Shown here piece after piece: positions 1-64,000 of a DNA stretch of 64,000 bases (position 1 is the stretch's first letter; each line of letters starts with the position of its first letter). The DNA is from Cylicocyclus nassatus (Eukaryota; Nematoda; Chromadorea; Rhabditida; Strongylidae). The stretch spans positions 29,577,441 to 29,641,440 of the forward strand of contig CATQJL010000316.1 of NCBI GenBank assembly GCA_958299035.1, in the 5' to 3' direction. The translations under genes and the position numbers were made by a program. Below the pieces are notes generated by a model. That model was not told where the DNA came from. It searched no databases and saw nothing but the letters and a program-made list of their open reading frames with translations.

Positions 1-630
1 CTTAGCCTCCACTATGAGGAACAGTCGGCATGCCTCAAAAGTCTGATGACAATTATGCTGCTGTTTAAGGCGAAAAAAATTTACAGTAGTATGTCCACCG
101 AATCTGAAGTAGCCAAACAAACGCGCTTCCGTATTGCACTCAAGAAATTTGTTTTGAAGCACAAAAATATAATGAGAATTTCCACCAACTGCTGAGCATA
201 GCATATAGCTGTTGAAAAAAAAGGATGTTTGAAAAAAGAAACAACTACCACTTTGCATTTATTGGCCTCAAATCCAAGATTTCTGTGCAAATCAAGTCGA
301 TATTCGCAAGATGCGTAACTTCCATAGCCAACTTATAACTCACATCTTTTTGAGAAAGCCAATTTTTAAAGAAAAAATCAAGCGAAATTGCTTTGACTGT
401 ATTGTTTTTTCAGTATGTTCTCCGAATGTCTTTTAAGCAGTGTTATCAAAAAAATTTGTATTGCAAAGAAAAAAATCCCTAACTAATTTTCGGTTGTGTG
501 AGACTATAATTTGCTGAAGAAAAAGCTATATATTGGTAATCCCTAAAATACTCAACTACATAGACTCATTCGAGGTGAATAATGTCGGTTATAGAGAGAC
601 AATCACAGCATTATCATATTTGCTACATAA
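1..630. other. AT-rich intergenic stretch
   Basis: I see no convincing exon here. Short open frames exist but lack splice signals and coding-like composition. Confidence 0.4.
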
Positions 631-1650
631 TAGGTTGTCCCAAAAGTTTTGTCCGTTTTTTCAACCTGTCATAAAAATACGTGGAACGAAGATAGGGAAA
701 CACTCTAAGCACTACCCGACGCAACATTTCCTCCTCTTTCTAACTGTAATAATCTTGTGCAGATTACTCTTTTGCTCACTGAGATCAACGCCGAAATTTC
801 GAACCCATGGTTTTTACTATGTCCAAGTTTGACAATTTTTCACAACCTTCATTTTCAATTTTTGGAAGATCTTTGATAGCCCTCAGATAGAGTAAGCAAA
901 GGGCAATGCAATGCAATTATTTGGCATATCTAGTTGGCTTTTCTATGTTTTTAAAGATAATTTTTTCAAAAGTTTTCACTTTTGCGAAGTTCTGAAATAC
1001 AGAAACGCCTCGAACACTAAAAAATCATCGGATTTTGAAACTTCCAAAAACCGATTACGATTGTTCACTATTTTTACGAAGCAAATGAGCGTTTACCGCT
1101 TCGAAATATAAGATTTTGCATTTTGCGTGTACACGCTGAGGTGGGGTCAAATTCAAGAATTATGAAAAAATTTTTGCCAAGGACTCCGCGAATTGGAAGG
1201 AAAATACACTCACTGGAAAGGAGGAAAAAAAGCTGCATCGAATAACACCTTAGTTGTGCGCCGTTTCATGATCTCTGGCTTTTGGCATCACCAAAAGTGG
1301 AATTTGATAGCATCAGAAAAATAATTCTAAAAAATTTTCAAGGCTGGCTATAGATGCCGCAAAATTGCATTATATTGCCCTTTGTTTGCTCTATCTAATT
1401 GTTGCCAAAGCTTTTCCGAAAGTCAAAAATAAAGATTGTGAAAAATTGCCAAACTTGGGCATTGTAAAAACCATGGTTTGAGATTTCGGCGTTTATCTCA
1501 GTGAACAAAAGATTAATCGGCATGGTTGCATGACAGTTAGAAAGAGAAGGAAAAGATGCGTCGGATAGTGCTTAGAGCGTTTCCCTATCTTCGTTCCACG
1601 CGTTTTTATGATAGGTTAAAAAAACGGACAAAACTTTCGGGACAACCTAA
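631..1650. mobile_element. Mariner-like non-autonomous element with long TIRs, copy 1
   Basis: The element starts TAGGTTGTCCCAAAAG and ends CTTTCGGGACAACCTAA. It is flanked by TA, as expected for Tc1/mariner insertions. The two ends are inverted repeats of each other for roughly 300 bp, far longer than normal mariner TIRs. A second copy lies at 32916-33936 and is very similar along its whole length. No transposase frame is visible; the short open frames inside are the same in both copies but have no recognisable domain. It is probably a long-TIR MITE mobilised in trans. Confidence 0.8.
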
Positions 1651-4600
1651 TATAATCTTTTCAAAACTTTGAAAATAAAATTATGATACAGTTAATTTCA
1701 AAAAAAATTCCTGAAATTTGGGTTTTATTCCCCAAGTGAGGAACAAAAAAAAATTCTTTTTTTTGACTATTTAACCTTCAGGAAGTAATTTTTTCAACGT
1801 TTTGTAAGTGTTAATTCATCCATGTGGCTTGCTCCTACTAGATCTACTCGGAAAACCTTCTAAACCTTCTTTCAGTAAATACTCTTCGATACGTATACCG
1901 TAGACAGACTGTTGCAGATTTTTTTTTGAAATTTTTACGAGTAATGAAAAAAAAACCAAAATATCTTTCATTAAAAATTCAAAATATATTTCAAGAATGT
2001 TATTTGGTAGAGCCAAGCATCTGAAATACGCATGTAAACAACTCTGTTCGCATAATTCAGCTCAGGACTACCACTTTCACTCAGTTTTTGAAACTTCAAG
2101 AAACTCAAATTCCGCGCGGCTAACAAAATTTCAGCGAATCACCGATTCTGGTACTTTCTTCACAAAGTTTTCATAATGCAGTGCCAATGTCTAACAAAAC
2201 ATTTTCCACCTCAATCACCTTACAAAAAGAAAGGAAAGGAGCATCAAAATTTTGCTTTAGCACGCATATTGCGTACTATCTCCAAAAGAAAAAAAAAACA
2301 AGCTCACTTATGCAAATCTTGTTAGTCTCAAATTAATCTACCACTTCAGAAAATCTCCTCATTATTTCATACAGATTTTCAAAAACATGTGCTTTTCTCT
2401 TAATCTAGATTTAGAGAAAAATTTGATTTGATTATCATACTTGTATTAAACATGAAGTAGAGATTCAGAGAAAATTCTCGCTGACAATGAGATAGATTTT
2501 TCTGCTCAAGTTGAAAACTCTTCAGAGCTTCTGGAAACAATTGAACCTCTCATCCATAATTTCCAATGGTCCTATTGCTAGGAATTTCTTCTCATTAATG
2601 AACAGAATCTTGTCCGTATCAGAGCTTGCTTATGTCAAATGAATTTTTTGCTATAAGAAAAACACCACTTGAACTAAATCAAACCGCTTTCCACATTTGA
2701 GATACTCTAACAAAATTCGTCTTGGTATCAATTTTAAACTTTTCAAACGTATTTGAAATTTCTTCTGAAAAAAAAAACCGTCAGCATATTACAGAATTTT
2801 ACCTCAGAAGCCCAAAATAAAAAAAAATCAACAGAAGCGCTTATTCGGCCTTCATAATGATTACGCTCCACTTTCGAAATGAAATAGCAAGCTTTCTCTC
2901 AGCTCTCAGTTCAATAGACCTATGAAAACTCTCAAGTTGTATTTCAAAAAAAAAAGAAGATTTTCTTCTTTTTCCATATTTTTCTTCAAAAAATTTTACC
3001 AACTACAGAAACGATCTTTATTGAAAAAAAAACCTCGCTGGCTATGTATCAAATATCACATGCAGTTTGTGAAAGTGCGAATCTTGAATCTTAACTTGAA
3101 ATCAAAATTTTTTCTAGGGGCTACAAGTCAAATTTTTCATAACATACAAGGTCTATTCATGCGTCAAAGCATCCTCGAATTCGGTTTGCTTGCCAGCGCT
3201 TTTATAATTCTGAAAAATACATTTTTGTGAGATGAAAGGCTTTCTTTTTTCAAATGGATAATACACTGAATTCAGTTTTTTACATTTCCCAAACATCGCG
3301 AAAAACTTTTTTTAAGGATGATTTGACAATTGAAACCCTTGTCAAATATCTGTTCTCTCTGAAAAAAAATCACAGTTGATTTCAGTTGATACAAAAGCAA
3401 AATTTTTTCCTATTCGAATGAAAAAAGAACTAACAGTTCTGTAGATTCAAAGCTTCCATAACGCAATCAGTCTCATGATCGAGCTAAATGAATGAGAAGA
3501 ACCAATTTTGAATGCAAAATCACATATTTTTATTGCAATTCAAAGCTTAAATGATTTAATGAAAAAGCCTTGCTAGAAAAAAAAACGACATGTATCAGAG
3601 TAACTTGTTTCCAAAGCTTTCACCCTCAAATTTTCAATCAAACTCTGTTCCACATACCGAACAATGCTACCTTTCTATACGATATGATAGATTCGCAATA
3701 TTTCTTTACAGATTAAAAGACTACTTGAGCTTTTCGCTAAACTAGAGCCAGCACAAAAAAAAATAAAAAAGCTAATGAAACTTTCGCATCCGCTGAATTC
3801 ACCGACAGAAATAAAAGCTCGGCCAAGCTTACCTTCTAGACGTCTAAATTCTACAGGAAGCTTACAAGTTTCTGTGAGAACAGATCAACAAAAGTGCACA
3901 ACCTAAAATATCTAAAATTCTAAATTCTTCTCACGCACTGACGCAATGGAAAAAAGAGATATTCAGATGTGAATATTCTTCTTTTTCGAGATTTTCAAAT
4001 TTTCTCAATTTAAGAGTTGAGATAAATTTTCCTCAATGTGATTGAAGTTTGTTCTCAATAACTTTTTACTTACATCATGAGATACACGTTCAGATATTAG
4101 ATGAGACCTCTCCATGTTCTCTGAGGTTTTACCAAAATATGCGCAAAAGTATTCAGATTCAAAAACAGTGGACACACACTATTGGTAAGATCATTGGAAT
4201 ATAGCAGTTTCTCCAGTTTTGTGCAATTGCACAAACCAAGTCTGCATTACGTTGTTAAACGTAGCAATTCAGAACTACAATTATAAATATTTTCAGAGGA
4301 TATTACTTGTAGCTGAATGGAGATTGTTTTCAGAGGACAATTCTCTCTTCTAAGCGAAACTCTTTACAAAAGAAAAACTTGCTGTTTGTCAAAAAAATCC
4401 TCAGTGCTTCTAAACATATTGAGATATCCAGATTGATGTTCAGATCGGAAGCAATGATCGCATTTTTTTAAAGATGATCAGCAGAAGCTGGCAATAAGCA
4501 GTGAAGGCATAGTTTTTTGTCGCACCGAAATTCATTCTTGGCAATGAAAAACATGTTTCGTACGTTTCATGTCACCCAGTCCTGTTTTTTCTAGAAAACG

Positions 4601-5700
4601 ATGGTAATGATTCCTTTACAGATTTCAGCAGAATTCAGGAACAATATTCCATAGAGTTTTCTATACTGGATCTGGACTTGAAGAAACATAGATAGCTTTA
4701 ATAAATTACAAATTAGTCGTGAATTACCACACATGATGTTAGGATCATTTCCGCTAAATTTTACTTATGACTCAAAAGTTACATATCGTAGTTTCTGCAG
4801 TGGAAACGTTCTATTCTTATAAATTACTATACCAAACTGTACTGCTAATTCATTTTGTATAATTTGGTTTGCATTTTCATATTGTCTATGTCAAAAATGG
4901 GCTAATGCTTCCAAAAATGCACTATTTCAAAATTATCAAAAAATTTAAAAAAAAGGAAACATCAGAACATGAACGACATTAGTTTGTTTTGTTCACGAAT
5001 GTAGTCTTGAATTTGGTCGCAAGACTGCAAGACAATTTCAAATGCAACTAGTTTGGAAAAATCCGACTATCAGACTTTTATTTTTTTCCTGCTGTCGGGA
5101 TATTTCTCAACGTGAGTTTGTTTACACATATTTTGCCGCACCGCTGCGTTCATCTATAAGCATGAATTTCTTTGAACCGGCAGTTCAAAGAATGGAAAAA
5201 AAAATTTTGTACTAGGCAGCGAAAAAAAAATTTCCCATTTTTCTAACACTCAAAATTTGCCACTACGTTGAATTAAACGCAGTTTGTTGTGCTCAATTCA
5301 GCGTCTGAATCTTCCTCCGCTTCGTAAACATTCGCATTATTTATATATCGTATAACTATATGTCACTCGGTTCAAATTACCTAGTTGTCCTATTATCACA
5401 CATCTCAAAATTCCACATGTCGCTTAACTATTTTATGTAAAATATAATTTCAGAATTACCAATGTCATCCAATATCGCCCAATACTTTGTTATCTATGTT
5501 ATTTCTGCTCATCACGCTATTTTTTAAATGTTTAACAGCAGTGCCCCTCCAACCCATAACTTCCTCGTATCAAAATTTAAATAGCGGTCACAATATACTA
5601 ATATAAATCTCTACGCCAACTATTCCCATTTGTCAATTTCCGGGATATGTTCACTTCCTACAACTACATGTTACTGCCTCTTCCAAGCAGTCCCCTACGT
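1651..5700. other. AT-rich intergenic sequence, no gene recognised
   Basis: This is about 4 kb with many A and T runs. A 102-codon open frame at 2922-3230 is low-complexity (K/F-rich) and has no splice or domain support, so I do not call it. I see no RNA gene or repeat of note. Confidence 0.4.
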
Positions 5701-5739
5701 CACATCGTTCATTCCGTATAGCTCTCCGCTTGAGGACAA

Positions 5740-6200
5740 GCTCACTCTGTAACCCTAGGATGAGGTGAAGGCCGCTGTTTGGTTATCAATCCGCCTAAAC
5801 CAACTCCTCCACTCAATCAGTCTAAAGATTATGGTACCCAAATCGAAGTTCTCTATGGTCTCGCCGTAACACGTGTACTCCTTACACACGTAACTCGGAA
5901 GACGATCAACAACAGCCGAACAAGCTCGAGGACGAGCTTTCTGAAGGAATGGAGATGTCGGGACGCAGCTAAGCTCCGCCTGCTGCTCTCCCGTGAGCTG
6001 GCCGAGGAGGTCAGATAGGAGACAGTGACCCCCTACGACCGCGCCCCGTAAGGCTGCTTTGTCAGCCTTTCCCCTTCCCCGCTATTGTAATATATGTAGA
6101 TAATAAATATATATAATACCTATCCTGTACCGCTACACATCAAGCTAGGGCCCGTACACCCCTAGACATGACAGGATATGGTATCCGGCATCAGCGGGTC
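5740..6200 (+). other. GC-richer island, possible retroelement relic
   Basis: This segment is clearly richer in G+C than its surroundings. It holds a 79-codon frame (5779-6018) followed by a pyrimidine-rich stretch and an AATAAA at about 6101. It could be the 3' end of a degraded retroelement or of an old gene. No motif identifies it. Confidence 0.2.
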
Positions 6201-6356
6201 GATTACCCCCTTAACCGAGTTTGAACAAAATCCATGACTTCAAAAATTTGCGGATCGGATACTGACATAACGCCAAAGTTTATGTGGTCTTGCGGTTGAA
6301 CGATTCTGGAATGCAAAATGAAGGTAAGAGAAAAAAAGGCCGAATGTACTACAAAT

Positions 6357-6855
6357 ATTAGTTTGTTATATAAAGTTTGTTACACTTTCTTCGTCTTCCT
6401 CTGAAAAAGTCTAGAAAACTCGGCAAGATTTCATATTTGGCATAGAAGAGATGAAGAGCGATCCGCTGGCACCATTTGTGCTCTCACCACATGACTTACA
6501 GTAAATATAAAGACAACTCTATAGAGGCACTCCAATCTCCAATTTTTTCTTTATTTTCTAATAAATTTCTTATGCTTCTTTTCCAACTTTTTGAATTTTT
6601 CATGGACGTCTAGGAGCATTGGTAGTAACCACTGTGCAATTTGGAAGTTAAAGCCTTCAATATTCAAAAGTGGAAATTTGCCAAAAATAATTCGAAAAAA
6701 TTTCAAAAGATTCGAAAATTTGATCTCTTATGCGTGAACTGTGTATATCAAAAATCTGCAACACTACACATAGTTTGAAGATAAGAAAAAATCATTTGAC
6801 AAAATTATGAGGATTTTTTCAGTTGACTGTAACAAAACTTATGCAACAACCTAAT
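6357..6855. mobile_element. Short mariner-like MITE
   Basis: The left end TATTAGTTTGTTATATAAAG and the reverse complement of the right end TATTAGGTTGTTGCATAAG match imperfectly, then both continue with TTTGTTACA. TA borders and the TTAGGTTGT-type tip place it with the other mariner-like ends in this window. No coding sequence is seen. Confidence 0.55.
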
Positions 6856-9500
6856 ACTTACAGTAGTTTGAGAAAGTATATCATGTGCTCGCATGTGAGT
6901 GCACGAATCCTACAGAAGTATGCATGCCCATGAACAAGTAACCAGCAATTTAGTCGTCCCTGTATCTTCGCTGCCACGATGAAATTGCATGATGTATGAC
7001 CGCTCGTTTAGGCTTTACCGTAGGAGTGGTAAGCCAACATATTTTATGGTGCATCGCAAAATCAAGGCGATACCAGTGCTTTCTTCTCAGCAACGCAAAG
7101 GCCAGCCAGATTTGAGGGACCAAGTTTCATGAAACATACTTTGCTCCTAGAAGCCGCAAAAGGTTAGCCCAGCCTATTCTCGGGAAACTTCCGAACAAGT
7201 GCTGATCTTAGCAGTACAAAGATAGCCTAGTCTAGTTTTGGGACTAAATTTTTTGAGAATTGTTTTGCTCCCAGCGCAGACGTTACCAATTTAGCTCGAT
7301 CTCAAGCTCCCCAAAACCAGTACTTTGCTTACAAAGCAACACAGTACTTATCACATTGCTTGTACGAAATTTACAGTTTTGATACTCACATAGCAACAAA
7401 TCTCTTGAGCGCTGGTACGAAAACGTTTTCTGCCTTTATATGGAAGGCAATTCCATTGCAGGCAACTGACTTGCAAGCCTGCTGAAGGAGTTTGAGTACA
7501 CAAATGATTTTATGCCTAAACTAGAGTGCGACGGAGCTTTACAAATGCTTTAATAATCTTCATAATCTCACTTTATGTCTCTCACAAATCTGAAAGATGG
7601 AATAAATTTGCTACAATCAAAAAATAAAGGCAGCGTAGCCCTAAAATTCCTCCTCCCATGTTTTTGTCATCCTGGCGCTTTTTTGTGACCCTGGTCACAA
7701 TTATGAAATTCAAATTCTCCAAAACCCCCGAAAACCCCCGATTCCCGAGGACCTTTCTTCAGGGGGCGGGTTCCGAATTGCTAGCCGTCGGCATGCCAGC
7801 GAGGAGCAGCTGCAACTGCATGAACCTGCGGTTGTAATTGTTGCAACTGCAGCGTACGCTTTCAGCTCCCGCTGTCGTGGATTCGTCCGAAGGAGGCGGG
7901 CCGCACAAAAGGGCGGAGCGCAAAAAAAATCAAGGGTGCTTTTACGCCTTAGAAGCAACATTGGGAGACCGGACCAGCAGTTGGTCTTCTTCTGGGCCCT
8001 ACATATACACCGTAGAGAAAACTGAGTAGCATAGATTCTGGGTGGACGCGCCTTTGATGACCTTCAGGTGTGCCACACTCCATGCGTAACCCTGGATTTA
8101 GATTCGTCCATAAAGGTAGATTTTAGTGGCGGACTGAAGGGGGTAGCCCCCACTTCCGAGGTCGCTAAATTTTTGAGAATTACTTACATGGGTTATAGAA
8201 ATGTACAAGTGACTTGTTTGTACTTCCGAATGATTAGAATAAGATAAATTTTTGTTTTCTTGAAAATTCAAAGTAGACTTGTAAAGAATCTTTCCGGGGA
8301 GTGGCGATTTGGGGTTAGGGGTCTTCAAAAATAAGAAGCGTCTCAAAAAAAAACTTTGGAGCACATGGCTGACGTCACGCACCTTCACTAAAAATTTTTG
8401 TCCCACCCCCCCCCCAAACGGAAATCCTCGTGTTACCACCACTGCTAGATTTCTAAGCGGAACAAATGTATCCACAAGCGCACTTACAAACTTTGTATAT
8501 CTATAGATCTTAATGGTCGATCGAAGAGATATGAACCTAATAAACACACTTTGTAATAGTTTTATTAGATTAGACGAATATTAGAATGTGCGCTCCTAAT
8601 TACCATTAATCGAATATCAACATATTGGAAATGCAGTTTTTTTAACAATGACCTCGAATATTCGAATAGTAATTTCTCATCTTGTCGGCTGAACGAACGT
8701 CGATTAACTGTCTCTTTTTATTTATTCGACTATTCGATCATCAATTCAATGCACTCTCTCAAGTATTCAACTATTCTAATACTCGAAAAATCTTGGAAAA
8801 AACAAAAAAACATGTGGTTGCTATACTCGGTTTTGATTGTAATGGCGTGTGCCCAAGGTTCAAGCAAAAGGGAACTTGGAAGTAAAAAAAAGCACTCTGC
8901 ACAGAACTTCCGAAATTTTATCGTACAACTACAGCACATGCATAAGAGATTATATAAACCATAACGGCTTTAAAACACTTAGAATAATAAGTTTTCGGGA
9001 TTTTTGACTCTAGATCGAGCTATGCTATACTACACCGGCAAAAATTCAAATGTGATCTACGACTGCTACATATAACGCTAGAGAAGAAGACAGGGACTAC
9101 AATGAAGCCTCACTAGTACAATTGCAATAGATAGATACTCACGATAAAAATAGTTAACTCAATCCTAGCCAAGTGACTACCGCTCAGAAAGAGAATACAT
9201 ACAATATCAACGCCAGCCTGGAAGAGGATGATGTTATATGTAACACCGAATGACCTATTGCAAAAGATTAGAACTATAGACTTTGGTTTGAATAAAACCT
9301 TGATCAAGCCTTGAGAAAAAAAGAGAACCGAACGGCTAAGAAGCGATATAAAAAAACTAAACTGCCAAAAAACAGTTCCGCTGTGACTATGCAAATTGCG
9401 CTACAGGGCATTAGTTTCACTAAGCAAATTAAAACCAACTTTGTGATAAAACACGCGATTAGTAAGGGTGTAACACCTGAACCGAAATAAACATGACACA
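6856..9500. other. Intergenic sequence downstream of ubr-1
   Basis: I found no supported gene. Several frames of 60-150 codons on both strands (for example 8098-8547 minus) have no domain, start context or exon structure. A C-rich run lies at about 8401-8413. Confidence 0.35.
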
Positions 9501-9522
9501 CATACTAAATGCAAATAGATTC

Positions 9523-10632
9523 TTAGCGGAAAAGGTGAGCGTCCTTGAGTATTTGCTGAAGTCCAGCCATTGTTGACCATGTGGCACCAGTGCGTTCAAA
9601 TTCTTGCTCGGCCCAATCACTTCGAAGACAATCAACGCGGCGAGCCGATAAGAACAATGGTTTACCTAAAATCATCTCTTATCTTTGTGTGGTCTCGAAT
9701 TTTCCCCCACTGCTCAAACTCTGACCTCTTCTAAGATTTCGGTCTTCTTCACCATGTGCATCCAGGTATACAGAGCCCCATACGGCTGCCAAACCTTCTC
9801 GAACAATCACAATCAGTGACGAGTTCAATGCAATGAAACAACAAGCGTCGCCGCCACATTCCAGCGAATGCTAAAGTGCAAAGAATATAAAGATTTTAAT
9901 TCCATTCCAAGATTTTTTAATTTAAACGAATTCCAATCACTGGTCGTCGAAAAAACTTTTCAAAAAATAAGGCACCAAAAAATTTGCCCAGCCCTTTCTG
10001 AATCAGATACAAATTCTCAACACATAATAGATGTTGCTCTAGGATTAACAGATAAATCAAAGAAATCCACTTTTACTTCCCAGACTTCCTCTCTCCCCCC
10101 CCCCGCTTCCTCTTCCACACCCTGTGTACCTCGTTCTTCCCATCTCACATCAATTTTGAAAAATCCAGAACCAACATTTCTGATGGGAATGGTTCCATAT
10201 AAAAAGAAAAAGAATTTCAGATCATTTTTAGCAAATCACTGACCACTCAATGATTCGAGATACGACCGGTATGACAGCGTAAAATTTGCGGGGAAACCTT
10301 TCACTTACCCTCTCCACCTCATTTGTAGGCAGTGATCGTTCGTGTCCAACATCCGAGATGCTACAACAAGTATCCAGGCACACCAAAGTGGAGCATAGTA
10401 GACACACAAAAGGAAACAAAGGCGCCTGAAAGTCCCAGAAACTATTAATATTTCTGAAACTCCTAGAGAAAAGTGTTACTCATGCAGTTTTATACAGCTT
10501 CAGTTATACGACACCAACCTTGTTGCAATTTATGCATTGTCGCTGGAAGTATCTGGAGAAAAGCACATCATATTCCTCTGGTAGATCCAGAAGCAAAAAT
10601 GGCCGCCACATCAACGGTTCCATGCTAAAGGC
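9523..10632 (-). CDS. ubr-1: ubr-1 C-terminal exons (cysteine-rich UBR C-domain)
   Basis: Exons 10632-10519, 10425-10318, 9870-9726 and 9665-9523 join in phase. They give [43 protein letters not shown] and [20 protein letters not shown]. These match the conserved end of UBR1/UBR2 proteins. The exon at 10425 uses a GTGGAG donor at 10317, the only donor that keeps the frame; the stronger-looking GTAAGT 5 nt downstream does not. The stop TAA is at 9525-9523. I see no clean AATAAA within the next 100 bases. Confidence 0.92.
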
Positions 10633-13600
10633 CTGAAAAAAGAAAAAAAACGTTCAAAATGATCTATTTGCATGATGATCATCAACTGCTTCTTTCCTGC
10701 ACACTTATTTGTTAGGGATGCTTCTATCACTGATGAGTTTTTTGGTGTAGAATGGCGAAGGGCGTAGAAGCGAGGGAAGGGGAGGGGGGGGGGGGGACCA
10801 CCAACATATACCCAAATGCCTTCAAAACCTTTGTAGCACTGAATCTGCATCACGGAAAGATGTATTCAACAGCCGCTTCCAAAATTAACCATTGAACTAT
10901 AAATTTTCGGACAATTTTCAGAGCGTTCTAATTACTTACAATTGGATACAAGCATTTGCATTTTTACCTCATGTAAGCGACTAGCAAGATCGATCTCTTT
11001 TCGCTCTCGAATTCTTTTCAGGGAAAAGGATTCGTACGTACGCAAACAACGCCTATACTATGATTATTCCAGACCGCAAACCGCTGGTCCAGCACGATAA
11101 ACAATAAGCGATTCCGAACCTTGCTCACACTTTAGTTTCGTTCCGACAGTAGACAGCGATCGCAGGATAGATTTCGGTTTTACCAGACGAGAAAAGTAAT
11201 TTACCCGGTTTTCCCACACGAATAAAGTAATTTACCCACTGCGTGTAACCTTTGATTCAATTGGCTTGGTGGCTGGAAGGCGGAGCTTTAAGACCGTGAG
11301 GCCGCTCGCGCCCGGACGCAATCTGCGTCTCTCCCGCGCGTGTGATCTCCGATCATTACCTAACCTTAGTCTGGTCACGAAGCTCCACCTTCCAGCCGCC
11401 AAGCCAGTTGAATCAAAGGGTACTTGTTCAGCAATATTCCCCAAGATCTCAATGATAAAAAGCAAGCGCGCTCTGAACGTTTACTCTAACCAAAAGTACA
11501 ACCTTCATGCGATTCACAAGTTAGGCAAACAAAAGGTACAAAAGGGCAAGTGGATCATTTTTTTACGCACATTGGGAGTGCGAGTACAGCTTCTAGCAAA
11601 CAAGAACAAGCGCATGATTAAGTTCGTGCAAACATCTATGTAACATAGTATTTTCACAGAACATTAAGGTAGCTCTTCTAAGCTATTCAAGTTTCGAAAA
11701 TCTTCACAGCTCTAGACTTACTTAGCTAAAACAGACGATTTCCTCACCATCATATTAAATTGGGTTTCCCAATTTCGGATTGTATGAATAAGATCCATTG
11801 CACTGAAACAATGCCGAGGACTATGGTTTAGTGTATGTGACAGATAGAGTCAGTTTCACACAATTTGGCTCCTACGGAACAAAAACACCACTTTATTGTA
11901 GAGCTTTTGTTCCACAGATAAACCATAGTTCTCAGCAGTAAAAGTTCACATGGAATTGCGTCACCACACAGGCAACGACCAACATAGTTGAATTTGCTGA
12001 ACCTGACTCATTTCAAAGGAATATGTCCGACCGTTATCGTATAACGTTCGCCTCCAGGTAAATGGAGCATAAGGTTCGGCTCCGATTGCACAAATGCACT
12101 GGCCTCTGTGTCACATGGCTCCAATGTTGACTCAATGTCGTTCCCGAGCTTCACTCGGCAAGCCTTTCCACACATCGATGGAAACATTTTGCGCTCAAGC
12201 ATTCTTGCTCGTCTTCTTCTCTGATTTTGATTCTCCTAGAGCTTCAAAAAGCAACCATCGAATATTCTTCGCGCTTACAGAAGCGAGATCGATTATCGCT
12301 ATCAGAGAGCACGGAACGGGAAGATGGCTGGCCGTCCGCCCTCACGCGAAACGACGTCTTTTCCAGCCGGTGTCGGTGTCAACAGGATCCGCTTCTGTTT
12401 GCTTTGGCGACCGATTGTGATCAACACGCATTTTTAGAACATAATACATTCATCCTCATCAGCTTCTGAACGAATGGGAGCTTTCGGAGCTTTGGAGCTC
12501 GATCATGAACCCAACCGAGGGCGTGATTCACAGCAAATTTCGAGGTAAGATCCGAATGTTGTGAGATTCCGTATTTTGAAGTCAATTTGGATATGCTTTG
12601 AAATGTGCTCACATAAATTGTGTATTCTCCAGTAATCCCAAGAAAACGACTGAGATAGCTCAGTTCAGATCACCCCAGTCATAAGAAGCAATTCCTTAAT
12701 GTTTACTAGATTAAGACAGTTCGGCAGCTGAGCCAACAAAGTTTTTTTTTTTATTTCACCTTTCTCCTATCAGAACTCCATCACACTAACAGTCAAACAT
12801 CTATCGAGTTCGACTTTCGGAATTTCGTCTGTGACAATTCCGACAATTTTCACATTTAGCATTTCAAATGGCCTACTTTCTGGACCGTCATCGATCCAAA
12901 TTCAAAACGTCAATTCGCCACCAATTCTTTCTTCTTCGTTCTTTTGAGTTATTGTGAAATCATATGCCGTTGTCTACATGATGTTTATATATTCCTTGCC
13001 ACGAGCTTCGGCTATTCCTGCGAATATAATATAGGCCGAAATCCTAGCCTTGTATCTTACAAGCTTGTTCTCACTTGATTTGGAGTATTTTCGGTACAAA
13101 AACAGAAGATAGTCGTGAAAGCCCTTTTTTTTTATACGATATGCATTCTTCTACCGCCACTTACGTTGTCCTCTTCTCTGCTTCTACTCATAAAGTGTCG
13201 AGATAAAATAAAAGTCTCGCTCTCTGAACGAGCTAATTCCTATGAAAAAACTTTTGATGAACTTGGGCAGATAGCAAAAGTTCGTTATTGATTCCCAGTA
13301 AACTCACGGCAAATCTGGGACACCCCCGTTTTTTGCAAGCTTTCGCGATGACTATGCAATGTTTGTATAAGCATTCCGCTAACATCATGTAAGCATAAAA
13401 ATATCACCTTGTAGAAATTTATAGATATGATAAGGCACATTAACCCAAAAATGGCAGTTCAGTAGTCAATTCTGAGAGGAGGGGGAAGTACGTTTGAAAA
13501 AGGGGCGTAGCTCCATTTCACAAAGTTTAGAAGTTTGAATTTTGTTTTAAAAAATCTGTTTAGAGGCTTGCAAAAGTCCATGAAGTCAAAAAATTTCCGA

Positions 13601-16600
13601 AAACTTTTTTGAGGCTAATTTAGTTTTGGATTTGATCAAATATCTTGCTATATTCACAGATAAAACCAATTACATGCATAATTCGCAAAATTACACTGAT
13701 TATTTCAGACCAGACGACTTATGGCAAGCCCCTGCTGCCCAACGAGTAATGCTTCCACCGCTGGTTCGGTCCCCAGAATCACAACCGTCCATCACACCCA
13801 GCAGCCGAACCCCTTCATACGGAAACCATTACCGCCAGCAGGCAGGTCCCCTTCTACAGCATACACCGCACGCACCATCTACCTCAAATGGTAAGCAAAC
13901 AGCGATTTCGGTAACAAAGATCGTCGTCACTATTTGCATGAAGGAACACGTCAGACTCACGCCATACTTGATCCGCTTCATCTACTTCGCTATTGAACTC
14001 AAATCACTGAATTGAAAACAGCGAAGCGGATGTCCACTTGATCCACTTGTTGCACTTGATCCACTTCGCTATTGGTCAGTTCACTGATTTGACAAGTGCG
14101 AAATGGATGAAGGGATCAAGCGAATCAACTGAAATTACTATGGCGTATGCCTAACAAACAACATGGTGGCTAGGATCCGGGATATGGAGATGATTATTTT
14201 GCAGGTAGCCATACAAGCAGCAAAAGGAAGCATCAAAACTTATCTAGCGTCGTCAGCGAATCTGGAAACTCTACAGATCTTGCCAGAAATATTTGTGAAT
14301 ATATAAATGAGAAGATACCATACGGTAAGTTTTCAATTATGACCCACATTTGCTGAGAGAAATGAGAGAACACACATCGAAACAATCAATTTCAGGACTC
14401 AGCGTATTCCTACTCATCACACTGTCAGTCATAGCATTTGTGCTTATACTGATAGGTAAGTTAGCTTTTTACTGATAAATGAGGTAGGGGCCTACGGCAA
14501 TTTGATGGAAGAAAATAGTAACCTCTGGTAAAACGGTCATCACAAATACACTACTTCTACACTGGATATAAAATGTGTAGAACCGTTATTTTCATGTCCA
14601 TGAAAGATAGTGGGTTTCTGGGCAATAGAACTTTAACACATTGACGACCGCTTGACACACATGGTGTGTCAAGGCTTGGCACACCACGACTCTCATTGAA
14701 ATGGCTACTAAAATGTGTCAAACCAACTCCGGGAGTTTTCTTTCATGCTGGATTTAGATACAACCTCTACTGTTTTTACCAGCATTCCAGCGCCACTGTA
14801 AGTGTACTGTAGATGGAATTGTGCGTGATTTTATTTGAAAAATGTTGGTTGGTTCGAGAAAGGCTTCGGTCGTCATGTGTTAAAGGTAGTTATGTTAACG
14901 CTTACCATGCTTACCAAAACTTAAAAAGGTAGCAAATTACTGTTGAAACTGACCATTGATATAGTGCCTCTGCGGTAAAGACAACAACTGCATGGAAACA
15001 AATAGCGCTTATGATGACGAGAAGTTACAACTAATATGTGGCTATGGAGCATCTTCAAGTTTTTTTTGCTCTACAGCCAATTTTCACGCAAACGTCGTCG
15101 GCACCGCAAAACCATCAATTGTCAAATCTACTATACTACAGCTGCTGAGTCAGCTTGTCATCTCATGCATTTCCCGAACAAAGGAAAAAAAGAGAAAAAA
15201 GAAGATTTGATTTTTGTTTTTGCATTCGAAGAAATGTATTAATTGAGTAATAAGCCACATATCATTAGGGTCTAGTTAAGCCGTGCAATAAAACGATTAC
15301 AACGCAGTTATACTAACTTCAGGCTGCTTTAACATCCCGTTCTGTCGAGTACAACCTATGATACCCATATGGCTTTTGGTAACTGGCATTCTCCTCATAA
15401 TTACGGCCACACTTCGAATATATCATCTTATTCCCTCACCAAATGGAAGGTCCGGAACAATGACAGTAAATCTATGTTGTCAGGGAACAGAAGCGCTGTT
15501 ATGGGTAGCGAATGCTGTATGGCTAACATTGGGTAAGTAGACTTCCAGTACTGCTTAGGTTATGGGACAATTATTATCAATTAAAAACAGGTTGCATATG
15601 GGTCTATGGCAGTAAACCGTATGTTCATTTTGAGCAACACATGTTCGAACAACATTACTGCGATTCAACCCTATATTGGACTGCATTCTGGACGTGTACC
15701 ATATATTTGGTAAAGTCTTTCCTTAAATTTATACCAATTGAAGTGAAAAACAGCTTCTACACATTCTGACCAAACTAGGTCGAAGCTTCACATCACAGAA
15801 CAACCCTATTTCCTTTCTGGTCAGAATATTTGAATAGGGCTATGACGCATTTGTGATCCATTAGAAATTGCAATATTACAGTCAAGAAAGCTGAAAGAAT
15901 AAAAAAGCTGTGTGTTCTGATGATTTGATTTTTTCAGGTCATGATCTGCGTACTGATAATCGCGTTGCTTATAATCATGGCTATGGTATCATCAAAAGAA
16001 GTTCGGGAGACACAGCGATGACATAACAAACATCATCCAAAAATGTACATGACTGTATTAGCGCTTATTCTATTCTTTGATCTTGCTGCGACGCTGTTGA
16101 ATATTTTGTTGATTTATCCTCCACTTACGCATATGAAAATAACTATGCTTTTCCTTCCTACAGAAGACATCATGGCACGTATAAGAGTTATGTAAACATG
16201 CCATACTCCCAGCAAGCAATGACCATCATAAATCCAAGACGACTAAGAAGCTCAGGAACGGAATGGGAAACATACCTTGCGGGATGTATCGTAGTTCCAG
16301 ATCAGGAATGGCGAAAATCGGCGGACCCATGCGTTCACGTACTCTTCTTCAGGGACGATGCTTTGTTGATCTGAATGACATTTTTTCGAGCCAAAAGATG
16401 GATGTTTAATATAAGTTGGAAAAGTCAACCGGACAATTTGTCATCAAGTTGTGAAAAAAGCACAAAAACTATCGATGTGGAAGATCCGCCTTTTTTCATG
16501 TAAAAAAAGGAACGAGATTGCATGAAAAAATGTGAGTGATCTGTCGAAACTCTGATTTGAGAGCGTTTGATAGGAGCCTTTAAGTTTACAGAAGAATTTT

Positions 16601-19600
16601 ACCAAACCAAGAACACAGATAAATAAATAACGCAAAAACGTTGCTTACTGATCCCAAGATTTTTCAAGGCATCATCCAAGCTCATTCCCGCATAATCAGC
16701 ATTGCTCTTATTCAAAATTCCAACATGTTGCCAAAACTCTGCGACAAATATGGCGAAGTCTGTCAGTGTCCAGTCAAGAACAGCGCTGATGCCTTTCTCC
16801 TCCTGCAATTCCTTGGATTAGGTGAAAGTAACATAGCTTGAGCACAAACTGACCTGCCAACCATCATGGTGCATAACGTTGAGAAGATCATTGAAATACG
16901 CGGTATTTGCAGACAGATGGCTGACAATCAAGCGAGGAACGTCAGAAAATGGCTGAAAACACATGTGGGTAATTGTTGGATACATAGACAATATCATAGT
17001 TTCTTACTCCACAGAGCCCTTCTTTTGTGAATTTTCCGGAAGCGAAATTGTCGAGTGTTGCCTTCGAACTTCTCAGTAACACACGAAGGAAAGTTTTCAC
17101 CACAACTACAGCTAATATACGTCGAGCAAGGAGCTGGCAAAGCTCTGAAAGCAGATAGATGTGATCATTCGTAATGTATAGCAAGTAACGTACTTTTCTT
17201 GTCCTCGCTACTCAGGTGTTGGTTGTCGACAACATAGGCACTCAGCCTAACCAGTAAAGACTTCAATTCAAACAAAATCAAAGGTATCTAAAAACAAAGG
17301 ATAATGTGCACGCAGAGAGAGGAAGAAATTCCGACTCACAGAAGATGGCTTGTCTAGGAAGTGGAGCACAGGTGTTTTCGCTGCATCTCCATACTGACGG
17401 GAACGCTCTATCTCAGAAGTCTGAAGGTACAGAAATACGGAAGCTGTTGGAGTAGACCATGATAAAGTTATCAAGAAATAGGAACCGACCCCAAAAAACA
17501 GTAAGAATTCACAATTGTGTATTAAGAGAAGGATGTCAACAAAATAAATCCGCTCCATACTCGTTCAAAAGCGTTCAGTGATTGAACACCCAACGTCAAG
17601 CAGAGTTTTTTGTTCAGTTGGACAGGCAAACATTTTCAAATTGTATCCGCTCCCAAAGATTTCGTGGGGAACAGGTGCTGCACACGAAAACCTGCAGAGC
17701 GGATATGTAAAAACCCAAGCGCTTCAGATAAATTCTGAGCAAATTCAACAGCTCACGCTTTCTGTACGACCTTACACCCCATTAGTTGTGACTGTCAATT
17801 ACGCAGGCGCCGCGTGCGTCAGGCTGGCAGTAATTAGCTGCGAGGAGAGCTGGGGCTCGCAAGGCATACAATTTCAAGTTTTCTGAAGATTTTCACACTA
17901 CCATACCAAATCTTGCTGTTTAATAGGAGTCTGGCCCGAAATCTTGTAAATGAAAAAGATGGGAATGGATATATTGAGATTACTATGTATCAGATCACAG
18001 AATTTCTATTTTTATTCACTGTAGTAATGTGACCCTAAACATTTCCTCTGGGACATCTCCTCTAGCCCTGCTGCCGCTCGCGCAGATTACTGTAACGCCG
18101 TAACGCGGCAAATTGTGATTGACACCCACAAGTACTGCCCCTCCCCCATCGTACCCAAACCCACTCTCCAATATATTGGTCAAAATGTGCTTCAAAATCA
18201 CGTCAACCCCATCCTCTAATGTGGGCATCTGAAGCGCGTTTTCAGGACTTAGCGAATGGATTGGAGGGCGGGCTTGGGTTACAGTATACTTAGATGGTCT
18301 ACTAGCTACCACCACCAAAAAACCGACAAAGGTCCATTTTGCCAAGCCACTGTGTTTGATCTTCCAGCACAAGCCACAGCAAACATGATAGGAAAAGAGT
18401 AGCAGGAAAGACGATATGAACATTCAAGCACTTACCGATCGTAGCGCTAGAAGATTTTCCCTTATCTCCGCGACATCTATGAGTTCATCACTTATAGAGA
18501 ATGGTTCTTTAGAATGTGAAGCGAGCACCTGTAAAATGAATTTTACAGATTCTGATACGACACTACTATCTAACCTCAGATGACTCCTGTATGTTTGGCA
18601 ACAACAGATCTCGCACGGCGCACATGCTTACTTCTTCATCTCTACGAGAGGTCCTACATACAGCAGCGGCGACAAGATGTTCTGAACGTGCAGACGTAGT
18701 ATGCAAAACGAAACGAATAATAAGCATGATCACTATGGAAAAATGACCATAACGACTGAATGGTCTCGCCTATACAGTGGTATTAGCCTACGGTGATCCA
18801 AATTTTATAAATAGGTTTCCCTGCGTTCAAACCAGATCACACATATTGAAGCCCAGTTTATATTTGCTCTAACACTGTTAAACACAGCATATAGGCTGTC
18901 TGAATTTGAGTGTCACATTTCTAACTACTCGGACCCATACAGCCGCCTCGCTCGCGCCTTACGCCGCGTTCGCGAGCGCGTCATCTGGGCAGATTTCCAT
19001 GCCTCAGCAAACGTGCGAACCCGGCGCAAAGCTTAGCAAGGCGGCTGCGCTGACACGAGCCGCTACGATTGTGACACCATCTTTAAGACAGACTCTTACT
19101 AGGTACATCATCATACCTGTTATTGCCGCTCGGGTGCCTTTTCGACGTTCAGGCACATTGAGCTTCTTCAGCAAAACGCAACGCTCGACAGTAGCCCTAT
19201 AAAAAAGCATAGATCAGATAATGAGTGCACAGGAAGCATAGAGAACTAACTTTATGAGGGCAACTAGTCGGGTCTGAACCCTCGTGCCAACATCATCCTC
19301 CTCATGAACTTTACTCCAGAACCGACTATTCAGCAGCTCGAGCATGTGCTCCGTGAAGTGTTCCGCATATGGACGAGATTCTTCAGATGTCTGAAAGCAA
19401 ATGATATACAGCTTGAGTTAGTACCATCAAGCACGGAAGCAAAGAGAATACGCATGAGATATAGTAACAGAAAAGAAGATACCTGTGGTACCCTTCTCCA
19501 ATTCATGATCACTTCCTTCAACGAATCAAAAGCCTGGAAAATGATTTTCAGAAACCAAACACTTTGAAACATAAATACCTTCTGCCGATCATCAGCTAGC

Positions 19601-22600
19601 GTGTCCTTATGTGTAGTTTCATATCCCCAATCAATCCGCAGTGGAAGCAGTGCGTTCACGCTGTACCTGCACAGGAAACAAGAGACATCTCGAGATGAAC
19701 GGCGTGAGTCATTGACACGTAGATCATTCTGAGAAATCGCGTAACATAGATAGTCATCAAAGAGTCTAGTACTAACTCGAAGTGTTTCCCTGTAAGCATT
19801 GAAGCACTTCATATGCACTGTATGTCCACATGTCTTCAATTCTAGCGAAGTAGAGAATCCAATCAAATCCGAGTAGAACAAAGTCTGAATGAAAAGTTTG
19901 AGGCAAAAGAAAACTAGTCTTGCAGCTAGAAAACATGGACTGAATATGTAATACTCACACGTCTAAACAGCTCGCTACGCCCACTTCTCCAAGTTCTGCT
20001 GAAATTCCGTAAAACTACTTCGCCAGTCTTGTTGTCGAAGCTGAGCAAGCTGTCATCATTCTCACTAGCTGGGACTTGATTCTCACATAAAGGATTGCTG
20101 GTAATCTACAAATATCCATGTTATGATAACTTTGATTCCTAAATCTAGTGAAATCAGAAGACCACATGATGTCTGCGATTGTTTGATAAGAAACGGTATT
20201 ACTCATTACCCGAATAACAGATGACAGATACATGTCACAGGTACAGAAAAGCAAAAAACACTATTCAGAAACATACCCGAACAAGTAATCCCAATGGATT
20301 TCGTAAAGTAGACGGAGTGTCCAGCTCTCCACAGATTGGGCATTCGTATAGACGTACGTCAGGCTGTAATTCATGATAGGCTTGTGACTATACAGTACGA
20401 AAGGAATACCAGTGTAAAAAAATGGTTTTCAAACTATCGATAAACCTCGTCAACCAAAGGACAATCCACAAGTCATCGCCGCTAACCTGAGTAGTGTCAA
20501 TCGAGTCGATATCCTTTTGTGTCATGCCCTCTTTCTCCATCAGTCTCTTCATCACTTCCGAATTCTTCTTCTTATTCGCTGCAAACAACGCCTCACGTCT
20601 TCGTTTAGCAGCCGCTTTTCGTTCCTGTATAACAATTCAATCAAGAAGGTCTAACTAATTACATTATTCATGCTAGTGACCTGAACAGCTTTCTGATCAC
20701 TTCCATCAAGCCTGAGCTCGACTTCCTTTTCTTTCGTGCAGTCATCGAGGGCAGACAGCAACGATAGTTGGATTCCATCGTCACTGTAACCAGTTTAAAA
20801 ATTCAATCACGAACTATAAAACTGAAGAGATATGTACGGTACGGATTAGATAACTATGAAACTCACCATTTACTGATCAAACTAACTAGTCGACCCAAAT
20901 ATTCAGCTGCACCACCAACAATGCGTTTCTTGTCAAAGTCTCCAGCCATAGTCCTTTCAAGGAACTTCGCTTTTACAGCGCGTTTTTCGCATTCGATAAT
21001 GAATAGCACGAAAACCAAAAGCGGTAGTTGGACAACTTTTCTAAAGCAACTGACTTTGCCAGTTAATCAGACATCGGCATCAAAAGAACTCACAGTCCTT
21101 CGGTAGCGACGTAACTTTTGCGGAACCGTGTGATAGCCGCATATTTTTCGGATGGTGGTAACGTAGCCATGTATTGGTACGCTAACGATAAGAGATAGAT
21201 GACTAGTTGAGTAGTAGTTTCTCGGATCTCAGGTCTTCCAAGAATGCCCTAAGATATTTTGACACCTTGTACATTAGCGTCTTACAACTCTTACCGCTTC
21301 CAGGACAACGATAGAAAGCTGTACAAAACGATCACTGAGAAGAACCCTGGCAATGTGGCGCACTGACTCATGGCGAGTTTTGTCAGAGAAATCTGACAGC
21401 TGATAAGGGATCCATATTTGCGCAATTTTCTCATCGCTTCCAATTAGATCTCTTTCCCTACAAAAGCATCTAGTTAAGGAGGAAGTTCTGTTGAAATGTA
21501 AATTCTGAAAAAACAAAAAACAGCAGGAGATACCCACATCTTTTCTACATCCATCAGGGTGGTAGCGCTAGACTTCGGTGAAAGCGCGCGATGCTGACAT
21601 AGTACTGGGCAAAACTCGTTGAATCGCACCTGGAAAATCGCTGACGGTGCTTCAAACTACGAACTTAGGTTAAAAAAAAACGCTTTCTCACATCAGACTT
21701 CAGCTGGTATGATCCTTGCCTCATCTGACCACCAGGCACGGCTATAGGCTCAGTGAAGTCCGCAATCTGCATAGGGCATAAATAATTGAACAAATATTCG
21801 CAATATAAAAAACTCACTTCATATAACACTTTTTCAAAAAGTGGATCAACAACTTCGGCACCTCTGCTCCCTTTTTCAGCGATAACAGAACGCAAACGAG
21901 AGTGAGTTTGTGGTGCACTAGCCAAGGTGTTCACCTATAAGATTAAAGGATAGATAGACAATAGATAAACAAAATACTCATGGTTTTGATTACCATTTCT
22001 GCTCTCAATGACGCCTCCGTTGATGCTCCGCAGTTGGTAAGAAGCACCACAAGCTCGCTCAACAACCTGACAATGAAGCAGTCTCAGCAAAAACTCAAAA
22101 TTCTTGATTTCCACGTAAACAAAGAACTACTTTAGAGATTTCAAAGTAAGCAGAAAATATTAGCCAACGAGATAAGACTGTTGCTTACCGAAGCATCGAC
22201 GAAATCATTGGATCCACCCACTCCATCCTGGTTATGACGTTAGCTTTGTCTTCGTTGAATACGTATGCAAGACTAGGCAAGTTCTCGGGATTTTCTTCGC
22301 TATATTTCAATCTGTAACAACTGTCAAGAAACTTTGCCTCTAAAAAAGCGTGGACTTACGGTGGATTCACTCTGGAAAAAGCGAGATTGTCACCAGAACG
22401 AGCATGAAGAGCTGCCATCACCACATCAGCTTTACCCTTCAAATGCAAGCGTCATCGCCTAGTAACAGAAGTACGACAATGGTACTTACCGGCGGCAAGT
22501 CCTTGAGGATGACTTTGATCTGTTCTGCGCATCTTTCCCAATTCGCGTCAGCTACCTCATCCGGTGTTGCCCGACCAGTGCCTGAGAAGCATCATTTCAC

Positions 22601-25600
22601 AAAACTGATCAAATGTAAAACAACTGCACCCTTACCAACAGTTCCGCTCTTTTCGGCACTCTCCGAGGTCTCCGGCTGATCAATTTCCATTTTATCCTCA
22701 TCTGCCAAACTCTCTTCTCTTGGAGGAAACGCAAAAATGTCGCTGAGGTGGAAGTTGCGCAGCAGAACATCAATGAACCAGTCAGGATCAACATTAGCCC
22801 CACAGTATCTGCATATAAAACACTAGAAGACGTAAAAACGATATAAATTTCATACCTGATCAAGTCAATATCGGGTGTCTGGAAAGATACGTTGATATGA
22901 GGTTGAGCGTAGATAATGGCTTGTACACGGAGTTGATTACCATTGCGCACCCACATTCCAGCATAGTACTCCGCACGTGCGACCTGAACTTGAATATGCA
23001 ACGAACAAACCAAACATTATATTCATGCAGCACCATAATGCTGATTTCTAAGCTCACAAAACGCATAACAAGGCTTACACAAAACCCACAGTTTCCTCAA
23101 TCGAAAAAAGCCCAACCTGTATCTTCAAAGGATGCAAGACTATTCTTCTCAGCAGCGGCTCGTCCTTACGGAAATCCTCCACATGTCTTCGGAAAAGTTC
23201 CATGTCATTGAAATGAGACAAGGCAGTGGAGAGGTGTCTGTATGAAAACTTGGTTTGAGACTTTTGTATCTTAAAGGAAGGAAATTACCTGTGAAGAGGA
23301 AGGTGAAAGGAAACGCAATACTTGGGGCATTCGATGATGTCCCCAGTGCACCATCCGCTAATCGCTTGGATCCAATTCTAAATTCGATTCTCAGGTTACA
23401 AGCGCGTTTTGTGTTATCTTTTTTTGCTTTGTTTGAACATAATTTTGGGAGCACAGTTTCACTAAAAAGCACTCTCACATAATACAGTTTGACATTTGAT
23501 CAGTGAGATAGTACACCAAATTTGATATATACAAAAAAGGTTATGTACCTTGAGTCCAACAACGATCTTGTCGAAAAAGGCTACAGCTGCCACATAATGC
23601 TCTTTCTGGGATATAGCAGTGATGAAGTTGAACATCGTAAGAGCTAGTGCTTCGAATTCAAGGGTGAAAGACCTGAAGAATGAACTTGAATTTAGATTTC
23701 CACAAAAAGAGTGCTATGAGTAAGGCAGACATCCAAAATTTGAAGAATGCTCACCGCTGGACAAGTTCAGTATTATCATTCTCTCTATGTTCACCACGAA
23801 CAATTCTCCAATTAACGTTCATTCCTGAGACACATTAGTAATTGTCGCGGGGTATCAAGGCATCAGAACTAAAGTGACAAACCTTGCATGCGATTCAGGA
23901 GTGTCGTATACGTGTCTGAAAATGCTGTGGGGTGGAGCACCGTACTTATAGCAAGAGAAGGATGGGCCAGGAGATTCTGTATGTCACCCATGACGAACCA
24001 GTATCCATGTTGTGTCATCGTCTATAACAGTTAAGAGTTGCCAAAACCAATGAGCAACAAGCTTACCGCATTTTTTTCCATGAGCATAACTTCCCATTCG
24101 CTTTCGTTACCTTCTAGTTGTTTCGCACTGGTACACCACACGAAGAAAGGATCTGCAGGCAACATTGAGAAAAAATGAGAAAAAAGATTTATTACCAGCT
24201 TACCTAGAGTCATTTCCGTTTTCTGCAAATATTCGGTAAGCATGTAGCAAGCGGTATTGAGCACAACTTTGACAAGATCACATTTCTCATTTAAGCGTTT
24301 GCAAAGTGCTTCCGACGATAACATCTAAATGGTGATATGTAAGGTAGAGTGATGATCAGCGCAGCATAATATCAAAGAAAAGTGAAACGATGGAAACAAA
24401 TTTCAGATTTTTTTCACCTCAAAAAGCAAAAAAGAAAAAGAATAACAGGTTACCTGGACAGAAATATGAATAAGTCGGCTACATGTGCTCTGAACTACGT
24501 CCTGGGTTCGCTCACGAAGGTTTGAATAAACACAAAGCCTTCTGACGCAGTTGGCCACCAGTGGATACCATGTGAAAAAGCGAATGGACAGCGCATCCTA
24601 GAATTACAGCTCAGAGTCTAAAGAAACCAAGCATGCATGTATAGTCGTGCAACATACCGTATAATTCGGTTCAGATAGCATACTCAAGGAAAAATTGATA
24701 AGATTTTGAGGGAAGTTCATACGGATCACCCAAAAGAGTAGTTCGTCCAATAAGCACTCACACCTGTAAAACTAGCATCCCACCTTAAGAACGCATAAAA
24801 TGGTCTGTCAGTACATAGGCATAGATATGATGAAAGCAAAGTTAGCGAAAAAACCAAAAGCCCAAAAATAACCCACTCAAGTAATCGTTCAGCATCAAGT
24901 TCCGGGAAACAAGAAAATAGGCTCTCAGAAAAGATGCTCATCCGATCAGAATGAAACATTTGTCTGGTCCGCCAATCCAAAGACATGTCAGCGGGTGCTG
25001 TCGGATCAACTGTAACAAAGTCCATAAAAGATAACCCGAAACGCAAATATCATGCCTTCGTCAGAATTCCGTTTAGTAAGTTCTCTATAGAGATCTTTAT
25101 CCATGAGTATCTCAGCCATCGCTTCTCTCATTGGCCCACCATAGTTTACACATTCCTTGATAAGAGAGACATATACGATTTATTACGATTTTGTCAAAGC
25201 TACCTGCAAGAAATTGATGAGTAGTTGCATTGGAGTGACTAGATTGTCGCAAAAACCAGCTAGATTGAAAGGTTCTTCCCATTCCATCGCATCCCGTTCT
25301 TGGGTGTACAGGTCTTTCTGAAAATTTTGCGAGTGGCTGAGTCTTGCCATACATCTAACTCACAATTACTATTACAGGAAATTAATGTGTTTTTAGGAAT
25401 ATTCGATTAAAATGCAAATACAAAAACAAAAACATGATACTAGCGAAAATCTGTGAATTTCTGAATGGCACTTACAAATCCGCGCCACTCCAAGAAAAGG
25501 CATACGAGAAGTTTTTGGAATATATGACGAGGAAGGGATACGATCAGTGGTGAAGGTGGTGGTGGTCGGACTGCGTTCTCACCATGTCGTGGACAGAAGC

Positions 25601-26613
25601 TGTAAGATTAAAAATTCAACAAAAATAAATAAAGGCTTGAAAAAGCACTAACTATGGAAAAAGGCAAAGTCCTAATTGCAGAAAAGCTAGAATAGAGATT
25701 GGAGCCTTAGAATGATCTGATCAAACATACCCTATAGGTCTGATAACATCAGAATTGCCGCAATCGCAAGCACCTCCTTCTCGTGAGAAAAATCTCGTAA
25801 AGTCGTGACCTTCATGATTGGCTGCTTGGAAGCAGGACGCGCAAAGCGACATACCTAAAGGAACAAGTGGAAAAAGTAACTGGAGTAAAAATCAATCATA
25901 CTAACATGGTGTAAGAGCACAAGTATTGCACCGGTAAGCCACAGAATCATTCTCCCATATCGTATTGCACTTCAATGATACATCCAACTCGTTCACTGAA
26001 AGTAGACAGATAATACGAACCAAGCAGATCCATACTCTGGCAATAGGAATCGCAAAGGTGTTAAGAATTGCTCAAAAAACCAATCTCCTAGTAAAGCTTC
26101 AGGAACGGCCCACGCAAACCTTTGTTCGCCAAAAATTAGGGTTACAAATTAGCAAGATATTCTGAAAGCTTCAGAAAAAAATCAGGAGCAACGCCTATAT
26201 CACGCCCTCCTCCCCCCCCCCCACGAGAAAATTTTTTCTGCGAAAACCGTGGTATCGCAGCTTCTATGAATTATGAAAATAAATGACTTGAACATACTTG
26301 TATTTTTGAAAGTCTCATATGATTCTCCTTGAGCTAGTAAGACTCGAAGTTTTGAAAAGAGCGCATCTGTGCGTATGCCAGGCAATGTGATCAGTTTGTC
26401 CAAAAACACATTGAAGTCCTGCGCAGTCTTCCTGTAAGCGAGTTGAGCACGAAATTTTCGAAATCTGTAACAAAATAAGCGCCCTTACCTCACTTGGGCA
26501 TCAAAATTTGGATGATTCCCATACAGCGGGTAACCAGATAGCTTCAAAAAATCTGCTTGTGCCTTGCAATAGAGGACAGCATCGTGGACTCGCCGGTCGC
26601 CCTCAAGCAACAT
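9523..26613 (-). CDS. ubr-1: UBR1/UBR2-type N-recognin E3 ubiquitin ligase
   Basis: The product recognises N-degrons and ubiquitinates substrates with an E2 (family knowledge). Exons read on the minus strand: 26613-26489, 26431-26298, 25995-25906, 25854-25731, 25599-25476, 25317-25204, 25155-25056, 25009-24877, 24783-24764, ~24728-24658, 24597-24454, 24324-24204, 24152-24067, 24021-23883, 23824-23755, 23672-23549, 23377-23289, 23237-23117, 22983-22856, 22808-22636, 22581-22490, 22436-22360, 22311-22189, 22066-21994, 21934-21818, 21766-21692, 21629-21538, 21457-21295, 21248-21094, 20953-20867, 20783-20681, 20624-20487, 20363-20277, 20105-19959, 19884-19777, 19728-19579, 19533-19483, 19390-19251, 19196-19117, 19080-19021(?), 18681-18575, 18528-18436, ~17555-17340, 17287-17194, 17144-17008, 16952-16854, 16811-16649, 16370-16276, 10632-10519, 10425-10318, 9870-9726, 9665-9523. 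Nearly all phases join, giving about 1,940 residues. Motifs include a UBR box, the central AGMWVRNG, a RING-H2 and a C-terminal [13 protein letters not shown]. The start ATG at 26613 is my choice; upstream exons are possible. Uncertain spots are 24728, 19021-19080 and 17444-18435. Confidence 0.93.
9868..10242 (+). other. AT-rich 124-codon ORF inside a ubr-1 intron
   Basis: An uninterrupted plus-strand frame almost fills the ubr-1 intron 9871-10317. It begins [16 protein letters not shown] and has a Ser/Pro-rich middle with a C9 run. Its A-rich codon use resembles the Penelope-like element at 35-42 kb more than the host exons around it. I recognise no domain. It may be a retroelement fragment inserted into the intron. 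It could also be a chance frame. Confidence 0.3.
11250..11419. mobile_element. 170-bp MITE, family A copy 1
   Basis: The ends are inverted repeats of about 40 bp starting CTTTGATTCAATTGGCTTGG. The core is GC-rich (CTCTCCCGCGCGTGTGATCTC). A second copy at 57686-57850 shares both ends and the core. It sits in the large ubr-1 intron. Confidence 0.75.
11430..13700. other. Interior of the large ubr-1 intron, no exon resolved
   Basis: This part of the 5.6-kb intron should hold the missing 5' exon(s) of the nested plus-strand gene. I could not identify them. Frames at 12008-12612 (minus) and 12094-12469 (plus) overlap but lack clear splice borders. Confidence 0.3.
13709..16021 (+). CDS. TMEM272-like tetraspan membrane protein (5' end missing)
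   Basis: Exons are 13709-13890, 14205-14324, 14396-14455, 15323-15532, 15591-15709 and 15938-16021 (stop TGA). All junctions use GT/AG and the phases agree. The first two exons are Pro/Ser/Gln-rich and probably cytoplasmic. Four hydrophobic segments follow: [20 protein letters not shown], then [20 protein letters not shown], then a third around [20 protein letters not shown], then a last one ending [12 protein letters not shown]. The pattern [14 protein letters not shown], a segment ending in WVYGSKP, and a [11 protein letters not shown] stretch resemble the TMEM272-like family of animals, whose function is poorly known. The whole visible gene lies inside one ubr-1 intron on the opposite strand. 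The first exon begins in mid-codon, so at least one upstream exon is missing from this model. Confidence 0.75.
13953..14149. repeat. Imperfect inverted repeat in a nested-gene intron
   Basis: ACGCCATACTTGATCCGCTT at the left is echoed by the reverse complement of a right arm containing GGGATCAAGCG and TATGGCGT. The arms contain repeats of TTGATCCACTT. It looks like a small MITE in the first visible intron of the TMEM272-like gene. Confidence 0.4.
17600..18420. other. Unresolved ubr-1 intron with repeat-like content
   Basis: The segments 17785-17865 and 18050-18130 are partly inverted copies of each other (GCGC-rich, with CAGTAAT and GTGTCAAT shared). Open frames run through both strands but do not resemble UBR proteins. 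One linking ubr-1 exon must be hidden here or the frame must change, because exon 18528-18436 ends in phase 0 and the next recognisable piece needs a different phase. Confidence 0.35.
19579..20363 (-). CDS. ubr-1: ubr-1 exons encoding the RING-H2 domain
   Basis: Exon 20363-20277 gives [10 protein letters not shown]. After an acidic spacer exon (20105-19959), exon 19884-19777 gives [13 protein letters not shown] and exon 19728-19579 gives [16 protein letters not shown]. Together these supply the paired C/H ligands of the E3 catalytic module. The preceding exon 20624-20487 is a lysine/arginine-rich helix ([15 protein letters not shown]), as in animal UBR1 just before the RING. The 48-nt segment 19729-19776 begins GTTAGT and ends TTTCTCAG. 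It is open and in frame, so it could be read as exon; I treat it as an intron. Confidence 0.93.
25476..25995 (-). CDS. ubr-1: ubr-1 exons encoding the UBR box
   Basis: Exons 25995-25906, 25854-25731 and 25599-25476 join in phase to give the zinc-binding UBR box. Visible motifs are [19 protein letters not shown], then ANHEGHDF, then [10 protein letters not shown], then GFCPRHGE. The Cys/His spacing follows the family pattern for binding type-1 (basic) N-terminal residues. It begins near residue 90, close to the position in animal UBR1. Confidence 0.95.
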
Positions 26614-26619
26614 CACATG

Positions 26620-27590
26620 GGGACTACTTGGGTGAGAAAGACTAAAGCTTTTTTCATATAGTCATATCGTAATGGCTAAGTTCCAGATTTATCTGGAGTG
26701 ACACCACAAAGGTCTACCCAAATCTGAGGTAGAGGCACCCTAACCCAAATCTGAGGTGGGTATAAATTGAAAGGCCTCACAATAGTGAGGCCTCTAAGTA
26801 CGTAATTGCCCAAGTCTCTGCAAAAGGTATTTCGAAGCAAGAAAATCGCTCCAGAAAGTAAACGTTGCTGAGGTCGCCACGCCCACCGACGTGGGTGACC
26901 TGAAGAAATTGCCCGAAAACTGGACTTCAGGATATCTGAATGTCGAAAACGTGTTCTTCACAGCGGAGAAACGGAGTTTCGACAATTTTAGGGAGGTAGT
27001 ACTGCTTTTAGGCAACCTACGCTGATGACTAGGCAACCCCAACGGTGAAAATAAAAAATTGCTTTATTTCTGGAGCATTTTTTTGCTCCGATACACCTTT
27101 TGCAGCGAAATTTGGGCGACTATACAATTAGACACCTCGCTATTGCGCTGCGTCAGAAACTTTCCAATCTAGATTTCGATAGACTGCCAATAAAGAGATT
27201 TTGATGTGATATAGGGGCCCGCTATCGCTTCTAACTAGTGAAATCCCAAGCCTCATTACACAAGTGAATTCTGGAGCGAGATAATCGAAAGAGAATGCGA
27301 GCCAACGACACGTGTTTCAAAAAAAGTGATTACAAAATTGGCTGCAAAGTACCTAGAAATGGCGCGAATCTCATTACAAGTTAGGTACTCTTGGGATCAC
27401 TCTCGGACTCTACCCTTTCTCAAGTCCAAGTTCATGGTAAGACCTGTCTATGGCGCTTCTAACTTCTGTGTTATTTCCTCACCTCGAATTTACCCGTGAA
27501 AAAGTGCTCCTTGGAGAGCGGACAGTTCAATTCCAACAAGGACTTTTTTAAAAAACTACGGAATCAATATGAAATTCGAAGATCTTCCTC
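26620..27590. other. Intergenic sequence upstream of ubr-1
   Basis: A CTTTAG acceptor-like site ends at 26642 on the minus strand, 28 nt before the proposed ubr-1 start. It could be a trans-splice site or a 5' intron end. Above it lie imperfect copies of CCCAAATCTGAGGTRG (about 26715-26760). I see no other gene. Confidence 0.3.
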
Positions 27591-27597
27591 GATTATT

Positions 27598-27990
27598 TCA
27601 CGCAACCTGCAAGAATCAAAAAAAATTGCGATAAATCGCACGTCTACAACCTCGGGAAAGACTGAGTTATGAGGAATGAATGAAGCAGAGCAATTTAACA
27701 CCTTCAGATGCGAATCGGACACTTTCTTTCCTACTGACAACTTTGAAAAGCTCACCTCATTGAAGTCATTCATCCGAAGAATGACATTGAAAGGATGGTC
27801 ATCGCCCTGGCTGGTTTCGAGGCTATCATGAACCCCTGCAAAAAAAGACATTGAAGAAGAGAATGAAGCTAGAATTTTGTATACCTGGATGGCTTAGATT
27901 CAATCCATCGATGTCTGATTGTCGACTAGGATGAGGATCGCCCGGCAATGGAGGCATCGCCTCCTCGGTTTCAGTACCTGAAACTTCTAC
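27598..27990 (-). CDS. Unidentified gene, 3' exons
   Basis: Three exons join cleanly on the minus strand. One ends at 27885 (donor GTATAC; its start may be near 27975 after GAAGTTTCAG), one is 27835-27756, and a tiny last exon is 27606-27598 (GTT GCG TGA). The introns are 49 nt and 149 nt and end TTTTGCAG and TTCTTGCAG. The readable product contains GDPHPSRQSDIDGLNLSHPG and HPFNVILRMNDFNEVA before the stop. It is acidic and polar with no membrane segment. I do not recognise the family. It is transcribed in the same direction as ubr-1 and lies about 1 kb upstream of it. Confidence 0.45.
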
Positions 27991-28029
27991 TGGGGAGTCT
28001 ATGCAGCGTCTGCTTCCGACAGACAAAGA

Positions 28030-29400
28030 ACAACTTTTTAGAAATCACGCGGACAAGACTCGATTAGTCAGGCTTGGAACTTGCACGAAAATTATGCACT
28101 GAACACATGGTTTGTGCAAATGCACAACGCCAGTGAGCGATTCAGACATCCGCAAAGGAATGGTTTGGTTTGCCTTTCATGAATTAGGGACATAAGATAT
28201 TACGTGGACTCTCAAGATTTGAATTGGTTAGGTCTAGAAAGGATCAGAATTGTTGGGGAAAACAATACTTGGCGCTCTATGCGTTAAATGTGAGTCACAG
28301 CTGGCCCAACAGCTGACTTTTGCTGTCGCTGTCGATAATCTCAAAGAAAAACCGTGTCGTGATGATTTCATTTCTGAACAGAGGTTGAAAATATCTCAAC
28401 AAAATGTTTTGAACATAGTTTTTTTGATCAAAGGGTTTTTTCTGTAGAATTCATTTTTTTGGTTTTAGACAATCTCTTCATTGCTAACAAGGAGGCCGAG
28501 AGGACTAAATACTAACTGTGCTATACTCTTACCAACTAGGTGTTCGATTAGAATTATTACTTTCGCCAGAAACTGACGCATAAAAGACTTCACAAACTCT
28601 CAACAGAGTATTTTTTTAAAGGAATCAACGTGAGTAGCAGCGACAACTTCGGTGAAGCTAAAAATTGATCAGAGGCCATGTTGAAAGAAATGCAAGTCCA
28701 GATCTACACAGAAGTCGAAAAATCGTGACGGATCCGCAACCATAAACAACACGCACGCGCCTACCGGAAACTGCGTGGTTTTCATCACTGCTCCAATGGC
28801 GTTCAGCTTACCCATGTACAGGGCTTATCAAACTCTTACATCAGCATCTCCACTCCTGCGCTGGACTTGACAGCATCTCTTCCGTGAACATAAACAAAAG
28901 AGAATAAGATTGTCAAAGAAACACGAAAGTCTAGTATCGTTTAGTGCTAGTTAAACAATTTCACACACCGGTTTCGGGGCTTAGAAGTATACCGGTAATG
29001 TGGCTTTCTTGCTGCCCCTCATCAATACTTCCCAAGAAACCTATTATAATCGAATTTGAAGAGGAGTGGAGGAAGAAAGGAGAATGAGGTGAAAACTATA
29101 CCAACGCTGTGACAATGAATGACATCTATTCCCTGCTGAGGTCTTATATTATTCATGTTCTCTGATCATCTTCCCAGGGCGAGCGTGGAGGCGGAACCAC
29201 AATAATTGGAAGTGACTAGAGAGCATGTCCTTGTCCGGAAAAGACGCAGAAAACAACGCGGAAGTGGAGATGCTGATGCAAGCGACACTGCGTTTGATAA
29301 GCCCCATACCCAGACACAGGAAGTGACTGACAAGGGAATGGTCAGAAGTCGAAGTGGCCAATTCAAGCAACTGCCTACTATTCGATGCAGCATTCGACGC
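28030..29400. other. No supported gene
   Basis: Open frames overlap on both strands around 29150-29480, where the composition is less AT-rich. No frame shows consistent splice borders or a domain. About 60 bp of this sequence recurs at 29690-29760, which suggests decayed repetitive DNA. Confidence 0.3.
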
Positions 29401-29681
29401 TGACTTCGAATCTGTATTCCTTATCTGCTTAGCGGCTGGATGAAGTTGTGACCAGTCTTGTTGCGAGAAAATCGCACGCAAAAAGTGCGAAAATGAGCTC
29501 TTTTTCGCACTTCCAGCTCATCTTTAGGCTCCATGAATACGAAGTAACCTAGCTGTATGGTTCTATACTGCCAAATTTGCGCTTTGCATGCACCATTTTT
29601 TAAGCAAAATAATGACCTCTAACGGCTCATTACTTCGTCCACAAATGCGCTAAGCAGATAAGGAATACAGATTCAAACTCA
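29401..29681. mobile_element. 281-bp MITE
   Basis: The left end TGACTTCGAATCTGTATTCC and the reverse complement of the right end TGAGTTTGAATCTGTATTCC are inverted repeats. They continue as TTATCTGCTTAGCG for about 35 bp in all. No coding capacity is seen. Confidence 0.7.
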
Positions 29682-30014
29682 GCCTTTCAAGCTGCATCCA
29701 ATGGTATGCAGCTTGTCTGGATTGGCCACTTCGATTTCTGATCATTCCCTTGTGAGCTGAGCGTTGAGGTGATGCCTTTTTGTACGAGTGTTTTATGCTC
29801 CTCTACGCGCAAAGAACGCAGTCAAATCCGTCGTCACGATTCTACAAATGACCTATACGCAGCGAAGGTCCAAAAATTTTTGTGGAGGGAGGGAAGGGGA
29901 AACAAAAAGAAGCAGAAAGTTTTTGTAGATAAAGAGCCTCCACCTCCTATGCTCCGCGACGATCAGAATTTTCGCGAGTTTGTTAATCACATAGTTTGGG
30001 AAGTGCACGTAGGC

Positions 30015-30323
30015 TACTCCACATAAGAAGTTTTTCTTATGAAGCTATTTCATTTAGACTCTAAAAAATCATAGATATTGGCACCTGGTTTGTTCTTTGT
30101 GGAATTTCAAATTATCCGAGTATTAAGTATGGGGGGAAGAGAGATGGAACGGGTTATTTCAACATGGGATACTCCACATAAGAAGTTTTCCTTATGAAGC
30201 TGTTTCATTTGAAATTCGAAAAATCATAGATATTGACACTGGTTTGTTCTTTGTGGAATTTCAAATTATCCGAGTATTAAGTATGGGGGGAAGAGGGATG
30301 GAACGGGTTATTTCAACATGGGA
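30015..30323. repeat. Tandem duplication of a 155-bp unit
   Basis: Units 30015-30169 and 30170-30323 both start TACTCCACATAAGAAG and end TTTCAACATGGGA. They differ at only a few positions, so the duplication is recent. Confidence 0.85.
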
Positions 30324-30749
30324 TAGAAGCCACTGTAAATAGAAAACCTTTGTTCATCTAACTCATTAATTCACTTGTTTCAGTAACTTCAAACTTAGTG
30401 TTAATCGAACGAAAATTTTTTCCATAGCAACCTCAAACTGTAACTCCTTTTAGAAAAGAATCTAACGGAAAGCCCTTCTAGCATGAGCGAGTGCAATATT
30501 TTTAATCATGCAGCGACTTTCCAAATGCCCATTTTGGACCCTTTTTCAAGTACCTGTGATCTCCTTTTTATTCACCAACAGTAAAAACTGGGAGGTCCCA
30601 ACTCAAGTAGCTAGACAGCTCTGGTGCTACCCTTGATGCACACAGAACAAGTTTGAAGGACTTCGAACCCCCCAGTAAGTGCATTTTCTAGAAATTGAGT
30701 TTTTGCCTTTAATGGCTCAAAAGCAGTATCCAGACAAAAGTCGATATTG

Positions 30750-32690
30750 AGATTCTGTGCTCACACGGGTCTTTTCGCAATGCTGAACCCGAAAATCTAC
30801 ATTGGAGAGCGCAAAAACAGCGAAAAGGGCTCTAACGCAAAAGAGAAGTCTGCAGGTGGGTAGGGTCTTCCCCCATGAATTCGCGCCCCCAACTTCCAGA
30901 GCGAGTTTCTCGGTTCCGATTTCAAGTCATGCGTTCGCACTTGGCCGGTGGCGATGTCATGCAGCTAGCGATTCGAGAAGATAAGTTCACACTGGGAAAG
31001 ACCCCGCCCACCTCCTGCTTTCCTCCTGAGTTAGAGTCAGGGTCAAGCGTGTGATGCGACTGTCGCAACTGGGGTCGTAAAGGGGGCCTACGGTGAGGGA
31101 GGGGGGTCGTAAGAGGGGGTAGTTTGGATAAAAAACCGTACGATTGAAAGCAAATCAAATAGCAAGTAATTATTACATGTTCTTTACAAAAAATTCATGG
31201 AATTCCATGTACCAATGTATCAAATAAAAACGAGTGAACAATAACTTGAAACATTTGCAAGCGTAGAAATTCGTTTCATTTGCTGCACTTTTGAAAGATT
31301 ATGACTTAGTTCTTTTTTTTATGGGAATCGCTATTTCTCCCGCAAAATATTGTCTCAAACGGGGATCGAACCCTGCTGGCATGACTAAAATCCAAAAAAT
31401 AAACACTTTCAGAAGCTCAAATGCTACTAAAGGCATGTATGTGTGGTAAAGATGTTGGATGTACCGATTGGTGTAGACATCCTGCTTCTAAAGGCTCACT
31501 GAAGACTCGCACATTCGACAAAAGCGCACATGTAGATCAACGATGACAATCAATAATTCGTAAATCTTTTTGTAATGCTATTTATGCGGACCTTACAATT
31601 TATATGTACTTTAGATAAGCCCTGCTACTGCTGTGCGAAATTTAGTGTTATTTTATAAATTGCGATTTTCTTAAGATTTTATGTATGGTAGCAAAAAATG
31701 AGAAAAAGGGGGTCGTATCTGCGCCTGATCTAAATTTCTTCGGAGCTATTGAAGCTTGTTAGCTGCAAACTTGCTGTAATACAAGGCCATCCCTCTAGTT
31801 TTTATCATAAGAATTTCAGGCTGTCTTATAATTTCTCTGGTAAGTCACAAAATTTTAAGCTCAAAAATCCCAGTTTTTGCTTTTAAGGATCGCATCTAAA
31901 TTTGCGAGAGCCTGATCTAAATTTTTTTGAGCTCACTGCTCCACAAGGGCTGAAACTTTTTCTTTGAATAGTCTGGGCGCTATGCTACAGAACCTGTTCT
32001 TTGCAGCCTCTCAGTCTTTTCCTGGTCTTAGTTACGAATTTTCAAACTACCGTGCTCATGCATGTTTTTGACGTCGTTCTGGACGGCGCTAAAGCGGTTA
32101 TTTTCGCAGGAAAAACTGTGGAAGAGGTAAAAACTGAGCTTCTTAGTCGAAAACATCCTTTGTAGTTCAAGAATGTCATTTTGTTCTCCGTGTAAAAATT
32201 TCTGTCGCATACGGGAATCGAATTTGCTGGCCTAAAGTATGCCTGAAAATTCAAAAGTAAACTTGCGGAATCTCAAACATTATTGAAGGTGTGTATATGT
32301 GCTAGAGATGCTGAGCGCATCCATTGGCCTAGAAATTCTGCTTCCGAAACCTCACTGAAGTTCTCACGCAGGTGTTTTTTGAGATTGACATCGTTTATGC
32401 AGGTTACCGCGAGAAATGTGGGTAGGGGAGGTAAGGGTGATAGATGGAGGAGGGGGAGGGAGGGGAGGAGGGGGAGGGTCGTACGGATGGGTACCTTCAA
32501 GGGGGGGGTCGTAAATGAGGGTCCAGGATCGCATCAACACGCTTGACCCTGGTTAGAGTCCTTTTCTGCCGTTTTCGCACCCTCCAGTGTGGATCTTCGG
32601 ATTCAGCATAGCGAATAGGCCCGGGTAAGTGCAAAATCTAAATCGACTTTTCATCCGGAAACTGCCTTCAAAACCCTTTTAGTTCTCATA
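30750..32690. mobile_element. Older inverted-repeat element interrupted by a hAT-like insertion
   Basis: The left arm (about 30725-30845, with GCTGAACCCGAAAATC and ACATTGGAGAGCG) is an imperfect inverted copy of the right arm (about 32552-32690, with GATCTTCGGATTCAGC). The hAT-like element at 31038-32551 lies between the arms, so this is a nested insertion. Confidence 0.5.
31038..32551. mobile_element. hAT-like non-autonomous element with 8-bp TSD
   Basis: The ends are CAGGGTCAAGCGTG and its inverted copy, starting CAGGG as is common in hAT elements. The flanking octamer GTTAGAGT at 31030-31037 is repeated exactly at 32552-32559. Inside are two diverged direct repeats (about 31360-31520 and 32200-32370). 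Tracts of GGGGAGGGG with GGTCGTA sit close to both ends. No transposase is visible. Confidence 0.75.
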
Positions 32691-32915
32691 GTAGTGAAAA
32701 GCGATCGGTGATTCGCTCCATACTGTAAATCTAAGTTGAAGCCAGCTCCACAAGGTGTCCACAAAGTGTTTAAGCCTAATTTCCAACATCTTACTATCCA
32801 TCGGCTTTTGGTCAAAGTTTGCATATGAACCGTTTGTCTAGTTGCCTTTGACTCTCAAGAAATTATACTGTTTGCATTACACATTCTCAGTATTGCTCTT
32901 GAAGCGGTACTACTA

Positions 32916-33936
32916 TTAGGTTGTCCCGAAAGTTTTGTCCGTTTTTTCAACCTATCATAAAAATACGTGGAACAAAGATAGGGAAACGCTCTAAGCACTA
33001 CCCGACGCATCTTTTCCTCCTCTTTCTAAATGTCATAATCTTGTGCAGATTACTCTTTTGCTCACTGAGATAAACGCCGAAATTTCGAACCCATGGTTTT
33101 TACTATGTCCAAGTTTGACAATTTTTCACAATTTTCATTTTCAACTTTAAAAGACCTTTAATAGCCATCAAATAGAGTAAGCAAAGGGCAATGCAATGCA
33201 ATTATTTGGCATATCTAGCTGGCTTTTCAATATTTTTAAAGATAATTTTTCCAAAAGTCTCCACTTTTGCGAAGATCTAAAATACAGAAACGCCTCGAAC
33301 ACTAACAAATCATCGGATTTTGAAGCTTTCAAAAACCGACTACGATTATTCACTATTTTTACGAAGCAAATGAGCGTTTACCGCTTCGAAATATAAGATT
33401 TTGCATTTTACGTGTACACGCTGGGGTGGGGTCAAATTCAAGAATTATGAAAAATTTATCGTCAAGGACCCCGCAAATTGGAGAGAAAATACACTCACTG
33501 GAAAGAGGAGGAAAAGCTGCATCGAATAACACCTTAGTTGTGCGCAGTTTCATGATCTCTGGCTTTTGACATCACCAAAAGTGGAATTTGATAGCATCAG
33601 AAAAATAATTCTAAAAAATTTTCAAGGCTGGCTATAGATGCCGCAAAATTGCATTATATTGCCCTTTGTTTGCTCTGTCTAACTGTTGCCAGAGCTTTTC
33701 TGAAAGTCAAAAATAAAGATTGCGAAAAATTGCGAAACTTGGACATAGTAAAAACCTTGGGTTCGAAATTTCTGCGTTTATCTCAGTGAACAAAAGATTA
33801 ATCGGCATGGATGCATGACAGTTAGAAAGAGAAGGAAAAGATGCGTCGGATAGTGCTTAGAGCGTTTCCCTATCTTCGTTCCACGTGTTTTTATGATAGG
33901 TTGAAAAAACGGACAAAACTTTCGGGACAACCTAAT
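32916..33936. mobile_element. Mariner-like non-autonomous element with long TIRs, copy 2
   Basis: It has the same structure as 631-1650: TTAGGTTGTCCCGAAAG at the left, CTTTCGGGACAACCTAA at the right, TA flanks, and arms inverted for roughly 300 bp. The two tips of this copy match each other better than in copy 1, so it may be the younger of the two. Confidence 0.85.
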
Positions 33937-33984
33937 ATTCTAAGGTCAAGACGAGAAAAATGTCCCCATTTTCAAACAAGTATA

Positions 33985-34754
33985 GTGTGGACCCCGGCCA
34001 GCTTCCCATAGGTATCTGCGCGACGCACCCGCAACGCACGCCTTCAGTGCGTCTCCCGTCCTAGCTTCTGATGGAAATCCTTTTTCTCTCTCTTTTTTTG
34101 TTTTTGGTGTACTATACTCTCTCTATTTCAGGTATAGACAATTCGCGATGACCGCTAACGAGCTTCACGTGTTCTAATAGTTCTAAAAGCTTCAGTCTTG
34201 TGTAGTAGTCTTGCGTTTTCCCTTTTTTCCCAGAAAAATTGAGATTTGATTGGATATTAAGATAATATTCCGTCAAAAGCTTCTTGTATAATATAAGAGT
34301 CCCTTTCGGTTTGATGTGTGAGGTGTAGACAGTGTCTCAAGTCAAAATTGAGCCTTCCAAGAAGCCAATAGCCAAAACAACAGGTATTTGTTTACGAAAA
34401 CGGCCACTTTTTTGAAATTTTGACTACTCTAGTTTCTAAATCTACGAAAAGAAATATTTTAAGAGTGCTGTTGTTCTTTAACTTCTCTACGTGTGCTTAT
34501 TGCAACCTATCCATCAGTGCAAGTTCGGAATATGCATCCATTGATTGAATTCGAGGTATTTATGAAATTTGCCTGCATTTCGTTCTTGCATACGTCTCTT
34601 TCGAAGTGTGCCTAGAGGTTTCCACTTTACATTTTTCTTCTTTGTGAGCATAAATGTGCTCTACTGCTCATGAGTGAGGCGAGAAGCATTAAGAAGGGCG
34701 CGCGCTGCGTGCGCGCCGCGGAATTACCTATGGGAACCTGGCCGGGGTCCACAC
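33985..34754. mobile_element. 770-bp TIR element flanked by TATA
   Basis: The left end GTGTGGACCCCGGCCAGCTT and the inverted right end GTGTGGACCCCGGCCAGGTT are near-perfect for about 30 bp and continue into GCGC-rich subterminal sequence. TATA flanks both sides. It starts only 48 bp after the mariner-like element. Confidence 0.75.
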
Positions 34755-36539
34755 TATACAACTCTTTTGACTTTTGAACGTTTGCAAACTACGTTGTTGC
34801 AAATTGTAGAGCTAGCTTCGTTCTATATCAGCGGTAGAGAACTAATCACCAGTGTCATTTCATTACTGTAGGGTTTAGTTACAAAATCACAAAGTAGTGT
34901 CGTGCCATTGAAAGAAAACGTATTCGGAAGCAAATTTGAAGGAGCTGAAAACCTCGACACCAAACTTGTCCAAATCACTAATTCTAGCTATGAGCCTTGC
35001 ACTTTTTACTGAAATGTTATCTGAAGTCTGATTTTCAGCGTTTGACTTAAGAGTTCAATGACAATATCAAAGGATACGGAAATATATCCGATATTGATAA
35101 CCCTCTCTTACAAAAAGAAACACATCCATACTATAGTTTAAAAATAACAAAAGACAGAATACGCAGCCAGTATAGACATAAAAATAAAAACAAAGAAACA
35201 TTAGATACATTCTTAGAAAAAATCAACAATAAAAATACACAACAAGACTTATTCCGATACATTCATTCATTGAAAAAATGTTTTTTGAAACAGGTAATTA
35301 CAGCATGTTTTGATCCCACATTTTTGAACAAAATTGAACAAAATATAAAGACAACTACTTTAAGCATACTTTGCAAATTTTTGTTCAATGAAGTCAAAAA
35401 AGAAAATCAAAACATTAATTGTGTCAATGTCAATGTTGAATACATTCAAAGTATATTAGACGAAGTCAATCTGAATAAAATCATCAATAACAGTTATATA
35501 AAAAACATTCTCAAAAATAACAATAACAATTACAATCCCTGCAGACTTGTATACAAATACAAAAATCCATTCTCTCAAACAATTTTTAATTATAACTCCA
35601 TTCTTGCTAAACTTAATTTAGATAGAATAGACCAAATTCTAACCAAGGAATGCAAATGCAAAGAGCAAGAAATGAAAAAATATGTTGACAGTAACCATGG
35701 ACACATAGTTACCGGAAATTTGGAAATAATCAAAGACAAACAGTTAAAATCTATAATGAGTAAAGGTACCAAATACCGATTACACAACAACATCAATAAA
35801 AAAGAAATGATAAATTGGATTAACTCAACAGTTGAACTCATTATGAATAGTTACATCAAAAAATACAAAATTAAAAATGAAGAATTCAAAAATATAAAAA
35901 CTTTTCTTCTAAAAAAAATTCAAACACAGATTCAAACCACTTCTTTATAAAAGAAAACTGAATAATAAACATTACCTAAACGAACAAAATTACAACCTTG
36001 AAAATAAATATATCAAAAACTTTAAAAAGCATTTCGTAATTTGTCCATTAGATAAAGCAAATAATAATTTTGGTATAATTTGCATAAAGCTATACATCCA
36101 AACCATAATGAAAGAATTAGGTATCGCTTATAACAACAAAAAAATAATATTTGATGCAAACGAAACTTATAACCTATGCAAAGAAAATGCCAATGATATA
36201 ATTGAAAAACACATAAAATTTTGCGATAGCAACAAATTACCATCACAGAATATAAGTAACATTCCATTAATATACTGTCTACCAAAACTCCATAAAAACC
36301 CTATCAAATTTAGATTCATTACTGGAGCTACGCATAGTAGCATTAAACCACTAGCTTTAGAATTAAGGTATCTCTTTCAATACATCAAAACACATTTTAA
36401 AAACTATGTACAAGCTATAAAAAACAAAAAATATTCTTATAATTATTGGTCTATAGACAATATCGATATCAGTAACAAACTATCGAATATCAACGTAAAC
36501 AACATGCAAATATATTCAGCTGATTTTACTAATATGTTT

Positions 36540-36555
36540 ACAAGTCTACAAGTCC
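36540..36555 (+). repeat. 8-bp tandem duplication that shifts the RT frame
   Basis: ACAAGTCT is followed directly by ACAAGTCC. One extra octamer shifts the frame; without it the reading continues as FTSPHSIIKTNLKELL. It lies in the palm region just after the first catalytic aspartate motif. Confidence 0.7.
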
Positions 36556-36719
36556 ACATAGCATAATAAAAACAAATCTTAAAGAACTTCTTTCACTGTG
36601 CTTCAAAAAAGCAAACAAAAAATACTTAACGTATAATGGTTTTAATAAAATGTATTATACCGATACTATAAACACAAAATCAAAAAATAGATACTACACT
36701 ATTTCTGATTTATTATCTT

Positions 36720-37908
36720 ATATATAAAGCTGAATGTCTGTTTGTATGTATGTCTGTCTGTCTATCTGTATGTCTGTCTGTCTGTACGTATGTTCCGAAT
36801 AGAAAATTCCATTTCTGAACCGATCCGGACCAAACTTGGCACACATACACTTCGGGCCCCAGCGCGTGTCATAGGCTACTTTTCGTTATCGATCGATATC
36901 GATTTTATCGATTTTTATCGATTTTTTTGCTGAGTTCACCTAAGGGGCTGGGAGTTGGCACAGGGGGGTAATCGAGCATGGGGATTCCGAATACAATATT
37001 GGTTTTCAGGATTATCGATTACTTTTATCGATTTTATCGATTTTTTTGCAAAGTTTGAGCTACGGGGCTGGGAGTTCGCACAGGGGGGTAATCAAGCATG
37101 GGGATTCCGAATACAATATTGGTTTTCAGGATTATCGACTACTTTTATCGATTTTATCGATTTTTTTTGCAAAGTTTGAGCTACGGGGCTGGGAGTTTGC
37201 ACAGGGGGGTAATCAAGCATGGGGATTCCGAATACAATATTGGTTTTCGGGATTATCGATTGCTTTTATCGATTTTATCGATTTTTTGCAAAGTTTGAGC
37301 TAGGGGGCTGGGAGTTGGCACAGGGGGGTAATCGAGCATGCTGATCATCCCCAAGGGGGTGATCAGCATGCTCGATTACACCCCTGTGCCAAATTCCAGC
37401 CCCCTAGCTCAAATTTTCAAAAAATCGATAAAATCGATAAAAGTAATGGACGATCTTGAAAACTAATATTGTATTCGTAATCTGCATGCTCGATTACCCC
37501 CCTGTGCAAACTTCCAGCCCCGCAGGTCAAACTTTACAAAAAAAATCGATAAAATCGATAAAAGTAATGGACGATCCTGAAAACTAATATTGTGTTCGTA
37601 ATCAGCATGCTCGATTACCCCCCTGTGCAAAATCCCAGCCTCGCATGTCAAAATTTACAAAAAATCGATAAAATCAATAAAAGTAATCGATAATTCTGAA
37701 AACTAATATTGTATTCGGAATCCCCATGCTCACTTCCCCCCTGTGCCAACTCCTAGCCCTGTAGGTGAACTCTGCAAAAAAATCGATAAAAATCGGTAAA
37801 ATCGACATCGATCGATAACGAAAAGTGGACTGTGACACCCACCGGGGCCCGAAGTGTATGTGTGCCAAGTTTGGTCCGGATACGGCGGAGCCGGGTAAGC
37901 CAGCTAGT
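36720..37908 (+). mobile_element. Helitron-like foldback copy 1
   Basis: The unique 5' tip is followed by GTCTGTCTGTMTGT-type repeats and a subterminal inverted repeat with GGACCAAACTTGGCACACAT. Then come four tandem units of about 120 bp, each with ATCGATTTTATCGATTTTT and GGGGCTGGGAGTTSGCACAG. A perfect palindrome is centred near 37354, after which related units run in reverse. The 3' tip has GGCGGAGCCGGG before CTAGT. Subterminal inverted repeats with an asymmetric end fit non-autonomous Helentrons. No Rep/helicase is present. Confidence 0.75.
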
Positions 37909-38207
37909 GAGTTATAAAGTCGCGCAAATGACTTGTTTGTGCTAGTGAATGATTGAAACAATTTTTTATTTCCAGTTATTCGAGTTATCTTCGTAAAAAA
38001 TGTTTTTAAGGGCGAAGCTGCTACCACTCCCTTTATTCTGCAGTCTTAGACTATAAAGCGGCTAAGATTTCAAAAGCATCCTAGAAAATCTAGGCCTGGC
38101 TAAAGCGGACATACTTTAAGCCACGCCTCTTATTTCAGGCCCAAAAAACTCTCTGACCGAAATCATTGGACTTTATGCAAGCAAACAAAGTTTTTAAGTC
38201 AACTTAC

Positions 38208-38353
38208 TCGGCAAGCAAGATGAGAATGATTGGTCAGTTCTGGAGCTTCGTCTAACAAATCGTGTTCCTCCTGACTTGCAGGATTTATTCGATCAACTCG
38301 CTCAAAGTGTTCCGGTGTGAGGATAACGTGACAAGTGGAGCAAGCCATGGTAC
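38208..38353 (-). pseudogene. Captured exon of a mitochondrial [2Fe-2S] ferredoxin (adrenodoxin/FDX type)
   Basis: On the minus strand an acceptor TTTCCTCAG precedes the exon and a donor GTAAGT follows it. The translation has (G)TMACSTCHVILTPEHF, then LLDEAPELTNHSHLACR. This matches the adrenodoxin/ferredoxin core: the second and third cluster cysteines in ACSTCHV, the D-x-L-D-x-A-P helix, and the fourth cysteine before an R/Q. The first cluster cysteine would lie in the preceding exon, which is absent here, as is the last exon. So it is one intact exon without its gene. Ferredoxins of this type pass electrons for Fe-S cluster and heme/steroid synthesis in mitochondria. Confidence 0.85.
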
Positions 38354-38616
38354 CTGAGGAAAAAAAGAACAATGAGGTTGGAATGTAACTCTTACAAAAT
38401 TTTGAGTCCGTAAGTTTTCTTCGCTTTAATGGATTCTTTTTATAGAAGGGATTTACAAAAAGGATGTTATGCTCTTCCTAAGGAAAACTGCATTTCCGCA
38501 CGACGTCTGCAGCAACTGTCATCTCTCAGATTAGCATAGAGGAGATTATGCAAAAGTCATCGCAGCTATTGCGCCTGGCTTGTCATGTATAGAAATTCTC
38601 TGATGGTTGCGCGAGT

Positions 38617-38848
38617 CGATCGGTACGAGCTGGCACCGGGGAAATTTCGAAACGAAGTCCCCTTTGATCCTGAAAATTTTGTACCAAGTTCCGTTTGACC
38701 CTAAACTCTGAACGTAAAGATCCCTAAAAAAACGAAACGTCGATAAAACGTCGCAATTATTGTGTCTTTTCGGCCTCAAAAAAGATATCCCCTTTGCTTT
38801 TTGTCCCAAAAACGATATACAGCTTGACCCGGTGCCAGCTGTGTCGAG
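38617..38848. mobile_element. Small TIR element, family B copy 1
   Basis: GAGCTGGCACCGGGGAAATT at the left pairs with the reverse complement of the right end (GACCCGGTGCCAGCTG). A related copy in the opposite orientation is at 58935-59168. Both contain the TGTCTTTTCRGC and CAAAGGGGAYTT-type blocks. Confidence 0.6.
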
Positions 38849-39340
38849 TTCTGGTGCAAATACGTAGACCCCTCCTTTTTAGTAGTGTCTGCAGCAAAAT
38901 ATTGTTGTCATATCACGGCAGTTGAAGCTATTTGAATAAATTGTATTTTTTTCTGAGAACGATGAAAGGCCAAAACTTCCAACTTTCTCTCTAAAGTGGG
39001 TTTTATGAGTTATTTTCGGAACTAGAGTAGATTCGTGCTGTGGATGTCTCTAAGGTATAATTTTCGAATTTCTTTTTTTTTTCGAGTTTTGTTGTTTAAT
39101 AAGACTTCTACTATGATAAATAGGATAAAATTTCACATACATTATATAACGAAAGATGATCATGAATAATGAAGCACGAAAAATATCTAAATACTCTTAG
39201 AAAGCCTGAAGTTTTTGACACCATATTGGTCTAACCGACGGAAAATTTCAGATTTATTCCAAGGCTCACTACATTTGATTTACTCGAATCGAATCCCAGG
39301 CATTCGTTAGTGAGATAATGAATGCTGTTTTGGTTAACTT

Positions 39341-40511
39341 ATATATAAAGCTGAATGTCTGTTTGTCTGTATGTATGTATGTATGTGTGTACGTATGTTC
39401 CGAATAGAAAATTCCATTTCTGAACCGATCCGGACCAAACTTGGCACACATACACTTCGGTCCCCGGCGGGTGTCATAGGCTACTTTTCGTCATCGATCG
39501 ATATCGATTTTATCGATTTTTATCGATTTTTTTTGCAGAGTTCACCCACGGGGCTGGGAGTTGGCACAGGGGGGTAATCGAGCATGGGGATTCCGAATAC
39601 AATATTGGTTTTCAGGATTATCGATTACTTTTATCGATTTTATCGATTTTTTTGCAAAGTTTGAGCTACGGGGCTGGGAGTTGGCACAGGGGGTAATCGA
39701 GCATGGGGATTCCGAATACAATATTGGTTTTCAGGATTATCGATTACTTTTATCGATTTTATCGATTTTTTTGCAAAGTTTGAGCTACGGGGCTGGGAGT
39801 TCGCACAGGGGGGTAATCAAGCATGGGGATTCCGAATACAATATTGGTTTTCGGGATTATCGATTGCTTTTATCGATTTTATCGATTTTTTGCAAAGTTT
39901 GAGCTAGGGGGCTGGGAGTTGGCACAGGGGGGTAATCGAGCATGCTGATCATCCCCAAGGGGGTGATCAGCATGCTCGATTACACCCCTGTGCCAAATTC
40001 CAGCCCCCTAGCTCAAATTTTCAAAAAATCGATAAAATCGATAAAAGTAATGGACGATCTTGAAAACTAATATTGTATTCGTAATCTGCATGCTCGATTA
40101 CCCCCCTGTGCAAACTCCCAGCCCCGCAGGTCAAACTTTACAAAAAAAATCGATAAAATCGATAAAAGTAATGGACGATCCTGAAAACTAATATTGTGTT
40201 CGTAATCAGCATGCTCGATTACCCCCCTGTGCAAAATCCCAGCCTCGCATGTCAAAATTTACAAAAAATCGATAAAATCAATAAAAGTAATCGATAATTC
40301 TGAAAACTAATATTGTATTCGGAATCCCCATGCTCACTTCCCCCTGTGCCAACTCCTAGCCCTGTAGGTGAACTCTGCAAAAAAATCGATAAAAATCGGT
40401 AAAATCGACATCGATCGATAACGAAAAGTGGACTGTGACACCCACCGGGGCCCGAAGTGTATGTGTGCCAAGTTTGGTCCGGATACGGCGGAGCCGGGTA
40501 AGCCAGCTAGT
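39341..40511 (+). mobile_element. Helitron-like foldback copy 2
   Basis: It has the same order of parts as copy 1 and is nearly identical along most of its length, with small indels in the 5' TGTATG repeats and the 120-bp units. Its 5' tip follows TTAACTT. Its 3' CTAGT abuts the resumed PLE frame. Confidence 0.8.
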
Positions 40512-41075
40512 ATTACATAGATTATATCCTTGACAACAGTTTTTGTAGATTTAGTACGTACATCCTAAAACAAAAAGTTGGTGTACCACAGGGAGGTAAT
40601 TTTAGCCCTTTAATGGCAAATCTCACGTTATCTTGGTATGAATATAAATACTTGATTCAGAAAACCAATTACAACAATCACCTTTATGTATTCCGATATA
40701 TGGACGATTTATTAATCATACATAACAGCACAGAAACTGAAGTTAATAATACAATCATCAACGTATATGAAAACAAACTAGATTTAGATACTACACACGA
40801 GGATAAATTCAACTGTAATTATCTCGACTTAAACATTACAATTGTTAATAACAAGATAGTGACCAAAATGTATAATAAGACAGATAGTTTTCATTTTCAA
40901 GTAAAAAAATATACACACATGACTTCTAATGTTTCCATCCATATCAAAAAAGCTATAGTTTACACAGAAACTTTAAGAATTGCACGTACTTGCACCTATT
41001 TTAATGATTTTATTGAGAAAGTGTTACAACTGAGAAACATACCTATCTCTAATGGTTACGATGAAAACATAATTC

Positions 41076-41794
41076 GGTACTTTTCCGTTATCCGGACCCA
41101 TTTTTTCAAAGAAGGATATTGCTTCTATCCTTGTACCATATTTTGTCCCAGCTTCATAGAAAGGAGTGTCAACCTTCTGCCACGTGTCAAAAAAATTTGA
41201 CGTGTCATCTACATGTTTAACAGGTTTTAACCAAGAGTTTGTGTTACCCTAGCTAGCGATGTAAGTTCATTCTGTTTTTTAGTAAATTTTGACCTCATTT
41301 CGATCAAACAGTTTTAAAGTGAACATTGTCATAATAATAACAACATACCATCATCGGTGAACAGATTTAGACTTGCTCGGGATAGAGAAGTGCGCTAGAT
41401 TTCTGTTATTTAAGAAGCGAAATAAGCAGCAGCCAGGCACTTCAGGCTATCATTTATAGTTTTTTCAGCTAAATTCACATGGGGAAAAGGAATTGAAGAG
41501 AAATACGCTTTTGAATCAGTGTTAAAAGCAAGCAAGATGTTTCAGGATAAGTTCATGATTGTTTTTTGCTTATGTAAAGCAGTTGAGCAGCTTTAGAATG
41601 ATCACAAAATCTCTTTTACCTCACCGGAAATGATTTCGAAAAAACCTGTCAAAATCGACTAAAACGTGTCAATTTTTTTGTGACACGTGGCAAGGAGGCA
41701 GTCCTCGTAGCGTCTATGAAAAATTATTCTTTGACTAAAGAACTATAATATGAGAGCCTTTTGAAAAAATGGGTCCGGATAACGGAAAAGTACC
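41076..41794. mobile_element. 719-bp TIR element with 8-bp TSD in the PLE
   Basis: The ends are GGTACTTTTCCGTTATCCGG and its inverted copy, perfect for about 35 bp. A longer imperfect inversion extends to GCCACGTGTCA-type blocks. CATAATTC flanks both sides (41068-41075 and 41795-41802). Removing the element and one octamer restores the PLE frame. An 8-bp TSD with a GG tip would fit Merlin or hAT; I cannot decide. Confidence 0.85.
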
Positions 41795-42284
41795 CATAAT
41801 TCTTTCAAATATTTTAAAATGTCTACATAAAAATAAGTTCATACTATATAAATATGAATTTCACAATTACAATAAAACTAAAAATTTGTTTCACATTCTA
41901 CATCAAAAAAATACATTAGGATCAAAGTAATATCTAATGCCTTGAACCAGTATTTGTCAAAATACATAAATATTTCATCTAACTTTATATTTCTAACCAA
42001 TAATCGTTCGTTCTTATTACCATAAGTGACTATTACATAAGAAACATAACGAACAGCCGACTTGATCATTGATTCCATTAGAAATGAATCAATATTATGA
42101 CAAAAAATTTACTTACAAAAATACACAAATATGTCTCACTTAATACTCAAAAGATTTCTATTCACGGCAGCTATTAAGACTATTATATTATTTATCTATA
42201 CACAATATACGATAAGATCATCAATATGTAAGTTAAATTTGATCATTTAAGTTTAACATTTGGCAAAAATTTTGATATATAATA

Positions 42285-42385
42285 GAGCGGGTTTACGGGC
42301 TCTCCTTCCTTACTGAGGAGTTCCGGGGAGAGCCCGGAGTTCCTGTACTCCGTCTAAGGGCAGGAACGAAACGGAGTTAAAACTT
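42285..42385 (+). ncRNA. GC-rich structured island at the 3' side of the PLE, hammerhead-like pieces
   Basis: GGGCTCTCC and GGAGAGCCC can form a 9-bp stem. A second pairing joins ACTCCG to CGGAGT. Hammerhead-type core strings are present: CTGAGGA (CUGANGA), GAAA before CGGAGT, and GTC after ACTCCG, with GTTCC/GGAAC able to form another stem. The order of these parts is not that of a standard hammerhead, so activity is doubtful. PLEs are known to carry hammerhead motifs. Confidence 0.3.
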
Positions 42386-42574
42386 ACATACAAAATTTAC
42401 ATATAAATGGTTTCTAGTTTATAGGTAACACACTTTGTGTATAACCATCTCTATTTTTATCACTATTAAGAGATCTAAGCTACTTATACTACAAGAGTCA
42501 GCCAGTGAAGCAGAAACAAGCTCATTCTGATCATCAACTTTGGTGCTAAATCAACAGTGCCCCTAGTTTACCTT

Positions 42575-42760
42575 ATGGCCACATGCATTAACATCCTTGC
42601 TGAAGAGGAGAAGCAGCTCAAAAGAAAGCTCCATATTCTAAAGCTCTAAACATTTGGATTTCTTGCTGTCTATCTCTCCGTAATCGCTTCTTCTGCCCTT
42701 TACTATAAACATATCGAACAGAAGCGAGAAATCGTACAAGTTACAATTTCCAGCTTTTTG
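42575..42760 (+). pseudogene. Possible cuticle-collagen N-terminal remnant
   Basis: From an ATG the frame reads AEEEKQLKRKLHILKL, then a stop TAA, then TFGFLAVYLSVIASSALYY and KHIEQKREIV. A basic stretch followed by one membrane segment and a Y-Y motif is the layout of the nematode cuticle-collagen N-terminal domain. No Gly-X-Y repeats follow, because a TIR element begins at 42761. The resemblance is weak and the call is tentative. Confidence 0.25.
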
Positions 42761-43860
42761 TACAATACCACTCTTAAAATGTGCAAAATGTCCGGGAATT
42801 CCGCGGAATTCCGGGACATTTTTTCCGCGGATCTCCTATTAACATTAACCCATGAAAGCAAGCAGTCAAGTTTTCTAGAAGATGCGCGAGAAGTGCAGGC
42901 GAATTGCGAATTTTCGTGACTCAGTCACAGTTACCTCACCATATCTCTGCAAAAGATCTTTTATTCCCCAAAGACCATGATTTTCGTAAACAGCGTGTCC
43001 GAAAACCTCTATACGAAGTTTCTTTACAATCGAAGCTCATTAACATTTTGACCAAAAACCACCGGCGAGCATTAGAGCGTAAAACGAGAAAAAATGAAAT
43101 AAGCCGAACATCTCGGAAAACTTGCTCTAGAGGTTATCCGACCTGCTGATTATGAAAATTATATCCGCTCAGAAAAAGAGCTTTATATTTTAGGGTTATG
43201 GTGAGTAAAATTCAGAACGACATAATTTTTCCAGAATTCATCAGCCCTTCTATCTCCTTTGGAAAGAAGTCTGCGGCAACTTTTTTGGCGCTCCATAATC
43301 TACAGAAGAAGTACTGTCGAAGTACTATCGAAATTTTCTTGCTGGAATCTACTAGGGGCAGTGCGCGCTGCTTTACACCTTTGACCGTCCGCAAAAAGAC
43401 TGCAGAATACTGAAATCAAGATTTCAAGGATACGCTGCATATAGAAAGATTCGTCTTGAAAAGCTGAGCACAATGCTTCCTTCCGATTCAGAATATGGTC
43501 ATTTCAAAGGAATTTACGGCGAGTAGAATTTAGAAAAGCGTGATTTTTCCAGAATTCGCCAGCGCTTTTATCTCTTTTGGAAAGAAGTCTGCGGTTACTC
43601 TTTGGCGCTCCATATTCTACAGAAGAAGTACTATCGACTACTACTTACAGGTATCTTTTAAGTTGGATAGGCGCTGCGTTAAATTCTTGCGAAAGGACCT
43701 CCGCAGAAGAATTTGAGGAAACTGGAAACGGAATATCGAGGACATTTTCAGATCTGGCTCAAGTGTGCTTTTTTGACTGGTGACTATTTGTGCTGTATGA
43801 ATTATGGCTTATACTTTATGCTCCTTCCGTTTGGACTGCAACTGAGAATCTATTTCATTC

Positions 43861-44064
43861 AGGCCCCGGGCAGACTTCACGCGTTTTGATCGTCGCGACT
43901 GAATCGCGACGAGACAACTGTTACAACATCATTCCATGCCGACCAACTTGCATTCGGTCGTGATACTTTTCCAGCCCGAAATTTTTGAATGTGAAATGAA
44001 AATGAATGGAAATCTTGGCGATTAGATCGCGATGATTAAATCGCGTGAAGTCTGACCGGGGCCT
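43861..44064. mobile_element. 204-bp MITE, family C copy 1
   Basis: The ends are AGGCCCCGGGCAGACTTCAC and its near-perfect inversion. Subterminal TCGTCGCGA and TCGCGA boxes are also inverted. A second copy lies at 52816-53017. Confidence 0.85.
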
Positions 44065-44643
44065 TATGTGGCATCAACTGCTCCCTCAAGAGCTGCTTCG
44101 CCAAATGGTTTTATTACAGTGCAGCTGTGCTCTAATTCTCTGTTGTGAAAAATAGCCAGATCAAGTACTGTGTCGACCGCTAACCATATTTTTTCGATTG
44201 TTACTATTCATTGATACTTTATAATTGAAACCAGCTTGTCTTAATACACAGCGGAATGACTTCAATTGACATCTAATGCCTCGTCTGAACCTAGACCCAA
44301 TCATTGCTTTTAAATAGTCTAAACATGTACTGTTTAGTCTTTATAACTAGAAATTCGCTCAGAATCTTGCCTTCATCTACAGTTAGTTTTTCCGGGGTCA
44401 AGTCAGCTAGCTTCCGCAGGCTCGTTGACTGCCAAAAAAAGGGTCTATCAATCTAGATAAAGCAAGATTCTGCTGCTTAATCGTTCTTTGATTGAGTATT
44501 CTTTGCTGATTGTTTGGCAGATTTTATGGGACTGAGTCTTCTAGTTCATTCTAACGTGCGCGTTTGACTTCCGTTGCGTTTAAGACTAGCTGGCATTGTA
44601 TTCTGCTGTTTCTTTTTCTTTTGTGTTACACCTTTGAGTGTAT

Positions 44644-44666
44644 AAGTAAAGTAAAGTAAAGTAAAG
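44644..44666. repeat. (GTAAA)n microsatellite
   Basis: There are about four and a half units of a 5-bp repeat, inside the 2.1-kb TIR element. Confidence 0.8.
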
Positions 44667-44889
44667 ACATGCTGCACACGGAAAGATTCGGCTTGACGAG
44701 CTGAACACAATGCTGCTTCTGGATTCAGAATATATTCATTCAGAAGGAAGTTATGGCGCTGCGTAGTTTGCTTGATTCGCGCTGATTTCGCGAAATTCCT
44801 GGAAGCGGAATTCCCCAAATTGTGCGGGATTCTCGGAAACCCGCGGAATTCCAGGAAATTTTGCAGATTTTGAGAGTGGTATTGTATGG

Positions 44890-46800
44890 TTCCCCTATGA
44901 TCCCTTGCGGCCGACCTTTCTTCTTTAAAATCACTTTTTCTCTCTTCAAAATTATTAACAACTTCTTAAAATTCTGCCGATTATCAGCGTAACAGTACTC
45001 AACACCTTTCTGATAAGAGCAATTGGGGTGTCAGATTACTGAGTTTCAATAAACCTCAACTTTGAACTTGTGATTCATCAAAATTTTCATGATTCTGATA
45101 CATTATTTAAATTTATCAGAAAATGTTTGATACCTTTACCCTTTTATTAACTTTAAATGAAGAAAAATGACTTTGAAGAAGAGGCGTCACTAATGATCAT
45201 TAAGGGATCATACAAAAACCTGAAAATACAGCTTCTACTGCTTCTCACTCCTGGACAATATGTTTGGAGCAAAGGGTGATAGAAACTTGCGGATGGATAG
45301 AAAAGAAAAACTAGATGTTTAAAGCTTAGAATTTCGAAACACTCTTTTGAGCTGCGTTCCATTTCCCAGTGGAGATGTTAATACATGCGGCTTTTAGACA
45401 ACTACAGGTTTTATTATGAAGAAATTTGGCAATCATATAACTGAAGTGTAGCCTCGAATTGCTCCGGAAGGCGATTATGGTTCCAGTTCTGCTACACATC
45501 TAAGGCCTATGGTAAACATAAGTCATTTAGACGGTACAAATCTCGACAGATAGAAGATAAAAGTTTATGAAAGCGATATCCAGACGGATACAAACGGAAA
45601 AACGTCATAATACAGAATCAAAACCTATCAGCTATGTTCACATCAGGAAATGGTCCGATTCCTATAGATACACGTAGCCAGGATGATAAACACGGAGATA
45701 GCTAGGATAGGCGACCGAATGATAGGCTGCAAGTGCAGGCACTCCATATGCGTAGAACTGTCTTTTCTGGCGGATGCTGCTGAAAAATATGGGCATTTAT
45801 ATACATGCACTTCGTCTGAAAGCAATAAAGTTGTACAGTCGAGTACAGTATGCACATTCTGTGCGGGATCCCAAGACTCATTAATCAAAAACAGTTCTCA
45901 AAAACGTCCGCAAGTAAACAGATTGGAAGTAAATAGGTAAATAGGTCTACTGTACAGCGTCCACAAAAATGGAAAAGACAAAAAAAGGGTCCCTTAAAAT
46001 GCTGGGCCTACACTCAGAGTTGGCAGGCGGTCCGCAAACTCGCGCGTTTCTGCGGGCGGTCAGCAGAATCTTGGGGCTTGGCTAAACCTTCAGCGGGCGG
46101 TACTTCCTTTACTGTTGCATATTCTGCCAGCGGGCAGCAATACAGCATTTTCTGCGAGCGCTCGGCAAATAATTTCTTCAAGCAAGCACTAGCTAAGGTT
46201 TCAGCAAGCGCTGAGACTTCTTTAACGCAGTTTCGGGCGTACGAAGAGCAAAGGTGAGACTCTATGTGGCAGAGGTGTCATGGATGGTTTAATTACCCGA
46301 GTTCGGGGTACGTTTTCTAAGAGGAAGGTATCGTGGGCAGTGCGATCCTTCACAAAGGACCGTGCGGCCCACAACAATTTTGCATATTCTCGCGGAGTCG
46401 CGAGAATGCGGCCACTGCGCCGCAACTTATCCACAGGACTGCGATAGTTCTCTGAGCATTCGTCTAAAAATTGGCAGAATTATTCCAATTTTCTGCAAAT
46501 GGACCGCAAGAAATCAGCGAACTATTTTTCCGATGCCCGCTTGCTCAAAAATCGCATGGCCGCCTGCCCGCGGCGATTATCTGAGCAGGTGCACTATTTC
46601 TGAGATGATGTTCATGCGATACAAATACTAATAAGTCGCAAATAACTCAATTGTACTTGCTTCGTATAAATTTTGAAGTGCTGGCTGTATATGGGCAGAT
46701 CACCGAGCTTTGTGATTACCACAGGATTGCGTATGCTCCCATTAAATTTACTAGAATAATTCACCTTGTAAATCAGAAATTTGCAAGAATAGTTTCGCAA
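44890..46800. other. No supported gene
   Basis: The sequence contains GC-richer blocks around 46015-46180 and 46480-46580 with GCGGGCGGT-type motifs. No exon structure is visible. Confidence 0.3.
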
Positions 46801-47305
46801 TGTGTTTGAATATACCGGTATACTGATATATGTTAACTTCCAAATGGTACGCATGATCTGGACTCAGTTGTTTTGAATGGCAAAAACAAGTTCTTGAGAG
46901 ACAATGAGAAAATGCTGCTGCGCTAACTCGCTATCTTTCTGGCTGCCGAAACATTGCGAAGTGGATTTGTTGGTTCTAGATAGATTTCTACAAATCAAGC
47001 TATTTACTGAATCAGAAACAAAGTCAAAAACTGGAACTCAAAGCGGTTTCCCCTTGCGAAATTTTCATTCATAATGTATTGCTAGGATGGAGCGCTGACG
47101 ATGCATTCAGTGATTTAAGTTCAAATTAGCTCTTACATGTGGTACTCTGACCAAAGAAGAACGAGATATGAGCAAGCTAAAAATAGTCAGATAGTTCGTA
47201 AATTTTTTTTAGCGTATTGTATATTATGTTGATGAAGTGACCGATGCCTCGGCTTTTCTCATGTTATATATTGGCAAATCCCCGTCTTTCAAATTTGTAG
47301 TAAGA

Positions 47306-47434
47306 TTACCGTTGTGTATCCACTTCTTCTGACTTGTCATCAATCAATGAATCGGATAATGGATGTGATTGTGCCAAATCAAACGTCAAAGCCAAACTCA
47401 GAAGCGACAAGATGATAATCACAGACGCCTTCAT
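47306..47434 (-). CDS. Small secreted peptide, paralog 1 (42 aa)
   Basis: The ATG at 47434 opens a 42-codon frame ending TAA. It starts MKASVIIILSLLSLALTFDL, a textbook signal peptide with cleavage likely after LAQS or nearby. The mature part is short and acidic: HPLSDSLIDDKSEEVDTQR. The paralog at 63368-63496 differs by only four residues, so the frame is under some constraint. An AG just upstream (TTTCTTTCAG, about 25 nt before the ATG) could be a 5'-UTR or trans-splice acceptor. A GTAATC right at the stop could be a donor, so a longer product cannot be excluded. I do not recognise the family. Confidence 0.65.
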   Translation of the reverse strand: MKASVIIILSLLSLALTFDLAQSHPLSDSLIDDKSEEVDTQR

Positions 47435-47569
47435 TGGTGAAAAGTATCAGAGAAGCTGCTAGCTGAAAGAAATACATTTCAGTTTGAGTTCATCTAACTG
47501 AAAACATTTTGGTACAAGTGAGGGGTGAAAACCACTAAATAGAAGTGTCCGCTCATAGGCAACTCTTCT

Positions 47570-47576
47570 ATTTATA
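47570..47576 (-). promoter_or_regulatory. TATA box of peptide paralog 1
   Basis: TATAAAT lies 136 bp upstream of the ATG. It is conserved in position and context (ACTATAAATAG) with the paralog's box. Confidence 0.55.
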
Positions 47577-48177
47577 GTGCATTACCTGGAACTCATATCA
47601 AAAAATTTCAAGGAACTTCCGCATTTAGAAATTATTTCATGCGGCCTTACTAGTTTTTAGCAAAGCAGTCTTGTTACTTACTAAACCATTTAGACGAGTA
47701 GAGACCTCGAGACTCTCGACTCAAGGACGATTATCGAGAAATCCAGGAAGTTCTCCAGGATTCCCTGTTGGGCTACTTGTAAGTTACACTTTTCCTAAAG
47801 ATTTTGTGCTTTCGTTTATTAAAAAAAAACATAATTTTTATGCATGAAGTTACTATTCATTATAGTCCACAGTTACGAGCAAGAGAAGGTGTTTGCAGAT
47901 CACGTATTTTTGGTTTCCTTGGCCACTTTTTCCAGCTTTTTGGAGATGTTGCTACTTTAATGTCTTACGACTCTTTGCTCCAAATGCTACCCATTACGAA
48001 TGCGGAATTGCCGATGTTTGTCCAGAACTGGAATTTATCTACCGAACTGATATCGTTTAGGACAAATTGCTATGAGCATTGCCTACCTTTGCTGAGTACC
48101 CACTAAATGCAGCCCAAAACAGGATTTTGAGCTAGACTCTACGAGTTTTTTCTTATCCCATAATTGAAACCAACAAG

Positions 48178-48252
48178 CATGAAGGGACTTTCTATGTATA
48201 ATCAGTTACTATCAAAGCATGAAGGGACTTTCTATGTATAATCAGTTACTAT
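48178..48252. repeat. Tandem repeat of a 40-bp unit
   Basis: GCATGAAGGGACTTTCTATG and the following 20 bp occur twice, almost without change. Arm 2 of the inverted duplication has only one, diverged, copy. Confidence 0.8.
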
Positions 48253-48419
48253 CAGTTACATCAAAAGAATCTATTTGAATACCGGAGAAGCACTAATATA
48301 GCTTTTGGGGTGGTATCAATCGTCCGTCCCGATAAGGGTTCCTATTCAGGTAGTGTCCGCTTCATAGCTCAGTGCTCTAAGGATCTGTATTCTTCTTCTG
48401 TTCATTCCGACAATGCTAA

Positions 48420-49400
48420 GCATGAATCGATCGGAATCCTATAGAGGCAAAGTTATAAAATTTGAGTTTTTCATTGAATCCGAGTTCGACGTGTCTCTCA
48501 TCGACATCATTACTGCGATAATCCATTTGTTCTTACAAGAGAAAGATAACTGGCTGTGGCTTTTTGGAATATGTTATACTTTAAAATGCTTGCCTTGACA
48601 TGCTGATTTCGAAACTATCTCCGTTAGCTGAACGCTTTTCCGAAAAGAATTAGCGATTGTAAAAGCGCTAACGCAGAAATATGAGCACGAGTGAGATCAA
48701 ACGGGCATCCGTTGTGCAATAATCGACAGCGCTGAACACTAGACCAATGGAGAGCTTTCGCACCTATCGAAACTACTCTATCTTGTGCAAACATGTCAGA
48801 TGAGGGGAAGTACGGTTTTCCGAAATATCGTTCTGCAGATAACGAATACGTTTTTAAGACCAGCGTTTTAAGGCGAATGTCATGACATGCGGACTCGGCC
48901 TGACAAGAGAGTACACAACATTCAGTGATTGAAAATACTGACATTGTTCACAATAGAAGAGAAAAAATTACCTTGGGCGCATCGGAGATTGAGGAAGTTT
49001 TAATTTCTTTGCAAATTGAAAGTGTGCGGAAGAATTTCGATTCATCTTTACTTTCAACATTTTATAACCTCGAATTGTCAAAGTCTTATGCAAGAAATTA
49101 CGTAGATTTGGCATAGAGACGTAGCTTACAGTGGCCAATGTCCGTGTGGCGACTATCAATCAGTTACAGGTTCAATAACTGATCAATTCACTTTTTTTTA
49201 CAAAAAAGTTCCTTTGTCATAGAGCAACTGATGGAAAAGCTTTTGAAGTGTGTTATCACTTACATTTCATTCTGTTGGGCAGCATGGCGGGGTAAGTTTC
49301 ATTGTTATCATAACATGGGCACAGAGAAGGCAAGTAAATTACATAGACTAGGAAATCAGTGTGAGCCTTTGTGGAGCAGGGGTGTCGCCTTGTTCATATA
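48420..49400. other. No supported gene
   Basis: Only short, unsupported frames are visible on both strands. Confidence 0.3.
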
Positions 49401-49405
49401 TATAT

Positions 49406-50083
49406 ACAAGGTGTCCCAAAAAAATGTTAACACTGTTTGATCGTTAATAACTCCTTTGATTTCATGTCTTTCGACGAGCTTTAGATACCATTCTGTAGAG
49501 CGAGGTTCAACTTAGATTTAAGGTATGGAGCGAAGTACCGTTCGCTCTTCGTTACTGTAGGATTACGGTAAGAAATTCCAACATGTGGAACCGTCGTGAA
49601 ATATGCCCTCTGCCAATATTTTTTTCAAAAGATCTGAAAAATTGTGTACTAGGGTTTTCGCGTACGCTGATTTTACTACACAGGTTTTTACCAGTGTTTT
49701 CAGCTTTTTTGACGTTGTAAACACATTTTTGACACATGCTGGGAAGTCAATTATTACACTTTACCTAGGATAACTTTGGAAAGAAGTATCATAATAAAAT
49801 GGAAATCTCATATCCGAAATCAGCGGCTTTCATTACCATAGTGCAAGAGATTTTGGCTTGTTTGGCTCTGTTTCGAAGCAAAAATGGCTTTAATGGCCTA
49901 AAATCCTTGGCAAATTTCCTGCCGTAATTCTACAGTAACGAGGAGCGTTAGATGATTTGGTCCATACTGTGAATCTAAGTTGACCTCGCTCTACAGAATG
50001 GTACCTAAAGCTCGCCGAAAGACATGAAATCAAGGGAGTTATTAATGACCAAACAGTGTTAACATTTTTTTGGGACACCCTGT
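49406..50083. mobile_element. 678-bp Tc1/mariner-like element with ~120-bp TIRs
   Basis: The ends are ACAAGGTGTCCCAAAAAAAT and an inverted copy, continuing through GTTAACACTG and an inner block with CTTTCGACGAGCTTTAGATA. TA flanks both sides. There is no transposase frame. Confidence 0.8.
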
Positions 50084-50356
50084 ATATTTACATTTCTATA
50101 GGGCTGGTACATTGGACGGGGCACCACTCGTAAAACAAAGCATACCCTACAAAGTGACCATCAGAAGTCCGCTAAGTCGTAATCTGCCTAACTCTTGAAA
50201 AAATCTAAAGATAATGAATGCCTAGAAATTAGATCTCAACTTAGCAAAGTCTGCAAAACTCCTACTCAGTCAGCACTCAATACGCTCACAAACATTCATT
50301 ACACGCATTCATACCTAGTAGGTTCTCAAACAGTTATTACGAGCATCCGCGGCCCT

Positions 50357-50836
50357 TAAAGGCACCGTACACCCAAAATGGAGGTTGGCGAGATTATGAT
50401 GGCATACTAGTGTGGGCCCTCATACTAGACAAACCTCCAAGGTTCGCCGCAAAGGACTACTTCTCAAGCGAGATATCCGCTCTGGAAGTAACAAAGTGGG
50501 CGGGGCGCCCCCGGCGGTCCACACAACTCGAATTCAATGTTTTTGTCGCCTTCAGGCCTTTTGAAAGCCCTGATTCCGAATATGGAGTCGAAAATTCGCG
50601 AAACCCCCAAAAGTCCCTGTTTTGAGAACACTCTGCAACAAGTGCAGGCGAGATAAAGCATGCAAGTGGGCGGGGCGACCGGGGGCGCCCCGTCCACTTT
50701 GCTACTTCCGGAGCGGATTTCTCGCTCCAGAAGCAGTCTTTTGCGGCGAAACTTGGGGGTTTGTCTAGTATGGGGGCCCACACTAGTATGCCATCATAAT
50801 CTCGCCAACCCCCATTTTGGGTGGACGGTGCCTTCA
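50357..50836. mobile_element. 480-bp TIR element with ~145-bp arms
   Basis: AAGGCACCGTACACCCAAAA at the left is matched by the inverted right end. Further shared blocks are GGTTGGCGAGATTATGATGG and the GGCGGGGCG core. TTAA at the left and TTCAA at the right border it. Confidence 0.75.
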
Positions 50837-50849
50837 ATAGTGCCTTTTG

Positions 50850-52800
50850 GTGGCGCGCGGGAGTTGAATTTTTATACTGACCATCCGCGGCCCTTGATTC
50901 ACTTGCTTAATGACCCGCGGCTCAATGTTTTCGCTAGTTAAAACTGGCGGATTTTAATTGTTCTACCGGGACACCCTCGATCCGGGAAAAAACACTCGGG
51001 CGGGCCACGGACCTTTTAACGTAGTTTCTGCAACGGGCAAGCTTCGGCCCTTACCGGACACCGCCCATATCGTATCTCAGTTATGCCGCGGGCTTAATCG
51101 GTGCCGCGCACATCATTTTCGGGCAGGCCCCGGATCTTCTAGGCAACGGCACAGAATCAGTCTGACAAGCCGCGCGTCTTGCCAGACGCCGCAATTCTTG
51201 CACGCTGTAAGCAAAAAAGTTTCTGGCGTGAGATACGTTGCGCTGATAGAGGTACCCTCAACGTTTGGGTCGTTGGTTATCGCTCCTTGGTATGTGGCTT
51301 GTAGTAAAGACGGTACGCTGTGGCTCTCGCCAGAGTGCGGAAGCCATGCCAGCGCCGAGCTGCCCCGGCGCTCTTTCGATCGATACACGTGCATTTCGTT
51401 GGGGCGGGGCTAGCTGACCTAGTTCTCAGCAAGGTAGATGCGACTATTGATCGAATCTGCCAGAAGCTCCGGTAGCCCTTGCCCGCATAGGGTTAGCTAG
51501 CCCCGCCCCGAACAAATTTGACAGCTCGGCGGTGGCTCGGCGCCGGCGCAGCGCTGGCGTGGTTTCGGCACTCTGGCGGGGGCCTGAGGTGTCCTCTTTT
51601 AGGGTTACTTAAATCTGGAACTTGGGCCTTGAGACAGAAGACAAATTTTGACGCATATCCTGACCCGTGTGCGAGGGCGAGAAAAATGGAAACAGGTGTT
51701 CAAAAATTGGAATAAATGTAAATTACTGCGTTTAGCAACCGCGTATCGGGCCACTAGCGATGCATATCGCGCATCCGTCGGGTGCTTGTCTGGACATCCG
51801 CGGGTGTCGTTCGAGCGCTTAGCGACGCATCCGCGGGTAACTTCGGCCGCTTAGCGTGCGTTTATTCTACACCCGCGGCATGGATGAAACGTCGACGGGG
51901 CCCTTCCGCGGGTGGTCGCAATAATTGTCTGAGTTGGTGCAAAAGTAATGAGTGTTTCTTCTGCCGCAGCCGCACTGTCAATATAAATGGACGGGGCACT
52001 CTGAAAGAGCAAAGCTTACTCATGAAAGGCATTAATCAGAATCATCACAGCAAAGTTGGATCTTTCTTTGACAAGTGGAAACTTCTTCTTCGTGCAGAAC
52101 TTTTCAAATTAATCCTCGAATGCACCTTATATAGTGGATACAGATGCACATTCCATGGCAAAAATTCGATAGAGTAACTTTTTCGGAAAGGAATGAAAGA
52201 CTTTGACCATTGCTAGCAAACAAACATGAAGTTATGATGTATTCTTCACCAATTGATTTATGATCGTGATGTTCATTTTGCACCGATGAGAATTTCTTGG
52301 CGGCAATGTATCAAGGATGCTCAAGAATCAATTCTGGCACTGTTTTGGAAATTAAGAGCTGGTTAGTTCTCTTACTCTTTTTTCAATGGCAAATCTGTGA
52401 AAGACAGTATCTTGGACAAAGCTTTACGGGCTGTAAAATGACAGGTTATTGTTCTTCGTTCCTGCAAGAGATTTGTGGTTGTGATGGATTGCGATGGAAA
52501 GAATATAGTGAACGCTTTACAGCTAACAGTGGTTTCAGATAACTGGATTGACTGTAAAACTATTTTGTACAGTCTGGGTAGATCGTCTTTCGCACCATAT
52601 GACTGCCAACAAATTACTATGAAAGGTCAAAATTGCTGCATAATTTTACAGTAAACTACCCGGGATCTCGCTCTCGCCTGTGTCACGGCTTCAATCGCAT
52701 CTGGTATAGGATTGTATGCGATCTCTCTCAACTCTCTTCTTCCACTGACATCCCAACTTCTAATTTACTGCACTAATTCCTTGTCGTAAATAATCTCACA
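50850..52800. other. GC-rich anonymous DNA with a hairpin-forming block
   Basis: Segment 51325-51415 (CTCGCCAGAGTGCGGAAGCC to GGGCGGGGCTAGCT) is an imperfect inverted copy of 51495-51585. The pair can form a long hairpin. GC-rich open frames (50958-51413, 51518-51715) follow from this composition and show no domain. Sequence after 52000 returns to ordinary AT content. Confidence 0.4.
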
Positions 52801-52815
52801 GTACTGGAAATCTAT

Positions 52816-53017
52816 GGCCCCGGGCAGACTTCACGCGATTTGATCGTCGCGACTGAATCGCGAGGAGACAACTGTTACAACATCATTCCATGCAGATCAA
52901 CTTGCATTCGGTTGTGATACTTTTCCAGACCGAAATTTTTGAATGTGAAATGAAAATGAATGGAAATCTTGGCGATTTGGTCGCGACGATTAAGTCGCGT
53001 GAAGTCTGACCGGGGCC
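52816..53017. mobile_element. 202-bp MITE, family C copy 2
   Basis: It has the same ends as 43861-44064 (GGCCCCGGGCAGACTTCACG). TAT flanks both sides, suggesting a 3-bp target duplication as in PIF/Harbinger elements. Confidence 0.85.
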
Positions 53018-53082
53018 TATCGCTAATTCTTCTTACATCGTAAATTCAACAGTAAGATGAAGTCAGCACACCAGAATGAGAC

Positions 53083-53380
53083 CTCAGGGATCCGTCAGAG
53101 TTAACCGGTGTTACAAGTGTTACTGGTCTTACTCGTGCTACTAGTGTACTAGTGTTACTAGTGTTACCGCTTTCATTATTGTAGAGTAGTGAAATGATCG
53201 CAAATACGTCTCATTCTAGAATCGCAATCTCATTGACTGGTGAGTAACAGGAGTAACTTTAATAACACTGGTAACAGCGGTAACACTAGCAACAGTGATA
53301 ACCCTGGTAAGGATCATACGAGTAACACGAGTAACGCGGATAGCATGGTAACATCGGCAAACTCTGACGGATGCCTGAAA
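53083..53380. mobile_element. Foldback element with 9-bp GTGTTACTA-type arrays
   Basis: Terminal TCAGGGATCCGTCAGAGTT and its inverted counterpart enclose two opposite arrays of loosely conserved 9-mers (GTGTTACTA-like on the left, its complement on the right). Confidence 0.7.
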
Positions 53381-53574
53381 GGCCGTGAAATACTTTAATG
53401 CGATGGAGTTCAATATCATATGTATAATGCAAAATTTGGGCAGTCTACTGTAAGAATAGTGACGCCATATTTTAGGCACAAAATTTCAAGAAATTGCCGA
53501 TGGAAGTATCTCTAAGTTGGTACGATTGTGGCAGCGTTCATCTAAAGCTGCAATATTGACCAGAAGCCTTTCAG

Positions 53575-53769
53575 AACAGTTTGCGTCCACATTACGTGCG
53601 ACGTCCTATGCAGTACTTTCTAATTTTTGTGCTGTTCCATTTATATCTTCTCTATGCAATCGTTTTTGCTGTGGCACAATTTATTTCGCTTCACACAAAG
53701 GTCAAAGGCTCTCGTGTTATTCCCGTGCTGCCAAGATTTACGGCTTGGAAGGAGAAGGTGCTTTATTAA
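53575..53769 (+). CDS. Putative terminal exon of a single-pass membrane protein
   Basis: CAGAAGCCTTTCAG precedes an open frame to a TAA stop. The translation has RPHYVRRPM, then a strong hydrophobic segment FLIFVLFHLYLLYAIVFAVA, then a basic tail ending WKEKVLY. A good acceptor plus an uninterrupted frame supports an exon. Upstream exons are not identified, partly because a foldback element lies just before it. I do not recognise the family. Confidence 0.35.
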   Translation, partial: NSLRPHYVRRPMQYFLIFVLFHLYLLYAIVFAVAQFISLHTKVKGSRVIPVLPRFTAWKEKVLY

Positions 53770-53935
53770 TTTTATTTCACACTAGTTGGCTTTCCGGTCC
53801 AGCGCGGGTCATTGCTAACCTGCATTGCAAGCCCCTTCCCCCTCTCTTATATGTTATGGATGACTTACACTGGGACAGCTTTGAAATCGCATCCTTGCGA
53901 TCCTGAGGTGAGAATGAGCTTCACCGCCCTCCTTT

Positions 53936-54629
53936 AGGCTTTGGCCATACTTTGCCAGTGTTGCCGGTGTTGAAAGTGTTGCCGGTGTTGAAAGTGTTGA
54001 AAGTGTTGCCGGTGTTGAAAGTGTTGAATGGAGATCATCAATCTAGCAGTTTCATTCTTTCTCGAACGATCTCACCGGCTGGTGAATACGTTGGAAATGG
54101 AATTGGGGAATGAGAATTGGAATTGAAATGAGACGGGGAAGATTTTCATGCAAAAGATCCTCAAACAAACTTTTTGAAAAGTGGACGGCTTGTCTGGAAT
54201 AGGCAATCTCCAATATTTGAAAAAGCTGAAGTCTGAGTAGTAATGTGTTTTAGTTCGAATCCTGCCGCGCTTGCGATTAGTGAGTGAAGGATCTAAGCGA
54301 GGTCTGCAGCGTTTTCAAATATTGGAGATTGCCTCCAGACAAGCCATCCACTTTCCAAAAAGTTTGTTTGAGGATCTTTTGCATGAAAATCTTCCCCATC
54401 TCATTTCAAATTCATTTCTCATTCCCCAATTCCATTTCCAACGTCACCAGCCGGTGAGATCGTTCGAGAAAGAATGAAACTGCTAGACTGATGATCTCCA
54501 TTCAACACTTTCAACACCGGCAACACTTTCAACACTTTCAACACCGGTAACACTTTCAACACTTTCAACACTTTCAACACCGGCAACACTTTCAACACCG
54601 GCAACACGGGCAAAGTATGGCCAAAGCCT
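53936..54629. mobile_element. 694-bp foldback element with 9-bp GTGTTGAAA/GTGTTGCCG arrays
   Basis: Each ~300-bp arm starts AGGCTTTGGCCATACTTTGC. It then has a run of 9-mers (GTGTTGCCG and GTGTTGAAA in changing order and number), then a common inner segment with GATCATC, CTCGAACGATCTCACC and CTCCAATATTTG. A short unpaired centre (about 54220-54310) includes TTCGAATCCTGCCGCGC, which looks like a tRNA T-arm but lacks the rest. Confidence 0.85.
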
Positions 54630-54639
54630 TACATGACTA

Positions 54640-56300
54640 TGGGAAAATGCTTCATTCAATAAGATAAGCCTTCAAATCCATAAAAACGTAAACAACTCAA
54701 TAAATCGATGGAAGGACCCAGCAAATTCCAATGAAAGGTAGCCTAAAACCGTCTCCGGGGTCGAAAACATCTGTGTGCAAACTTTCAGCTAAACCGGTTG
54801 AATGACGCGCGTTTCTATAACTCACATACCCTCCAAACAGACAACTTTTGAGTTTTATGTATATAGAGATTATGCGTGACAAAGAGTCTGCAGGTTATCG
54901 TGTTTGCTACATCCTTATTCATTTGGCATTGGTTTTCTACAAGCTTTCTTGGAGTATCAGCTGGATGGCATCATTTCACTTCGTGGGTTCTAAATCTTCG
55001 CCCTCAAATAAATATCAAACCCCAAGTGGTAAGCTGTGCTTTCTAAGTTTGCTTCAACTTCTGAGAATAATCTACGTTGAAAAAAAAGTGGAAATACTCA
55101 CCTGTCCATTTATTGCAGAAGTTGGTTACAAGCAGTGAATTTTGTCCATCCACCAAATCAAGTATGTCCATCTCAGTGGAAGATGTAAGCTTTAGTCACG
55201 AGATTTGCTTTTGAGACTTTGTACACGTTGAAACCAAAAATATAACTAGTTTGTAAATAAGTCGCTTATATATCCAAGCGACGTTCAAGAACCCACTATC
55301 TCTAAAAAAAACGCACTGATCGGGAGACGGGTGGGGGGATGGGTAATTTGAGTTCTGGTCCAGAATACTGTGAAATTTCACAAATTGGGTAGTTCGCCGC
55401 AATATCGCCTTCACCACAATTTGAGGATACAGTCTTGCTTAATTTTGTTACGACTTATTTACAAGCCTTTTGGCCTTTATCAAAGAAGAGACTGAACATC
55501 CGACATTTATTAGGTTGTCCTATAAGTCTTTTCACATTTGAATTTTTACCGACATAAGTCAGTTCTTCTCATATTTCTCGTAGGCTGCGGGGTATCAATC
55601 GGCAGATGAAAGCAAGCTCTACAAGAAGGCCTTAAAAAGTTCGCAACAAGCTTGATCCACATTGAGTTTCAAGCCAAAATTGAAGAAATCTCAAATTCCC
55701 AAGAAAAACCAAAATAATCGTATCTTGTTCAGAACAGTTGTGCAAATTTCCCACTCGCTCACGCATATGCTCACCCCATCAAAACACTTGGTGCATTTTT
55801 GTGGTGGCTAGATATCAAGAGAAAATATTGCGCTGAATCTTTAAACTTTGTCCCTAACGTTTCTGTGGTCCCCGCAAGTACGTGATTATAGCTTATTATT
55901 ATTATTAGCTTATTGTATATAGCTTATTCGCTCAAAGATACTGCCAAAAAATTGCACCCTTGTGAATGCCGCACTCGAGAATTATCATTCTGAAGGTTCG
56001 AATATGAAGACTTATAAAACAACCTAATATATGGGTATTATGGGTATACTCTGCAGCTTCCAAAGCAAAGCATTGTTTTCCGAATTGCCAAATACAAAAA
56101 AATAGTGTATTTCATGAGAAGAGTCTGCGGCATTTCTTGAATCAGCCGTAGAAAACGAGGTCAAAGCAAGGCTGAAAGACACTTGGCTACTCTTATACGT
56201 TTTGCTATCTAAATCAATTTGATGTCAATAAACTGCTTCGAATACTCAACCAATAAGATATACAATATCAAGTTATAATAGAATTTCGATGACTAAATTA
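54640..56300. other. Mostly intergenic; includes one mariner-like MITE
   Basis: A frame at 54848-55138 could include an exon but has no clear borders. Apart from the element at 55511-56027, nothing is recognised. Confidence 0.3.
55511..56027. mobile_element. ~517-bp mariner-like MITE
   Basis: The left tip TAGGTTGTCCTATAAGTCTT and the inverted right tip TAGGTTGTTTTATAAGTCTT match, with TA flanks. It is distinct in sequence from the 1-kb long-TIR family but shares the TTAGGTTGT tip. Confidence 0.75.
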
Positions 56301-56305
56301 ATTAG

Positions 56306-57260
56306 GTAGATGCTGATGTCGACGTCTTTCTATCTCCTGAGAACAAAGAGGTGGCTGATGCAATGAAAAAGTATGAAATTGCTGAAAAAAGTGCTTCATT
56401 TGCTAGCGATCTAATATCGTCAGTGGCTGGGTGAGTACGAATTTATTATTGCACATACCACCCACTTCTTTGGAACATCATCTTTTTCTAAGCCATCTGC
56501 CAAAATTCTGCGTCATATCTCAATTTATAAAACAATTCCATTTCATCTCGATAACCTAGTCTGCGTACCTACAGTATGCACGAATTTACGGAGGCCTTAG
56601 ATAGCGGATCCATAAATGGGTATCAATTTTTTTGATTCCGAAGGAAATCACAACGATAGATTGCATTTTCTTCCGTCGGAATACTGGAAATCCGTCTTCT
56701 AATTTGCTGAAAATAGGAGCTATATAGCGTTTTTCTCAGCAGCATTTCCCGATCAACTTCGGTCGAGTCTGCTGCTGACTCTGCAGTTTCCTGGTCTTCG
56801 TACTCGGATTGTGAGGAAGCTCTAGACAACGATGAAGTCGACTTGGATGAAGAATTGAAAAAATACAACTTTTCTGAGGTCAATAGTTTAAACGAAATCA
56901 GAAACAGTTATAAGACGTCCCATTTCCAGCTACCTACCGACGATGGCAGCACCAAACCTCTTCTGGCTGAATGTAGAGGAGCGGAGACCACTACTCGTCC
57001 CAAAAAGTCTTTGAAAAAAATTGCCAACGATGTTCTTACCACGGTGGGTTGGTCATTTACTTTGAAATATCAAGACTGATTATTTTTGGGTCTCCGTTGC
57101 CTCAAATGGCTTCCGTTCTCGTATTCCTCGTCCAGTCGACATGGAAAGCTTTAATGTAAAAAGTGTTGCTGTAAATAGAGCTCTGAGAAAACGTTTTCTC
57201 AAAAGAAGCAAAACTCCTGCTTTCGAAGAAAAGCCTTTGATTTCGGATAGCAGTGCCTAA
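56306..57260 (+). CDS. Unidentified acidic/serine-rich protein, 3' exons
   Basis: Exons are 56306-56430 (donor GTGAGT), 56740-57047 (acceptor TTTTTCTCAG; weak donor GTTGGT) and 57136-57260 (acceptor CTCGTCCAG, stop TAA). Phases agree. An AATAAA follows at 57289. The product has a helical charged start (ADAMKKYEIAEKSASFAS), a Ser-rich acidic middle (SAVSWSSYSDCEEALDND, VDLDEELKKYNF) and a basic tail (RALRKRFLKRSKTPAFEEKP). No membrane segment or known domain is seen. The 5' exons are missing. An alternative last exon (57437-57530, after CTCCTTCCAG, in phase with a donor at 57044) also reads open. Confidence 0.5.
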
Positions 57261-57288
57261 AAAATGTTGAAAGAAAAGTAATGAAACC

Positions 57289-57294
57289 AATAAA
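57289..57294 (+). promoter_or_regulatory. Polyadenylation signal AATAAA
   Basis: It lies 29 bp after the stop codon of the 56306-57260 gene, a normal nematode spacing. Confidence 0.55.
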
Positions 57295-57436
57295 TTGACA
57301 TATTTATCCGGCGACAGTGTTGAAAATGAAGAATTTTACAAAAAATAAGAAAATACAATGGTGACGCTGCAAAAACCTATACTATGCATTATTAGTTGAC
57401 ACATTCTCGTTTTTCTTCGTCAAATGCTCCTTCCAG

Positions 57437-57664
57437 GTTGATAACACCGATGTCGACCCATTGCTCAGGAGTAGGATTTCCGTTATGAATGAATTTCTTT
57501 GGAATGATGAACTTGAGTTTGCGAGAGCAGGGCTGAACAAATTCTGATTGATTTCTATGAAAAACCGGAACAGACTATCTTCCAAAATTTCCACAAGGAA
57601 GATAACTGTAAAGTAGCCTGGATCCGATTCAAAGTCAAGGATCAATGGGCTGCAGAAACGTGAT
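57437..57664 (+). pseudogene. Coding-like segment with a one-base frame change
   Basis: After an acceptor CTCCTTCCAG the frame reads VDPLLRSRISVMNEFLWNDE and then LEFARA. From there the coding look moves by one base to EQILIDFYEKPEQTIFQNFH and ends at a TGA at 57662. It could be a decayed exon, an alternative 3' end of the preceding gene, or a sequence error. Confidence 0.3.
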
Positions 57665-57685
57665 TTTAAGTCACTCATAAGTAAA

Positions 57686-57850
57686 CTTTGATTCAACTGG
57701 TTTGGCGGCTGGAGGCGAGGCTTTGTAACCCAAATTCGCTCGCCCGCGACGCGGTCTGCGCCTCTCCCGCGCGCGTGCTCTCTGATTATAGCCTAACCTT
57801 AATCAATTCACGAAGCCCCGCCTTTCAGCTGCCATGTCATTTGAATCAAA
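57686..57850. mobile_element. 165-bp MITE, family A copy 2
   Basis: CTTTGATTCAACTGGTTTGG at the left and its imperfect inverse at the right enclose the same CTCTCCCGCGCGCGTGCTC core as in 11250-11419. Confidence 0.75.
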
Positions 57851-57859
57851 GGGTAAGTT

Positions 57860-58930
57860 TCTTGTGGATAACTGATTTGCGGATCTGTTAACATAGACTA
57901 TAAAGGTACAGTAAGCCTAATTCTCATTATACACGATCTCTGGATTGCCAAAACAAGGATTCAAAGAGTAATTTGGGTAAGTTGAGGGAATTCTACGCTT
58001 AAGACTAAAGTCGGAAATTTTTCAAAAGAATTGTAGATTCACTGACTTTATCCTCTTCGCCATTTTTTCAAATAAATTTAGATCTGAAAGCAGTCTCACA
58101 CTTGCATCGTACAGGTACCGTAACCATGATTACGGTAGTTTGAACACGAGCTGATGTAGTACTGCTTTCGGAGCTAACAAAGAAGTGATGCTTGGTTGAA
58201 GTGGCGTTCCCATTTAAAATGTATATGGGCCTTATAGAGCTTGGGACGCTGATTTCCAAAAATGTGCTTTTGTATCTGCAAAGCGCTTCTGTGAGGGCAT
58301 TGTGGGAATTATTTGAGAAATTTGAAAACGCACAAAATAAAATCATTCAGAGTTGCAACGATGAGCTCCGATGGGTCCATGATTACTGCCAAGTCACTTT
58401 GTGCAGTTGATACCGTTCAACAAAATTATGCTAGTCATTACTGTTTTCAACGCCGGAAGAATCTTAACACCTGTTTTTCTCCTAGTCAAACGCTTAACTT
58501 TACGTATAGAAATTCCCTTCGCCCTCAAAAGTGCTTGCAGATACCGAAAGTAAATTCGAAATCAGCGTCCACACTCTGTAAGAAGGAGAAGATATAGATT
58601 TCATATAGAAACTCCACTTTGACCAAGTATCTTTCCCTTGTGAGATCCATTTGCTTCAAGGAAATCACTGCATCAAGAAACAAGATGAGCAAATTCGGCG
58701 AAGTCCGAGAACTCGAGGAAATCGGCAAAGTTTTGACAACACGACATATTTTCGCTTTTGTAGACTTAATGATACCACTCTCCATTTTTCGTACGAAAAA
58801 ATCTTCAATGTCAAAAAAGTCAAAGGTGGGCTTGTTTCAAGATCTCTTATGGGTTCCAGAAGAAATAATATATTAATAATCCAATCAGCCGCCTTCACTC
58901 ATAAAAATCATTCTTGCTCTAGATCCCTAT
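57860..58930. other. Coding-like but unassigned sequence
   Basis: Plus-strand frames at 58192-58410 and 58619-58932 have reasonable composition (for example SVRALWELFEKFENAQNK and SRSLMGSRRNNILII) but change frame and lack consistent splice sites. They may be remnants of a gene. No domain is recognised. Confidence 0.25.
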
Positions 58931-58934
58931 AGGA

Positions 58935-59168
58935 TAGGGCTCGGCACAGCTGGTACCGGCCAAACTGGTCTTCGTTTCTAGTACAAAAAAGCAAGGGGAT
59001 ATCGTTTTGTGCTGAAAAGACACAAAAACACAACGTTTTTCAGTCAATCCTTCGTCTTTCGAGGGTTTTTACTTCAAGGGTTTAGTGTCAAAGGAAACTT
59101 CGTACGATCAAGATCAAAGGGGACTTGTTTTGAAATTTCTCTGGTGCCAGGTCGTGCCGAGCCCTACC
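58935..59168. mobile_element. Small TIR element, family B copy 2
   Basis: TAGGGCTCGGCACAGCTGGT and the inverted right end TAGGGCTCGGCACGACCTGG bound it. It is related to 38617-38848, in the opposite orientation. Confidence 0.7.
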
Positions 59169-59318
59169 TTAGGAACCAGTCATAACAGAACTTTATGTGT
59201 GTTGTAATTACATGCTTTAGCAGCGGAAATTGATCATTGTAATTTTTCCAGCAAATTCCCCCCCCCCCCTCAATTAGTCTCAAAATTTGCCCCGTTCTAT
59301 TTACCACCTATTACCCAC

Positions 59319-59664
59319 CGTTTGCTCATCCCTGCATTCGTGCCATATGTACAATACAGGATCAATCGGTGTCAATTCACGTGTGGTTCCAGTAACTTCG
59401 AAACGACCATGCTCGTCTGTTCTCTTCTCGTCCAATGTGTCATCTGGATCCGGTCCTATGCACGTAGTTCAATTGCACAGCATCAATCGTGACCAATTCA
59501 ACGATCATACCGTAATCGATGTCAACAATGCGAACTTTGCTGTAATTCGAAGGAGTTGAACCGCACTTTAGCACTCCACGAACGGCTACACCCTGTTTTC
59601 GCATCGCTAAGCAGGCACCGATGCAAAGAAACAGGTAGAGAATAATGCCTTGCCAAAGTCGCAT
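59319..59664 (-). CDS. Transthyretin-like (TTL/TTR) family secreted protein, 3' end missing
   Basis: Exon 1 is 59664-59511 and exon 2 is 59455-59319, joined by a 55-nt intron. A CTCCTTTTCAG acceptor sits one base before the ATG, so this is a likely spliced-leader site. The signal peptide is MRLWQGIILYLFLCIGACLA. Family motifs follow: KQGVAVRGVLKCG, then GPDPDDTLDEKRTDEHGRF, then ELTPIDPVLYIWHECRD. TTL proteins are nematode-specific secreted beta-sandwich proteins; some act in cell-corpse recognition or host contact. The second exon ends with a GTGGGT donor. The usual last exon with the final cysteine is not found in the next 1.5 kb, where a family B element lies. Confidence 0.85.
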
Positions 59665-59679
59665 CCTGAAAAGGAGAAG

Positions 59680-61955
59680 TCATATATTTAGTCATAACTT
59701 TCCGCTTCATTGCATTCGAAGGAGTAAAAATTGAAATAAGAGATACAGACGACAAAAAGTTCTACAATACATGAACAATCTATAAATTTGATGATATATC
59801 ACCAATAAACACGCGCAATAACAAAAGATGTGTGCAATTTTATTATGATTATTTTCAAAATGTAAATCATCGTAAACAACTGTGTATATCGGCAGTAAAA
59901 TCCATTATTTCAAAAATTCAAACAAATTCAAATAATTAAGAACCGCTGCAATCATCAGGAGCAAATTGAAAAGAAGTAGCACACAGACGAATTACTGATT
60001 TATAAATAAGCAAAAAGTTCGAAATTCAAGGCCTGGAAAATGGTTATAAAAAGCTTTTAATTTGGCTGAAATTTCCAAATCACGCAGGTGGAAAAGCTCA
60101 CACTCACAATCAGTATAAAGAGAGTGACATATTCCCCAAACTAATGTTTTTCTTCTGTGTGGAAAAATCTGTGCAAATTTCGAGTCTAAACTCGAAATCC
60201 ATTAGATAGGCTGGAGTCTAATAAAGGCTGATGACTAATATCAGATGTCATTTTCAAATTACAGTCGAAGATGCCTAGGCTACAATAGTTGCACAGCAAA
60301 TTTTTTTGATTTATTCTTCTTGCAGAAATACTTCGACGAAAAAATACTATATGAAAAAAACTGGTGGAGCAAAAAAAGAAGTGTAAGAAATAGAGGAAAG
60401 TAGAAGAGCTTTATCGAAAGCCTTTCTGTAAATTTTTTTGCATAAGATATAAAAATATTGCTATAATAGCTTTTATGCAGCGCCTAACCTTCAAGTTTTG
60501 AAGGTTATGGTGACTTATCGAAGGTACAATATCTTGTTTTCACCAAAAGCATCAAAAGTTCAAGCTTAGGTACAGATAGAGAAGGCGGAAAGTAATGTAA
60601 ACCTTAAGAGCAAGCGACAAAGTCTAGCTATCAGCTCTTATCTCTCGAGGTAAACAGCACATCATATCACTGCCAAAACAGGCAGAAGCACCAATGTCCC
60701 GAAAGCAGAGCGTCAATCAATCGTTGAATACAGGGTTCAGGGTTGAATGGGGTTCAAAGAATGATTTATGAATTGTCTACTATGGTGGAGAAACCGTATA
60801 GAGCTCTCCAATTACAAGATCTTGGGTTCTCATAAATGTTATTGATTTCTCATCATATAGGTTGGAATCAGCATAAATGCAACTGCACATTCAAATTTTT
60901 TGTATGGCCCAACTTCCAAATTTTGGAGTTGAGCTATACATAAAAATCCTGTGACATCATAAAATCTAAGCCTCTACCGTCTTCTCTCAAAATGAAAGCT
61001 TAGAATCTTAGCTTCCATTCACTGCAGAGCTTTCAAGAAAATTAATTAGGTCTCTATTTGCACTGCAAAGAGTTTGCTTTCTCAATCAGAAAACAATCAA
61101 ATTCCTCTATCAAAGCCATTGCAAACATCTCTTGTGTAAAGGCTTTTTTTTGTCAGGAGGTCAACAAACACCAAAGGACACCAGAACTGGTTCCATCCAC
61201 CTATTCTCCTTGCTTGCGCACTACATCACATAAATCATATGTAACTACAAAATCTTAGATTCATTGAGCAGAAGTTCAAACTTGCAAAGATCCTAAGAAA
61301 CATATTCACATCAGGAACAAAGGCTACATAAATGCATTTGACAGGTATTGATTAAAAACTTCTCGAAATGTAAGTTGATCTTATGCAACGTCTAAAGAAC
61401 TAAATACATGTGATGTTTGGATTTACAATAACAAACAAATGACTTTTTGGCACCACAGAAAAAGGACGCGGATTGCGAGATGACTAATGCAGTAAATTTC
61501 ATAGTGAATTAAGGATGAATTGAAGAGAAAGCGATAATATAATTCGCTATAACCGCCTGAGTTGATGGGATAAGATCAACAGGAAGCACGGTATGACTAA
61601 TCGCAGAACTTTTTACATTGTCGTCGACTCTCACACAGACACCAGTCAGTCGATAAAGATCGCAATGCGAGCAGAAAAATCACTGGTAACATAGGATGTT
61701 GCAATTGTGTTGTGATGCCGCGAACTTAAATTATTAGAGAAGGTATTAGCATTAGCACTCCGGGATTGATGATCCATAACAAGTCGTATGAGCCATTTAA
61801 AAAACTAGAATCCAAAATGTGCGGATCTTCTTTGTAGAGTACATCAAGAATTATTCAAAGAGTGCAAATAAAACTAGAAAAGTAGATGACAGGAAAGTTT
61901 TGCTTGATTACTTTAAAAGATTGAAAAACAGTTAAATTTAAGGTAATAAACGAAA
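59680..61955. other. AT-rich intergenic sequence
   Basis: I see no exon, RNA gene or clear repeat. Confidence 0.4.
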
Positions 61956-61960
61956 ATGCA

Positions 61961-62676
61961 GGGTGGTATGCATCCTTCGCTCGTCCGGGTAAGTGTTCCC
62001 AATCAGGTAGTTTTCGCTTCATAGCTCGGTGCTCTAGGGATCTGTGTTCTTCATTCTTTGTCCAATTTTTGGAGGCCCTACCACCTCAATGGCATAATGA
62101 ATAGCAGCATTTTGCTTTGTAAGCTGAGATTTTCGGCACTCTGTGTGATCCCGAATGAGATTCTCAGGGGATAAGGCCTCATTTTCAAAGTTATTTATCT
62201 TTGCAAAAAACTGAATGAAAAGTTGTAAAGTTGTGCTGAAAACATATTATGACAGTGCTAAAGATGTTGCTAGTAGCACAGATGAATTGCGAAAGTTTTG
62301 AGTTCTTCGATAAACCTCAACTCGCGAGCAGAGGTTCATCGAAGATATCGTCAGCTAAAGTTTCTACTTGTTACATCCACAAAAATGCCAATCAGCGGCG
62401 TAATTCTACGAAGCTCGCATTGAATTATTGCAAAGAAATGAGTTTAGAAATGAGCCGTGATTCCTTGAGGATCCCGTTCGGAATCATACAAAATACCAAA
62501 AATATCAACTTAAACAGCAAAATGCTGCTATGATTATGTTACATCAGTAGGGTAGCAGGACCTCCAAAAGATGAACAAACGAGGAAAAACACAGATCCCC
62601 AGCTCACCGAGCTATGAAGCGGATACTATCTCATAGGAACCCTTACCCGGACGGGCGATTGACACATACCATCCCA
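61961..62676. mobile_element. 716-bp TIR element next to the inverted-duplication arm
   Basis: GGGTGGTATGCATCCTTCGC at the left matches the inverted right end GGGATGGTATGTGTCAATCG. Both continue with CGTCCGGGTAAG and GCTTCATAGCTCGGTG. Arm 1 has a single copy of such an end at about 48308-48400. Confidence 0.65.
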
Positions 62677-63228
62677 AAAGCTATATTAGTGCTTCTCCAC
62701 TATTCAAATAAATTCTTTTGATGTATGATAGTGGCAAGATTATACATGAGAAGTCCTCTCGTACTTGCCGGTTTCAATTATTGGATAAACATCGGCAATT
62801 CCGCATTCGTAATGGGTAGCATTTGGAACAGAGAGTCGTACGACATGAGAGTTACAACATCTCCAAAAACCTGGAAAAAGTAGCTAACGAAACAAAAATA
62901 CGTGATCTGTGAACATCTTCTCTTGCTCGTAACTGTGGACTATAATGAATAGGAACTTCATGCATAGAAATTATGTTTTTTAACAAACGAAATAACAAAA
63001 CCTTTCGGAAAAGTGTAAGTTACAAGTAGCCCAACAGGGTATCTTTGAGAACTTTCCGGTTTTCTTCAATAATCGTCCTTGAGTCGAGAATTTCGAGGTC
63101 TCTATTTGTCTAAATAGTTCAGTAAAGAACAAGATTGCTTTGCTAAAAAAACTGGTGAGTTCGCATGAAATAATTACTAAATGCGGAAGTTCCTTGAAAA
63201 GTTTTGGTATGAGTTCCAAGTAATGCAG

Positions 63229-63235
63229 TATAAAT
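63229..63235 (+). promoter_or_regulatory. TATA box of peptide paralog 2
   Basis: TATAAAT lies 133 bp upstream of the ATG, matching the position in paralog 1. Confidence 0.55.
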
Positions 63236-63367
63236 AGATGCCCTATGATCGGACAGCTTCAGTTTAGTGGTTTTCACCCCTCACTTGTACCAAAAAGTTT
63301 TCAGTTAGATGAACTCAAATTGAAATATATTACTTTCAGCTAGCAGCTTCTCTAAAACTTTTTACCA

Positions 63368-63496
63368 ATGAAGGCGTCTGTAATTATCATCTTGTCGCTT
63401 CTGAGTTTGGCTTTGACGTTTGGTTTGGCACAATCACATCCATTATCCGATTCACTGATCGATGACCAGTTAGAAGAAATGGATACACAACGGTAA
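63368..63496 (+). CDS. Small secreted peptide, paralog 2 (42 aa)
   Basis: The frame starts MKASVIIILSLLSLALTFGL and ends at TAA. The mature part is HPLSDSLIDDQLEEMDTQR after a predicted signal cut near LAQS. It differs from paralog 1 by four substitutions (D/G, K/Q, S/L, V/M). The TATA box, the 5' UTR with TATATTACTTTCAG, and the context ACCAATGAAGG are conserved. A GTAATT overlaps the stop, so splicing to a downstream exon is possible. No known family is recognised. It could be a secreted effector or antimicrobial-like peptide, but the sequence has no cysteines and gives no direct clue. Confidence 0.7.
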   Translation: MKASVIIILSLLSLALTFGLAQSHPLSDSLIDDQLEEMDTQR

Positions 63497-64000
63497 TTTT
63501 ACTGCAAATTCAAAACACGGGGATCTGCCAATGTAACGCTAGACAAAAAAGCCGAGGCATCGGTCACTTCATTAGCAAATAATATGCAGAATGCTAAAAA
63601 ATTTACCAACTATCTGAATTTTAGCTCGCTCAAATCTCGTCCTTCGCTGATCAGAGGTAGCACATGTAAGAGCTGTTTGAGCTTCAATCGCTTAATGCAT
63701 CGTCAATGATCCACCCCTTGCAATACATTAAGATTAGAAAACTTCACAAAGAAAAACGCTTTGGGAATTTCCAGCTCCAAATTCTGTTTCTGATTTAGTA
63801 AATTTCTTGGTTCAAAGAAATATATCTAGAATCAACGAATCCACTTTGCAGTGATTTCGGCGATCAGAAAGATGGCGAGATAGCGCAGCAGTTTTCTCAT
63901 TGTCTCTCAAAAACTTCTTTTTGCCAATCAAAACAGCTGAGTCCATGCGTTCAATTTTCAAGTTAGCATATATGTTAGCAGATTAGTATATTCAAGCACA

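What the first reader, a model, noticed from the sequence alone, without database searches (positions are those of the whole stretch)
36720..40511. Two Helitron-like copies moved as one unit, carrying host DNA into a retroelement
Seen: two near-identical 1.2-kb copies with Helitron-type tips (5' ATATATAAAGCTGAATG, 3' AGCTAGT) flank 1.4 kb of other DNA. The RT codons on the outer sides join exactly in frame (TTA TCT T / AT TAC ATA). No PLE sequence lies between the copies. Known: rolling-circle elements can read past a 3' end to a later one. Inference: transposition began at the 5' tip of copy 1, skipped its terminator and stopped at that of copy 2, capturing the segment between. This is a clear sequence-level example of terminator bypass using two copies.
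Basis: partly seen in the sequence, partly recalled or inferred. Interest (0 to 1): 0.85.

Follow-up and report, generated by a model that had tools for sequence, protein, structure and literature searches.

The report
Two-copy Helitron carrying a ferredoxin exon
A jumping-DNA element of the Helitron type, made of two copies of itself around a stolen piece of a ferredoxin gene, sits inside another mobile element and most likely landed there as one block; it is a clean natural example of a known way in which such elements pick up host genes.

Summary
Two Helitron copies in direct orientation (1,192 and 1,174 bp) enclose 1,429 bp of host DNA, together 3,795 bp at 36716-40510 in a retroelement RT gene. 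The only other full-length match to the enclosed DNA (40 of 3,225 candidates scored) is the native adrenodoxin-type ferredoxin gene on C305. There the DNA is contiguous, with no Helitron at either border. The upstream border is a perfect A^T site; the downstream one fits only if two bases changed. The genome has 8,059 exact 5' tips of the family and 144 head-to-tail CTAG|TC junctions. Best explanation (about 0.68): two copies once flanked the exon on a haplotype absent from the assembly; transfer began at copy 1, passed its terminator and ended at that of copy 2. The copies are mosaic (unrelated 5' parts, nearly identical 3' parts), which needs gene conversion and keeps recombination rivals alive. 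The mechanism is published; this is a well-documented member.

The parts
36716..40510 (+). Whole composite Helitron insertion, 3,795 bp, TC...CTAG, between A36715 and T40511
   Evidence: Family tips; 9 of 10 other retroelement copies contiguous at exactly this point
36716..37907 (+). Helitron copy 1 (1,192 bp), no long open frame; internal inverted repeat arms of about 120-bp units
37908..39336 (-). Captured host piece (1,429 bp); counterpart C305:83080283-83081712, 14 substitutions in about 1,424 aligned bases plus a few small indels
38208..38353 (-). One exon of an adrenodoxin/FDX-type [2Fe-2S] ferredoxin gene (ACSTCHVIL...), AG acceptor and GTAAGT donor present
   Evidence: Pfam Fer2 only below its cut-off on this 48-residue piece
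38628..38840 (.). Dispersed short element with 13-bp terminal inverted repeats; also present in the native ferredoxin locus, so captured with it
39337..40510 (+). Helitron copy 2 (1,174 bp); its first base reads A where copy 1 and the 28 other elements read have T
37737..37907 (+). Last 171 bp of copy 1, identical to those of copy 2 (the terminator that would have been passed)
40340..40510 (+). Last 171 bp of copy 2 (the terminator that would have been used)
35051..36715 (+). Left part of the interrupted retroelement (RT gene, already frameshifted upstream of the insertion)
40511..41075 (+). Right part of the interrupted retroelement; homology to most of the closest other copies stops at 41075

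Best explanation
This is a composite non-autonomous Helitron. On a haplotype not represented in the assembly, two family members had inserted in the same orientation at two A^T sites about 1.43 kb apart in introns on either side of one exon of the native ferredoxin gene (C305). Rolling-circle transfer began at the TC end of copy 1, ran past its CTAG terminator through the host DNA and stopped at the terminator of copy 2. The 3.8-kb product then inserted into an A^T site in the RT gene of a retroelement copy on C316. Shown: outer ends of one regular Helitron insertion, the empty target in other copies, the native source of the cargo and the A^T site at the upstream border. Inferred: the former presence of both copies at the source, the bypass step, movement as one unit rather than assembly in place, and a gene conversion that made the 3' parts of the two copies alike.
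For: The outer ends obey the Helitron insertion rules, and 9 of 10 other retroelement copies are uninterrupted at exactly that dinucleotide. The cargo is contiguous at C305, with the preceding ferredoxin exon lying outside the captured piece, so C305 is the native source. The upstream border at C305 is A^T (TTAAA^TGAGTT), and the downstream border has A^T (GGTCA^TATC) at the position expected by length; AT is 7.7% of dinucleotides in those 22 kb. The 5' parts of the two copies share no base that is rare in the 26 other sequences and differ more (11/394) than the cargo differs from its source (14/1424; Poisson p = 0.002), as expected of two older independent insertions. With 8,059 exact 5' tips, about 170 same-strand pairs within 2.7 kb are expected by chance, so two-copy donors are not rare. 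144 exact head-to-tail CTAG|TC junctions, six of them in one array, suggest that termination is often missed in this family, although insertion beside an existing copy is the other published reading. For Helraiser, capture past an intact terminator was put at about 11.7% of transposition events (PMC4778049, passages).
Against: The native locus in the assembly carries neither copy. The downstream junction reads GGTTA|AC instead of GGTCA|TC: two changes within three bases, or a three-base filler. A paralogous stretch also has the C, so the change is on the composite's side, and the 28 other elements read all start with T. The 3' parts of the copies share three private bases and differ by only 1 substitution in 709, less than expected from the cargo's divergence (p = 0.007), so a conversion event is needed. 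No 3' hairpin better than shuffles was found with DNA parameters. Same-strand pairs are not clearly in excess: 5 among the first 100 tips against about 2.9 expected.
Confidence: 0.68

Rival explanations
1. In-place expansion by recombination: a single Helitron first inserted in the retroelement; later ectopic gene conversion, or integration of an excised circle, against a locus with Helitron-ferredoxin-Helitron copied the cargo in between, leaving two hybrid copies.
For: Predicts the same outer A^T ends. Explains in one step why the 3' parts (position 484 on) are nearly identical with three shared private bases while the 5' parts are unrelated. With 8,059 exact 5' tips there is ample substrate.
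Against: Still needs a donor carrying both copies, plus a double-ended ectopic exchange; bypass needs only one transposition. No allele with a single Helitron in this retroelement copy is available to compare.
Confidence: 0.15
2. Multi-lap circle: only one Helitron sat in the ferredoxin gene; transfer ran past its end into host DNA, closed a circle of Helitron plus cargo, and a second lap added the second Helitron before stopping.
For: Needs only one donor insertion; head-to-tail junctions and an array of this family exist. Explains the shared private bases of the 3' parts.
Against: Copies should be alike over their whole length; the 5' parts share no rare base and differ by 11/394. The A^T at the downstream host border would be coincidence (about 8%). 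It does not explain the irregular inner junction unless closure altered bases.
Confidence: 0.1
3. Filler-DNA capture: a break between two adjacent Helitrons already in the retroelement was repaired using ferredoxin DNA.
For: The irregular GGTTAAC junction could be repair filler; the native locus would naturally be empty, as it is.
Against: The break must fall exactly between a complete CTAG end and a start lacking at most one base, and both host borders would be A^T by chance.
Confidence: 0.05
4. Assembly artefact: a ferredoxin haplotype was joined into a retroelement::Helitron locus through the shared repeat.
For: The donor arrangement was not found in the assembly; no reads were available.
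Against: The genome is in 369 pieces with at least one contig of 107.7 Mb, which suggests long reads able to span 1.2-kb repeats (inference); the two copies are distinguishable.
Confidence: 0.02

Closest known systems
Helitron end-bypass (read-through) gene capture ending at the terminator of a downstream Helitron
   Same: Starts at one 5' end, skips its 3' end, ends at the next 3' end, carrying the DNA between; called the prevailing explanation in PMC6431247 (passages) and 'composite transposition between neighboring Helitrons' in PMC4067079 (passages)
   Different: Here both copies are of one family, their ends are identical over 171 bp, empty copies of the target and the native source are identified, and the assembled source is empty at both borders
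Helraiser 3'-transduction (bat Helitron, cell assay)
   Same: TC/CTAG ends; flanking DNA captured when the terminator is passed (PMC4778049, passages)
   Different: Experimental, described with alternative downstream ends; here the end used is another complete family terminator and the event is natural
Head-to-tail tandem Helitrons (bat, maize, silkworm)
   Same: CTAG|TC junctions without A, ascribed to bypass (PMC4067079, passages) or, in a maize case, to insertion beside an existing element (PMC2267711, passages); 144 such junctions in this genome
   Different: The composite here has 1.4 kb of host DNA between the copies
Helentrons/HINEs (DINE-1 type)
   Same: Non-autonomous, microsatellite near the 5' tip, internal repeats
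   Different: Those insert between T and T (recalled); this family inserts at A^T with TC/CTAG ends

Membership tests
Helitron (canonical) | 5' TC and 3' CTRR termini | tested here: met
   Composite TC...CTAG; of 28 other elements read, 28 start TC and 27 end CTAG (L055 ends CTAT)
Helitron (canonical) | Insertion between A and T without target-site duplication | tested here: met
   9 of 10 other retroelement copies read TTA|TAT; 25 of 28 other elements preceded by A, 28 of 28 followed by T
Helitron (canonical) | Hairpin near the 3' end | tested here: inconclusive
   Last 42 and 48 nt fold no better than shuffles with DNA parameters; with RNA parameters an imperfect hairpin of -16.0 kcal/mol, without shuffle control; a 4-bp-stem hairpin is visible about 14 nt from the end
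Helitron (canonical) | Rep/helicase protein in the element or an autonomous partner in the genome | not tested
   No long open frame in the copies; the genome search for PF14214 did not complete
Helitron end-bypass composite | Two complete copies in the same orientation within the outer ends of one insertion | tested here: met
Helitron end-bypass composite | Inner DNA contiguous at a source locus, with Helitron insertion sites at both borders | tested here: inconclusive
   Contiguous at C305; upstream A^T exact, downstream A^T only with two base changes
Helitron end-bypass composite | Source haplotype carrying both copies (prediction) | tested here: inconclusive
   Assembled haplotype carries neither copy; other haplotypes are not held
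Helentron/HINE | Insertion between T and T (recalled) | tested here: not met
   A^T instead
Penelope-like retroelement (target) | PLE-type RT and GIY-YIG endonuclease | tested here: inconclusive

The most novel reading that the evidence does not exclude
The ferredoxin gene carried at most one Helitron. Transfer ran past its end into the host exon, closed a circle and made a second lap, so that host DNA was locked between two laps of the same element; the irregular inner junction is the circle-closure point. Two-copy 'transposons' could then be built from one insertion, and could move further as units with interchangeable terminators.
Probability: 0.1. Interest if true: 0.7.

Novelty: new member of a known kind. 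Interest (0 to 1): 0.45.

Why it matters
Here the product, empty copies of the target and the native source are all identified in one genome, with base-level junctions. The passed and the used terminator are identical over 171 bp, which, if bypass is right and the identity is original, means that termination is probabilistic rather than lost by mutation. The family (8,059 exact 5' tips, 144 head-to-tail junctions) is a good natural system for measuring how often termination fails.

Tried and rejected
Rejected: two separate insertions into the retroelement, because no retroelement bases lie between the copies and the cargo is contiguous in a ferredoxin locus. Rejected: Helentron/HINE type (A^T, not T^T). 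Rejected: a retrocopy of ferredoxin, because both splice signals and intron parts are present. Rejected: C305 as a derived copy, because it has the preceding exon outside the captured piece.

Led nowhere: three scans of viral contigs for family sequences, no hits; Rfam and tRNA scans of the window, no matches; a paper search with 'RTM2' gave no papers; 'RTM2' as a name for read-through to the next Helitron is recalled, not read. The search for the Helitron Rep/helicase (PF14214) in the genome did not complete, and one for other ferredoxin copies did not complete. The private-base analysis used 26 distinct other sequences, chosen by likeness to copy 1 out of thousands, and its breakpoint (position 483/484) was set after seeing the data, so the Fisher and Poisson p-values are descriptive.

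Full report
WHAT IS THERE. The window (C316:29577441-29641440 of a 514.7-Mb assembly in 369 contigs) holds two near-identical copies of a 1.2-kb repeat in the same orientation, with 1.43 kb of other DNA between them. They lie inside a gene whose right part has a reverse transcriptase match (RVT_1, E = 3e-8). Each copy carries a TG-rich microsatellite near its 5' tip and a large internal inverted repeat made of units of about 120 bp.

THE ENDS. Thirty loci of the family, the best matches to copy 1, were fetched (which scored 40 of 3,856 candidates); two of them are the window's own copies. At the other places 28 distinct elements were read. All 28 start TCTTATATATA; 27 end CTAG and one ends CTAT (L055). 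All 28 are followed by T; 25 are preceded by A, two by G and one by T (recount). These are canonical Helitron ends and targets. The insertion in the window therefore runs from T36716 to G40510 (3,795 bp = 1,192 + 1,429 + 1,174), between A36715 and T40511. A 3' hairpin is weak or missing: the last 42 and 48 nt fold no better than shuffles with DNA parameters. With RNA parameters an imperfect hairpin of -16.0 kcal/mol appears, without a shuffle control.

THE TARGET. Ten other copies of the retroelement were read, out of the 42 rows. Nine are uninterrupted and read GATTTATTA|TATTACATAG; the tenth (L072) is unrelated on that side. TCTTATTAC is in none of the ten. So the outer ends of the composite lie exactly in an A^T dinucleotide without duplication, and nothing of the retroelement was lost or gained.

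THE CARGO. One search scored 40 of 3,225 candidates. Besides the window itself, one match has full length, at C305; the other 38 rows cover only a dispersed short element inside the cargo. The C305 counterpart is 83080283-83081712, with 14 substitutions in about 1,424 aligned bases plus a few small indels. The match starts at the base after the CTAG of copy 1 and ends within three bases of the start of copy 2. It holds one exon of an adrenodoxin-type ferredoxin on the minus strand with splice signals. Solved ferredoxins match it (best E = 4.7e-9), while Pfam Fer2 stays below its cut-off on this short piece (E = 0.022). C305 has no Helitron at either border. The upstream border there reads TTAAA^TGAGTT, a regular A^T site. 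The downstream border reads GGTCA^TATC; a regular insertion would give GGTCA|TCTTATAT, but the composite has GGTTA|ACTTATAT, with the same length and two changes. A paralogous inverted repeat at C305 has the C as well, so the change is on the composite's side. This is the weakest link.

THE TWO COPIES ARE MOSAIC. Compared with 26 distinct other family sequences, the 5' parts of copies 1 and 2 (to position 483) share no rare base (none held by 4 or fewer of the 26). The 3' parts share three bases (positions 500, 547, 1126) found in none of the 26, and three more found in 2 to 4 of them. Outside the microsatellite the copies differ by 11 substitutions in 394 bp on the 5' side and 1 in 709 bp on the 3' side (Fisher p = 9e-5, breakpoint chosen after the fact). 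Against the cargo's divergence of 0.98%, the 5' side is too different (Poisson p = 0.002) and the 3' side too similar (p = 0.007). That yardstick is rough, because it may reflect haplotype differences at the source. Reading: two independent family members, with conversion of the 3' part; or hybrid copies made by recombination.

THE FAMILY. The genome has 8,059 exact 5' tips (4,007 + 4,052; reversed-pattern control 0). At that density about 170 same-strand pairs within 2.7 kb are expected by chance. Among the first 100 tips listed there are 5 such pairs, where about 2.9 are expected in that stretch, which is no clear excess. Exact head-to-tail junctions CCAGCTAG|TCTTATATATAAAG, without an A between, occur 144 times (63 + 81; control 0), including six in a row at C1:29439170-29444580; two were read directly (L074, L075). 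Published passages ascribe such junctions to missed termination (PMC4067079) or to insertion beside an existing Helitron (PMC2267711).

MECHANISM. The simplest account of outer A^T ends, contiguous native cargo and an A^T upstream border is that two copies once flanked the exon on another haplotype and that transfer starting at copy 1 ended at copy 2. Capture past an intact terminator is documented experimentally (about 11.7% of events, PMC4778049, passages), and use of a downstream Helitron's signal is part of what a review calls the prevailing explanation (PMC6431247, passages). Shown here: outer ends, empty copies of the target, source and upstream border. Not shown: the donor haplotype, and movement as one unit. 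In-place recombination and a multi-lap circle remain possible; both fit the outer ends, and recombination fits the mosaic well.

COMPARISON AND VERDICT. By termini and target this is a canonical-type, non-autonomous Helitron; the partner enzyme was not tested. By anatomy it is an end-bypass composite. The kind is known; what stands out is that product, empty copies of the target and native source are all in hand, and that the ends of the two copies are identical over 171 bp. Papers were seen as search listings and passages only, not whole texts. The literature searches bearing on such two-copy cases cover only openly licensed papers, so I make no claim that such a case is unpublished. Two of the ten RT hits carry an organism name, and both are nematodes (Cooperia, Heligmosomoides), which is only a hint.

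Noticed in passing
C1:29439170-29444580 (minus strand): Array of one Helitron family with six exact CTAG|TC junctions at about 1.05-1.17 kb spacing; looks like a rolling-circle concatemer.
   Followed up: no
L043 and L047, just before position 1498: Family members that directly follow a CTAG not of this family; in L043 the preceding 23 bases are a perfect hairpin with CTAG at both ends (CTAGCGACCC GTA GGGTCGCTAG), probably the end of a different Helitron family.
   Followed up: partly
C223:59091139-59093491: Two family members in the same orientation only 25 bp apart, each with regular A and T flanks: either two close insertions or another composite.
   Followed up: partly
C305:83081581-83083323 and 83084560-83086272: A 1.7-kb inverted duplication (94%) beside the ferredoxin gene that includes a second copy of one of its exons.
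   Followed up: partly
window 38628-38840 and 58930-59171: Dispersed short element with terminal inverted repeats; 38 further places among the 40 scored of 3,225 candidates.
   Followed up: partly
window 41075: Homology with most of the closest other copies of the retroelement stops at 41075, although the reading frame continues to 41200: probable end of this retroelement copy.
   Followed up: no
C316:69432995-69433880 and C112:49084030-49085335: Two other copies of the retroelement appear split in the same RT stretch by about 0.3 and 0.7 kb of other DNA.
   Followed up: no
window 50000-52000: Stretch with markedly higher GC (0.52 against about 0.40) and several overlapping open frames.
   Followed up: no
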